From contig CANRFR010000012.1 of the NCBI GenBank assembly GCA_947629945.1, forward strand, positions 1 through 42,263: DNA of 42,263 nt, read 5' to 3'. The stretch comes from an uncultured Clostridia bacterium (GTDB taxonomy: Bacteria; Bacillota; Clostridia; Oscillospirales; Ruminococcaceae). Position numbers and translations under genes: made by a program. Positions 1 to 42,263 of the stretch are shown here, one piece after another (the first letter of the stretch is position 1; the number at the start of each line of letters is the position of its first letter). Below the pieces are notes generated by a model. It searched no databases. It saw only the letters and a list, made by a program, of their open reading frames with translations, and was not told the origin of the DNA.

Positions 1-116
1 ACCGACTGCTTGCTATGCTTTATCGGGTTCGGACTCTCACCGAACTATATTATCTGCACCGAACTGGCGCACCCTCTAAAACCTAGTTTAAGCAAAAACG
101 GCTTTTAGAGATATCC
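1..116 (-). ncRNA. Structured 5' leader RNA running off the left edge (class unknown)
   Basis: This lies immediately downstream of a consensus promoter and is read leftward out of the window, so the regulated gene is not visible. Read on the minus strand it has an 8-bp stem (CTCTAAAA pairing with TTTTAGAG) and then a hairpin GTTCGG-TGAGAG-TCCGAAC. The GGTGAGAGTCC core recalls the GGTG-N-A-TCC element of FMN and cobalamin riboswitches, but the other conserved blocks of those classes are missing or lie off the edge. I therefore call it only a probable regulatory leader. Confidence 0.4.
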
Positions 117-122
117 TTAAAT

Positions 123-151
123 ATTATATCATACCGACCGTTCAGTGTCAA
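123..151 (-). promoter_or_regulatory. Consensus sigma-A promoter for the left-edge leader
   Basis: On the minus strand TTGACA (146-151) and TATAAT (123-128) are separated by exactly 17 bp. Transcription would begin near 116 and run left into the structured leader. Both hexamers are perfect, which suggests high basal transcription with control at the RNA level. Confidence 0.75.
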
Positions 152-223
152 TGGTTTTAGCATTTTATATAAAGAAAATCAAGTCGAATTGTGAATTTTC
201 AACAACGCAGCGGCGCTCAAAAA

Positions 224-1903
224 TTAGTTTTTAGACAAATCGAAAACGTTCCCCGTTTCATGAAATTTATCCCATTCGGTAGCTTTTCCGTCGGTCTCGT
301 ACTCCACCATGTGATCCTCCTTGTAGATCTCATACCAGATAACTTTTCGAGTGCGCGGATATTCCGCCTCGGCGAACAGCTCCGAGCTTTGCTTTCCGTC
401 AAGCAGATCGTTGTAAGCCTGTGGCAGATCGAGATAAGATACGGGCTTGTCCGAATAAACAAGGTCGTGCTTCTCGCCCGCGCCCTTCACCAGCAATATC
501 GGATTAAAGCGCGAAAGAATATAGTTCTCGGGCGCGCCCTGTAACGGCTGATAGCCGTGATCCGCCATTATTACGATAACGGAATCGTCGTAAACGCCGT
601 TTTCTTTCAGCCGCTCGATAAACGCCGAAATTAGCTTCGCGGTGGCTGTGGTCTTTTGAAGATAGGTGCAGTTGCCTATTCTGTTCATATTCTCGTCCAT
701 ATCCAGCGGTACGTGAGCGCCCTCGGCGTGAATGAAGCGGAACTGCGCCCCGGACGTTTTATCGAGCGCGGGAACGTCATTAAACTCCTTGTAAAGAACA
801 TCGTTGCCCCAATTGAATTGGTCGATACAGCGCCCGAAATCCATTTTCTCGATGCCGGAATATTTCTTGAACGCGTAGGGCAGATATTTAAACCACACAT
901 ACCGCATTTCGTTGTCGAAATACGCGCCGAACTTGAGACTTACATTATTGGAGCCGGGATTGTTCTTGATGTTGAAGTTTTTTTCGCCGTACCAGTCGAA
1001 CTCGCTGTCGTAAAGGTACAAGTCGTAATCGCGCTCGTCAAGGGCTTTGAAGAGCGTCGAATCGTTTAGCGCGCGTTCGGAATAATCGCCGAAGCTCTCC
1101 TCGTTTTCGTTGAGATGTCCCGAAAGCACATAGGGCACCGAATCGCGCGTATACGCGTAGGTCGAAAGCACGTCTGTATAATAAGTGAAGTCATCGAACG
1201 CGTGGCGGAACTGCTCCTGCCCCGATATCACCTGCGTAAATTCCGTCGCGCTTTGCGAATCCACCATAAATATATAAAAGTTCTTATCTTTGGAAGCGCC
1301 GTTGAAATTTTCCGTGGTAGAGATAAGGTTGTTTTTGCTTTTAAAGAGGTCGTCTTGCGCCGCCGTCGTCACCAGCGACACGGTAAGCATTGCGAAAAGA
1401 GCCAGCGACGCTCCCGCCGCGCCTAACGCAAATTTTTTCAGACCGATATTTTTGCAGATGAACACCACTGCTACCGTCAAAATTACGCAAATCGCCAAAG
1501 TTATCCAATTGTCCGAAGCGTAGGCTTTCCAGTTTATCACCGAGCCGTCCAGCGCGGGCAAGTGCTTTACCAGTACGTTCCCTTGAACATACAGCACAAC
1601 GTAAGCCGTAAAAAAGACCGACAGCGCTATCCGATAAGGGAGCGCGTCCTTTACGTGCCGTACCGCGAAATACAGACCCGTGAACACCGCCGCCGTACCG
1701 AGAAAAAATATCGCGAAGATCTTCATTGTCGGCGCTATCATAATGCCGAAATCAAACCAGAAGTCGTCCTTATTGGTGCCGTACATCATCAGCGGCTCGT
1801 ATAAAAACAGCATAAAGCTCGCCGAAAAAGCCATTATCCACGCGGGCGCAAGCTGTTTCAGAATGTTTTTCGCGCCGTCTTGTTTTGTTGAAACGTTTGC
1901 CAT
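224..1903 (-). CDS. Membrane-anchored sulfatase / LTA-synthase-like alkaline phosphatase superfamily protein
   Basis: A 559-aa protein. The N-terminal ~190 residues carry about five hydrophobic membrane helices. The C-terminal half is a sulfatase/alkaline-phosphatase-fold domain facing outside, with a nucleophile-region strand (YIFMVDSQSA) and the metal-binding MADHGYQ motif near the C-terminus. This layout is that of lipoteichoic-acid synthases and related phosphoglycerol or phosphoethanolamine transferases of the envelope. The substrate cannot be told from sequence. The start at 1903 was chosen over an upstream in-frame codon because AAAGGAG lies just before it. The gene follows rpmB on the same strand, with the rpmB terminator between them. 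Confidence 0.75.
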   Translation of the reverse strand: MANVSTKQDGAKNILKQLAPAWIMAFSASFMLFLYEPLMMYGTNKDDFWFDFGIMIAPTMKIFAIFFLGTAAVFTGLYFAVRHVKDALPYRIALSVFFTAYVVLYVQGNVLVKHLPALDGSVINWKAYASDNWITLAICVILTVAVVFICKNIGLKKFALGAAGASLALFAMLTVSLVTTAAQDDLFKSKNNLISTTENFNGASKDKNFYIFMVDSQSATEFTQVISGQEQFRHAFDDFTYYTDVLSTYAYTRDSVPYVLSGHLNENEESFGDYSERALNDSTLFKALDERDYDLYLYDSEFDWYGEKNFNIKNNPGSNNVSLKFGAYFDNEMRYVWFKYLPYAFKKYSGIEKMDFGRCIDQFNWGNDVLYKEFNDVPALDKTSGAQFRFIHAEGAHVPLDMDENMNRIGNCTYLQKTTATAKLISAFIERLKENGVYDDSVIVIMADHGYQPLQGAPENYILSRFNPILLVKGAGEKHDLVYSDKPVSYLDLPQAYNDLLDGKQSSELFAEAEYPRTRKVIWYEIYKEDHMVEYETDGKATEWDKFHETGNVFDLSKN

Positions 1904-1954
1904 AAATATGCTCCTTTGCAGTGATGAAAAATACACAAGCGAGAGTTAAAACGG

Positions 1955-1981
1955 AAAAAGAGCCACCCTCGGGCGGCTCCT
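1955..1981 (-). terminator. Rho-independent terminator after rpmB
   Basis: On the minus strand GAGCCGCC-CGAG-GGTGGCTC forms an 8-bp hairpin with a G-T pair, followed by TTTTT. It ends the rpmB transcript before the downstream membrane sulfatase gene. Confidence 0.8.
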
Positions 1982-1995
1982 GAAATATCTGCTTA

Positions 1996-2184
1996 TCAGC
2001 CGGCTCTCTGAACCAGACCCGAGCGCAGGCAGCGTGAGCAAACATTAACTCTGCAAGGAGTTCCGTTTACGATAGCCTTTACTTTCTTAACATTGGGTTT
2101 GAATGTTCTGTTGGAGCGTCTGTGAGAGTGAGATACCTTGATACCGAAAGTAACACCCTTTCCGCAAATTTCGCACTTAGCCAT
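1996..2184 (-). CDS. rpmB: 50S ribosomal protein L28
   Basis: A 62-aa protein beginning MAKCEICGKG, with the L28 pattern of a CxxC near the start (CEIC), the HSHRRSNRTFKPN stretch and a second CxxC-like pair near the end (VCSRCLRSG). The two cysteine pairs are the zinc-binding C+ version of L28. It is a structural component of the large ribosomal subunit. The length is normal. The start is placed at the methionine after GAAGGAC, removing three spurious upstream codons. It has its own promoter and terminator, so it is a monocistronic unit. Confidence 0.95.
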   Translation of the reverse strand: MAKCEICGKGVTFGIKVSHSHRRSNRTFKPNVKKVKAIVNGTPCRVNVCSRCLRSGLVQRAG

Positions 2185-2229
2185 ATATAACACCGTCCTT
2201 CCGAATAGATTTTATCAGTAACAAAGTGT

Positions 2230-2258
2230 ATTATAACATAAATCGCCGCAAATTGCAA
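2230..2258 (-). promoter_or_regulatory. Promoter of rpmB
   Basis: On the minus strand TTGCAA (2253-2258) and TATAAT (2230-2235) are separated by 17 bp, about 45 bp upstream of the rpmB start. The -10 is perfect and the -35 is a fair match. Confidence 0.6.
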
Positions 2259-2300
2259 GCGTTTTTTTTAAATCGCGCAAACTTTGTTGATTTTGCACAA

Positions 2301-3299
2301 TCAAAGAACAATAAATCCGACTTTTTTCTGTACCTTTTGCAAGGTTTTGCGGCTGACCTTATATGCTTTTTCCGCACCTTTCTTCATGCAGTCCTCTATG
2401 TACCCCTTGTCGGCGGCAATACGCTTGTATTCCTCTTGCATTGGAGCCAGCTTATCCGCGACGGCTTCTCCGACTGCCAGTTTGAAATCTCCGTAGCCCT
2501 TGCCCTTGAACTCCGCTTCGATATCCTCGAAAGACTTGTCCGTTACCGCGCCGTAAATCGACATAAGATTGATAATTCCGTCTTTACCCTCTCTCGCGCA
2601 GACCTCGGTTTCGCTGTCGGTGACGGCGCGCTTGAACTTCCTTATTATAATATCGCGGTCGTCCAAAACCCATACGGACGCGTTCGGGTTTTCGTCCGAC
2701 TTGGACATTTTCTTGGTCGGGTCTTGCAGCGACATAACCTTTGCGGTAGATTTTGTTACATATCCCTCGGGCATTGTGAACACGTCGCCGTAAATGCCGT
2801 TGAACCGCTGAACGATATTTCTCGCAAGTTCCAAATGCTGCATTTGGTCTACTCCCACCGGAACCAGATCCGCTTGATAAAGCAGAATATCCGCCGCCAT
2901 AAGCACGGGATAAGTAAATAATCCCGCGTTGATGTTTTCGGGGTGCTTCGCCGATTTATCCTTGAACTGCGTCATTCTCGACAACTCTCCGAACTGCGTA
3001 TAACAGCTTAAAATCCACGAAAGCTCGGCGTGGTGCGGGTTATGCCCCTGAACGAACAGCGTGGACTTTTCGGGGTCTAAGCCCATTGCGATAAGCAGCG
3101 CGTAGCTCTCCTTTATCTGTGCGCGGAGCTTTACGGGGTCTTGGCGCACGGTTATCGAGTGCAAGTCCGCTATTCCGTATGTGCAGTCAAACTCCTCTTG
3201 CATTTTTATCCAATTCTGCATTGCGCCGAGGTAATTTCCCAAATGCGGCGTGTTGGTCGGCTGAATAAGGCTTAATATCTTTTTCTTCTGTTCTTCCAT
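2301..3299 (-). CDS. trpS: Tryptophan--tRNA ligase
   Basis: A 332-aa class I aminoacyl-tRNA synthetase that charges tRNA-Trp in the cytoplasm. Visible signatures are the HIGH-equivalent block near residue 15-25 (TNTPHLGNYLGA), the substrate-pocket segment with MAADILLYQADLVPVG-DQ near 140-155, and the KMSKS loop (KKMSKSDENP) near 200. The length fits bacterial TrpRS. An AAGGA ribosome site precedes the ATG. It is transcribed in the same direction as the aminotransferase upstream and rpmB downstream. Confidence 0.96.
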   Translation of the reverse strand: MEEQKKKILSLIQPTNTPHLGNYLGAMQNWIKMQEEFDCTYGIADLHSITVRQDPVKLRAQIKESYALLIAMGLDPEKSTLFVQGHNPHHAELSWILSCYTQFGELSRMTQFKDKSAKHPENINAGLFTYPVLMAADILLYQADLVPVGVDQMQHLELARNIVQRFNGIYGDVFTMPEGYVTKSTAKVMSLQDPTKKMSKSDENPNASVWVLDDRDIIIRKFKRAVTDSETEVCAREGKDGIINLMSIYGAVTDKSFEDIEAEFKGKGYGDFKLAVGEAVADKLAPMQEEYKRIAADKGYIEDCMKKGAEKAYKVSRKTLQKVQKKVGFIVL

Positions 3300-3346
3300 A
3301 ATTTTTCCTTTCTATATTTTTACAATGTATTTTTTCAAATACTCTT

Positions 3347-3487
3347 TTATTTTTCCGGCAGGCGGTCTTTAGGCGGTTCGCCCCATTCGGTAAGCCGATC
3401 GGCTACGCCCCTCATACATCTTTTGCAGACCCAAAACGACAGCTTATCAAGTTCAAAAGCCTCAAATTGCGGTCTGCCGAAAATCAA
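3347..3487 (-). CDS. Possible small zinc-knuckle-like protein (46 aa)
   Basis: A short open frame between the aminotransferase and trpS, starting at TTG and ending TAA. The translation contains a CKRC pair followed by a basic and charged tail, with protein-like composition. No family is recognised. There is no strong ribosome site before the TTG and an upstream start is blocked by a stop, so expression is doubtful. Inverted 9-bp blocks (GGCGGTCTT near 3362 and AAGACCGCC near 3503) flank it and could instead form a long stem. Confidence 0.3.
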   Translation of the reverse strand: MIFGRPQFEAFELDKLSFWVCKRCMRGVADRLTEWGEPPKDRLPEK

Positions 3488-3514
3488 GTCGTGTTTTCCA
3501 TAAGACCGCCTTAT

Positions 3515-4702
3515 TTATTTAAAGAAATTCTTCGCGCAAGTGCCCAAAATCTCCACGCCTTTATCAATCTGTTCGTCTGTAGGCGTGGAGAAATTCAGAC
3601 GAAACGAGTGCGACACCGCGTTCTCATCGCTCAAAAACGCATTGCCCGGCACTACGGCTACTTTTTTATGAACGGCTTCGGTGCAGAACGCGTTCATATC
3701 GTACTTTTCGGGGATAGTTGCCCAAATGAACAGACCGCCCTCGGGTTCGGAATAAGTAACGCACTCGGGCATATTCGCCTTGAGAGCGTTCGCCATATGT
3801 GTGTACTTCTTTAAATAAATGGCTTGCAACCGCTTCAAATGCTCGTTGAAGTCAACCGTTGCAACAAATTTATAAGTCAACATCTGCGCCCAGATATTCG
3901 TATGTACCGTGCTTGTCTGCAAGCCCACAACGGCTTTGCCGACAAGTTCGCTCTCGCCGCAGAGATATCCCACGCGCAAGCCCGGCGCTAAGGTTTTCGA
4001 GAACGTTCCCGCATAGAGCACATTGCCTTTCGTATCAAGCGACTTATAGCTTTCCACGGGAGTTCCCGCAAAGCGCAAGTCGCCGTATGGGTTATCTTCT
4101 AATATGTATATTCCGTATTTTTCCGCAAGCGCGAGAATGGCTTTGCGGCGCTCCAAAGAAGTGGTGTTGCCCGTGGGATTTTGGAAGTTCGGGATAGTGT
4201 AGAGGAATTTCGCGGTCGGGTGCGCTTTCAGAGCTTCCTCAAACTTTTCGGGAAGTATGCCGTCGCTGTCCGTAGGCAGACCGACCAGCTTTACCCCGTA
4301 GCTTCTGAACGCGTTCAGCGAACCTATGAAACTGGGATCTTCGCAGAATATCACGTCGCCCTCGTTACAAAGTATCTTCGCGGTAGTCTCTATAGCCTGC
4401 TGTGCGCCCGCCGTGACTATCACCAAATCGTTCTCCGCGAACATATTTTTGCTCCGCAAATCGCTTTCAAGCCACTTCCTGAGCGGCATATAGCCCTCGG
4501 TCACGGAATACTGGAGCGCGTTTATCGGCTCTTTCGCAAAAATCTCATCGGAGAGCTTCTTTATCGTATCCACGGGGAACGCCTCGGGCGCGGGATTTCC
4601 CGCCGCAAAGCTTATCACCTCGGGATCGGCTGTGAATTTCAATATCTCGCGTATCGCGGACGGCTGAAGTCCCGATACTTTGTTTGAAAAAGGTTTTAAC
4701 AT
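3515..4702 (-). CDS. PLP-dependent aminotransferase, class I/II (2-aminoadipate / MocR-like group)
   Basis: A 395-aa fold-type I aminotransferase. The N-terminal segment (ISFAAGNPAPEAFP), the cofactor region with NPTGNT near residue 165, EDNPYGDLR near 200 and the Schiff-base lysine in the YAGTFSKTLAPGLRVGY block near 230-245 are typical of the LysN/ARO8-like group that includes 2-aminoadipate and aromatic/branched-chain transaminases. The substrate is not predictable. The start at 4702 follows GAGG and replaces a longer frame. It has its own consensus promoter divergent from the tRNA gene. Confidence 0.88.
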   Translation of the reverse strand: MLKPFSNKVSGLQPSAIREILKFTADPEVISFAAGNPAPEAFPVDTIKKLSDEIFAKEPINALQYSVTEGYMPLRKWLESDLRSKNMFAENDLVIVTAGAQQAIETTAKILCNEGDVIFCEDPSFIGSLNAFRSYGVKLVGLPTDSDGILPEKFEEALKAHPTAKFLYTIPNFQNPTGNTTSLERRKAILALAEKYGIYILEDNPYGDLRFAGTPVESYKSLDTKGNVLYAGTFSKTLAPGLRVGYLCGESELVGKAVVGLQTSTVHTNIWAQMLTYKFVATVDFNEHLKRLQAIYLKKYTHMANALKANMPECVTYSEPEGGLFIWATIPEKYDMNAFCTEAVHKKVAVVPGNAFLSDENAVSHSFRLNFSTPTDEQIDKGVEILGTCAKNFFK

Positions 4703-4753
4703 ATTTTTTCCTCGCACAACTCAATATATTTTACAATCAATTACACCGTATTT

Positions 4754-4782
4754 ATTATATCACATCTTTGCTTTAATGTCAA
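4754..4782 (-). promoter_or_regulatory. Consensus promoter of the aminotransferase gene
   Basis: On the minus strand TTGACA (4777-4782) and TATAAT (4754-4759) are 17 bp apart, about 50 bp upstream of the start codon. Confidence 0.75.
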
Positions 4783-4885
4783 CATAAAAGTCAAAAGGTT
4801 AAAAAAATAGAGTCGTCACGCTTTAAGTCTATCACATACGCTAACGCCTTTTTCACAAAGTTTCAAACTTTTTTCTCAAACCCCC

Positions 4886-4914
4886 TTGACATTTTCCGTC
4901 AAATGCTGTATAAT
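4886..4914 (+). promoter_or_regulatory. Consensus promoter of the tRNA-Ala gene
   Basis: TTGACA (4886-4891) and TATAAT (4909-4914) with a 17-bp spacer end 29 bp before the mature tRNA 5' end. Both hexamers are perfect, as expected for a stable RNA gene. Confidence 0.85.
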
Positions 4915-4943
4915 ATATTTCGTTGAGAATTGATTTTCAATAT

Positions 4944-5019
4944 GGGGGTATAGCTCAGTTGGGAGAGCGCTTGCTTCGCATGTAAGAGGTCAGGGGTTCG
5001 AATCCCCTTATCTCCACCA
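4944..5019 (+). tRNA. tRNA-Ala (anticodon CGC, codon GCG)
   Basis: A 76-nt cloverleaf. The acceptor arm GGGGGTA pairs with TATCTCC (two G-T pairs). The D-arm is GCTC...GAGC. The anticodon stem CTTGC/GTAAG encloses a 7-nt loop TTCGCAT with anticodon CGC. The T-arm AGGGG-TTCGAAT-CCCCT is regular, and the CCA end is encoded. The accessory island starts just behind its terminator, so this locus is a plausible integration neighbourhood, though I did not find a duplicated tRNA end. Confidence 0.95.
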
Positions 5020-5096
5020 CTAAAATATTATTCAAAACCCGTCTACTATCTCGGCGGTTTTGCCGTGACGATTTGGTTTTGAAGCGTGAACTCAAA

Positions 5097-5129
5097 CGCG
5101 GAACATTTCGGTGTTCCGCGTTATTTTTT
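5097..5129 (+). terminator. Terminator of the tRNA gene
   Basis: CGCGGAACA-TTTCGG-TGTTCCGCG forms a perfect 9-bp hairpin followed by TTATTTTTT. Confidence 0.85.
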
Positions 5130-5181
5130 GTCCGAAATTGTCATTTTGACGAAAATTTGAATAATTATTTCTCGTTTTGCG

Positions 5182-5222
5182 CCGATTTGCGTGTTTACTC
5201 ACTGCAAATCGGTACTTTTTTT
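5182..5222 (+). terminator. Second terminator in the junction region
   Basis: CCGATTTGC (5182-5190) pairs with GCAAATCGG (5204-5212) across a 13-nt loop and is followed by a T-rich run. It has no gene directly upstream other than the tRNA, so it may be a remnant of a transcript lost when the island inserted. Confidence 0.65.
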
Positions 5223-5377
5223 GTTTAATATCTACAATTAAACCCGCTGTCTTTCTTTGTTTCTTTAAAATTTAAAAAGTGTTTGGTAGTTATATATACT
5301 GACGAGTAAATATATCGGCAACGTTAAGCGACCGAGAGTTAGCTTTTTAAACATTGAACCCCGCGTAATTTATGCCC

Positions 5378-5489
5378 AAACGCACAATTTGCATTTGTCA
5401 ATTTCAACAAAATTAGAAAAAATTTAATGCACACTTATACAGCTTGGTGAGTACCAATCACACGAAAACCTGTTCACAATTGTGCGTTT
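5378..5489. repeat. 12-bp inverted repeat upstream of the RT cassette
   Basis: AAACGCACAATT (5378-5389) is exactly repeated in inverse as AATTGTGCGTTT (5478-5489). The ~88-nt interior contains a small hairpin TTGGT-GAGT-ACCAA. The layout, a long closing stem around an internal hairpin upstream of an RT gene, superficially recalls a retron-type noncoding RNA, but the downstream RT is of group II intron type. It might equally be a protein-binding site or an element end. Confidence 0.45.
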
Positions 5490-5615
5490 TGTACAATTAT
5501 AGCCACCAATCTATTTAATGATTTAATTTCATAAACTGCATTTACAATCGTTAATGTAAGCAAAGAGTGACAGGCAAAACTCACACGAAATCAAAAAGAA
5601 AGGGGGCAGGCATAT

Positions 5616-5765
5616 ATGGCAAAAGCGGAAGATGTTATAATCAGTCAAGAACAAGCGCATGAGTTCGCCAAAGCCATATATGCCGATATAGAGGATTACA
5701 TAAAACAACATCAAGAGGAATTTGAAGAATTTCTCGCGGAGCAGCGAAAGGGGGTGGTATTATGA
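5616..5765 (+). CDS. Small acidic protein heading the RT cassette (49 aa)
   Basis: A 49-aa protein (begins MAKAEDVIISQEQ, rich in Glu and Ile, predicted largely helical) preceded by AAAGGGGG. Its TGA overlaps an ATG (ATGA) that begins a 9-codon ORF, whose own stop again overlaps the ATG of the next tiny ORF, so the chain is translationally coupled down to the RT. No family is recognised with confidence. It could be an RT cofactor or a regulatory leader peptide. Confidence 0.6.
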   Translation: MAKAEDVIISQEQAHEFAKAIYADIEDYIKQHQEEFEEFLAEQRKGVVL

Positions 5766-5787
5766 CCTGTTATATAGCGGTCGGGCA

Positions 5788-5871
5788 ATGAGCCGACAAG
5801 AGATAATGCGTCTTTACAGAACTTTTGAAAGGAGACAGCAAAATGAACGAGAAATCGTGTGCCGCTTCTGA
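5788..5871 (+). CDS. Tiny coupled ORF overlapping the RT start (27 aa)
   Basis: A 27-codon basic ORF (begins MSRQEIMRLYRTF) whose ATG overlaps the stop of a 9-codon ORF at 5762-5791 and whose end overlaps the RT start by 29 nt in another frame. Ribosomes finishing it would pass over the RT ribosome site at 5826-5835. It may be a real peptide or simply a coupling device. Confidence 0.3.
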   Translation: MSRQEIMRLYRTFERRQQNEREIVCRF

Positions 5872-7087
5872 CGGTATTCATCGTTGGAAAGATATTGATA
5901 TTGAAACAGCGAAGAAGAACGTTAAAAAGCTGCAAAGGCGCATTGCGGAAGCCTACGCTCATAGATGTTTTGATAAATTCGCATATTTGCAGAATGTATT
6001 GGTTCATTCGCTTTGTGCCAGAGTGTTAGCTGTTGATGTAGTATCGCGTAGTAGAGGTTGTAATACTGTTGGTGTAGATGGTAAAACACTTGATGATGTT
6101 TTGTATTTGATTTTTGATAATAACCTGAGGAGATACAAACCCCAGCCGCTGAAGAGAATATATATTCCCAAAGGTGACGGAAAAGTGCGACCTATAAGTA
6201 TACCGACAGTAGAAGATCGTGTAATGCAGACGCTGTATAAGTTTGCGTTAGAGCCTATCGCGGAATTGACAGCAGATGATTGCTCCTTTGGATTTCGTCC
6301 GAAGAGAAGTTCTCGTGACGCTTTGGTGAGGTGCGGTGAAATATTATCGCATAACCCTAAGATGAAATGGGTATTAAAAGCGGACATCAAATCTTGCTTT
6401 GATTGTATCAGTCATCAATGGATTATGGATAATATACCCATTAACAAATCCGCGCTAAGGAAATTCTTGAAATGCGGTTATATTGAGAAGCAAAACTATT
6501 ACGAAATGGAGCGCGGTGTTCCGCAAGGTGGGTGTTTATCGGCTATAATCTGTAATATGACGCTTGACGGATTAGAGGATATTCTGTATGAGAATTTTCC
6601 GAATGAAGTTGATGTTGTCAGATATGCTGATGATATAGTCATATTCGGAACCGATAAAACCCTTTTGGTACGAACTGTAGTTCCGCTGATTGAAAGTTTT
6701 TTACGCGTAAGGGGGCTTGAACTTTCCGAAGAGAAAACAAAACTCACTTATGTTGATTATGGTTTTTCGTTTCTCGGTTGGAGAGTGTATAAGTCTGATG
6801 AGCGGGTATGTTTGATACCAACGGACAAAAACATCACTTCATTGCTTGAAAAAATCGGGAAAATATTGAAAGGAGATTTTACCCTCTCTTACAAGATTAC
6901 TTGTAAGAAATTAGATGCGCTTATCCGAGGTTGGTTTAACTACTATATAAATATTGCGGTTAAACAGTCCCTCTATGGCGTTGAGTATGAGGTGTGCCGT
7001 CTGGTACACGACTTGACAGCGGACAAACGGGTCGTAGATTTTGTCCAAAATCTGTTTAAGGATTTGGATAAGAAATACACCAATTAA
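5843..7087 (+). CDS. Group II-intron-type reverse transcriptase/maturase without endonuclease domain
   Basis: A 414-aa protein. RT blocks in order: GVDGKT (~78), the IPKGDGKVRPISIPT block (~108-122), SFGFRPKRSSRDAL (~148), KADIKSCFD (~179), GVPQGGCLS (225-233) and the catalytic YADD (261-264). Then come FLGWRVY (~310) and the maturase-thumb GWFNYY (363-368). There is no C-terminal HNH endonuclease, and the size matches the compact class C or group II-like proteins. The ATG at 5843 follows AAAGGAGAC and is preferred to an upstream TTG. No domain V-like sequence is seen between 7088 and 7460, so it may be a free-standing group II-like RT rather than an intron ORF. Its role is unknown; repair or defence are possible. 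Confidence 0.85.
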   Translation: MNEKSCAASDGIHRWKDIDIETAKKNVKKLQRRIAEAYAHRCFDKFAYLQNVLVHSLCARVLAVDVVSRSRGCNTVGVDGKTLDDVLYLIFDNNLRRYKPQPLKRIYIPKGDGKVRPISIPTVEDRVMQTLYKFALEPIAELTADDCSFGFRPKRSSRDALVRCGEILSHNPKMKWVLKADIKSCFDCISHQWIMDNIPINKSALRKFLKCGYIEKQNYYEMERGVPQGGCLSAIICNMTLDGLEDILYENFPNEVDVVRYADDIVIFGTDKTLLVRTVVPLIESFLRVRGLELSEEKTKLTYVDYGFSFLGWRVYKSDERVCLIPTDKNITSLLEKIGKILKGDFTLSYKITCKKLDALIRGWFNYYINIAVKQSLYGVEYEVCRLVHDLTADKRVVDFVQNLFKDLDKKYTN

Positions 7088-7103
7088 GAAAGGAGTGAGC
7101 AAA

Positions 7104-7277
7104 ATGGACGCTTTCTACGAACAAAGCATTAGCCCCATAGAATTATTGGGGTACTCCAAGAATAACATTATTGATGTTTTGGAGGATAGGATTGATTTGC
7201 CGTATGAAATTGAAAATAAACTTCATATAGCTTATGAATTCTTGACTATCGTTCAGGAATATTTGTATAACGAATGA
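7104..7277 (+). CDS. Small acidic protein closing the RT cassette (57 aa)
   Basis: A 57-aa acidic helical protein (begins MDAFYEQSISPIELLG) with a good AAGGAG site, starting 16 nt after the RT stop and followed by a strong terminator. The position implies co-expression with the RT. No family is recognised. It occupies the place where an intron ORF would be followed by domains V and VI. Confidence 0.6.
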   Translation: MDAFYEQSISPIELLGYSKNNIIDVLEDRIDLPYEIENKLHIAYEFLTIVQEYLYNE

Positions 7278-7290
7278 TACCTGAACAAAC

Positions 7291-7336
7291 AAAGCCATTG
7301 AAATTGTCGAAAGAGGTTTCAATGGCTTTAATTTTT
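7291..7336 (+). terminator. Terminator of the RT cassette
   Basis: AAAGCCATTGAAA (7291-7303) pairs perfectly over 13 bp with TTTCAATGGCTTT (7317-7329), followed by AATTTTTG. It closes the RT operon. Confidence 0.85.
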
Positions 7337-7457
7337 GTCGTTCTTGACGCTCGTATATATTAAAGGTTTTTGGGTGTTTTTGCCGTTCTCTTGGGTTCTG
7401 CAAGGCAAAATTTATCCGGCAAGGGAATTACACTATTCTAAAGAAAACCACGAAATT

Positions 7458-7778
7458 CTATATATTTTCGTCCTTTTCAATCCCCAGAAGTATATCGACG
7501 GCTTTCTGTAAGTCCTCTTTGGAACGATACGCGCGAATAAGTTTTTTCTCGTGTTCGCTGAATTCATCACACGACAGCTTAACATTCAGAAGCTCGCTCG
7601 GCGACACATCAAGTGCACGGCATATATCGGCAAGAATATCCGCGTCGGGGCGGTTTATGCCTTGCTCCCAGTTAGAAACTCTGCTATTGCTCACGCCCAG
7701 CCTTTGAGCCAACTGAACTTGACTTATCCTACGCTCCTCGCGGTATTTACGTATCCTGTTTCCGATTTCATATTTCAA
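7458..7778 (-). CDS. XRE-family HTH transcriptional repressor
   Basis: A 106-aa Cro/CI-type regulator. The helix-turn-helix spans about residues 7-60 (RISQVQLAQRLGVSNSRVSNWEQG with PDADILADICRALDVSPSELL), followed by a short charged C-terminal tail with no sensor or peptidase domain. The start is uncertain: the TTG at 7778 is well spaced behind AGGTGATATGC, while a GTG three codons earlier is too close to the upstream GAGG. It is divergent from a second small HTH gene across a region with paired promoters and TTTCNGAAA-like sites, a lysogeny-switch-like layout. Confidence 0.85.
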   Translation of the reverse strand: MKYEIGNRIRKYREERRISQVQLAQRLGVSNSRVSNWEQGINRPDADILADICRALDVSPSELLNVKLSCDEFSEHEKKLIRAYRSKEDLQKAVDILLGIEKDENI

Positions 7779-7800
7779 GCATATCACCTGCCTCTACTAT

Positions 7801-7889
7801 ATTATACACCACTATTTCTGAAAAGTAAAGATAAAAATCTCGATTTTCTGTAAAAAAGTATTGATTTTTCGGAAATACCGTGATATAAT
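7801..7889. promoter_or_regulatory. Divergent promoters with candidate XRE operators
   Basis: Rightward: TTGATT (7861-7866), 17 bp, TATAAT (7884-7889) for the HTH at 7930. Leftward: TATAAT (7801-7806) with a weak TTTACT (7824-7829) 17 bp away for the repressor at 7458. Related short palindrome-like sites lie between or within them: ATTTCTGAAAAG, ATTTTCTGTAAA and ATTTTTCGGAAAT. These are good operator candidates for one or both regulators. Confidence 0.65.
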
Positions 7890-7929
7890 TGAATTATATC
7901 AAGATAATCTTGACAAGAGGGATGACCAT

Positions 7930-8136
7930 ATGAGAGTTTTTGAAAAAGTTCGAGCCTATATTGACAAGAACGGCTTGAAACAAATTTCCGTTGCACAAAG
8001 AGCGGGTATTTCCAACTCAACCTTTAACGCGATGATGAACGGCAAGAGGATAATGTATGCAGACGATTTAAAAGCTATCTGTTTAGCACTCAACGTCAGC
8101 CCCGAACTGTTTATTGAAATCAACAAGAAACAATGA
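7930..8136 (+). CDS. Small Cro-like HTH regulator
   Basis: A 68-aa single-domain XRE-type HTH (ISVAQRAGISNSTFNAMMNGKR then LKAICLALNVSPELF). The ATG at 7930 follows AGAGGG; a longer in-frame extension would overlap the promoter and is rejected. It heads an apparent operon with the glycosylase-like gene (13 nt gap) and the 768-aa protein, so it probably controls that module. Confidence 0.8.
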   Translation: MRVFEKVRAYIDKNGLKQISVAQRAGISNSTFNAMMNGKRIMYADDLKAICLALNVSPELFIEINKKQ

Positions 8137-8148
8137 AAGGGAAGTATT

Positions 8149-8988
8149 ATGAACAAAGAAAAATTGAGCAACGTTTGCAAGTGCGTTGAGAGTATGGATA
8201 AGTATCTGCGCGGAAAGCTTCAAAATTATCAGTTGTGGGAGAATACCTACATATGTAAGCAAATCGACAGACGGAAAAAGGGTGTCAAGCCGTTTACAAT
8301 TGTGGATTATATCCACGCTATGGTTTACTCAATGTTGAGTTCCGCTTCGGCGTGGGAACGTCTGGCAAAGGACGCCGACCCTGTGACGGGAAAAATAACC
8401 AAAATCGACACGGTGTTTAAGAAATATGAGCCTGATAAGCTGTTGAAAACCGCTCCCGAGAATTTGGCGCAGTCTGTTATTGAGTTAAAGTGCGGAAACG
8501 AGCATATATACAAGCAAATTGAAGCAATTCGTTACAATATAAAGCTACTTCAACGGATATAAGCTCAATGTGAGAGTATGGGGGGAATATACGGTTTTTA
8601 TCGGCAATTCTCGGAAATCGACCCCTCAATGAAAACGCTTGTTCTTGCTCTCTCCAATTCTGACAGCCCATTAAAAATGAAGCAGATGGGAGAAGCGCTT
8701 ACAGCGGAGTATCTGCGGAATATTGGCTTCGACCTCGCAAAACCCGACAGGCATATCCGCAGGATATTGGGAAGAAAACGTCTCGGCTGTTCCGACAAGG
8801 AAACCGTTCCGATTTATGAAGCGATTGATATTGTCGCAGAGATAGCCTGCGAAATGAACAAATCGACAGCCGAAGTGGATTATATTCTATGGTCGTTCTG
8901 TGCGAACGGTTATGGAGAAATATGCACCGTCAGTGCTCCCAAATGCGAAAAATGCACAGCTGGAAAATATTGTAATTGCAGAGGCTGA
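8149..8988 (+). pseudogene. HhH-GPD base-excision DNA glycosylase with C-terminal Fe-S loop, interrupted by one in-frame TAA
   Basis: Two open stretches (8149-8562 and 8578-8988) are in the same frame, separated by a TAA (8560-8562) plus five sense codons. Together they give a 279-residue protein. The second part has a helix-hairpin-helix-GPD-like region (YLRNIGF-LAKPDRHIRRIL) and ends with C-x6-C-x2-C-x5-C, exactly the spacing of the endonuclease III/MutY [4Fe-4S] loop. The family removes damaged or modified bases from DNA. ATG 8578 lacks a clear ribosome site, so internal restart is unlikely. Either it is a recent nonsense mutant or there is readthrough. It overlaps nothing and is followed 4 nt later by the 768-aa gene. 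Confidence 0.75.
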
Positions 8989-8992
8989 TATT

Positions 8993-11299
8993 ATGGCAAC
9001 ATATGACGAAATTGTTTTCGATAAAGTAAAAAGAACATTTAGTCTGAGCGAAGACCATTACTATGGCTTTGCCGATTTTGAAAATTTTGTTCAACAATTA
9101 AAATTTGGACTTAATACCGCATTCCCTTATGTGGTATTAAAAGAAAACAATGAGTATTCGTTGTGTGATAATCAAAACGGCATGGATTTAAAAAACGAAA
9201 TCCGAGTTCACTCAGATATGCTTGTTGATATTGTTTCGCTTGATGTTGATGAAATGATTAGATTGGAAGATACGACAAAGTCAAGTTTTACAACACCACA
9301 AAGTCTCGCCATCGGCGGTGAAAGGTGCGTATCGGGCGCAAAGGTGTTTATTGATACGGCGCGGCAAATAGTCAGATGTAATGGCGCCGCGCCGAACGGG
9401 GCTATGTACGAAAGTGACATTCCGATGAAGATTACCGACATTATACTTCCGAAGAATGTTGTCAACCCCATCAAGGTTGAATTGGACGGTAATGCACAGC
9501 GCGGCTTGATGAAACATTTAAGTCTGTTGGACGATTATGCCTTGTTGCTTGAAAACAAGATGAACGATATTTTGAACACGGAGCAGCTGAAGGCATATTC
9601 GACAAAAGATGAGAAAATCGCCCACTTGTCGTTTGACAGTAAGCTGAAATATAAATATTACTCACAAATGTACTCCAATGTGGAACAGCAGGTCACGGAT
9701 ATGTACACATTTGAGAATTTGTGTAAGGAGAAAATCCTACTTTCCGACCACGGTTTTAAGATGTGCTATAATATTATGTTGGAGGATAACTGCGACATAA
9801 AGGCGGCGAGCGCGAAATATGCCGAAAAGCGCAAAAAAGCAATTCGTGCCGAGCAGAGAACACAGAGGGCTAAGCTTGAAAGAGAAAAAATGTTCAGTAC
9901 GGCAGGAGATGCGGCTATAAACCTATATGCCGATGCCGTTGTTAGTGACATTGAGAGCAAATTACAGTTAAACTACTCCATATCCGTATACGGGGGAAGT
10001 ACGGCTGCGAAATATTTCCTTTTGAACGAGAGAGGAACATTGAACTTCCCAAATGTTTTTGTACAAACAACTTCTCATTTTTATTTTGACAATAAAATGT
10101 ATCTGAATATCGACAGTAATGGTCGGAATGTGACACGCGCTTATTCAACCGATATTTTGCCGATCCATCTCGGCTTTGTTGTTTTTGTTTTGTCAAACCA
10201 ACAAAGTCAAGTCAATGAGATTATTAACCAACTGCGGCAAATATATTCGGGGCAGGTAGTCATCGCTGTTCCCGACCCTGTTTTTAACGGGGAAAAATGC
10301 GCCGTCAGATTGGAGATTGAAGCAACCGACAATTCAGGCGATTTTGATATAATGAAGAATGTCAAAAGTCAGACTGCCATTTACAGCTCAGCTATTGTCT
10401 TTAAGAAATTTATGTCGGCGTATTATACCCAATGCTGCGATTTGTCAGATATTAAATATAATATTCGGCTTCAATTCCGCATATTGCAGAGGATAGAGTT
10501 CCTTATGCTGTGCGATTCGTATCTTCGTTTCAAAACCGCCAACTCGTTAAACAACTACTATAAGGAGCTTTTTAACAAAAAGTCGTTGCTTAACCGTATG
10601 TTTGAATATGACAATCTAAAGAAATCGGATGATTACAAAAAATTACAGTCAATGATTCAAAATCGTCAGATGATTGACAGAGAATTTTTTAACAAGGTTC
10701 TTCTCATCATTGTGCAGGAATATCCTCCGTTATTCGACCGAATGATACAGGGTTGGTCTATTGAACAAATACAAGCCGATATGCTAAAATACGCAGATAT
10801 TTTCAACAGGGAATGGAACGCTCTTTTGAAGAATTTAGTCGACATCGCTTGTCCAAAAATATATTCTCAGCTGAACCTTTCGCACAATGGTCTTGACGGA
10901 GCAGTGGAAATAATACACGCAGGAATATTGTATTACATCAATGAAATGGCTTTAGATTTTTACTGCACTTTAGAAGACGCTGTAGGGGCATATTGGTTCA
11001 GGCTTGCTGAAGAACAAGAAAGACAACGCCGCGAAATGGAACGGCAGCGGGAGATAAACGAACAGAGAATGTTGGAACGAATGGAGAGGGAACATTTCGA
11101 CAATTCAAACAGCAGATCAAGAGGCGGATTCATTAGACAGCTTTCCGATAATGAATTCAATAAAGAAAGACCCATAGATTTGCTCGGTTCTCCCGGCTGT
11201 CTTAAATCAAAAGGCGGAGAGTGCAGAAAGTGCAATTTGCGCGATAAATGCACTCGCTATGGCATAAACGGTGTGTTTAGCAGTTTGTATGATGATTGA
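8993..11299 (+). CDS. Unknown 768-aa protein with C-terminal four-cysteine Fe-S-loop-like motif
   Basis: Not recognised. The start at 8993 follows GCAGAGG, 4 nt after the glycosylase stop, so the genes are probably co-translated. A charged coiled-coil-like stretch lies near residues 300-335 and a strongly charged Glu/Arg-rich helix near 690-725. The middle is mixed alpha/beta without an obvious nucleotide-binding motif. The last ~35 residues hold C736-x7-C744-x2-C747-x5-C753, nearly the same spacing as the Fe-S loop of its glycosylase neighbour. There is no signal peptide and no membrane helix. Association with a DNA repair or modification enzyme suggests a nucleic-acid role, but that is inference. 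Confidence 0.6.
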   Translation: MATYDEIVFDKVKRTFSLSEDHYYGFADFENFVQQLKFGLNTAFPYVVLKENNEYSLCDNQNGMDLKNEIRVHSDMLVDIVSLDVDEMIRLEDTTKSSFTTPQSLAIGGERCVSGAKVFIDTARQIVRCNGAAPNGAMYESDIPMKITDIILPKNVVNPIKVELDGNAQRGLMKHLSLLDDYALLLENKMNDILNTEQLKAYSTKDEKIAHLSFDSKLKYKYYSQMYSNVEQQVTDMYTFENLCKEKILLSDHGFKMCYNIMLEDNCDIKAASAKYAEKRKKAIRAEQRTQRAKLEREKMFSTAGDAAINLYADAVVSDIESKLQLNYSISVYGGSTAAKYFLLNERGTLNFPNVFVQTTSHFYFDNKMYLNIDSNGRNVTRAYSTDILPIHLGFVVFVLSNQQSQVNEIINQLRQIYSGQVVIAVPDPVFNGEKCAVRLEIEATDNSGDFDIMKNVKSQTAIYSSAIVFKKFMSAYYTQCCDLSDIKYNIRLQFRILQRIEFLMLCDSYLRFKTANSLNNYYKELFNKKSLLNRMFEYDNLKKSDDYKKLQSMIQNRQMIDREFFNKVLLIIVQEYPPLFDRMIQGWSIEQIQADMLKYADIFNREWNALLKNLVDIACPKIYSQLNLSHNGLDGAVEIIHAGILYYINEMALDFYCTLEDAVGAYWFRLAEEQERQRREMERQREINEQRMLERMEREHFDNSNSRSRGGFIRQLSDNEFNKERPIDLLGSPGCLKSKGGECRKCNLRDKCTRYGINGVFSSLYDD

Positions 11300-11314
11300 G
11301 CCGTAGCACTTGCA

Positions 11315-11352
11315 AATATCAACAAATTTTCTCACGAAAAATTGTTGATATT
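11315..11352. repeat. Long near-perfect palindrome between operons
   Basis: A 17-bp stem with one mismatch (AATATCAACAAATTTTC with GAAAAATTGTTGATATT) and a 4-nt loop TCAC. It lies 15 nt after the 768-aa gene and just before the next promoter. It lacks a following T-run, so it is either a weak terminator or an operator for the downstream promoter. Confidence 0.6.
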
Positions 11353-11364
11353 GCCGAAAACCAC

Positions 11365-11393
11365 TTGACTTTTCTGCAAGAATATACTATAAT
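11365..11393 (+). promoter_or_regulatory. Promoter of the NADAR-phosphatase pair
   Basis: TTGACT (11365-11370) and TATAAT (11388-11393) are 17 bp apart, 50 bp before the NADAR-like start codon. It shows that the pair is a separate transcription unit from the glycosylase module. Confidence 0.7.
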
Positions 11394-11444
11394 ATTATCC
11401 ATAAAACGACAGTTTAAGCGTATCTGTGTTTAGGGGGAGATAAA

Positions 11445-12092
11445 ATGGCGGTAAGACCTGTGTATGAAATATCCGAAAATCCACCGTTTTTTCGGAAAAG
11501 AGATGTAGAATTTACGTTTTATTCGGGATTTTCCTTAACGCAGAAACAGCGATGTGTTGAAAGTCTGCATAAATCGTATAAAATGTTGGAACCCGATAAA
11601 CGCATACTTGAAATTTCCCGCGCGTCGTCGGAACAACTGGGTACTGATTTGAGTGCGTTTAATTTGACAATAACTCCGAAGAACGGACAATCCTGTACCG
11701 TAGAATCCGTATTTCAAGGGGCTAAGGTGTTTGAGAACGGCGGACCGTACAGCGACCTCATATACAAGTCCTCAAAAGAAGCGAAAACGGACGCACGTAT
11801 TCGGGAAAGCGGAAACATAATAGCTTTCCGTGTTTGGGATATGGATTTTCCGAATGAGCCTAAGACCTTTTTTTACAATTGGCTTTATATCACGGCTCTG
11901 AATTCTCATCCCGAATTGCATAAAGAATTGTCGGAATACAGTGCGTTTACCGATATTATGTTCAATCCCGCGAAATCGCTCAACTGTCAAGCAGAAGCCG
12001 CCGCTATATTCGTTTCGCTTTTCCGAAGCGGAAAACTTGAAGGCGCTGTAAAAAACAAGGATAGTTTTTTGAAACTTGTTTATGGAGCTTAA
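11445..12092 (+). CDS. NADAR-type protein, DarT1-associated antitoxin-like
   Basis: A 215-aa protein. The N-terminus (MAVRPVYEI), a GFSLTQKQRCVESLHKSY block, LEISRAS, GTDLSAFNL, VESVFQGAKVFENGGPY and the SAFTDIMFNPAKSLNCQAEAAA block are the signatures I associate with the NADAR proteins found beside DarT1. Those proteins remove ADP-ribose that DarT1 attaches to guanine in DNA. The assignment is from memory of the family and was not searched. No DarT toxin is present nearby, so this is an orphan antitoxin or a reversal enzyme used against another ADP-ribosylating system. AGGGGGAG precedes the ATG. It is followed 8 nt later by a phosphatase-like gene. Confidence 0.65.
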   Translation: MAVRPVYEISENPPFFRKRDVEFTFYSGFSLTQKQRCVESLHKSYKMLEPDKRILEISRASSEQLGTDLSAFNLTITPKNGQSCTVESVFQGAKVFENGGPYSDLIYKSSKEAKTDARIRESGNIIAFRVWDMDFPNEPKTFFYNWLYITALNSHPELHKELSEYSAFTDIMFNPAKSLNCQAEAAAIFVSLFRSGKLEGAVKNKDSFLKLVYGA

Positions 12093-12100
12093 AGCCAAAT

Positions 12101-12577
12101 ATGAAAATACAGATTTATTCTCAAAGCGAGATTGAAACGATTATCGCGGGAGGATATTTCCCACAAAATGCAGCCGTTATCAGTTTTTGTGATCTCGAAA
12201 CCAAACCGTATGACCGCGTGAATTACAGCGGAGTATGCGACAATGTTATGTACATAGAGCTGGACGATCTGGAGTTTGATGAACTTGGCGATAATGGCTT
12301 TACTTATGATACGTTCTTTACCGGTGCTGCCGAAGCGGCGGAATTTATTTTCCAAGCCTATAAAAGCGGAATGGATATTATTTGTCAGTGCAAATACGGT
12401 CAAAGCCGCAGCGCGGGCTGTGCGGCGGCTATTGCGGAGTATTTTTCCCACGTGGGCATATCGTTTTTTGCGGATTATAGATATTATCCCAACAAGATAG
12501 TATATCACAAGCTTTTAGAAGCGTTACAGGCGCATAAAGGCTATGTCAGCGAAGCGGATAGTACACTGTTCGGTTAA
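12101..12577 (+). CDS. Cysteine-based protein/dual-specificity phosphatase-like protein
   Basis: A 158-aa protein with the CX5R(S) P-loop of tyrosine/dual-specificity phosphatases at C97-R103 (CKYGQSRS), followed by an alanine-rich helix. The usual upstream general-acid aspartate could be one of the acidic residues at 55-70. It is probably cytosolic. Operon partnership with the NADAR protein suggests a substrate linked to ADP-ribose metabolism or phospho-regulation, not established. The start ATG is 8 nt after the NADAR stop with a weak ribosome site, so coupling is likely. Confidence 0.65.
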   Translation: MKIQIYSQSEIETIIAGGYFPQNAAVISFCDLETKPYDRVNYSGVCDNVMYIELDDLEFDELGDNGFTYDTFFTGAAEAAEFIFQAYKSGMDIICQCKYGQSRSAGCAAAIAEYFSHVGISFFADYRYYPNKIVYHKLLEALQAHKGYVSEADSTLFG

Positions 12578-12687
12578 GAGAATTTGGAGCATTTAAGTGA
12601 ACATTCTTTAAATAAGCTGTTTTTTACCGTAAAACGGTAATAACGAAAACATCTCTTTTCGTTTATAATGAAACAGCCGAATAAATC

Positions 12688-12720
12688 TTGCCGTGCTTGT
12701 GAGAGCACGGCAAATTTTTT
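12688..12720 (+). terminator. Terminator after the phosphatase gene
   Basis: TTGCCGTGCT-TGTGAG-AGCACGGCAA, a perfect 10-bp stem, followed by ATTTTTT. Confidence 0.85.
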
Positions 12721-12742
12721 AGAAAAAATATAAAAGAAATAC

Positions 12743-12771
12743 TTGACTTCTTTTCGTTTATATCTTATAAT
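12743..12771 (+). promoter_or_regulatory. Promoter of the recombinase pair
   Basis: TTGACT (12743-12748) and TATAAT (12766-12771) with a 17-bp spacer, 42 bp before the resolvase start. Confidence 0.7.
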
Positions 12772-12813
12772 ATAATTGCACACAAAATATTCTTGTTTTT
12801 GAGGTGAATGAAA

Positions 12814-13401
12814 ATGATTTACGGGTACGCAAGATGTTCCACAAACGAAAAACAGCAGGATATTCAAAGACAAGTCCGCGAACTTAAACAGCAAGGTGCA
12901 GTTGATACGACCGTCTATCTGGAATATGAAAGCGGTATGAAAACGAACCGCACTGAGCTTAACAAGCTTCTGAACACTATAAATCGAGGAGATACGATAA
13001 TCGCTACCGAGGTAAGCAGAATTACCAGAAGTACCAAACAACTTTGCGATATCATAGAGCTTGCAAAGGAGCGTAAAATAAAGCTGGTGCTTGGAAGCCT
13101 TATTGTAGACTGCACTAAAGAGCTTGACCCTATGACCGAGGGTATGTTGAAGATGATGGGAGTTTTCGCTGAACTTGAAAGAAATATGATAAGTCAGCGC
13201 GTTAAAAGCGGAATGGAAAATGCCAAAGCCAAAGGCAAAACCATAGGCAGACCTCCGACAACGGCTGACGATATTCCTAATATCTTTTACAAGCACTATC
13301 CAAAGTATAAAAACGGTGAAATCAATAAGGTGGAATTTTCAAGATTGTGTGGTCTGACTCCCCCGACAATTTACAAATATCTGAAAATCGTAGAGGGGTG
13401 A
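12814..13401 (+). CDS. Small serine recombinase (resolvase/invertase type)
   Basis: A 195-aa protein with the resolvase N-terminal catalytic domain (nucleophile Ser9 in YARCST, later TEVSRITRS and the long E-helix ELERNMISQRVKSGMENAKAKG) and a C-terminal helix-turn-helix for site binding. Two ATGs are possible; 12814 sits 9 nt from GAGG and is preferred over 12808. It is followed 4 nt later by a large serine recombinase, so the two are co-expressed. It may resolve, invert or assist integration. Confidence 0.88.
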   Translation: MIYGYARCSTNEKQQDIQRQVRELKQQGAVDTTVYLEYESGMKTNRTELNKLLNTINRGDTIIATEVSRITRSTKQLCDIIELAKERKIKLVLGSLIVDCTKELDPMTEGMLKMMGVFAELERNMISQRVKSGMENAKAKGKTIGRPPTTADDIPNIFYKHYPKYKNGEINKVEFSRLCGLTPPTIYKYLKIVEG

Positions 13402-13405
13402 CTAT

Positions 13406-14908
13406 ATGAACGCGGTAATATATGCTAGGTTCAGTTCAAGCTCACAGCGAGAAGCCAGCATTGAGGAACAGATTAAAGTCTGTCGTGAATACGCTCTAAA
13501 AAAAGATTATAACGTTGTGGACGTTTACAGAGACAGTGCCATAAGCGGAAAGACGGATAACCGCCCCGCGCTGAAAAAGCTGTTAGCGGACAGCACTAAG
13601 CAAAAATTCAATATTGTTGTCGTGTATTCAATAGACCGCTTCGGACGGGACTTAATGCAAGCTCTTTTAAATGAAAAGAGTTTGAACGAAAACGGTGTTA
13701 CATTATTATCGGCAACCGAAAATTTTACTAACGACCCCTCGGGCAGATTTTTCAGAAATATAATGATGTCATACGCGCAGTTTTACAGTGACGAGCTTTC
13801 AGCCAAAATCAGACGAGGAATGGATTACAACGCAGATAGATGTATGTACAATGGCGGCGGTATTCCGCTCGGTTATCGGATAGACAGCGAAAAACGCTTT
13901 GAGATAGACACTGATACCGCGCCAGCCGTACAAATGATATTTCAGATGTACGCTGACGGGAGTACGGTATCGGAGATAACCGATTTTCTGAATTCACTAG
14001 GCTTTAAATCCTCAAAAGGGGCGGCGTTCAACAAGAACTCATTACACACAATTTTGAGCAACAGACGGTATTTGGGGTACTATATTCACAAGGGTACTGA
14101 AACCAAAGGCGGCATTCCTCAGATAATATCGGACGAACTTTTTGAGCAAGTCGCTAAAAAACTTAAGTTCAACAAAAAAGCTCCCGCGAGAGCAAAGGCA
14201 ACTGTCGAATATCTGCTTACCACAAAGCTGTTTTGCGGTTACTGCAAGGATATGATGGTCGGATATTCGGGGAAAGGCAGGCATGGAACGGTTTACAGAT
14301 ATTACATCTGCAAACAGACGCTTAAAAAGCCCAAAACCTGCAAGAAGAAAATGGCAAGCAAAGACACCATTGAAGATTTGGTTATCTCAGAATGTCGCAG
14401 ACTGCTGTCTGATGAGAATATCGACCGAATAGTTAAAGAGGTAGTGGCTATTGGAAATGCGGAAAAAGACACATCAAACCTAAAATGTCTGCAAAATCTT
14501 TTAGCCAATAACGAGCGCAAACACGAGAATGCCCTTAACGCCATTTTGGAAAGCGACACTGAAAGCATTCGCAAGTCACTTGGTGAAAGAGTACTCGCAC
14601 TTGAAAATGAACACAAAGAGCTTGAAAAACAAATAGCAATTGAGGAACGGTTATTCTCAAATTTGTCCGAAAGCTCTGTAAGATTTTTCCTTAATTCTCT
14701 GAAAAAAGGAGACATTAATGATATAAAGTACCGCAAAATGCTTATAGGCATTTTTGTAAATAAAATATATCTGTATGATGATAGAATTACAATTACATAC
14801 AATTCGGGAGACGAACCTGTTACAATTGAGGATGAGCTGTTTTCCAAGATTGAGGGGCAGGAAAAGCCAAACGAGGGTTTGTATATGATGGACAGCGCTC
14901 CACCATAA
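13406..14908 (+). CDS. Large serine recombinase (island integrase candidate)
   Basis: A 500-aa protein: resolvase domain (Ser10 in YARFSSSSQ, YSIDRFGRDL), a recombinase domain (residues ~155-260, GYRIDSEKRFEID to ISNRRYLGYY-like), a zinc-ribbon (FCGYC...YYICKQTLKKPKTC) near 275-315 and a long C-terminal coiled-coil. This is the usual architecture of integrases of ICEs, islands and phages. It lies at the right end of the island with a strong terminator behind it, typical of an integrase adjacent to an attachment site. RBS is AGAGGGG. Confidence 0.92.
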   Translation: MNAVIYARFSSSSQREASIEEQIKVCREYALKKDYNVVDVYRDSAISGKTDNRPALKKLLADSTKQKFNIVVVYSIDRFGRDLMQALLNEKSLNENGVTLLSATENFTNDPSGRFFRNIMMSYAQFYSDELSAKIRRGMDYNADRCMYNGGGIPLGYRIDSEKRFEIDTDTAPAVQMIFQMYADGSTVSEITDFLNSLGFKSSKGAAFNKNSLHTILSNRRYLGYYIHKGTETKGGIPQIISDELFEQVAKKLKFNKKAPARAKATVEYLLTTKLFCGYCKDMMVGYSGKGRHGTVYRYYICKQTLKKPKTCKKKMASKDTIEDLVISECRRLLSDENIDRIVKEVVAIGNAEKDTSNLKCLQNLLANNERKHENALNAILESDTESIRKSLGERVLALENEHKELEKQIAIEERLFSNLSESSVRFFLNSLKKGDINDIKYRKMLIGIFVNKIYLYDDRITITYNSGDEPVTIEDELFSKIEGQEKPNEGLYMMDSAPP

Positions 14909-14909
14909 C

Positions 14910-14962
14910 CGGACACCAATTTTGATACAATGCGTATCACGATTGGTGTCCGTTTTCTTTTT
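14910..14962 (+). terminator. Strong terminator behind the island recombinase
   Basis: CGGACACCAAT pairs with ATTGGTGTCCG (11 bp) around a nested TGATAC/GTATCA hairpin and is followed by TTTTCTTTTT. It starts 2 nt after the stop codon. Confidence 0.85.
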
Positions 14963-15146
14963 ACGAAAACCGCTGTTTACAAGGGTTTTCCAACACAATT
15001 TAACGAAAGCAGGCTCTGCGGTAACCATGAAACGGTTTCCACAGAGCCTTTCCCATTTTATTCCTTTATACTATTTAACGAAAAGTCGTGGGGGTGTGCA
15101 TTTTCGGCAAAGGGGTGTGCATATTTTAATTATTCCCCAAAAGCGC
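14963..15146. other. Intergenic boundary between island and prophage
   Basis: No gene. It contains an 8-bp-stem palindrome (AGGCTCTG 15011-15018 with CAGAGCCT 15042-15049), two copies of GGGGTGTGCAT (15091-15101 and 15112-15122) and two ATTTAACGAAA copies (near 14998 and 15072). Because recombinase genes face it from both sides, attachment sites for both elements probably lie here, and the direct repeats are candidates for recombinase binding. Confidence 0.45.
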
Positions 15147-15200
15147 AAAAAAGAAAGCCCACAAAACAGGCAGCTGTAAAGCTTACCATCTTGCGGGCTT
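15147..15200 (-). terminator. Terminator of the prophage recombinase operon
   Basis: On the minus strand AAGCCCGC pairs with GTGGGCTT (one mismatch/wobble) around a 30-nt loop containing an inner GC-rich segment, followed by TCTTTTTT. Confidence 0.55.
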
Positions 15201-15207
15201 GAAGTTC

Positions 15208-16788
15208 TTATGCTCCGACGCTTATCTCTGTGCCGTTATAGAACACAAAGGTGATTTCGCCGTTCCTGTGGACGATTGCCTTCTCAACCATAACCGTCCA
15301 GATTGTATCGTTCCATTCCTGCAGCACCCCCGGCTGCTTTTTAAGAGTGCGTATGTAAAGAGCCATCGACTTGTCCTTTTGGCTACGGAGGGTTCGTAGG
15401 TTCTGCAACTGCTCCAGTTCCGCAGCCGCCGCTTCATAACGTTTAGTTAAGGCTTCATACTTTTTATAATAGGATTCCTGTGACTGCGCTGTGGTCGCGT
15501 TCTCTTTAACTGCCGCCTTGACCAGCTCGGCAACGACCTGCGTTTCTTCAAACTGACGTTCAATATCGGCGTCCAGTGACTTGAAGTCCGTCAGTTCTTT
15601 ACGCATTGCTTCACAGTCCTCGATGATTTGCGCTCTTTTCCCCATCATCTGATTATAGGCTTTTATGAAAAGCCGCTGTACGGTTTCGGTATCCACAGTG
15701 GGCGTGTGGCAGCGCTCCTCGCCTTTAAATTTGCTGTTGCACTGCCAGACAGTACGGCGGTAGCAGTCAGTGGAATGCCAGACTTTTGAGCCGAAAAATG
15801 TACCGCAGTCCTCGCAGACCAGCTTTGCCGAGAAAATGCTCTTTCCGCTATATGCTTTACCCAGTGCTTTCCGTCTGGCAAACTCCGCTTGCACATGATC
15901 CCATTCATCGGGGGCAATAATGGCGGGGTGACTGCCCTCAACATAATATTGTGGAACTTCGCCCTCATTGAGTTTTGTCTTCTTTTCCAGGAAATCTACC
16001 GTGAATGACTTCTGAAGCAGAGCGTCACCTTTGTATTTTTCATTTGTCAGAATACTGGTAATTGTGGTTTTGCTCCACTTTTCCTTACCGCTAGGTGATG
16101 GAATTCCCAAATTCTCAAGGTGTCTGCAAATACCTGCTTGGGTTTTACCGTCAAGAAAAAGGCGGTAAATAAGTCGGACAACGGCGGCCTCTTCCTCCAC
16201 CACCGCCGGACGCCCATCTTCACCCTTTTCATAACCGAGGAAATGTTTGTAGGCTAAATGCACCTTACCATCAGCGAAGCTCTTGCGCTGACCCCAGGTG
16301 ATGTTTTCGGAAATACTCCGGCTTTCCTCCTGAGCAAGCGAGGACATGATGGTGATAAGCAGTTCGCCCTTGCCATCAAAGGTGTAAATGCCTTCCTTTT
16401 CAAAATAGCACTCCACGCCGTTCTCTTTCAGCTTTCGGATGGTCACAAGGCTGTCCACGGTGTTTCTTGCGAAACGACTGACCGACTTGGTGACTATAAG
16501 GTCGATTTTCCCATTCAGTGCGTCTGCTATCATTTCTTTAAATCCCTCACGGTGCTTTGTGTTTGTGCCGGAAATGCCTTCATCGGTATAAACCTTTACG
16601 AAATCCCATTCCGGATTTGACCGTATATATTTTGTATAATAGTCCACTTGAGCTTCGTAGCTAGTGAACTGCTCGTCACTGTCTGTGGAAACACGGGCAT
16701 ATCCTGCAACGCGCCTTTTCTGTGTCGCCGCCTTGGGTAGGTGCGTCAGTGGATTTATAGGCGCAGGAATAACGGTAACTTTAGGCAT
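15208..16788 (-). CDS. Large serine recombinase B of the prophage
   Basis: A 526-aa protein with nucleophile Ser34 (AGYARVSTDSDEQ), KSVSRFARN, a recombinase domain, a zinc-ribbon (CEDC...WQCNSKFKGEERC) and a C-terminal coiled-coil. It overlaps recombinase A by 8 nt (ATGCCTAA), which implies translational coupling and a two-subunit or paired recombinase system, as common in clostridial prophages and ICEs. Likely integration/excision function. Confidence 0.92.
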   Translation of the reverse strand: MPKVTVIPAPINPLTHLPKAATQKRRVAGYARVSTDSDEQFTSYEAQVDYYTKYIRSNPEWDFVKVYTDEGISGTNTKHREGFKEMIADALNGKIDLIVTKSVSRFARNTVDSLVTIRKLKENGVECYFEKEGIYTFDGKGELLITIMSSLAQEESRSISENITWGQRKSFADGKVHLAYKHFLGYEKGEDGRPAVVEEEAAVVRLIYRLFLDGKTQAGICRHLENLGIPSPSGKEKWSKTTITSILTNEKYKGDALLQKSFTVDFLEKKTKLNEGEVPQYYVEGSHPAIIAPDEWDHVQAEFARRKALGKAYSGKSIFSAKLVCEDCGTFFGSKVWHSTDCYRRTVWQCNSKFKGEERCHTPTVDTETVQRLFIKAYNQMMGKRAQIIEDCEAMRKELTDFKSLDADIERQFEETQVVAELVKAAVKENATTAQSQESYYKKYEALTKRYEAAAAELEQLQNLRTLRSQKDKSMALYIRTLKKQPGVLQEWNDTIWTVMVEKAIVHRNGEITFVFYNGTEISVGA

Positions 16789-18082
16789 TTTGTTTACTCC
16801 TCTCTAAGGTTTTCCGGCGCGCGGTCTCCTTCATCTCATCAGTCCAACTTTCGCTGCGTGAGCGGTCTTTCCATTTCCGTGTGACTTCCGAACCGTCTTT
16901 GAAGCAGAAAATCAGAGTATTTTCATTGCAGACCCGAATGTGCTGTATTTGACTGCAAAGCAACTCATGAGTGAAATCTTTCTGACCCAGAACATCGGCT
17001 GTAACTTGCTGAAGAGTCGGCTCCGGTATCTGCTTGGACGCACAGGCTGCTTTACCGAGTGAATTGAATGTGTCGCAGATCCATACGGGTCCGGTTTTTG
17101 TAACCTTGCGGCGGTAGTTCTTTCCGCAGGTGTCGCACACAAGAAGACTTGTGAACGGGTATGTTTTCTTTGGAGCAGGCTTTTTGATGAACCGAGCGGC
17201 ACGACGTGCTTTTTCTGCCTGAACTGCTTGGAAGGTCTCCATATCAATGATGGCTTCGTGGGAATCCCCAACATGATACTTTGGCAGCTCACCCATATTG
17301 GTTATTCTTTTCTTGGTGATATGATTTTCACGAAAAGTTTTCTGCAGGAGCAGATTGCCTGTATAGGTGTAATTGCTGAGTATTCTTGAAATTGATGACT
17401 GGTTCCATTTCCCGCCGAACCGCGAAGGAATGCCTTCATCATTCAGCATTTTGGCGATTGATGGATAGCCCCTACCGGAAAGGTACTCATTATAAATACG
17501 GCGGACAAGTTCGGCTTCTTTTGTTACAACAATATAATGTCCGTTTTCAAGCCGATATCCCAGCAAAGTTCCGTCCCATGGAATTCCGGCTTCAAAGTTT
17601 CGTTTGATGCGCCATTTCTGGTTTTCGCTTGCTGAACGGCTCTCTTCTTGAGCGTAGGACGCAAGAATTGTCATCATCAGTTCTCCGTCACCGCTCATGG
17701 TGTGAATGTTCTGTTCCTCAAAATAAATATCCACCCCCAGGGCTTTGAATTCACGGACAGTCTTTAACAACGTGACCGTGTTTCGTGCAAAGCGGGAGAT
17801 GGATTTTGTAATCACCATATCGATTTTTCCGGCACGGCAGTCGGCAATTAAGCTCTGAAAACCTGCCCTTGAATCCCTTGTGCCTGTCTTGGCTTCATCG
17901 GTATATACGCCCGCATATAGCCAGTCACCGTGGTTTTGAATTAAATTGCTGTAATAACTGACCTGTGCAGAGAGTGAGTGGAGCATAGCGTCCTTGCCAT
18001 TGGAAACACGGGCATAAGCAGCAACTCTCTTTTTTCTCTCCAGTTTCGGCGGTTTTGATACGATGGTTATTCTTCTTGACAT
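16781..18082 (-). CDS. Large serine recombinase A of the prophage
   Basis: A 433-aa protein with Ser27 nucleophile (AAYARVSNGKD), KSISRFARN, the E-helix (AQEESRSASENQKWRIKRNFEAG), a recombinase domain and a zinc-ribbon (CDTCGKNYRR...WICDTFNSLGKAAC). The C-terminal coiled-coil is shorter than in B. AAGGAGGTG precedes the ATG. It is the first of two coupled recombinases. Confidence 0.92.
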   Translation of the reverse strand: MSRRITIVSKPPKLERKKRVAAYARVSNGKDAMLHSLSAQVSYYSNLIQNHGDWLYAGVYTDEAKTGTRDSRAGFQSLIADCRAGKIDMVITKSISRFARNTVTLLKTVREFKALGVDIYFEEQNIHTMSGDGELMMTILASYAQEESRSASENQKWRIKRNFEAGIPWDGTLLGYRLENGHYIVVTKEAELVRRIYNEYLSGRGYPSIAKMLNDEGIPSRFGGKWNQSSISRILSNYTYTGNLLLQKTFRENHITKKRITNMGELPKYHVGDSHEAIIDMETFQAVQAEKARRAARFIKKPAPKKTYPFTSLLVCDTCGKNYRRKVTKTGPVWICDTFNSLGKAACASKQIPEPTLQQVTADVLGQKDFTHELLCSQIQHIRVCNENTLIFCFKDGSEVTRKWKDRSRSESWTDEMKETARRKTLERSKQNA

Positions 18083-18303
18083 TGCGTCACCTCCTTACAT
18101 TGTGATATATTACCTCTAAAACCATCGTATATCAAGTCAATCCCGCGATATAAACTACACGAAGATATCCCATATTTTTCGTTCATTATTGTATCAATAG
18201 CGGCGTAATCCTCCGGGGTTAAAATCCCCATCAACACCATCTGTTTAGCCTGGAGCATGGAGGCCAGATAGCTTTCTAACCGCTCTCTGTAAGCGTTATT
18301 CAT
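18067..18303 (-). CDS. Small SHOCT-like recombinase-operon protein (78 aa)
   Basis: A 78-aa protein whose middle (MVLMGILTPEDYAAIDTIMNEKYG) resembles the SHOCT motif of short proteins that often accompany clostridial serine recombinases. The ATG at 18303 (or a GTG just before) follows AAAGGAG, and a long in-frame upstream extension overlaps the preceding gene and is rejected. It overlaps the upstream stop by 8 nt and the downstream start by 16 nt. It may modulate recombination direction (inference). Confidence 0.6.
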   Translation of the reverse strand: MNNAYRERLESYLASMLQAKQMVLMGILTPEDYAAIDTIMNEKYGISSCSLYRGIDLIYDGFRGNISQCKEVTQCQEE

Positions 18304-18697
18304 CACATCCACACTCCTTTCCGAAGCGGTCTGCGATGTAGCAAGCGTGAGAGCAATATTTTCTATGATCGTTTCCATAAGCGGTGAAATATTTCCCACA
18401 GCAAGCACAGGTATATTCGTACACGGCTTTCCGTGTAACGCACTCTTGATGGCCAGTCCACCATGCGTTACGGCAGGCGTCCGAGCAGAACTTTTTCGGC
18501 TTCTGTTTCGGAACGACTTTTATCAATTTTCCGCACTGTTTGCAATACACGGCATTCTTTGCATTTTCGCCCAAACCGTTGCGGCGACAGAATGAGCGCA
18601 CCGTATTATCCGAAATGCCGAGGGATTTACTAATTTTTACATAGCTGACGCCTTGCAGGCGCAATGTTCGTATTTGCTCTTTTTGCTGACCTGTCAT
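18296..18697 (-). CDS. HTH plus zinc-ribbon protein of the recombinase operon
   Basis: A 133-aa protein. Residues ~1-42 form a resolvase-type HTH (IRTLRLQGVSYVKISKSLGISDNTVRSF is one continuous predicted helix-turn-helix region). Then two zinc-binding segments: CKQC...FCSDACRNAWW and CACCGKYF...YCSHACY. It is predicted to bind DNA and commonly sits upstream of recombinase pairs in Firmicute elements, where it may act as a regulator or recombination-directionality factor. The start at 18697 follows GGAGG, whose complement lies 29 nt upstream in a hairpin. Confidence 0.75.
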   Translation of the reverse strand: MTGQQKEQIRTLRLQGVSYVKISKSLGISDNTVRSFCRRNGLGENAKNAVYCKQCGKLIKVVPKQKPKKFCSDACRNAWWTGHQECVTRKAVYEYTCACCGKYFTAYGNDHRKYCSHACYIADRFGKECGCDE

Positions 18698-18706
18698 AAA
18701 GTTTTC

Positions 18707-18743
18707 CTCCAGTCCGAGGGATTGCCTCAATACCAACTGGAGG
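18707..18743 (-). promoter_or_regulatory. Nested hairpin covering the ribosome site of the recombinase operon
   Basis: On the minus strand CCTCCAGT (18736-18743) pairs with ACTGGAGG (18707-18714), with an inner GAGG/CCTC stem. The right arm contains the GGAGG ribosome site used at 18697, so the folded RNA would hide it. Confidence 0.5.
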
Positions 18744-18765
18744 AAAATCACATATCCGGTCCGCA

Positions 18766-18801
18766 CAAAAAAATACCCTCTGCGGGAAAATCTCCGCAGA
18801 G
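18766..18801 (-). terminator. Terminator of the late/lysis operon
   Basis: On the minus strand CTCTGCGG-AGATTTTC-CCGCAGAG then GGTATTTTTTTG. It sits 22 nt after the lysin stop and separates the structural/lysis transcript from the recombinase genes. Confidence 0.85.
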
Positions 18802-18822
18802 AGTGTGATCAGTACAAATTAT

Positions 18823-19695
18823 TCATTCAAGTTTTTCATTTACTCTTTTCTGCACCTCCGAGTAATCATACCCGGCTTTAATCAGCCTTTCCTTGCGTTC
18901 ATCGCCGTTGCCCCATTCGCCACGAATAACCTCGTTTGCAATCTCATCAACGGTTTTCTTGTGAAGCCTTTCGTTGACCAGTTTCTGAACCGCATTGTAG
19001 TCATATCCGGCGGCAGTCAGGAGATTTTTCCTCTTGATTCCGTTGCCCCACTTGCCGGCGATAACCTCATCAGCGAGCTGTTCAACTGTTTTCTTGTCGG
19101 GAGCGGGTTTCGCATATTCGCAAAAGCATATATCCCCATCAATATCATACCCACCAATCTTATCCACACCCCACTGCCACATCGTCTGACCGTAGTTGTA
19201 TCTTGACACACGGTCGGGACTGTTCGTCCAGTGGGCAAGCCAGATGTCGTACTTTCCGATAATCTGCTGTTTATCGTAGTAGTTCTCCATAAAGGAAGGG
19301 TTCGCATAAATGCCTGCCTTGAACCCCGCTTTCTTTATCTTCTCACAGAACGCAATCGCCATTTTGGTGCGTGTATCCGTGTTCATCCCGCTTATCTGCT
19401 TTTTCTCCTCCATATCGAAGAACACAGGATATGTAGGGTACAGTCCTTTGAGAACAGCAATACATTTCTCGGCTTCCGCTTCAGCCTGTTTTACGCTCAT
19501 GGCATAGCTATACCAGTAGAAGCCATATTCTATTCCGTTTGCCTTGCAGTCCTCAACGAACTTATCCATTGTAACATCTTTCTTTGTGGAAAACCCAGCG
19601 CGGATAATAACAAACTTCACTCCTGCTTCCTTCAAAGCAGAAAAGCTGATGCCTTTCTGGTAAACGCTGATGTCAACACCTTTAATTCTTGTCAT
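18823..19695 (-). CDS. GH25 endolysin with two CW_7 cell-wall-binding repeats
   Basis: A 290-aa lysin. Residues 1-200 are a glycosyl hydrolase 25 muramidase (GVDISVYQ at the start, FFDMEE near the middle, WQWGVDKIGGYDIDGD at the end). The two C-terminal ~42-aa repeats (ADEVIAGKWGNGIKRKNLL... and ANEVIRGEWGNGDERKERL...) are Cpl-7/CW_7 binding modules. It cleaves peptidoglycan at the end of the lytic cycle. The start at 19695 follows AAGGAGG and overlaps the holin end by 14 nt. A longer frame inside the holin gene is rejected. Confidence 0.93.
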   Translation of the reverse strand: MTRIKGVDISVYQKGISFSALKEAGVKFVIIRAGFSTKKDVTMDKFVEDCKANGIEYGFYWYSYAMSVKQAEAEAEKCIAVLKGLYPTYPVFFDMEEKKQISGMNTDTRTKMAIAFCEKIKKAGFKAGIYANPSFMENYYDKQQIIGKYDIWLAHWTNSPDRVSRYNYGQTMWQWGVDKIGGYDIDGDICFCEYAKPAPDKKTVEQLADEVIAGKWGNGIKRKNLLTAAGYDYNAVQKLVNERLHKKTVDEIANEVIRGEWGNGDERKERLIKAGYDYSEVQKRVNEKLE

Positions 19696-20107
19696 CGTTA
19701 TCCTCCTTTTCGGCTCTGTCGTGAAGTTGTTCAAGCACGTCTTTTAGTTTCTTCGGCACAGGCAGTCCAAGGTGCGCGGCATTCTCGACAAGAGATACAC
19801 CCTCATTCGAGAGATAAAAGAAAATAACCGCAGTACGCAAGATTGAACCCGCGCCTATCACTCTTGTATCAAGGATATGTCCCAAGCCCACCAGTGCGAA
19901 AATCAGAACCTTTTTGCAGATACCCTTGAACCCGACCGCACTGGACAACTTCTTGTCGGCAACGGCGCACATAATACCCGTGATGTAATCAATCACCACA
20001 AAAGCAATAAGCGCATACAACAGCCCATCACAGCCGCCGAGAAACCACCCGAGCCAGCCGCCGATTGCAGTAAATACTACCTGAACTCCATTCCAGAATT
20101 CTCTCAT
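19682..20107 (-). CDS. Phage holin (holin_4/TcdE-like family)
   Basis: A 141-aa membrane protein with about three hydrophobic helices (ALIAFVVIDYITGIMCAV, a second after ICKKVLIFALVGLG, a third near LRTAVIFFYLSNEG) and a charged, acidic C-terminus. Members of this family form the lesion that releases the lysin. Position directly before the lysin gene with overlapping ends supports the call. Confidence 0.88.
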   Translation of the reverse strand: MREFWNGVQVVFTAIGGWLGWFLGGCDGLLYALIAFVVIDYITGIMCAVADKKLSSAVGFKGICKKVLIFALVGLGHILDTRVIGAGSILRTAVIFFYLSNEGVSLVENAAHLGLPVPKKLKDVLEQLHDRAEKEDNDDKN

Positions 20108-20121
20108 AGAAATCCCTCCAT

Positions 20122-20868
20122 TTATAAATACTTCTGCTGCAGAAAAGCAGAGTTTTCAGCAACAATATTTTCTCCGTGCGCTACATCGGGACAAATAGCT
20201 ATTGCTTTGCATTGTCCGGCAAAATAAAATGCACCCTCCGTTGGTGACGGATACGGCGCATAGTAGTTATAAGATTGGTTTCGTACAGTTCCATCAAGGA
20301 ACAAGCTGCCTTTGCCATAATTACAAGTGCCTTCAAAGGTCATAGCAACAACGTGCCACTCGCCATAAGCGGGAACATTTGTGTACAACATCTGCTGGGA
20401 TTGCGAACTTGTAATAATATCAAATGTGCCATTGTACGAACCAATATTGAAGTACGGTGTGTTCTCGTATGATGTTGCGATTAAATCATAACTGCCGCTG
20501 ACATACTCGGGAGTGCGGATAATCGCATAAACGGTGAAAGCATACTGCGGATAATATTCGCAGAAAAACTGCTCTGAAAACCGAATGAAATCCGCCGAAT
20601 GTGTGAGAACCCCGCTGCCTGTGATAGCTTTTTCGCTCATCAGGCTTTTCCATGAATTCCTGTCAGTATCAACGTTTTGAGTAAAATCCCAGAAGTCCGT
20701 CAGCGCATAAGGCTTTGGGAGCAGACTATCACTGCCCATTGTACCGACTATCTGCTTCCCCGAAGAATCGTGCGCAGTTATACCTTTAAGCAGTTTTTCG
20801 GCAGATACCGTGTCATTGGTTAGGTCAATGGCAGTAACACCGTCAATTACAACTTTATTTACCGCCAT
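20122..20868 (-). CDS. Tail fibre/appendage protein with LamG-like domain
   Basis: A 248-aa protein. The N-terminal ~45 residues repeat the module of its neighbour (VIDGVTAIDLTNDTV...LKGITAHDSSGKQIVGTM), and the rest looks like a concanavalin/LamG beta-sandwich (DFWDFTQN, ending with EWHVVAMTFEGT, GSLFLDGTV and GAFYFAGQCKAIAICPD). LamG domains bind carbohydrates, so host-surface binding is plausible. The start at 20868 follows GGAG, just after the neighbour stop. Confidence 0.65.
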   Translation of the reverse strand: MAVNKVVIDGVTAIDLTNDTVSAEKLLKGITAHDSSGKQIVGTMGSDSLLPKPYALTDFWDFTQNVDTDRNSWKSLMSEKAITGSGVLTHSADFIRFSEQFFCEYYPQYAFTVYAIIRTPEYVSGSYDLIATSYENTPYFNIGSYNGTFDIITSSQSQQMLYTNVPAYGEWHVVAMTFEGTCNYGKGSLFLDGTVRNQSYNYYAPYPSPTEGAFYFAGQCKAIAICPDVAHGENIVAENSAFLQQKYL

Positions 20869-20872
20869 ATAA

Positions 20873-21451
20873 TCACACTCCGACAGTAACTGTAATCCCG
20901 CCTGCGCTGTTCTCGGTTTCAGTAACGGGAATAGCTGCAACCGTAACCTGCGAAAGGTAATCGTCCCCCTCATCGGGAAGAACAGTCTGCTCATCAAAAG
21001 TTGGCTTGATGGTCTTGGTCTGTGCATTTACTTCCTCGCTGCCTTCGTGTGTTCCGACAACACCGAGGATTGTAACATCTTTCTTTATATTCGAGGGTAT
21101 GATTTTTGCCTGTTCGGTTGCGCTGATGGACACCTTTCCCGAGCCATCGTGAAAGCCCATCGGAATAGCAAATTCCCCGTCAACCTCGGAAATCGAGCCG
21201 TTGACAGAGCCTTTGTTTGGCATTGTTCCTGTAAAGGTTTTACCCCGAGCAGCGTATGTCTTACCTTCAAGTACCTCTGCTGCGGCGGCTGTTGCGTCAG
21301 ACGAGTCCACATCATAGCTGCATGAGCCTTCAATGATTTCACCGGATTTGTCATGGGCGGTAAAACCCTTGAGCATACTTGCTGAAGTTACAGTATCGGC
21401 GGTAAGGTCGATTTTCACCTCGTTGCCGATTACGATTTTGTTGATTGCCAT
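20873..21451 (-). CDS. Phage tail fibre-like repeat protein
   Basis: A 192-aa protein with short modules typical of tail appendages: NEVKIDLTADTV...KGFTAHDKSGEIIEG, AAEVLEGKTYAARGKTFTGTMPNKG, and a glycine/threonine-rich C-terminus. The first module is shared with the next gene, suggesting a duplicated or modular fibre assembly. It has a good GGAGGAG ribosome site and sits in the tail-tip cluster. Confidence 0.6.
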   Translation of the reverse strand: MAINKIVIGNEVKIDLTADTVTSASMLKGFTAHDKSGEIIEGSCSYDVDSSDATAAAAEVLEGKTYAARGKTFTGTMPNKGSVNGSISEVDGEFAIPMGFHDGSGKVSISATEQAKIIPSNIKKDVTILGVVGTHEGSEEVNAQTKTIKPTFDEQTVLPDEGDDYLSQVTVAAIPVTETENSAGGITVTVGV

Positions 21452-21715
21452 TTAATCTCCTCCTATAATAAGCGTTTTTCCACCGCTGACGTTTGTAACC
21501 TCGTGCTGCGGTATTTTTCTTACAAGCACATTCTCCGTCATTAGCTTGTTTCGTGTGTATAGCACAATATCATTCCGAACATTGGGAGTAACATCGTATT
21601 CTCCCGTATAGGGAGGAGAACCCCCGCCGGACGAACCAGTAACAAACCCGCAGATTTTACCCTTGGAAGATACTGTACCGCTTATCTCAATCTCGCTCGT
21701 TATAATGCCGTCCAT
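21452..21715 (-). CDS. Small phage tail/baseplate-associated protein
   Basis: An 87-aa protein with the segment YTGEYDVTPNVRNDIVL...KLMTENVLVRKIPQHEVTNVSGGKT that recurs in small tail proteins of clostridial prophages. It probably forms part of the distal appendage. The stop directly abuts the next start region; AGGAGG precedes the ATG. Confidence 0.55.
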   Translation of the reverse strand: MDGIITSEIEISGTVSSKGKICGFVTGSSGGGSPPYTGEYDVTPNVRNDIVLYTRNKLMTENVLVRKIPQHEVTNVSGGKTLIIGGD

Positions 21716-21728
21716 AAAAATGCACCTC

Positions 21729-22073
21729 CTATGTCACAATGAAACGAGGTTTATATGTCCCTCCGCCTATAAAGGTGCATATCTCTGTGTTTTCGGCATT
21801 ATAGAGCTTTGCCTCATACATATAGGCGGCTCTTGGAATGTCTGTATCCGAAGCGGAAAAATGAATGCAGAACGACCCGTCATCGTTCTGCTCCTCTTTA
21901 TGAAGTTCCTTTTCTATAACAGGCGGTCTGTCCGGTATCAGCCGAATAAACAAACGAACCAGCTCTCCGTGGGAAAGATAATATGATGTGCCATCTTCGT
22001 TTTTCGGGGAAATGAATATCGTTCCTGTATCGCCCTTGGTAACAAAGATATCTTCCTTTACGACTTCCAGCAT
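21729..22073 (-). CDS. Phage structural protein of the tail-tip cluster (114 aa)
   Basis: The 114-aa form starting at 22073 (GGGAGGG ribosome site) is preferred over a longer frame running into the upstream gene. The sequence (VKEDIFVTKGDTGTI then RAAYMYEAKLYNAE) has the beta-rich look of small upper-baseplate proteins. No family assigned with confidence. Confidence 0.5.
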   Translation of the reverse strand: MLEVVKEDIFVTKGDTGTIFISPKNEDGTSYYLSHGELVRLFIRLIPDRPPVIEKELHKEEQNDDGSFCIHFSASDTDIPRAAYMYEAKLYNAENTEICTFIGGGTYKPRFIVT

Positions 22074-22087
22074 ATTATCCCTCCCGC

Positions 22088-23587
22088 TTATCCTTGCGTA
22101 ATTTCGTATGTAATCTTCATAGTCTGCGAACTCGTCTTTATCACTTCCTTTGACAGGTTGTTTACCGTACACAAAAGCGGCAAAGCCCTGTTCAAGGCTA
22201 TGTTAAGACTGTGTGCGTTGGTATTGGTATAGCTGTTGGAATAAGTCCAAGCCTGAAGAAAATACGGATATTGCTCGCCAAAGCCATGAATCTGCTTTAT
22301 GAATGTGCTGTCGGCTGTGGCATTTGAGCCGCGAACCACCGACAAGATAGTGCCGTCATCGTTAAGCATAGCACAATAGGTAGTTACAAGGCTGCTGTAA
22401 GAAATGGCTCTGTTTATGGGAATATACCTTCTACCGCCGGTTCTGTAAATAGAATTGCAATAGTAGTTCGTAACAGAATAATTCTGTATAGCATTCCCGC
22501 TGCTGTCAAACACACGAATTGAATTATTCGCAGCGCTATAAGGTTCGGCATACCACATTCCTGTTTCGGGGTCATACAGTCTGCAAGCGCCCTCTTGACG
22601 AAGTTCTGTATCAAAAGTAACCGTAGTAGTACTCTCAACAGTTCCGTCAAGTGCCAGCTTAATCAATGTGGATTCCGTTTTACTGCTTGCACTCCAAATA
22701 TAAATCGAACCATCATAGTATTCTGCATTACAAGTGGTGAACGGCTCGGGGTTAGTCCACACGACCGAGTATTTGTATCTCAAATCAAGCGCTCCGGTGA
22801 TGTCTGTTATCTGAATGGCATTGCTATTAACAATCGGGAACTTGTAAACATCACCCTGCTTTACGCTGACTGCATAAACATATATACATCTTTCACAGCG
22901 CTCGGCATACACGGGGAGCAGACCGCCTGTGGAAGAAGCGAGAATACCGTCACCGGCGCTGTAATGACCTATCTGATTGGAGATTTTGGCTATTCCGCTC
23001 TGGTAGTCCGATGTGGAGTAATTAAGGAAATCGCACATCGAAAAGGCTAAACCCGACATATTGTTTTCGCTTGAGTCACCAAGATTGCCTTGAACTCTCG
23101 GAACTAAAGAAACACAGCTTACTGTTCCATTTGCTTTATCCGTTGCAAAGTCCCAGACATATCTGTACCCCTTGTCAATAGCTCCGCTCTCATTAAGGTT
23201 GAGCGAACCGCGCTTTGAGTTAGAGCCGGAATACTCCCCGCCCGCATAACCCGTTAATGCCTTTACATCAGCTGTTGACGGAGAAATGTATTCTTCACTC
23301 TCTGTGAGTTGCTTTGAGAACACCCACAAACCCGACAGGGCTTTTGTCATAAACGGCATATAAAGAGCAGGCAGACAGTTTCGGTTTGAAACATTATCCA
23401 TCACCGTCAGTTCTGCCGGAAGATTCACCAAGTGCTGCAACGCATTAGTGACCATATTCTCATCAACCTGTTCATATACCTTTGCGCCGTTTGCTGCGTC
23501 AAACAGTTCAATTTTGGTTTTGCCGTGAAGCTGTGATGATAACGCAGTTTTAGCTTCAGCAGTCGCTGAACCTATTCTTGCTTTCAA
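22088..23587 (-). CDS. Phage tail minor structural protein (499 aa), TTG start
   Basis: A 499-aa protein beginning with a TTG codon behind AGGAGGG. The N-terminus resembles tail proteins (KTKIELFDAANGAKVYEQVDENMVTNAL), and a central stretch contains repeated beta-strand patterns that could form a propeller or sheet (NAEYYDGSIYIWSASSKTEST, MWYAEPYSAANNSIRVFDSSG). It probably forms a receptor-binding or appendage component. Gene order after the tail endopeptidase supports this. Confidence 0.6.
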   Translation of the reverse strand: MKARIGSATAEAKTALSSQLHGKTKIELFDAANGAKVYEQVDENMVTNALQHLVNLPAELTVMDNVSNRNCLPALYMPFMTKALSGLWVFSKQLTESEEYISPSTADVKALTGYAGGEYSGSNSKRGSLNLNESGAIDKGYRYVWDFATDKANGTVSCVSLVPRVQGNLGDSSENNMSGLAFSMCDFLNYSTSDYQSGIAKISNQIGHYSAGDGILASSTGGLLPVYAERCERCIYVYAVSVKQGDVYKFPIVNSNAIQITDITGALDLRYKYSVVWTNPEPFTTCNAEYYDGSIYIWSASSKTESTLIKLALDGTVESTTTVTFDTELRQEGACRLYDPETGMWYAEPYSAANNSIRVFDSSGNAIQNYSVTNYYCNSIYRTGGRRYIPINRAISYSSLVTTYCAMLNDDGTILSVVRGSNATADSTFIKQIHGFGEQYPYFLQAWTYSNSYTNTNAHSLNIALNRALPLLCTVNNLSKEVIKTSSQTMKITYEITQG

Positions 23588-23589
23588 AA

Positions 23590-25296
23590 CTATCCCTCCT
23601 TTGAGAACGGAAGCGAAAAGGCAGATATTTCAGTTCCGTCAAGGTCTGAAATAAGGCTGCCCTTTGCATAACCAACGAGGAAGTCGGTGTCGAAATCCTC
23701 AAAGCCCTCTGTTTCAATAATAATCGTGTCATTTTCCGAAGAAATGCTGACAATAACCACCTCACGCAGATTTCCCGCAACACCGCCCATCGCAGAGAAG
23801 TCCGACATGACAACGCTTGACGAACGAACGGGGTTCAGGAACTTTACACCAAGGTGTGTGCTGTCAATGTAATATGCGCGGCATACTTCATGCGGAAGAA
23901 TAAATTCTCCGTTCCACTCATCTGCGGTTACAGTTACTTCGGCAGAATATGCGCCCGCACGGTCCGTAAAAATAAGATCCAATCTGTTGATAAGGCCGAT
24001 AGTAAGCATTTCGGAATACTCATCAGCAGCAATGGTTGTCGCCGATACACCAACACCGGATATTGTTTCTGCAACTTTAATTCGACCGTCCCAAGGCTCA
24101 TCGCCTGCAAGATAAGCGCCAAGCACATATCCCCATGTTTGCTGCATAGGGAGTACACCTGCCGCCCCGTCTGACGACAGAACCGAAAAGTGTATTGTGT
24201 TCATTCCCTGTAATGACGCAAACGGATAACTGTATGTTTTGGTGTGCGCCCCGACATCAAAATACTCGGAATACCGCAGCACCTCTGCATTGTCCTTCTG
24301 TAATAAAAAAACTACTGTTCCCGCCGTGGTCAGCGTGAATTTTACGGTTATACAAAAAGCAGCATAGGTTGATGTTAATGCGGTGTATGGAATACTTATT
24401 ATGAGGTTCGCTAAGCCGCCGATTGAAACATCTGTTCCATTGGTTGCGACTTTCATCATTGCCGTTGAATCTTCCAGGTCTTGAACCTTATTCTCCACTT
24501 CGTTTGCAACCTGCTTAATCTTGTACAGGTCGTCCGATATTGTTGGATAATAGCTGCCGACCTCAATAGAAATCTCACGGCAGTTGAAAGGGTTGTATTC
24601 TGCGGTGATTATCCGTGTTTCGACATCAAGATTGAACGGCCGAAACACTATACGAATGTTGTCGCCAACGGCAAAATTCAATTTCTTATATAGCGTCAGT
24701 CCGTATGTCTGTGTTGCTGCTCTCAAATCTGCGGACAACGTGAGGTTAGACACCGACTTTCCGCCCATAACCATACGAACATCATTACTGCCGCGATGAG
24801 CACGAATGTTTATTCTATCTGAAGCATATTCAATCTCACCGCAGCACAAAGCAATCAGCTGCATAAGCGCCGCGCGGCGGGAACACTTCTGATTTATCTT
24901 CATATCAACGGGCACAGTGACATCGCATTCGCCGGGTTTCAGAGAAGTGCCTTGCAAAAGCAGTGCAAGAGCGTCCGCTGCATTTCCCTTGAATTCAAAC
25001 TCGCTTATCTCGTACTGTTCATTGTTGAGTTCATAGGACTTATGCTCACAGGTTACGGTGCAGATTGTTAAGCCGCTTGAAATGGATTTTTCGATTTTTG
25101 CAATATTAAATCTGTAATCAAGATGTGTGCCGATAAGCCGTATTTCATGCTCTGCACGAATGTCCGAAGCCATAGCCGAGGTGATTGTAAATTCAAAGGT
25201 ACATTCTCCGCTAAGACTGTCGGTAAGACGTGAGGAGATAACCTTTGTGTATTCGCAGACGAGTTCCTCGCCGTTATAGATGCATATTTTTGTCAT
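23590..25296 (-). CDS. Tail-associated protein, prophage tail endopeptidase-like (Tal)
   Basis: A 568-aa protein. The first ~270 residues have the layout of the siphophage tail-tip hub (YNGEELVCEYTKVISSRLTDSLSG, later VGSYYPTISDDLYKIKQVANEVENKVQDLED, which ends in a coiled coil). The C-terminal half is beta-rich. In Gram-positive siphophages this protein caps the tail and often aids wall penetration. Its ATG overlaps the tape-measure stop (ATGA). Confidence 0.75.
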   Translation of the reverse strand: MTKICIYNGEELVCEYTKVISSRLTDSLSGECTFEFTITSAMASDIRAEHEIRLIGTHLDYRFNIAKIEKSISSGLTICTVTCEHKSYELNNEQYEISEFEFKGNAADALALLLQGTSLKPGECDVTVPVDMKINQKCSRRAALMQLIALCCGEIEYASDRINIRAHRGSNDVRMVMGGKSVSNLTLSADLRAATQTYGLTLYKKLNFAVGDNIRIVFRPFNLDVETRIITAEYNPFNCREISIEVGSYYPTISDDLYKIKQVANEVENKVQDLEDSTAMMKVATNGTDVSIGGLANLIISIPYTALTSTYAAFCITVKFTLTTAGTVVFLLQKDNAEVLRYSEYFDVGAHTKTYSYPFASLQGMNTIHFSVLSSDGAAGVLPMQQTWGYVLGAYLAGDEPWDGRIKVAETISGVGVSATTIAADEYSEMLTIGLINRLDLIFTDRAGAYSAEVTVTADEWNGEFILPHEVCRAYYIDSTHLGVKFLNPVRSSSVVMSDFSAMGGVAGNLREVVIVSISSENDTIIIETEGFEDFDTDFLVGYAKGSLISDLDGTEISAFSLPFSKEG

Positions 25297-27758
25297 CCTA
25301 CACCTCTGTTTCTGACGGTCACCTTATTCTGGCTCCACTGTATTCGCGAAACCACCTTTGTGAGCGTAATTCCGTCAATGGTCAGCGGAATTGTTACATC
25401 AAATGCCTGTGTCTGCCCTATACCATTGAACCCCGAAACTGTGCCGTTCATATCAAGATCGAAATCCGAGGGAATAGCGTTCTGCATCTCCTTTGACACA
25501 GCTTTCATCTCGTCCCCGAAGCCCTCACCAAGACCCTCTGCCATAAAGCCGCCGAGGTTGGCGAACAGCTTTGACGGAGAATGTATTCCGAAGAAATTCT
25601 TGATACCGTCCACAATACCGCCGAAGAACCCGCTAATCTGATTCCACAGCCACGCGCCTGCATCAGAAATGCCCTGCCACAGACCTTTCAGCAGATTACC
25701 GCCGACTTCTGCCATATTGCCGAAGTAACTGCCGAACGCGTCAATAATGCCCGTGATAATCTGCGGTATAGCTTTGACTATCTCGACAATGATTGTCGGG
25801 AGATTTGCTATCAGCGAAATGAACAGCTGAACACCCGCCGCGATAAGCTGCGGAATTGCCCCGATCACCGCGTCAATAATGCTTGAAATAATCTGCGGAA
25901 TAGCCGCAACGATGGTCGTGATTATAGTCGGGAGGTTCTGCACAAGCGAGATGAGCAGCTTAATTCCTGCGTCTATAATCAAGGGGATAGCCGAAATCAC
26001 CGCCGTGATTATTCCGTCAATTATCTGCGGAATGACCTCAACGATTGCGGTTATAATCTCTGGCAGAGCGGTAACAAGCGAGGTAAGCAGCTGTATTCCC
26101 GCTTCGATTATCTGGGGGATTGCTCCGATAAGAAAGTCCACAATTCCCGTGATAATCTGCGGCAACGCTTCAATCAACACGGGAAGCGCATCAAGAATGC
26201 CCTGCGCAATTCCAACTATGAGCTGTAAAGCCGCGTCTAGTATAAGAGGAAGATTGTCGATGAGCGTTTTCACAATTTCCACGACTACCGTCACAATCTG
26301 CGGAATAAGCTGCGGTATGGTGTCCGCTATACCCTTGATGAGCGACAGCAGAATATCCGCTCCTGCAGATACGATTTGCGGCAACAGTCCCACAAGCGCC
26401 GAGATTATCTCGGTCACGATTTTTGCGAGTGTAGGTGTAAGTTCGGATATTGCCGACAGCAATCCGTCAGCAAGCGCCTTGATAATATCGGGCGCACTTT
26501 CCAGAACTGCTCCCGCGATTGAGGAAACCAGTTTTGCCGCCTGTGGAATGAGGGTTTTAATTGCGTCAATAACGCTAGAAACACCGTTTTTCAGTTCATC
26601 GGCGGCATTATCGTTTCCCGCAAGCAAGTCGGCAAGCCCGTCCGTAATCTGCGTTATTCCGGGCAGAAGTTCGCCCACCATACGGTTCTTCAGACCGCCT
26701 GCGGTATGCGAGAGCCGTGTAAGGCTGTCCTCAAAAGCGGCAGACGCGGCTACGGCTTCGTTGCTCATCACCATACCGTAATCTTCGGCTTCTTGTTTCA
26801 AACGCTCGGTTTCCTCTGCAGTAATGTTCAGAACGGATGCCATATCCGTTGCGGATTTTCCGAGGAGGTCGTTCGCGGCAGCTGTGCGCTCCGCGCCCAA
26901 TTCCATTCCTTGCAGAGCGGTGATAACCATGCTCAGCTGTTCGTCTTGACTTTTGCCGTTCAAATCCTCAATGGAAAGTCCCACGGCAGACAGCTTTTCA
27001 GCTGCGGAATCCGAACCGTTCGCCGCATCTATTATGACGGTAGACAGTTTTTTCATGCCCGATTGGAGATTGTCCACGTCCGCACCGCAGCGCTCAAAGA
27101 CATAGCCCCATTTCTGATAGCTTTCGGCGCTTATTCCGATTTTCTGCGAGGTTTTGTCGATTTGGTCGCCCGCCGAGCCGACTTCGTTCGCCATATCCCA
27201 CAGCTTTTTTCCTGCGGCAACACAGGCAGTACCGACAGCAGCGGCGGCAGCTCCGAGAGCCGCACCGATTTTCTTTGCAGTATCGCCCAGCTTGCTCAGT
27301 TTCCCATCAGCGTCCTCGCTCGTATCTGCGGCTTTCTTAACGGAATTGGAGAAATCCTTTGCTTCATCTCCGGCTTCATCAAAGCCCTTGTCGGCATTGG
27401 CAAGAGCCACATTGTTGGAATTAAGCTCACGCTCCATGCTGTTCAGAGCCGCCTGTGCGTTGTTCAGCTGTATCTGCCAGCTTTGAGTGCGGCGGTCGTT
27501 CTCGCCGAATGACTCTGCGGCATTCTGCAAAGCTGTGCGGAGGGTATCAATCTTCTGTTTCTGCTGCTCGATTTCTTTATTGAGAACTTGATTTCGTGCT
27601 GTGAGAGCCTCGGCGGATTTGTCGTTCTTGTCGAACTGCGAATCCACAAGCTTCATTTCAGAGCCAAGCACCTTGAAAGAATTATTGATTTCAGCGAGGG
27701 ATTTCTTGAACTCCTTTTCGCCCTCCAGACCTATTTTCAAGCCGAAATTCTCGGACAT
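25293..27758 (-). CDS. Tape measure protein
   Basis: An 821-aa protein that sets tail length and may reach into the host membrane. Residues 1-150 are coiled-coil. A small-residue membrane segment follows (~165-185, GAALGAAAAAVGTACVAAG). From ~380 to ~690 there are tandem ~40-aa hydrophobic amphipathic repeats of the type IPQII-xx-II-xxx-AIP-LI-AGIQLL-SL. The end has the GIHSPSK motif seen at TMP C-termini. AGGTGA precedes the ATG. The upstream context is broken by an IS110 element and a NYN gene. Confidence 0.92.
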   Translation of the reverse strand: MSENFGLKIGLEGEKEFKKSLAEINNSFKVLGSEMKLVDSQFDKNDKSAEALTARNQVLNKEIEQQKQKIDTLRTALQNAAESFGENDRRTQSWQIQLNNAQAALNSMERELNSNNVALANADKGFDEAGDEAKDFSNSVKKAADTSEDADGKLSKLGDTAKKIGAALGAAAAAVGTACVAAGKKLWDMANEVGSAGDQIDKTSQKIGISAESYQKWGYVFERCGADVDNLQSGMKKLSTVIIDAANGSDSAAEKLSAVGLSIEDLNGKSQDEQLSMVITALQGMELGAERTAAANDLLGKSATDMASVLNITAEETERLKQEAEDYGMVMSNEAVAASAAFEDSLTRLSHTAGGLKNRMVGELLPGITQITDGLADLLAGNDNAADELKNGVSSVIDAIKTLIPQAAKLVSSIAGAVLESAPDIIKALADGLLSAISELTPTLAKIVTEIISALVGLLPQIVSAGADILLSLIKGIADTIPQLIPQIVTVVVEIVKTLIDNLPLILDAALQLIVGIAQGILDALPVLIEALPQIITGIVDFLIGAIPQIIEAGIQLLTSLVTALPEIITAIVEVIPQIIDGIITAVISAIPLIIDAGIKLLISLVQNLPTIITTIVAAIPQIISSIIDAVIGAIPQLIAAGVQLFISLIANLPTIIVEIVKAIPQIITGIIDAFGSYFGNMAEVGGNLLKGLWQGISDAGAWLWNQISGFFGGIVDGIKNFFGIHSPSKLFANLGGFMAEGLGEGFGDEMKAVSKEMQNAIPSDFDLDMNGTVSGFNGIGQTQAFDVTIPLTIDGITLTKVVSRIQWSQNKVTVRNRGVG

Positions 27759-27789
27759 TCAGTTTCACCTACTATAATATATTTATCGG

Positions 27790-28043
27790 GTAAATCCACG
27801 GCAATCCAACCATGGTTTACACGAACTTGTTACTTAGGCTATAATGGAAGCAGTGATTGGACTGACGAGTTGCACCTTGGGACATCACGCCCGTATGTGA
27901 GACTGTCATCCATGCTTTCATTACAGCGTTCGATTTTGCAGGTAGAGCCAACTGTATGCGCTCGCATCACTCAGTAGACAGAAAAGGTAATGAGTAAAGT
28001 GTGGGTCACCCGATCACAAATTCTATAATTAGGAGAGATGTTT
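27790..28043 (+). ncRNA. Candidate bridge-RNA region of the IS110 element
   Basis: This is the ~250-nt noncoding flank directly upstream of the transposase ATG, with segments likely to fold (for example GACTGACGAGTTGCACCTTG and the GGGTCACCCGATCAC block). In IS110-group elements this flank encodes the bridge RNA whose loops specify target and donor DNA. I infer it from position only and did not fold it. The transposase is damaged, so the RNA may be a relic. Confidence 0.35.
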
Positions 28044-29196
28044 ATGAACGCAGTAGGTATCGACGTATCCAAAGGCAAGAGTATGGTTGCTATTGTGCAG
28101 CCTTTTGGAGTTGTCGTGGTAGAATCCTTTGAGGTTTCGCTTGCCCGGCGAAACGAAAGTGGTTATGGAGTACACCGGCACATATTATGAGCCAATTGCC
28201 AATGCACTCCACAACGCGGGTATATTTGTTTCCGTAGTAAATCCCTTGCTGATTGACGACTACGGTACAAACCGTGTCAGAAAAGTCAAGGCCGATAAAA
28301 AAGACGCGTTTAAGATCGCAAATTACGCCCTTGATAAATGGACTCAGCTTCGGGAGTACATACCGATCGATGACACACGCAAAACGCTTAAAGTCCTTAA
28401 CCGGCAGTATACTCAGTACAACAAATTGCTCATCATGCAAAAGAATAGTTTAATTGCTCTGCTCGATTCCTGTTTTCCAAACGCGAACACATTATTTTCA
28501 TCACCTCACAGGAAATACGATGGACACGAAAAATGGGTAGACTTCGTCCTTCAGTTTCCTCATTTGGATTATGTTTCCAAGCTCTGTCCATCTGCTTTTA
28601 ATGCCAAATATAAAAGCTGGTGCAAAACCAACGGATACAATTACGGCGAGGCTAAAGCGGCACAAATTCACGCCTATTCAAGAACGCAGGTAAGCTCGCT
28701 GCCGATGACGGACGCTATGATAAAAGCTGTGGAATTATCTGCTGCACTGATAAACTCCACGCTTGAAACGCTTGCTGCCATAAGAATCGAAATGGACAAA
28801 CTCGCGTCAACGCTCCCCGAATATGAAACTGTTATGAGCCTGTACGGCGTCGGACGAGTTATGTGTTCGCAACTTATCGCGGAAATTGGCGATGTCAGAC
28901 GCTTTGAGCGTTCCAAATCACTTGTTGCTATGGCAGGTATTGATCCGCCGCCCGATCAATCAGGACAACACGACCCTAAATCCCGCAGCATCTCCAAACG
29001 CGGCTCGCCATTGTTGCGTAAAACTCTTTTTCAAATCATGCAGGTGATTCTTCAAAGCAAACCGACAAACGAACCCGTCTATCAGTTCCTTGACCGCAAA
29101 CGCGCCGAGGGTAAGCCGTACAGAGTTTACATGATCGCCGCCGCGCACAAGTTCCTCAGAATTTATTACGCTCGCGTTATGGAAGCATTAGGCTGA
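28044..29196 (+). pseudogene. IS110-family transposase with internal deletion/frameshift
   Basis: The N-terminus starts at ATG 28044 (GGAGAG ribosome site) and reads MNAVGIDVSKGKSMVAI, the DEDD/RuvC-like start, to FEVS near 28139. The remainder is open in another frame (from ~28129): LPGETKVVMEYTGTYYEPIA, IANYALD, and the Transposase_20 part with LYGVGRVMCSQLIAEIGD, AMAGIDPPP and SKRGSPLLRK to the stop at 29196. In intact relatives about 16-18 residues lie between those parts, so a deletion plus frameshift at ~28135-28142 has removed them. The element is probably inactive. Confidence 0.8.
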
Positions 29197-29343
29197 CCAT
29201 TTCAGCCTACCCGACATATTTCTCAGCCGCTGAAAAGAATTCAGCTTTGGCGGCACTTTTGCTATACCCTTTTTTATTTTGTGAAAGTTTGATGAAATTT
29301 TCACTTTACCTCTTGACTTTTATTTGCAGGTCTCACATTCATA

Positions 29344-29372
29344 TTGACAAAATGGGAATAATAATGTATAAT
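29344..29372 (+). promoter_or_regulatory. Consensus promoter of the NYN gene
   Basis: TTGACA (29344-29349) and TATAAT (29367-29372), 17-bp spacer, 37 bp before the start codon. It reads opposite to the prophage late operon. Confidence 0.8.
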
Positions 29373-29409
29373 AAATATAATCCAATATGTGACAAAAAGG
29401 AGAATTATT

Positions 29410-30003
29410 ATGTTTATTTTTTGGGATAACTCTAATATTCACATTTCTGGTCTTAAAGTAATGGAACAAGTTGAACCTGATAAACCGCGCGAACTGTTTA
29501 GAACAAACTTTAATAATCTTTTGCAATTAGTGAAAAAAGATAGAAAGATTGATAAGATTTACTTATCTGGTAGCGTACCTCCTCCTAACAATTCAGTTTG
29601 GGACTATCTTAGGAATATGGGCGTATCTGTACAATTGCTTGATAAAACTGCTGATGGAACGGAACAGGAAAGCGTTGATATGTCACTGCAAACTATGATG
29701 TTTAGAACTGCTATTGATAATATAGATAGTCCTTCAACAATTGCTGTTTTAACCGGTGATGGGGCAAGCAAACAATTGGGAGAAGGATTTCTATCAGATT
29801 TAAAGCGTATAAAAAAACTTGGATGGAATATCGAAGTATACGCTTGGGAGATTTCCTGCAATCGATATTTAAAAGAATATGCTGAACAGAATGGACTTTT
29901 CGTTCCTCTTGAAAATTACTATAATTCTATTACATTTCTCAAACGAGATTTGTATAATGACTCAGGAACAAAGGTACGCCCTTCCACTCCATTGGTAATT
30001 TAA
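29410..30003 (+). CDS. NYN-domain (PIN-like) putative ribonuclease, prophage moron
   Basis: A 197-aa protein with the NYN/PIN-like layout: an N-terminal strand with the first acidic residue (FWDNSNIHI, D6), a middle acidic segment (QESVDMSLQTMM) and the TGDGAS acidic turn, then an alternating strand-helix end (GWNIEVYAWEISCNRYLKEY). NYN domains are metal-dependent nucleases of RNA processing and toxin/defence proteins. AAAAGGAG precedes the ATG; upstream in-frame codons are rejected. With its own promoter and terminator inside the late operon and opposite in strand, it is a moron that can be expressed in the lysogen. Confidence 0.82.
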   Translation: MFIFWDNSNIHISGLKVMEQVEPDKPRELFRTNFNNLLQLVKKDRKIDKIYLSGSVPPPNNSVWDYLRNMGVSVQLLDKTADGTEQESVDMSLQTMMFRTAIDNIDSPSTIAVLTGDGASKQLGEGFLSDLKRIKKLGWNIEVYAWEISCNRYLKEYAEQNGLFVPLENYYNSITFLKRDLYNDSGTKVRPSTPLVI

Positions 30004-30015
30004 ATCATAATCACA

Positions 30016-30044
30016 AAAGGCGTTGCTGAAAATGCAATGCCTTT
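30016..30044. terminator. Terminator-like hairpin after the NYN gene
   Basis: AAAGGCGTTGC pairs with GCAATGCCTTT (11 bp, one G-T) around a 7-nt loop and ATTGTTAT follows. The A-run on the left gives it bidirectional character. Confidence 0.6.
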
Positions 30045-30068
30045 ATTGTTATATATAAAGCATTAACT

Positions 30069-30640
30069 CTAAACTCCTATCGGAATAATCTCATCAATGC
30101 ACATCTCCCTCTTCGGCTTTACTATGCCAATAAACTGCTTATGGCACTCCCACAAATCCAGCAGAAAACCGAACGGCATAAGCCACACCTCTTCCGAGGC
30201 GAGGTGCAGCTGCGCCGTGCCGTAATAGAACAGCCGGGTAAACAACTCATCATCGTTTACTCGGCTGTTACTGCGTTTTTTGAGTTGTCCTCGCTCACAA
30301 TATTCCGCTTTGTGCCTTTCATCATAGCTTCGGTTATAGCGTCCTTGTACTCCGCAAGTTCGCCCGGAGAGGTGAGAAGTTCCACGGTTTCCTCGGTGAG
30401 GAGCGGTTTCTTATCCTCGCTTTTGAGGTTGTGTATCTGTATGCCTTGGTTGCAGAGCAAGGTAATCAGCCACACTATTTCATCAAGCGCCATCTCCATA
30501 TTTTCGGATTTCATCAGCTTGTCGCCGAGATTATCCAGACCGCCGTAGCGAGTAGAAATAGCCTTTGTCGCGCGTGTGGTGAGAACCATTTCGTACTGCT
30601 CACCGCCGATTGTAATTAAAGAACTGCGTTCGTTTTCCAT
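30069..30640 (-). CDS. Tail assembly chaperone, long form made by -1 frameshift (gpGT-like)
   Basis: The short form (30257-30640, 127 aa) is encoded in frame 0. The same gene continues in the -1 frame without a stop to TAG 30069-30071, giving a 190-aa fusion whose C-terminal part (DDELFTRLFYYGTAQLHL then WLMPFGFLLDLWECHKQF) is clearly protein-like and has no start codon of its own. The position, between the major tail protein and the tape measure, is where lambda G/GT-type chaperones sit in siphophages. The two forms keep the tape measure soluble during tail assembly. Confidence 0.8.
30257..30640 (-). CDS. Tail assembly chaperone, short form (gpG-like)
   Basis: A 127-aa protein (begins MENERSSLITIGGEQYEMVLTT is the N-terminal region up to residue ~22). 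It is mostly helical, as in G-type chaperones, and ends 5 codons after the slippery site. GGAGG precedes the ATG. It is expected to be the major product, with the frameshifted long form the minor one. Confidence 0.82.
   Translation of the reverse strand: MENERSSLITIGGEQYEMVLTTRATKAISTRYGGLDNLGDKLMKSENMEMALDEIVWLITLLCNQGIQIHNLKSEDKKPLLTEETVELLTSPGELAEYKDAITEAMMKGTKRNIVSEDNSKNAVTAE
30275..30281 (-). promoter_or_regulatory. Slippery heptamer A AAA AAC for -1 ribosomal frameshifting
   Basis: On the coding strand the frame-0 codons are TCA AAA AAC, giving the classic X XXY YYZ heptamer AAAAAAC. It lies 5 codons before the frame-0 stop. After slippage the -1 frame stays open for about 69 codons. 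Confidence 0.8.
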
Positions 30641-30643
30641 AGG

Positions 30644-31267
30644 TTATACCTCCTCGTTTTCAGTCGGTAAAGTTTCGGGTGGGGTAATCGCGTATGCCGG
30701 CTCGTACACCGACTTGTACCAGTCAGTAACAACGCTTGCGGGAACGTTCTTTTCTCCCTCGGTGACCTCCGCTTTCCACGGGTGCTTTCCGTTGCCGTCC
30801 GGCTTGTTTCTGCGGAGAACCGTACCCTCGATAGTCGGTGTTGAGAAAGTAATGCTGTCACCCTTGGTTGCAAGCGAGGTTGACGGAATACCGAACTTGA
30901 CCCTGTAAAGCCAAAAGTAGCGATACTTGCCGTTGGACTTCTTCGCCCTAAACCCGATAGCCACGGGATTTCCTCCGTCCTCGCTTGCTGAAATAACCAC
31001 GTTGTTGCTGTCGATAGTTGCGCCTGTCAGAACAGATGCGGCACTGTTGCCAATATCGTCAATGCCGAGGGAGAGCGTTCCGCTCTTGAACTCCTTGACG
31101 ATTTCGGACGCACCGTCATCGGCATAAAGCGTTGCCTCAGCAAGCTCCACAGAAAGGTCTGCTGTCATTGCCTTGGCGAGTTTAGCTGGTGTGCCGTAAA
31201 TCTCATCACCGTTTTCATCTTCGGTAATCGGTGCGTAGTAAAGCATATCCAAACCGATTGTTGCCAT
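30644..31267 (-). CDS. Major tail (tube) protein
   Basis: A 207-aa protein (begins MATIGLDMLYYAPITED) of the phi13-type major tail family. Diagnostic stretches are AKAMTADLSVELAEATLYADDG (residues ~30-52, quoted only in part here) and YFWLYRVKFGIPSTSLATKGDSI near the middle. It polymerises into the tail tube. GGAGGAG ribosome site; next gene in the order is the tail chaperone. Confidence 0.88.
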   Translation of the reverse strand: MATIGLDMLYYAPITEDENGDEIYGTPAKLAKAMTADLSVELAEATLYADDGASEIVKEFKSGTLSLGIDDIGNSAASVLTGATIDSNNVVISASEDGGNPVAIGFRAKKSNGKYRYFWLYRVKFGIPSTSLATKGDSITFSTPTIEGTVLRRNKPDGNGKHPWKAEVTEGEKNVPASVVTDWYKSVYEPAYAITPPETLPTENEEV

Positions 31268-31611
31268 TATATCTCCTCCAATCCGTATTCCTTTGCCACA
31301 TCAATGGCATAGTGATTGTAGCCCGTGTCGTCCTCGTGACCGACATATTTTCGGGCGGTTATCGTAATATCCGAGTTAAGCAAAGCCTTTACAAGCTGGC
31401 TTTTGGCGCAATTGTAATTACTCTTGCTGAATAGCGAAATCCGCACTTCCTGCACATCAATTTCGGGTTTGTTGTCCGAATGAAGTTCAAAGCTGTCATA
31501 AAGCGGAGTGAACACCAGATACTCATCGGGTGGTTTCCCCGAGTACACCGCAGTGCTTGCGGGGATTTTCAGCCGTTTCGCAATTTCGGCAAGTTCGGAA
31601 AGCAGACTCAC
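31267..31611 (-). CDS. Tail completion/terminator protein (minor tail, neck)
   Basis: A 114-aa protein beginning with GTG, whose start overlaps the upstream stop (GTGA). Position between the gp10-like protein and the major tail protein, and a length near 110 aa, fit the tail terminator of HK97/SPP1-type phages. No motif is visible beyond a mixed alpha/beta pattern. Confidence 0.65.
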   Translation of the reverse strand: MSLLSELAEIAKRLKIPASTAVYSGKPPDEYLVFTPLYDSFELHSDNKPEIDVQEVRISLFSKSNYNCAKSQLVKALLNSDITITARKYVGHEDDTGYNHYAIDVAKEYGLEEI

Positions 31612-32039
31612 AGCCCCTCGACCTCCTTTTCAAAAGCGGATTTCATAGCGTCCACGCACTGCTTTTTCACAGCGGATTTTGCGGGTTTCAGAAAAGGCTT
31701 TGCTTGTTGTGTGCTTGTGCCGTATTCGAGGATATTTGCGATTTTAGCGTTGCTTGAACCGTCCGTTCTTGGCTCGGAAAAGCCAATCTTGATGTCGTGA
31801 TTTCCGTTTTTGTCTACCATAACGGGCGAAAGCCCGAGAGAGCGTTCAAGTTCTCCTGTGGAGCGGGATTCGCTTTTATTGCCGACACCTACAACGGCAG
31901 AAAGGTTGCTCCGAACCTTATCCAGAGCCACCTCGCCGCCAGCTTGCAGTACCTTTTTGGCGATTGTGTCAGTCTGCGAACCGAGCCGTGACAGTTTTGC
32001 AAGAAATTCATCGGGCATTTTCACATCAGCTTTAGCCAC
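31608..32039 (-). CDS. HK97 gp10-like minor tail/neck protein
   Basis: A 143-aa protein with the GTG start at 32039 behind AAAGGAGG (a longer frame is rejected). The pattern LEYGTSTQQAKPFLKPA near residue 110-125 is typical of HK97 gp10-family proteins that join head and tail. It overlaps the upstream gene by 8 nt and the downstream gene by 4 nt. Confidence 0.75.
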   Translation of the reverse strand: MAKADVKMPDEFLAKLSRLGSQTDTIAKKVLQAGGEVALDKVRSNLSAVVGVGNKSESRSTGELERSLGLSPVMVDKNGNHDIKIGFSEPRTDGSSNAKIANILEYGTSTQQAKPFLKPAKSAVKKQCVDAMKSAFEKEVEGL

Positions 32040-32364
32040 TTGGCTCAACCTCCTTTGCAAGCACTTCAACATACATTCCGCAACCTTTCACATCTTCCAC
32101 AGAGATTATCTCGAAAACCGATTCATCGCACAAAATCCGCATATCCGTGGTTACTTTCAAATCGGGAATTGTGCGAAAACGGAACAAGTCGGTAGCTTCG
32201 GAGAAAACGGCACGGTTCGCCCATTTCTCGCTGCCGTGCCGCCCCTCCCGATAGGCTCTGACCTTTGCCACAACAACATCGGTTTCCGACTGAAATCCCT
32301 CGCTGTCGGTTATAATCTGTTTCTGCGTTATCTCAATGACTTTATTCATCTTGCCGAAGCTCAT
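32032..32364 (-). CDS. Head-tail adaptor (head closure, SPP1 gp16-like)
   Basis: A 110-aa beta-rich protein. The start is ATG 32364, overlapping the previous stop as ATGA; a GTG three codons earlier is less likely. Motifs: VVAKVRAYREGRHGSEKWANRA and FRFRTIPDLKVTTDMRI, then FEIISVEDV, typical of phage head-tail joining proteins. It closes the portal channel after packaging. Confidence 0.75.
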   Translation of the reverse strand: MSFGKMNKVIEITQKQIITDSEGFQSETDVVVAKVRAYREGRHGSEKWANRAVFSEATDLFRFRTIPDLKVTTDMRILCDESVFEIISVEDVKGCGMYVEVLAKEVEPSG

Positions 32365-32672
32365 ACTATCCACCGCCTGTCAAGCCGCAACAGCATATTC
32401 ACCGTATCCCACACCTGCTTTCCCGCCTGAACATTGTCCCCGAAAAAGCCGCCTGTACTGCCATCTCTGCTTTCGTAAAAGTGACTTGCAAGCATAATAA
32501 CCGCCTGTTCGGTAGTAGGCGGCATGGGGTTTTCGGTGTAATAGCCCTGTTCAATGTGCTGATAGCTTTCCGCATAGGAAATAGCTGCGGTGATATAGTT
32601 TACGAGAAGCACATCGTCTGCCGAGTGTTCAAGTATGAGGTTCTGCTTGACCTTTGTCAGAAGTTCCTCCAT
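32361..32672 (-). CDS. Head-tail connector, gp6-like
   Basis: A 103-aa helical protein (VKQNLILEHSADDVLLVNYI, later EQAVIMLASHFYESRDGS), matching the helical gp6 connector family that docks to the portal. AAGGG precedes the ATG. It is coupled to the adaptor gene. Confidence 0.8.
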   Translation of the reverse strand: MEELLTKVKQNLILEHSADDVLLVNYITAAISYAESYQHIEQGYYTENPMPPTTEQAVIMLASHFYESRDGSTGGFFGDNVQAGKQVWDTVNMLLRLDRRWIV

Positions 32673-32683
32673 TCAATCACCCT

Positions 32684-33889
32684 TTACGAACCGGAGCCGG
32701 CTTTCATCTTGAGAATCTGCACCGCTTCGGGAAGAACCAGCTTTCCGTCCACGCGCTCCTTTGCCACAAAGCCAACCATACCGTTTCCTGCGTACAGTTC
32801 TTTCAGTTCCGCAAATGAACGAGTGCCGCGGTCGCCAATGTTGTAGTAGCTGAAATCGCCGAACGCAATCACAGGCTTACCCGCCGCAATCGTGGGAACG
32901 TAAGGCGAGGTGTAGACCTCGTAGCCGAACAGCCTGTCGGGTTCTCCCGCCTGAAGCGAGGGCTGCCACAGATACGCGCCGTTGTTATCCTTAAGCTTGC
33001 GGAGCGCCGCGACAGTCTGGTCGTTCATGATGAACTTCGCGTTCTTGCGGTAGGGACGCTTGAGGAACTGAACCAGATTGATTATCTCATCAGCGGTTAT
33101 TGCGGTAGCGCTCGCCGCAGTCACACTGATAGTACCGCCGCCTGTTTCAGCGAAAATTCCGAGAGGTTTTCCCTTGCCGTCGCCGTTGAGGAATGCGTCC
33201 TCTTCCGCATTGGAAAGCGCCTTTGCGAACTGGTCGATGATGTAATTTTCAAGCCCGAAAGCGTTGTCATAGAGCAACTCCTCAGTGACCTTGACCGCAA
33301 CGTGCAGCTTGTGCGCGTCGAGGTTAATCTGCGAGAAAGTAGCGTCCCCGAAAGTGAGCGCGCCGCCCTCGTCAATCCACGCCGCAGCAGGCTTTGTTGC
33401 GGCAATATTTATCTTGTGTTCGCCGCTTGTGGTGATGGTGTGACCCAGCTTTCTGATGATGTTTTCCTCGGTCAGCGCGTCAATAAGGCGGCTGTCGTAC
33501 TCCTCGGGAACAAGGTAGCCGCCGTTTGCGTCAATGCCCTCGGAAAGAACATTTGAAATCTGACGGAAATTGGTGCGGAGAGCGTTCAGCATTGCCGCCT
33601 TGTACTCATCACTCGCTCTGCCTGTTTTGGGCTTATCATTACCGTTCATCGGCTTGCCGGTGAGAGGGGTGGAAACGGGCTTGTTAAGCGAGTTTTCAAT
33701 GCTCTCCATCTGCTCCATACGCTCGATTTCAGCGCCGTAGTCCTTGATTTTCTGCTCCATTTCAGAGTATGCGGCGGCATCTTCCGCAGACAGAAGTCCG
33801 TCCTTATCGCGCTTGGTTACAACGAAAGCCTTTGCAGCTTCCCAAGCCTTGTTGCGCTTTTCGCGCAGTTCCATAATAGTCATTTGCAT
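32684..33889 (-). CDS. Major capsid protein (HK97 fold)
   Basis: A 401-aa protein. The N-terminal ~95 residues are a coiled-coil delta/scaffold region (ELREKRNKAWEAAKAF...MEQKIKDYGAEIERMEQ) normally removed by the neighbouring protease. The rest is the HK97 Phage_capsid domain (GGYLVPEEYDSRLIDAL, EDAFLNGDGKGKPLGIF, NDQTVAALRKLKD, GDFSYYNI). Two ATGs are near AGGAGG; 33883 is as plausible as 33889. Confidence 0.95.
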   Translation of the reverse strand: MQMTIMELREKRNKAWEAAKAFVVTKRDKDGLLSAEDAAAYSEMEQKIKDYGAEIERMEQMESIENSLNKPVSTPLTGKPMNGNDKPKTGRASDEYKAAMLNALRTNFRQISNVLSEGIDANGGYLVPEEYDSRLIDALTEENIIRKLGHTITTSGEHKINIAATKPAAAWIDEGGALTFGDATFSQINLDAHKLHVAVKVTEELLYDNAFGLENYIIDQFAKALSNAEEDAFLNGDGKGKPLGIFAETGGGTISVTAASATAITADEIINLVQFLKRPYRKNAKFIMNDQTVAALRKLKDNNGAYLWQPSLQAGEPDRLFGYEVYTSPYVPTIAAGKPVIAFGDFSYYNIGDRGTRSFAELKELYAGNGMVGFVAKERVDGKLVLPEAVQILKMKAGSGS

Positions 33890-33898
33890 TACCTCCTG

Positions 33899-34612
33899 TT
33901 ACTGCCAGTTCTTGATTAAGTCAAGCCGAGAAATCAAATCCTCGGCTTTGGTTTTTGGTATGTTTTTAATAGGAATTTTGCATTTCTCCGCAAGCCTGCC
34001 CATAAGGGAATTAACCACTTGCGCTTCGGAATACATCAGTGAGTCTGCGGCGGGTGCTTCTGTCGGTTCTTCACGGGCAAGAATACCGTCCGCAAAGCCG
34101 AGTTCGACCGCCTTGTTAGCGTTCATCCACGTTTCAGCGTCCATGAGATGCGAGATTTTCGCGCGGCTCATGCCCGTTTTGATTTCATAAGCGTTCATAA
34201 TGCTTTCCTTAACCTCGGACAGCATTTCAATCGCTTTCTGCATTTCGGCAGTATCGCCCATAGCAACGGTCATAGGGTTGTGTATCATCAGCATAGAAAC
34301 CGGCGACATCAGCACTTTGTTTCCCGCCATAGCAATAACGCTCGCCGCGCTTGCAGCTATACCGTCAATCTTCACGGTAACGTTGCCCTTGTAGTCCATC
34401 AGCATATTGTAAATCTGCGCCGCCGCCACGCAGTCACCACCCGGCGAGTTAATCCAAACGGTAATGTCACCGCTGCAGGACATCAGTTCGTCCTTGAAAA
34501 TCTGCGGAGTGACATCATCGTCAAACCAACTTTCATCGGCGATAGTGCCGTTGAGGAACAGCGTTCTCTCCGCTGTTTCCGCTTGGTTCGTCCAACTCCA
34601 GAACTTCTTCAT
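33899..34612 (-). CDS. Head maturation protease, ClpP type
   Basis: A 237-aa prohead protease of the ClpP family. Catalytic Ser lies in IDGIAASAASVIAMAG near residue 90-105 and His in SMLMIHNPMTVAMGD. The N-terminal Gly-rich SPGGDCVAAAQIYNML follows the first strand. It cleaves capsid delta domains. The start at 34612 follows GGAG; it overlaps the portal gene end by 80 nt in a different frame. Confidence 0.93.
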   Translation of the reverse strand: MKKFWSWTNQAETAERTLFLNGTIADESWFDDDVTPQIFKDELMSCSGDITVWINSPGGDCVAAAQIYNMLMDYKGNVTVKIDGIAASAASVIAMAGNKVLMSPVSMLMIHNPMTVAMGDTAEMQKAIEMLSEVKESIMNAYEIKTGMSRAKISHLMDAETWMNANKAVELGFADGILAREEPTEAPAADSLMYSEAQVVNSLMGRLAEKCKIPIKNIPKTKAEDLISRLDLIKNWQ

Positions 34613-35858
34613 CGGAATTCTCCTTTCCACCGGCGGCGAAGATACCTGCGTCAGCCAGTTTTGTCATATTGCCGTTTATAAGGTACAAATCCCCACCGTC
34701 CTCGGCGGGGATACGGTCGAGATTTTCAAGCTCCCGAATGTCATTTGCAGACATCCAGCCGTTCTGACGGGCGGTAGCATAACCGCTCATACGGCTTGCG
34801 TAGTCGCCCCGCAGCAGTCCGTCAACATTGAACTTGATGAAATAATCCTTTTTCTCGCTTGGATTTAGCAAAGAACGCACCATACTCTGTTCCCAACGAA
34901 CAAGCCACGGTTCAAGGGTGTATTTCACGAACTCCAGCGACTGCTGTTCGATATTAGAAAAGCTCGACTTTTCAAGGTCACCAACCATGTGCGGCGGCAC
35001 TCTGAAAATTCGAGCAATTTCATTTATCTGAAACTTTCGGGTTTCAAGGAACTGCGCCTGTTCGGGAGAAATACTTATGGGAGAGTATTTCATTCCTTCC
35101 TCAAGCACAGCGACCTTGTTTGCGTTATGCGAACCGCCGAATGTGGCATTCCAGCTTTCGCGGACTTTATCGGGATTTTTAAGCGTTCCGGGGTGTTCAA
35201 GAACACCGCTCGGAGCAGCGCCGTTTGCAAAGAACTTTGCGCCGTATTCTTCGGTTGCCATAGCAAGCCCGATAGCGTTCTTCGCCATTGCAATAGGCGA
35301 GTAACCAACAAGCCCGTCAAAGCCAAGTCCGGGGATATGCAACACATCGTATGGAGATAGAATAACCTCATATTCCTTGCTGTGGATTGCTTCATCAGAA
35401 CCACGGTAGTATTTATAATACAGCCTGCCGCTTGAATCACGGTCAACGGTAATTTTGTTTGGCATAAGCGGATAGAGAGCAACGACCTCGCCCTTTCCGT
35501 TGCGGATAATCTGCGCGTATGCGTTGCCCCACAAAAGAAGATGGGTCATAAGCGTTTCACGGAACACGAACGAGGTCATTTCGGGGTTTGGTTCATCGTG
35601 CAAGAGAAAATACAGCGGGTGGTTGATTGATTTTTCCTTACCGCCGTTTTGGGTGTACTTATATAAATGGAGTGGCAATCCCGCCACCGCTTCCGACAGC
35701 ACACGAACGCACGAATACACCACAGTCATCTGCATTGCGGAACGCTCTGTGACGTTCTTTCCCGCCGTAGAGCCGCCCATGTAAAAGCGGTATGCGCCGC
35801 CTGTCGTACTGTTTTGAGGCTTGTCCCTTGAATGAAATAAGCTGCTGAAAATCTTCAT
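34533..35858 (-). CDS. Portal protein (HK97 type)
   Basis: A 441-aa portal: SAMQMTVVYSCVRVLSEAVAGLP near the start, WGNAYAQIIRNGKGEVVALYPLMP, DVLHIPGLGFDGLVGYSP, and GDLEKSSFSNIEQQSLEFVKYTLEPW, all typical of the family. It forms the DNA entry ring. The start at 35858 follows AAAGGA, replacing a spurious extension. It lies downstream of a terminator that ends a moron, so transcripts must reach it by readthrough or other promoters. Confidence 0.95.
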   Translation of the reverse strand: MKIFSSLFHSRDKPQNSTTGGAYRFYMGGSTAGKNVTERSAMQMTVVYSCVRVLSEAVAGLPLHLYKYTQNGGKEKSINHPLYFLLHDEPNPEMTSFVFRETLMTHLLLWGNAYAQIIRNGKGEVVALYPLMPNKITVDRDSSGRLYYKYYRGSDEAIHSKEYEVILSPYDVLHIPGLGFDGLVGYSPIAMAKNAIGLAMATEEYGAKFFANGAAPSGVLEHPGTLKNPDKVRESWNATFGGSHNANKVAVLEEGMKYSPISISPEQAQFLETRKFQINEIARIFRVPPHMVGDLEKSSFSNIEQQSLEFVKYTLEPWLVRWEQSMVRSLLNPSEKKDYFIKFNVDGLLRGDYASRMSGYATARQNGWMSANDIRELENLDRIPAEDGGDLYLINGNMTKLADAGIFAAGGKENSDEEVLELDEPSGNSGENAVPQRHYRR

Positions 35859-35884
35859 GTATTTAGTCCTTTCGTAAAATGGGC

Positions 35885-35915
35885 AAAAAAAGCACCTATC
35901 ATTTCTGATAGATGC
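35885..35915 (-). terminator. Terminator of the membrane zinc-ribbon moron
   Basis: On the minus strand GCATCTATCA-GAAA-TGATAGGTGC (10 bp, one G-T) then TTTTTTT. Confidence 0.85.
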
Positions 35916-35944
35916 CTTGACTGTAACCAACATTAGAGTGAAAA

Positions 35945-36457
35945 TTATTCTTTGAAAAAACTTGTTGAAAACTGTTCATCACAATTTGGACACACAATAA
36001 ATTCATTCTGTAATAACTCATATCTTGTATACGATAAATCAGCATCACAATGCGGACATTGAATATCTATGTAACAATCCTCAGAAACATTGTCATCAAG
36101 AATCTGACCCCTGATATTTTCTTTGCGTTGTTCCTTCTCTTTCTTGTGTTGTTCTTCCATTTTCTTGTTGTATATCTGATTAGAACGATTGCTTTGCTGA
36201 GCAATGATTGCAGAATTATTAATTAGTTCTCCAAACCCGTATAAAACAAAGCTACCAATCCAAGAAAATAATGGTCCTAATATCAAGAAAGCAAATCCAC
36301 ACCAAAGGAATTTTGACTTGACCGAATCCATTTGAAGCGAATCCGTTTGAGAAGATAACACAAACATTACCATTGCCACAATGACGCAAAGAACAATTCC
36401 TATCCAACAAAGGACTTTAGCTAATATTTTAATTTTATTACCAATATTATCAAACAT
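35945..36457 (-). CDS. Membrane protein with C-terminal zinc ribbon, prophage moron
   Basis: A 170-aa protein. Two membrane helices (residues ~12-35 and ~52-78) are followed by a charged coiled-coil (~95-118) and a zinc ribbon with C134-x2-C137...C156-x2-C159. The start at 36457 follows GGAGGT. It is a self-contained unit between the portal and terminase genes: perfect promoter upstream, terminator downstream. This is the sign of a late-acquired moron expressed in the lysogen. Function unknown; superinfection exclusion or host modification is conceivable. Confidence 0.7.
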   Translation of the reverse strand: MFDNIGNKIKILAKVLCWIGIVLCVIVAMVMFVLSSQTDSLQMDSVKSKFLWCGFAFLILGPLFSWIGSFVLYGFGELINNSAIIAQQSNRSNQIYNKKMEEQHKKEKEQRKENIRGQILDDNVSEDCYIDIQCPHCDADLSYTRYELLQNEFIVCPNCDEQFSTSFFKE

Positions 36458-36515
36458 AACTACCTCCATATTCAACTTCAAATAAAGTAATTTAACAACA
36501 AACCAACTAATGCTA

Positions 36516-36544
36516 ATTATACAACACTTATCTGTTTTTGTCAA
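36516..36544 (-). promoter_or_regulatory. Consensus promoter of the membrane zinc-ribbon moron
   Basis: On the minus strand TTGACA (36539-36544) and TATAAT (36516-36521), 17-bp spacer, 59 bp before the start codon. Confidence 0.8.
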
Positions 36545-36562
36545 GTCATATATTCTTTTTGT

Positions 36563-38170
36563 TTAAATAAATAAAATCCCTCTCTCATCATACACACTCG
36601 CCCCGTGGTCATTCCCACAACGGATAGCGCGGTCAAGAGCCATAATGGTAGCAACCGCACCGTCAATTTTCTCTGTGGACTTTTCCTTATCAGCCTTGAT
36701 GTTTCCGGCGGGGTCGGTGCGGATATAAATGTTGTCCATATTCCACCGCAGAACCGGGTGACCACCGTGCGCGACTTTCTGTTCAAGCACTAGCTTCATC
36801 AGTTCCTTTGTGGGCGGTGACATATCCTTGAAACCTTGACCGAACGGAACTACGGTAAAGCCCATGCCCTCAAGGTTCTGAACCATCTGCACAGCGCCCC
36901 AGCGGTCAAACGCGACTTCGCGAATATTGAAACGTTCGCCGAGCCGTTCGATGAATTTCTCGATAAAGCCGTAGTGAACCACATTTCCCTCGGTAGTCTG
37001 CAAGTAACTCTGTCGTTCCCAAACATCATAAGGAACGTGGTCGCGGTTTACTCGCAAGGTCAGATTTTCCTCGGGTATCCAGAAGTACGGCAGGATAATG
37101 TATTTATCTTCTTCGTCCAAGGGCGGGAACACAAGCACGAACGCAGTTATATCCGTAGTTGACGAGAGGTCAAGACCGCCGTAGCAAATCCTGCCCTCAA
37201 GTTCGTCCTCGTCAACCGCAAACGCGCATTTATCCCATTTCTCCATCGGCATCCACCGCACCGCTTGTTTTACCCACTGGTTCAAACGAAGCTGTCGGAA
37301 AGCGTTCTCCTCGCCGGGGTTCTGCTTTGCGGATTCACAAGCGTCACGCACCTTGTCAATGCCAACCGTGATGTCCAAAGAGGGATTTGCCTTTCGCCAC
37401 ACTTTCGGGTCTGTCCAGTCATCGTTCTCGTCAGCGCCGTAAATCACGGGATAAAAAGTAGGGTCGATTTTCCGACCCTCAAGAATATCCTTTGCCTTTT
37501 GGTGCGTTTCGTAGCAAATGCTGTGGGTGTCTGTTCCGGCAGTGGTTATGAGGAAATACAGCGGCTGCATTCGAGCGTCACCCGAACCTTTCGTCATAAC
37601 ATCAAACAACTTACGGTTCGGTTGTGTGTGAAGCTCATCAAAAACAACACCGTGAATATTGAAACCGTGCTTACTGTATGCCTCTGCCAAAAGTACTTGA
37701 TAGAACGAATTTGTCGGTGTGTATATAAGCCGTTTCTGCGATGAAAGTATTTTAACACGTTTTGAAAGCGCGGGACACATACGCACCATATCCGCAGCCA
37801 CATCAAAAACGATGGCAGCCTGCTGACGGTCGGCGGCGCAGCCATAAACCTCTGCGCGTTCCTCACCGTCACCGCAGCAAAGTAAAAGGGCAACCGCAGC
37901 CGCAAGCTCCGATTTGCCCATTTTCTTCGGTATCTCGATATATGCCGTGTTGAACTGCCGATAGCCGTTTGGTTTCAGCGTTCCGAACAGGTCGCGGATA
38001 ATCTGCTCCTGCCAGTCGATAAGTTCAAAGGGCTTTCCCGCCCATGTGCCTTTGGTGTGGCACAGGCTCTCGATAAACGCTACGGCATAGTCCGCAGCAG
38101 CTTTATCGTAAACCGAATCTTTCAGCTTGAACTTTGTAGGCTTGTACTTTTTCAGTTTTCTCGTGACCTG
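36563..38170 (-). CDS. Terminase large subunit; start codon unclear
   Basis: A Terminase_1-type ATPase/nuclease. The frame is open from a TGA at 38171-38173 and gives 535 codons. The Walker A block IPKKMGKSELAAA spans the first ATG (37921), so translation from that ATG would lose half of the P-loop and 83 conserved residues (for example DSVYDKAAADYAVAFIE and PFELIDWQEQIIRDLFG). Walker B region VVFDELH; nuclease acidic residues in YGGLDLSSTTDITA and near AFDRWGAVQMV. There is no ATG, GTG or TTG in the first 83 codons. CTG (38153-38155) or a base error near GGGGAGGTGACAGGTC are the options; GGGGAGG lies just upstream. Confidence 0.88.
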   Translation of the reverse strand, partial: QVTRKLKKYKPTKFKLKDSVYDKAAADYAVAFIESLCHTKGTWAGKPFELIDWQEQIIRDLFGTLKPNGYRQFNTAYIEIPKKMGKSELAAAVALLLCCGDGEERAEVYGCAADRQQAAIVFDVAADMVRMCPALSKRVKILSSQKRLIYTPTNSFYQVLLAEAYSKHGFNIHGVVFDELHTQPNRKLFDVMTKGSGDARMQPLYFLITTAGTDTHSICYETHQKAKDILEGRKIDPTFYPVIYGADENDDWTDPKVWRKANPSLDITVGIDKVRDACESAKQNPGEENAFRQLRLNQWVKQAVRWMPMEKWDKCAFAVDEDELEGRICYGGLDLSSTTDITAFVLVFPPLDEEDKYIILPYFWIPEENLTLRVNRDHVPYDVWERQSYLQTTEGNVVHYGFIEKFIERLGERFNIREVAFDRWGAVQMVQNLEGMGFTVVPFGQGFKDMSPPTKELMKLVLEQKVAHGGHPVLRWNMDNIYIRTDPAGNIKADKEKSTEKIDGAVATIMALDRAIRCGNDHGASVYDERGILFI

Positions 38171-38190
38171 TCACCTCCCCACGAAACGAA

Positions 38191-38213
38191 GAACAGCCCG
38201 CTTGGGGCTGTTC
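38191..38213. terminator. Hairpin before the terminase gene (weak terminator or attenuator)
   Basis: GAACAGCCC pairs with GGGGCTGTTC, 9 bp. It is followed by a weak T-rich run on either strand. It separates the coiled-coil gene from the terminase and could lower late-gene readthrough. Confidence 0.45.
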
Positions 38214-38216
38214 GTT

Positions 38217-38411
38217 TTAGAATTTGTCGGAAATCTCGTTGTACTCTCGCTTGAGCCTTGCGATTTCCTGTGTCAAGCATTGTCTGCGGAATCCGTTCTT
38301 TGTGCAGCGCAGTTCAGTTTCAAGGCGGTCGATTTCGTGCTTTCTTTTTGTGAGAACCTCAATTTCGTTACCCTCAAGCGTGTCTTTCAAATCTCTTTCA
38401 AATCGTGTCAT
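38217..38411 (-). CDS. Small coiled-coil phage protein (64 aa)
   Basis: A charged helical 64-aa protein (begins MTRFERDLKDTLEGNEIE) preceding the terminase gene. The start at 38411 follows AAGGA and GGAGG. The upstream frame extension runs through palindromic element A and is not real. Helical character and position would allow a small-terminase-like or packaging accessory role, but it is shorter than usual TerS proteins. No family recognised. Confidence 0.6.
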   Translation of the reverse strand: MTRFERDLKDTLEGNEIEVLTKRKHEIDRLETELRCTKNGFRRQCLTQEIARLKREYNEISDKF

Positions 38412-38442
38412 TTCCTTATCCTCCGTGTGTTCTTTTCGGTGT

Positions 38443-38510
38443 GCAACACGATGTTGCAAAGCCGCCACCAAAAGCTCGGCACGGACGCCGAGCAACTATG
38501 TGGCGGCTAG
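38443..38510. repeat. Palindromic element A (inverted relative to B and C)
   Basis: In the + direction: hairpin GCAAC-ACGAT-GTTGC, AAA, outer arm AGCCGCCAC (38460-38468), CAAAA, inner hairpin GCTCGGC-ACGGAC-GCCGAGC (38474-38493), AACTAT, outer arm GTGGCGGCT (38500-38508). The same architecture and loop appear in B and C on the other strand. It splits a leader whose halves (up to TACATATT on one side, CGGTGT on the other) are adjacent in the paralogous leader upstream of the amidoligase gene. Confidence 0.8.
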
Positions 38511-38554
38511 TACATATTAACTCTAAAGCCGCATTATATCAAGCGGTATTTGAA
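38511..38554 (-). promoter_or_regulatory. Repeated promoter/leader box, copy 1
   Basis: A 44-bp block 40/44 identical to 40465-40508 and ending on the minus strand with TTTAGAGTTAATATGTA. It contains a minus-strand TATAAT (38533-38538). The two copies suggest co-regulated early promoters of the prophage. Confidence 0.6.
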
Positions 38555-38572
38555 TAATAATGTACACAAACA

Positions 38573-38856
38573 TCAGCGGTCGGAACTGTGTATATTTGAA
38601 CCGTGGATAATACCGAGGATTTTCTCCTGCTCGGAGGTTGAAACTCCAATGCTCTCTAAAGCCTCCCGTGTGCCGCAGTCGTTGTGCTGCCCTTTGGGGC
38701 GCGGCGTCCGTGCCGCGCCTTTGTTGGGCAGCCTTCCGACATCGTGTCGGGGCAGATTTGCGTGTTGGGGTACTTTCTTGAAATAGCAGGATACCCCTGA
38801 TACTGCGCCCCACAGAGCGGACAGGTGCGAAGTGTTGTTGCGTTATCCGTTTTCAT
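38573..38856 (-). pseudogene. Small zinc-binding phage protein interrupted by palindromic element B
   Basis: The first part (ATG 38856, GGAGG ribosome site) reads MKTDNATTLRTCPLCGAQYQ then ICPD at codons 34-37. After exactly 68 nt of insertion the original frame resumes at TGC (38675-38677) as CGTREALESIG and EQEKILGIIHG to TGA 38573-38575. Total length 284 minus 68 is 216 nt, a clean 71-aa protein with a C-x2-C...C-x2-C zinc ribbon, a type common in clostridial prophages. With the insertion, translation ends after a run of foreign residues. Unless the insert is bypassed or spliced, the gene is broken. Confidence 0.75.
38681..38745. mobile_element. Palindromic element B, 65 bp, flanked by 3-bp direct repeat GTC
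   Basis: Outer arms GCTGCCC (38686-38692) and GGGCAGC (38726-38732); inner hairpin GGCGCGGC-GTCCGT-GCCGCGCC (38698-38719); then CTT and a third hairpin arm CCGAC (38736-38740) with loop ATCGT, whose right arm GTCGG (38746-38750) lies in flanking phage sequence. Direct repeat GTC at 38678-38680 and 38746-38748. Insertion into the zinc-ribbon gene shows that it moved recently. Confidence 0.75.
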
Positions 38857-39310
38857 AACAAGCCCTCCTGCTGTTATCCAATGCGGCGAGAAGAACGCTC
38901 TCGTCAAAACCGAAGTTCCTGTACCCGTCAAGACAGGTTCGTACATAAGAGCCGCTTGGCAAACCCAGCGGTCGTTCCTCATGCATAATGTACACGAAAG
39001 CCGTTCTGACCACCGTTTTCCCCGAGAAATATCTCACAGGCAAGTCGAGTTCGGTTTTGTAGTAGAAGGTAGGGTATCCCTCGTAGCGGTCAAGGTTGAG
39101 TTCATCACTCGGTTCAACCGACCAGACCGCCACAGGAACTTCCGCTCCAACCTTTGGTTCAATCGTGAGGTAAGCACCTGTCTTGCTGCCCTTGAAAAGC
39201 AGTTCGTAGTCCTTGATGACCGCTGTGCCTATTGCCTTTGCAGTCGGACACCTCCATGCCATTTGCCGAACGTTCAAGTTACTGCCGTAGGCTAAATAGT
39301 ATCGTTTCAT
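38843..39310 (-). CDS. Gamma-glutamylcyclotransferase-like protein (GGCT/AIG2 family)
   Basis: A 155-aa protein with the YLAYGSNLN substrate loop (residues 6-14) and the catalytic glutamate in NLDRYEGYP (E77). The family cleaves gamma-glutamyl amide bonds to 5-oxoproline. The start at 39310 follows GAAAGGACGG; a longer frame runs into element C and is rejected. It follows an amidoligase gene, an association known from prophage and polymer-modifying cassettes, where the cyclotransferase may undo or trim the gamma-glutamyl products of the ligase. Its end overlaps the start of the zinc-ribbon pseudogene. Confidence 0.88.
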   Translation of the reverse strand: MKRYYLAYGSNLNVRQMAWRCPTAKAIGTAVIKDYELLFKGSKTGAYLTIEPKVGAEVPVAVWSVEPSDELNLDRYEGYPTFYYKTELDLPVRYFSGKTVVRTAFVYIMHEERPLGLPSGSYVRTCLDGYRNFGFDESVLLAALDNSRRACYENG

Positions 39311-39338
39311 ATCAAATCCGTCCTTTCTGAAAGGCAGT

Positions 39339-39402
39339 GTTGTCCCTTTGTTGGCAGCATCCGTGCTGCCTTTTGGGGACAACCTTGCGGCGTCCGTGCC
39401 GC
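39339..39402. repeat. Palindromic element C (same orientation as B)
   Basis: Outer arms TTGTCCC (39340-39346) and GGGGACAA (39375-39382); inner hairpin GGCAGC-ATCCGT-GCTGCC (39353-39370); CCTT; third hairpin GCGGC-GTCCGT-GCCGC (39387-39402). It lies between the amidoligase stop and the GGCT start. Stem sequences differ from A and B but all pairing is kept. Confidence 0.75.
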
Positions 39403-39478
39403 CGGTTCAGAAATCACCTTTCTACCACCAAAAGCCCCACCGTGTGGGGAAGTTGGGGGCAGGAAGCTGATTCCTGCG

Positions 39479-40426
39479 TTACTGCGGTCTGCCGTTGCGG
39501 AACGCGGTGTCACCGTCCAGCCGCTTGGTGTAAAGTTCTCTTGCGGTCTTGAACTCGTCCCCGATGAACCCGAGCCGCAGTAACCAAGTCCGCATTGCGT
39601 ATTTTGGGTTTTCGGTCTGCTGTGGATTTGAGCTTGCGGTCTTGACCTGCTTTGCAAGCTGGCTGAGCGCCAAGCAAAGCTGTATGTAGCTTTTCAGCTG
39701 ACCTGCGTGAAGTCCGTTCTGCTTGCCGCCCGAGGGCGCGTCAAACTGGAAGAGCCGAAACTCGATTGTTCCCTTTGTAAAGGTTGCGTGGAGGTTCAGC
39801 ATATGGTAGCGGCTGTCGTTGTAATGCTGGTCGCGACCGTAATTCGCGTGTTGGCTGCCATACCAAGTGTCCGCAAGCGCCGCCATGGTCTTGGGCTTTT
39901 TTCGGTTGAGTTCCACCAAAAAATCCTTGCTGACCGTTCGGCAGTAGCGGCTCATGCGGTTTCGGTCGAGGTTCAGCGCGCTTGCGAGAAGGCTTTCGTG
40001 GCTTGCCATTATGTTTGCGAGGTTTCGCAAGGTCTGTGCTGTGTGACCTTTCGCACCGATGTGAATGTGAACTCCGCAGCCCCTTGTTGCGTCACTCTTT
40101 GCGCCTGCCTTGCGAAGTCTGCGGATAAGCTCCTGCAAGGTTTCCATATCTGCGTAGGTGAGTATCGGAGTGACCAGTTCGCATTTCTCGCTGTCGGGTC
40201 CCGCAATGCTGACGTCCTTTTGGAATTTCCACTCGCGACCTGCGCCGTCCCATGCGGAGTAGGTGCAGTAACCGTTGCGGCCTGCGGTGTTCTCGTGGTG
40301 ATGTGTTCCGAAGAAATCTGCGGCAATCTGCGCTGCCTTGGCTCTTGTTATGCTGTTCATCTCAACCTCGACCCCAATGGTCTGGTTCATCATTTCCTCA
40401 ATCTGCTTTGTGGTTTTCTCGTTCAT
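39479..40426 (-). CDS. Amidoligase (COOH-NH2 ligase, Amidoligase_2-type)
   Basis: A 315-aa ATP-dependent ligase of the glutamine-synthetase-like/amidoligase group. Visible motifs: IGVEVEMNS at residues 17-25 (metal-binding Glu pair), CELVTPIL, the conserved GCGVHIHIGAKGHT block near 135, SRYCR, and KGTIEFRLFQFDAPSGG near 245. It ends with a KYAMRTWLLRLGFIG module shared with the gene at 40757. These enzymes form amide bonds between carboxylates and amines, proposed to modify peptides, proteins or cell wall. The start at 40426 follows GGAGG. It shares a promoter/leader block with the gene at 38411. Confidence 0.85.
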   Translation of the reverse strand: MNEKTTKQIEEMMNQTIGVEVEMNSITRAKAAQIAADFFGTHHHENTAGRNGYCTYSAWDGAGREWKFQKDVSIAGPDSEKCELVTPILTYADMETLQELIRRLRKAGAKSDATRGCGVHIHIGAKGHTAQTLRNLANIMASHESLLASALNLDRNRMSRYCRTVSKDFLVELNRKKPKTMAALADTWYGSQHANYGRDQHYNDSRYHMLNLHATFTKGTIEFRLFQFDAPSGGKQNGLHAGQLKSYIQLCLALSQLAKQVKTASSNPQQTENPKYAMRTWLLRLGFIGDEFKTARELYTKRLDGDTAFRNGRPQ

Positions 40427-40464
40427 GGTGGTTTCCTCCGTGCGTTTGTTTTCCTTTCGGTGTG

Positions 40465-40508
40465 TACATATTAACTCTAAAACCACATAATAGCAAGCGG
40501 TATTTGAA
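40465..40508 (-). promoter_or_regulatory. Repeated promoter/leader box, copy 2
   Basis: 40/44 identical to 38511-38554. The minus-strand -10 is TATTAT (40487-40492). It lies ~40 bp before the amidoligase start. Here the leader is uninterrupted and runs straight into the TGT...CCGAAAGG part. Confidence 0.6.
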
Positions 40509-40548
40509 GAATATAATACACGAAATACACACGCAGAAATTGTGTATA

Positions 40549-40773
40549 TCAGCCACGGATTTTTCGCACAACATCAACCCCGAGAATAACGTTCAGCCCC
40601 GAACCGTTATCCCAACGGACAAGCAGATTTCCCGCGTCATCGACCCCTTGAACCGTTCCGCAAGTGCCAATAGGCGGCGCTTGAAAATCGTCCATTGAAA
40701 CCAGTTCCACACGGCAGCCGACAGGGTACTCTTTTCGGTACTGCTCGACCGTTTCTTTACTCGGAAACTTCAT
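40549..40773 (-). CDS. DUF4314-like small protein
   Basis: A 74-aa beta-rich protein (PVGCRVELVSMDDFQAPPIG then GTVQGVDDAGNLLVRWDNG), the SH3-like pattern of the DUF4314 family often found in Firmicute mobile elements. The start at 40773 follows GGAGGTG and overlaps the upstream gene end by 17 nt. Function unknown. Confidence 0.75.
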   Translation of the reverse strand: MKFPSKETVEQYRKEYPVGCRVELVSMDDFQAPPIGTCGTVQGVDDAGNLLVRWDNGSGLNVILGVDVVRKIRG

Positions 40774-41431
40774 TTGCTGCACCTCCGTTGGCAGAAGCTG
40801 CCCCCAGCCTAAAAGCCGAAGACCCCGTGAGGTTTCTCAGCAGAATTTTCCTCTCGGCTTTGTACTCCGCGCCTATGAACCCAAGCCGCAGCAGAAAACA
40901 GCGGAAAGCGTACTTGTCGTTGCCGGTTTCTTTTTCCTTTGCGGTTACTCGCTTTGCGTTGGCGGCAAGTTCGCAGAGTGCGGAAACAAAATGCGTGTAT
41001 GCCTTGCACTCGTCAGCTCCGCATTCGGAGAACCACGGGAACTTCACCGTGCTGTCGGTAACCTCAATCGGCAGCTTATCCACCGCTAAGGCTCTGCGGA
41101 TAAGACCGCCCTTTGCTTCAAGTAGCTTAGTTAGGTTCTCCACCGCCGCACCCTCAAGCGGAACTTCCACCGTAAGACCTATGCTTTCATCGGTGACTTG
41201 TTCGGAGCTTTCTGCAACAAAACCGCGCTCGGCAAGGAACTCAATAAGGTTCTCGATTTCCTCGCTGTCGGCTCTGTCATCGAATTCAAGGTTGCCCTCG
41301 CGGGTCACCGTGAAATAATCAATGCGGTAAGCGTAAGTCGGTGTTCGCAAGTAAACTGCGTCCGCTCCCGTGAACTCGCTGATTGCTTTCACAAGCGGCT
41401 TTCTGTCCTGTGCCTTGTAGTAAATTGTCAT
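40757..41431 (-). CDS. Unknown protein sharing the amidoligase C-terminal module (224 aa)
   Basis: A 224-aa protein. The N-terminal two-thirds are unlike known families in my reading. Residues ~170-212 (KYAFRCFLLRLGFIG then ERKILLRNLTGSSAFR) match the C-terminal module of the amidoligase at 39479 (KYAMRTWLLRLGFIG...TKRLDGDTAFR). So the module may be a shared interaction or substrate-binding segment. The start at 41431 follows GGAGGT. Promoter on the minus strand TTGACT (41486-41491) and TAAAAT (41464-41469), 16-bp spacer. Confidence 0.6.
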   Translation of the reverse strand: MTIYYKAQDRKPLVKAISEFTGADAVYLRTPTYAYRIDYFTVTREGNLEFDDRADSEEIENLIEFLAERGFVAESSEQVTDESIGLTVEVPLEGAAVENLTKLLEAKGGLIRRALAVDKLPIEVTDSTVKFPWFSECGADECKAYTHFVSALCELAANAKRVTAKEKETGNDKYAFRCFLLRLGFIGAEYKAERKILLRNLTGSSAFRLGAASANGGAANEVSE

Positions 41432-41548
41432 AAATCGTACCTCCATTCTTTTCGGTACTACACATTTTACTCGAATACGGCGATAAGTCAACGGGGTATT
41501 AACAGAAAGCCGCACATTCTGCGTAATGCACAATGTACGGCTTAACTA

Positions 41549-41881
41549 TTAGTCCATAATGTAAACTCTGACCTCGACACCAAGCCTGCGACAGTTGTCA
41601 ATAACGAACTTCGTTCCTCTCGATTTCCTGTCCCAGAAAGCAAGCACAATATCCGCGTACTCAATTATCGAGATATTCCGTTTCAGTGGAGCGCTCCTGC
41701 CGAACCTTGTGTATTCCGGCAGAAACTCCGTCAGCTTAATTCCGTGCGACATAGCATATTCTCTCGCCGAGGTGTCCACACCTCTTGCCCCTCCCGAAAC
41801 GATTTCAGTGGTATTTTCGGGGAGATACTTGCCTAAATCTGACACACAAAGACCTCTTGAACCAATAACAGCAACTTTCAT
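41549..41881 (-). CDS. SLOG-superfamily protein (DUF2493/YspA-like)
   Basis: A 110-aa Rossmann-type protein with MKVAVIGSRG at the start and VSGGARGVDTSAREYA near residue 30, the two nucleotide-binding signatures of the SLOG/DprA-like superfamily, and ISIIEYADIVLAFWD. Relatives sense or cleave nucleotide ligands, and related SLOG domains occur in phage-linked conflict systems. GAGGG precedes the ATG. The minus-strand -10 TATAAT at 41933-41938 suggests its own promoter (the -35 is poor). Confidence 0.75.
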   Translation of the reverse strand: MKVAVIGSRGLCVSDLGKYLPENTTEIVSGGARGVDTSAREYAMSHGIKLTEFLPEYTRFGRSAPLKRNISIIEYADIVLAFWDRKSRGTKFVIDNCRRLGVEVRVYIMD

Positions 41882-41991
41882 TTTACCCTCACTATAAACA
41901 TATTATGAACGCATTTAGCGTTTACCCCATACATTATAGCACAAATCGGTGTTAAAATAAAGCCATAATGAATATATTCAGGAGGTTTTTT

Positions 41992-42263
41992 ATGGCTACA
42001 AAGAGTTTATCCATCAGAATTGATGATGAAATGCTCGACAAACTGCATTACGTTGCCGATTACGAGGCACGTTCCGCAAACGGGCAGATAATCGTCCTTA
42101 TCCGTGAATGTATCGAGAAATTTGAGGAAAAGCACGGAAAATCGTGCTCGGCGACAATCCCGGCTCCGGCTCTACTCCTCGTTAATAGCGACCCGCGCAA
42201 TCCCCGCCAGCACGAAGAAAACACACGGCAAAGCCACACCATTACCCCACAGCTTGTACTCTG
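41992..42263 (+). CDS. Arc/MetJ-like ribbon-helix-helix regulator (3' end beyond the window)
   Basis: The first ~50 codons read MATKSLSIRIDDEMLDKLHY then ADYEARSANGQIIVLIREC, a typical Arc-type RHH DNA-binding domain. AGGAGG precedes the ATG. The frame remains open to the window edge through sequence antisense to the methyltransferase C-terminus, where the residues look non-native. An intact relative would stop near codon 52-55, so the tail is either an extension or a lost stop. It is divergent from the SLOG gene. Confidence 0.7.
   Translation, partial: MATKSLSIRIDDEMLDKLHYVADYEARSANGQIIVLIRECIEKFEEKHGKSCSATIPAPALLLVNSDPRNPRQHEENTRQSHTITPQLVL
42172..42263 (-). CDS. C5-cytosine DNA methyltransferase, C-terminal fragment entering from the right
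   Basis: The minus-strand frame from the right edge reads EYKLWGNGVALPCVFFVLAG followed by a short tail and TAG (42172-42174). This is motif X at the end of phage-type C5 methyltransferases (GNGVALP). Only 29 residues are inside the window. It is the first gene of the visible prophage block and would protect phage DNA from restriction. It overlaps the Arc-like gene on the opposite strand. Confidence 0.75.
   Translation of the reverse strand, partial: EYKLWGNGVALPCVFFVLAGIARVAINEE

Follow-up and report, generated by a model that had tools for sequence, protein, structure and literature searches.

Double-hairpin palindromic elements, probably mobile, in Oscillospirales genomes and in an interrupted phage zinc-ribbon gene

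A short palindromic sequence (E1) that interrupts a phage zinc-ribbon gene in an uncultured Clostridia bacterium probably represents a family of mobile, non-autonomous DNA elements that are about 64–68 bp long and defined by their structure. The window, that is, the whole stretch of 42,263 nucleotides that was analysed, holds E1 and two further copies within 700 bp of it. Elements of this family insert at both phage and chromosomal sites, in some cases within the reading frames of essential genes. No duplication of constant length accompanies insertion, which lengthened the two measured sites by 66–68 nt. The additional copies near E1, the copies lying in frame within essential genes and the near-pure Watson-Crick covariation of the stems all go beyond the initial annotation of this DNA.

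The 68-nt insert reported in that annotation is real, as two related genomes carry empty sites. At the equivalent of 38678-38745, the 68 nt are missing and the junction reads GCCGCA-GTCG-GGGCAG in G015 and GCCGCA-GTCC-GGGCAG in G012. Unbroken homologues of the zinc-ribbon gene occur in G012 and G015, on contig C112 of the source genome, at another locus of G012 (C3) and in phages (all four translated, of eight found). In every one of them ICPD is followed by CG and a conserved stretch, and none of the homologues that were read contains the 68 nt. E1 instead causes a frameshift past ICPD, and the product loses the conserved C-terminus as well as the final cysteine of the second pair. The relatives of this gene are from phages, with Ruminococcus, Acutalibacteraceae and Oscillospirales as named hosts, and those phage records that were opened are assigned to Ca. 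Heliusvirales; its neighbourhood comprises gamma-glutamyl cyclotransferase-like, amidoligase-like, portal and terminase genes. An 86-nt direct repeat, 78% identical between 38510-38595 and 40464-40549 of the window, was also observed in this region, and its first part resembles DNA of Coprococcus phage PV036432; it is possibly a shared regulatory region. The features discussed here are collected in Table 1.

Table 1. Positions of the elements, their stems and associated genes (window numbering unless a contig is named), with the sizes of in-frame inserts
Feature	Position	Strand	Remarks
Phage zinc-ribbon gene	38573..38856	-	Interrupted by E1; basis, comparison with homologues
E1	38678..38749	+	GTCG at each end, net gain of 68 nt; site empty in G012 and G015; fold
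E1 outer stem	38686-38692/38726-38732
E1 inner stem	38698-38705/38712-38719		Loop GTCCGT
E1 second hairpin	38736-38741/38745-38750		Loop TCG
E2	38440..38507	-	75.9 bits; upstream of presumed start codon at 38411
E2 outer stem	38461-38468/38500-38507
E2 inner stem	38474-38480/38487-38493
E2 second hairpin	38443-38457
E3	39339..39402	+	55.0 bits
Gamma-glutamyl cyclotransferase-like gene	38843..39310	-	Pfam PF06094, E 1.3e-12; adjoins the element, outside it
E4	Contig C60 of source genome		In frame within V/A-type ATPase subunit B gene (L015 906-2396, L027)
C22 copy (L214)	G000:C22:24977-25044		Within 640-residue open frame
V-ATPase B in-frame insert			23 unmatched residues vs solved structure
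metK in-frame insert			20 unmatched residues vs solved structure
purD in-frame insert			22 unmatched residues vs solved structure
recG in-frame insert			23 unmatched residues vs solved structure
Histidine kinase in-frame insert			23 unmatched residues vs solved structure
ABC transporter in-frame insert			21 unmatched residues vs solved structure

The element consists of an outer stem enclosing an inner hairpin, followed by a second hairpin. In the common orientation, the first outer arm is followed by a TTTGTT-like junction, the inner hairpin with a loop of (A/G)TCCGT or a shorter form, a TTTTGG-like junction and the other outer arm, and then by a CTTTGC-like linker and the second hairpin, whose loop is centred around TCG. 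Deviations seen by eye include the swapped positions of the two junctions in E1 and, in E3 and the copy on contig C28, one hairpin carrying the loop of the other type (GTCCGT instead of TCG in the second hairpin of E3). E1 matches covariance model R1 at 38686-38753 with 61.9 bits, and a 93-nt stretch spanning it folds better than shuffled sequence (z -5.69, 0 of 200).

Conservation is greater in the loops and junctions, while the bases of the stems, above all those midway along the outer stem, covary and stay Watson-Crick. Among 48 copies fitted to model R1, standard pairs occupy 98.9% of the 914 stem cells and 17 of the 20 pairs have changed on both sides, values that were reached in 0 of 500 shuffles and that come from an alignment fitted to the model structure, with copies gathered by a pairing-aware search and many rows related. 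Sliding the partners against each other abolishes the signal. Variation is concentrated in outer pairs 2 to 5, each with its commonest type in just 20–24 of 47 copies, and the inner-stem pairs show little variation (34–47 of up to 48 copies have the commonest pair).

The signal recognition particle (SRP) RNA of the same genus (RF00169; 30 loci out of 37 genomes that matched, giving 25 distinct rows; RNAalifold structure) served as the control. G-U pairs fill 6 of 914 cells (0.66%) in the element and 99 of 724 (13.7%) in the SRP RNA, whose alignment was made without comparable fitting, and only 5 cells of the element have changed on one side against 179 on both, a ratio of 5:179 as compared with 33:31. 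RNAalifold's own structure of the element extends into the loop; with it, G-U pairs amount to 39 of 989 (3.9%) and the ratio becomes 26:179. Because G-U pairs are scarce and one-sided changes few relative to the SRP RNA, these sequence patterns suggest that stem complementarity is kept at the level of DNA. Among 28 copies from G011, one inner pair is A-T in 15 and G-C in 13, with no mixed state, and at another pair a single copy differs on one side; as these copies are related, this is weak evidence for correction of one arm by the other.

The claim that a protein-less double-hairpin element has moved here, with copies elsewhere, proved correct: model R1 matches 37 of the 43 genus genomes, including six places in the source genome, namely E1 to E3 and one each on contigs C60 (E4), C28 and C22. 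The window holds no fourth copy in a model search without filters at E up to 1. E2 is missing from G012. E3, which lies upstream of the position (39310) where the gamma-glutamyl cyclotransferase gene presumably starts, is also missing from G012 and is present in G015; as E3 is common to the source genome and G015, the three copies are of unequal age. At both the E2 and the E3 sites, the junction in G012 is off by a few bases. A BLAST search of the region gave a match to 38446-38493 on the opposite strand. In the 640-residue frame that contains the C22 copy, 122 residues are matched by 101 residues from a phage record, and one of the phage proteins similar to this frame is annotated as a DNA methyltransferase.

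Copy numbers differ greatly within the genus: at least 66 matches were counted in G011, at least 43 in G018, at least 23 in G014, at least 15 in G029 and at least 9 in G015, all being lower bounds because up to 118 candidates were scored per genome. An order-wide draw found matches in at least 5 of 345 genomes, which belong to two genera within one family; 14 candidates were scored per genome, so that copies elsewhere may have escaped if weak or rare. Few pairs of genus genomes were seen with copies at the same site. The fetched copies of G011 form two groups by shared flanks, and in one group all 15 aligned copies lie inside a single longer repeat, so some of the spread is passive. This repeat is roughly 250–300 bp long and has TTAAGGCA-like inverted ends, and many of its copies carry the double hairpin (e.g. 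L215 around 1880-2160). Tandem copies were found at L038 and L071, and, by eye, a copy nested within another at L229 and L231 in G018.

A sequence-pattern search returned 36 stretches, of which 31 carry Oscillospiraceae or uncultured Clostridia in their titles, one carries Ruminiclostridium and four carry other names; 13 were scored by the model and nine of these matched. The stretches from Skermania, Rhodothermales, an alphaproteobacterium and Bacillota WQYM lacked a model match and were taken as chance. Among viral contigs, a first pattern, which recovers just 4 of 59 known copies, found none, and a second, which recovers 15 of 59, found one contig (L204) with two model matches. No description of the double-hairpin family was found in literature searches, which had mostly no reach into subscription journals.

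E4 is a 66-nt in-frame addition, and among 30 aligned V-ATPase B loci the source genome is its sole carrier; G064 is without exactly these 66 nt at the site, with flanks 93% and 87% identical. In the same loop of V-ATPase B, other short inserts occur in G014 (L139) and G033 (L140), the latter containing small palindromes by eye. E4 shows no evident target duplication in the locus alignment. It has both arms of its second hairpin within the insert, and the idea that the second hairpin is complementary to the target, with the right arm of E1 being target DNA, was dropped for this reason.

The initial annotation had taken GTC/GAC at the ends of E1 as a 3-bp target-site duplication. A junction repeat is indeed present, although the sequence in common is GTCG, 4 bp long (38678-38681 and 38746-38749), and E1 proper therefore measures 64–68 nt, depending on the assignment of GTCG, for a net insertion of 68 nt. 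Its interpretation as a duplication is not supported, as repeats of 3–4 bp are the commonest that chance gives at the junctions of this family. In a set of 49 copies without redundancy, the mean length of the longest junction repeat is 5.0 nt, and in 40 copies this repeat is 6 nt or less, with counts like those for mismatched flanks. The remaining nine copies have repeats of 7 nt or more, against about four expected; of these, L035, L038 (twice) and L071 (twice) are tandem or lie beside the end of another copy, and the repeats of L032, L036, L078 and L081 (7–13 nt), outside obvious tandems, are possibly duplications of variable length. Target-site duplication was accordingly dropped as a defining feature of the family, although a minority of copies may have one. 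The flanks carry at most 0.49 bit per position, with a weak preference, observed ahead of the outer stem, for T at -7 (31 of 49) and C at -4 (30 of 49), and the outer arms pair without a fixed sequence except for the first G (44 of 49).

The survey of reading frames covered 59 and 26 rows, partly redundant, of which 13 loci were taken by eye as read-through genes. The element is antisense in 12 of the 13 (L015, L037/L044, L040, L066, L069, L077, L078, L081, L082, L085, L214 and L204) and sense in L047/L126. Frames with no clear gene, or before the start of a gene, were dropped, and they are sense only in L036, L038/L048, L050, L080, L129, L131, L213, L223, L229 and L232, antisense only in L054 and L219, and both in L046, L071 and L079; since the dropped frames are mostly sense, the antisense bias depends on the choice by eye and vanishes if they are counted. 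Among the 48 aligned copies, 115 of 144 sense frames and 106 of 144 antisense frames are open through the element, and the mean character is hydrophobic for sense and hydrophilic for antisense. The longest open frame of the flanks lies on the strand opposite to the element in 38 of 62 cases, and no replication strand bias was seen against GC skew (27 positive and 34 negative of 62). The core reading, that E1 is a copy of a mobile element, does not rest on the claims of duplication or orientation.

Several other explanations have been considered. Miniature inverted-repeat transposable elements (MITEs), which are DNA transposons of reduced length that a transposase mobilises by way of their terminal inverted repeats, duplicating the target, are likewise small, palindromic and multicopy, and the inverted-repeat-like ends of the G011 repeat, together with the longer junction repeats of a few copies, would fit such an origin. 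However, the variability of outer pairs 2 to 5 leaves the arms without the fixed sequence of terminal inverted repeats, no flanking position carries more than 0.49 bit, most junction repeats are those of chance, and E1 and E4 were inserted without the G011 repeat, so that this explanation is unlikely. REP-like sequences moved by a Y1 (RAYT/IS200) transposase are also short palindromes, at times intragenic, whose dimers there encode 20 to 30 residues (according to the account in PMC3733652). The Y1 domain PF01797 occurs in 9 of the 43 genus genomes, including G029 and G015, but is absent from the source genome, from the three copy-richest genomes (G011, G018 and G014) and from G062 and G063, with completeness of 86% for G011 and 89% for G062. 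A Y1 transposase as the mover was judged unlikely on account of its absence from the source and the three copy-richest genomes; moreover, the flank and end profile of 49 copies has no terminal GTAG, in agreement with the initial annotation that this is not a GTAG-type REP, and no terminal unpaired CGTC, a motif that in many copies spans the inner stem and loop. Of the explanations considered, movement as a REP by Y1 is given the least credence.

Functional RNA hairpins, such as regulators of mRNA under selection for RNA structure, would account for the strong covariation and for the position of E2 and E3 upstream of presumed start codons. Against this stand the rarity of G-U pairs and one-sided changes relative to the SRP RNA, the copies within coding frames, the differing presence at one site among relatives and the lack of any Rfam match in 38200-39600 at E up to 1, which together make it very improbable. 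It could also be proposed that no enzyme is needed and that template switching during replication alone makes and spreads the hairpins, as this process yields changes on both sides without intermediates (described in PMC8794818). While template switching accounts for the repair of stems, it does not explain the arrival of conserved loops and junctions at many unrelated sites, and as the sole process it is distinctly unlikely, a little less so than an RNA function.

With E1 read as a copy of a mobile DNA element, a mechanism may be outlined. Pairing would be kept since the element acts as a folded single strand of DNA; alternatively or additionally, the arms may be corrected against each other by template switching in replication. 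A putative trans-acting enzyme would recognise the folded strand through the conserved loops and insert the element, and selection on the host would retain those intragenic copies that preserve the reading frame and code for a hydrophilic peptide. The complete picture is put forward tentatively and as less likely than not: a mobile element defined by shape, which moves as a folded single strand recognised by its loops through a putative novel enzyme, makes no fixed duplication, has stems that can be freely rewritten since each arm is copied from the other, passes between phage and host genes and leaves inserts of 22 residues, mostly hydrophilic ones, in essential proteins.

The movement of small palindromic elements has been named as a question for future work (PMC2229807), and the double-hairpin family offers a tractable set for it, with very unequal copy numbers, empty sites for E1 and E4 and copies in phages. 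In addition, G-U content relative to SRP RNA provides a number that separates constraint on DNA hairpins from that on RNA hairpins, and the inserts of about 22 residues that occur naturally in V-ATPase, metK, purD and recG genes are useful for studying how proteins take up new segments.

On the best reading, the family would represent new, lineage-restricted mobile palindromic elements of the kind known as RPE in Rickettsia, beside which it is set by description. RPE are protein-less palindromes with an open frame that lie in frame within conserved protein genes, with target duplication entered as '?' and the mode of movement left open in that account (PMC2229807), and the present element is likewise a protein-less palindrome found repeatedly in frame in protein genes. 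RPE are given as 105–146 bp or about 150 bp and Rickettsia-specific (PMC2229807 and PMC10969869), whereas the element has about 66 bp and belongs to Oscillospirales and phages; the likeness is one of working, drawn from descriptions of RPE, and the element is not classed among them. REP sequences (GTAG/CGTC) are short and partly intragenic palindromes, whose intragenic dimers, encoding 20 to 30 residues, come nearest in size; as characterised in PMC3733652, the CGTC kind includes RPE-4 and RPE-6 and is given no dedicated transposase, and a REP unit is a single hairpin of 20–40 bp with a terminal GTAG or CGTC, while the element is a hairpin inside a hairpin without such an end tag. The double-hairpin elements of Allomyces mitochondria are thought to be mobile and have no flanking duplications (second-hand, from PMC2800124); the element has two hairpins, is probably mobile and shows no flanking duplication of fixed length, with reserve for the 9 of 49 copies with long repeats, a likeness of working only. 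Those elements are organellar and an RNA intermediate is suggested for them (same source), in contrast to the depletion of G-U pairs here, which points to DNA. Finally, YPAL/RU-2 of Yersinia are also palindromic, not A+T-rich and capable of in-frame fusions, with duplications of 3 to 26 bp as listed in PMC2229807, and differ in their length of about 168 bp and their occurrence in Yersinia and Erwinia.
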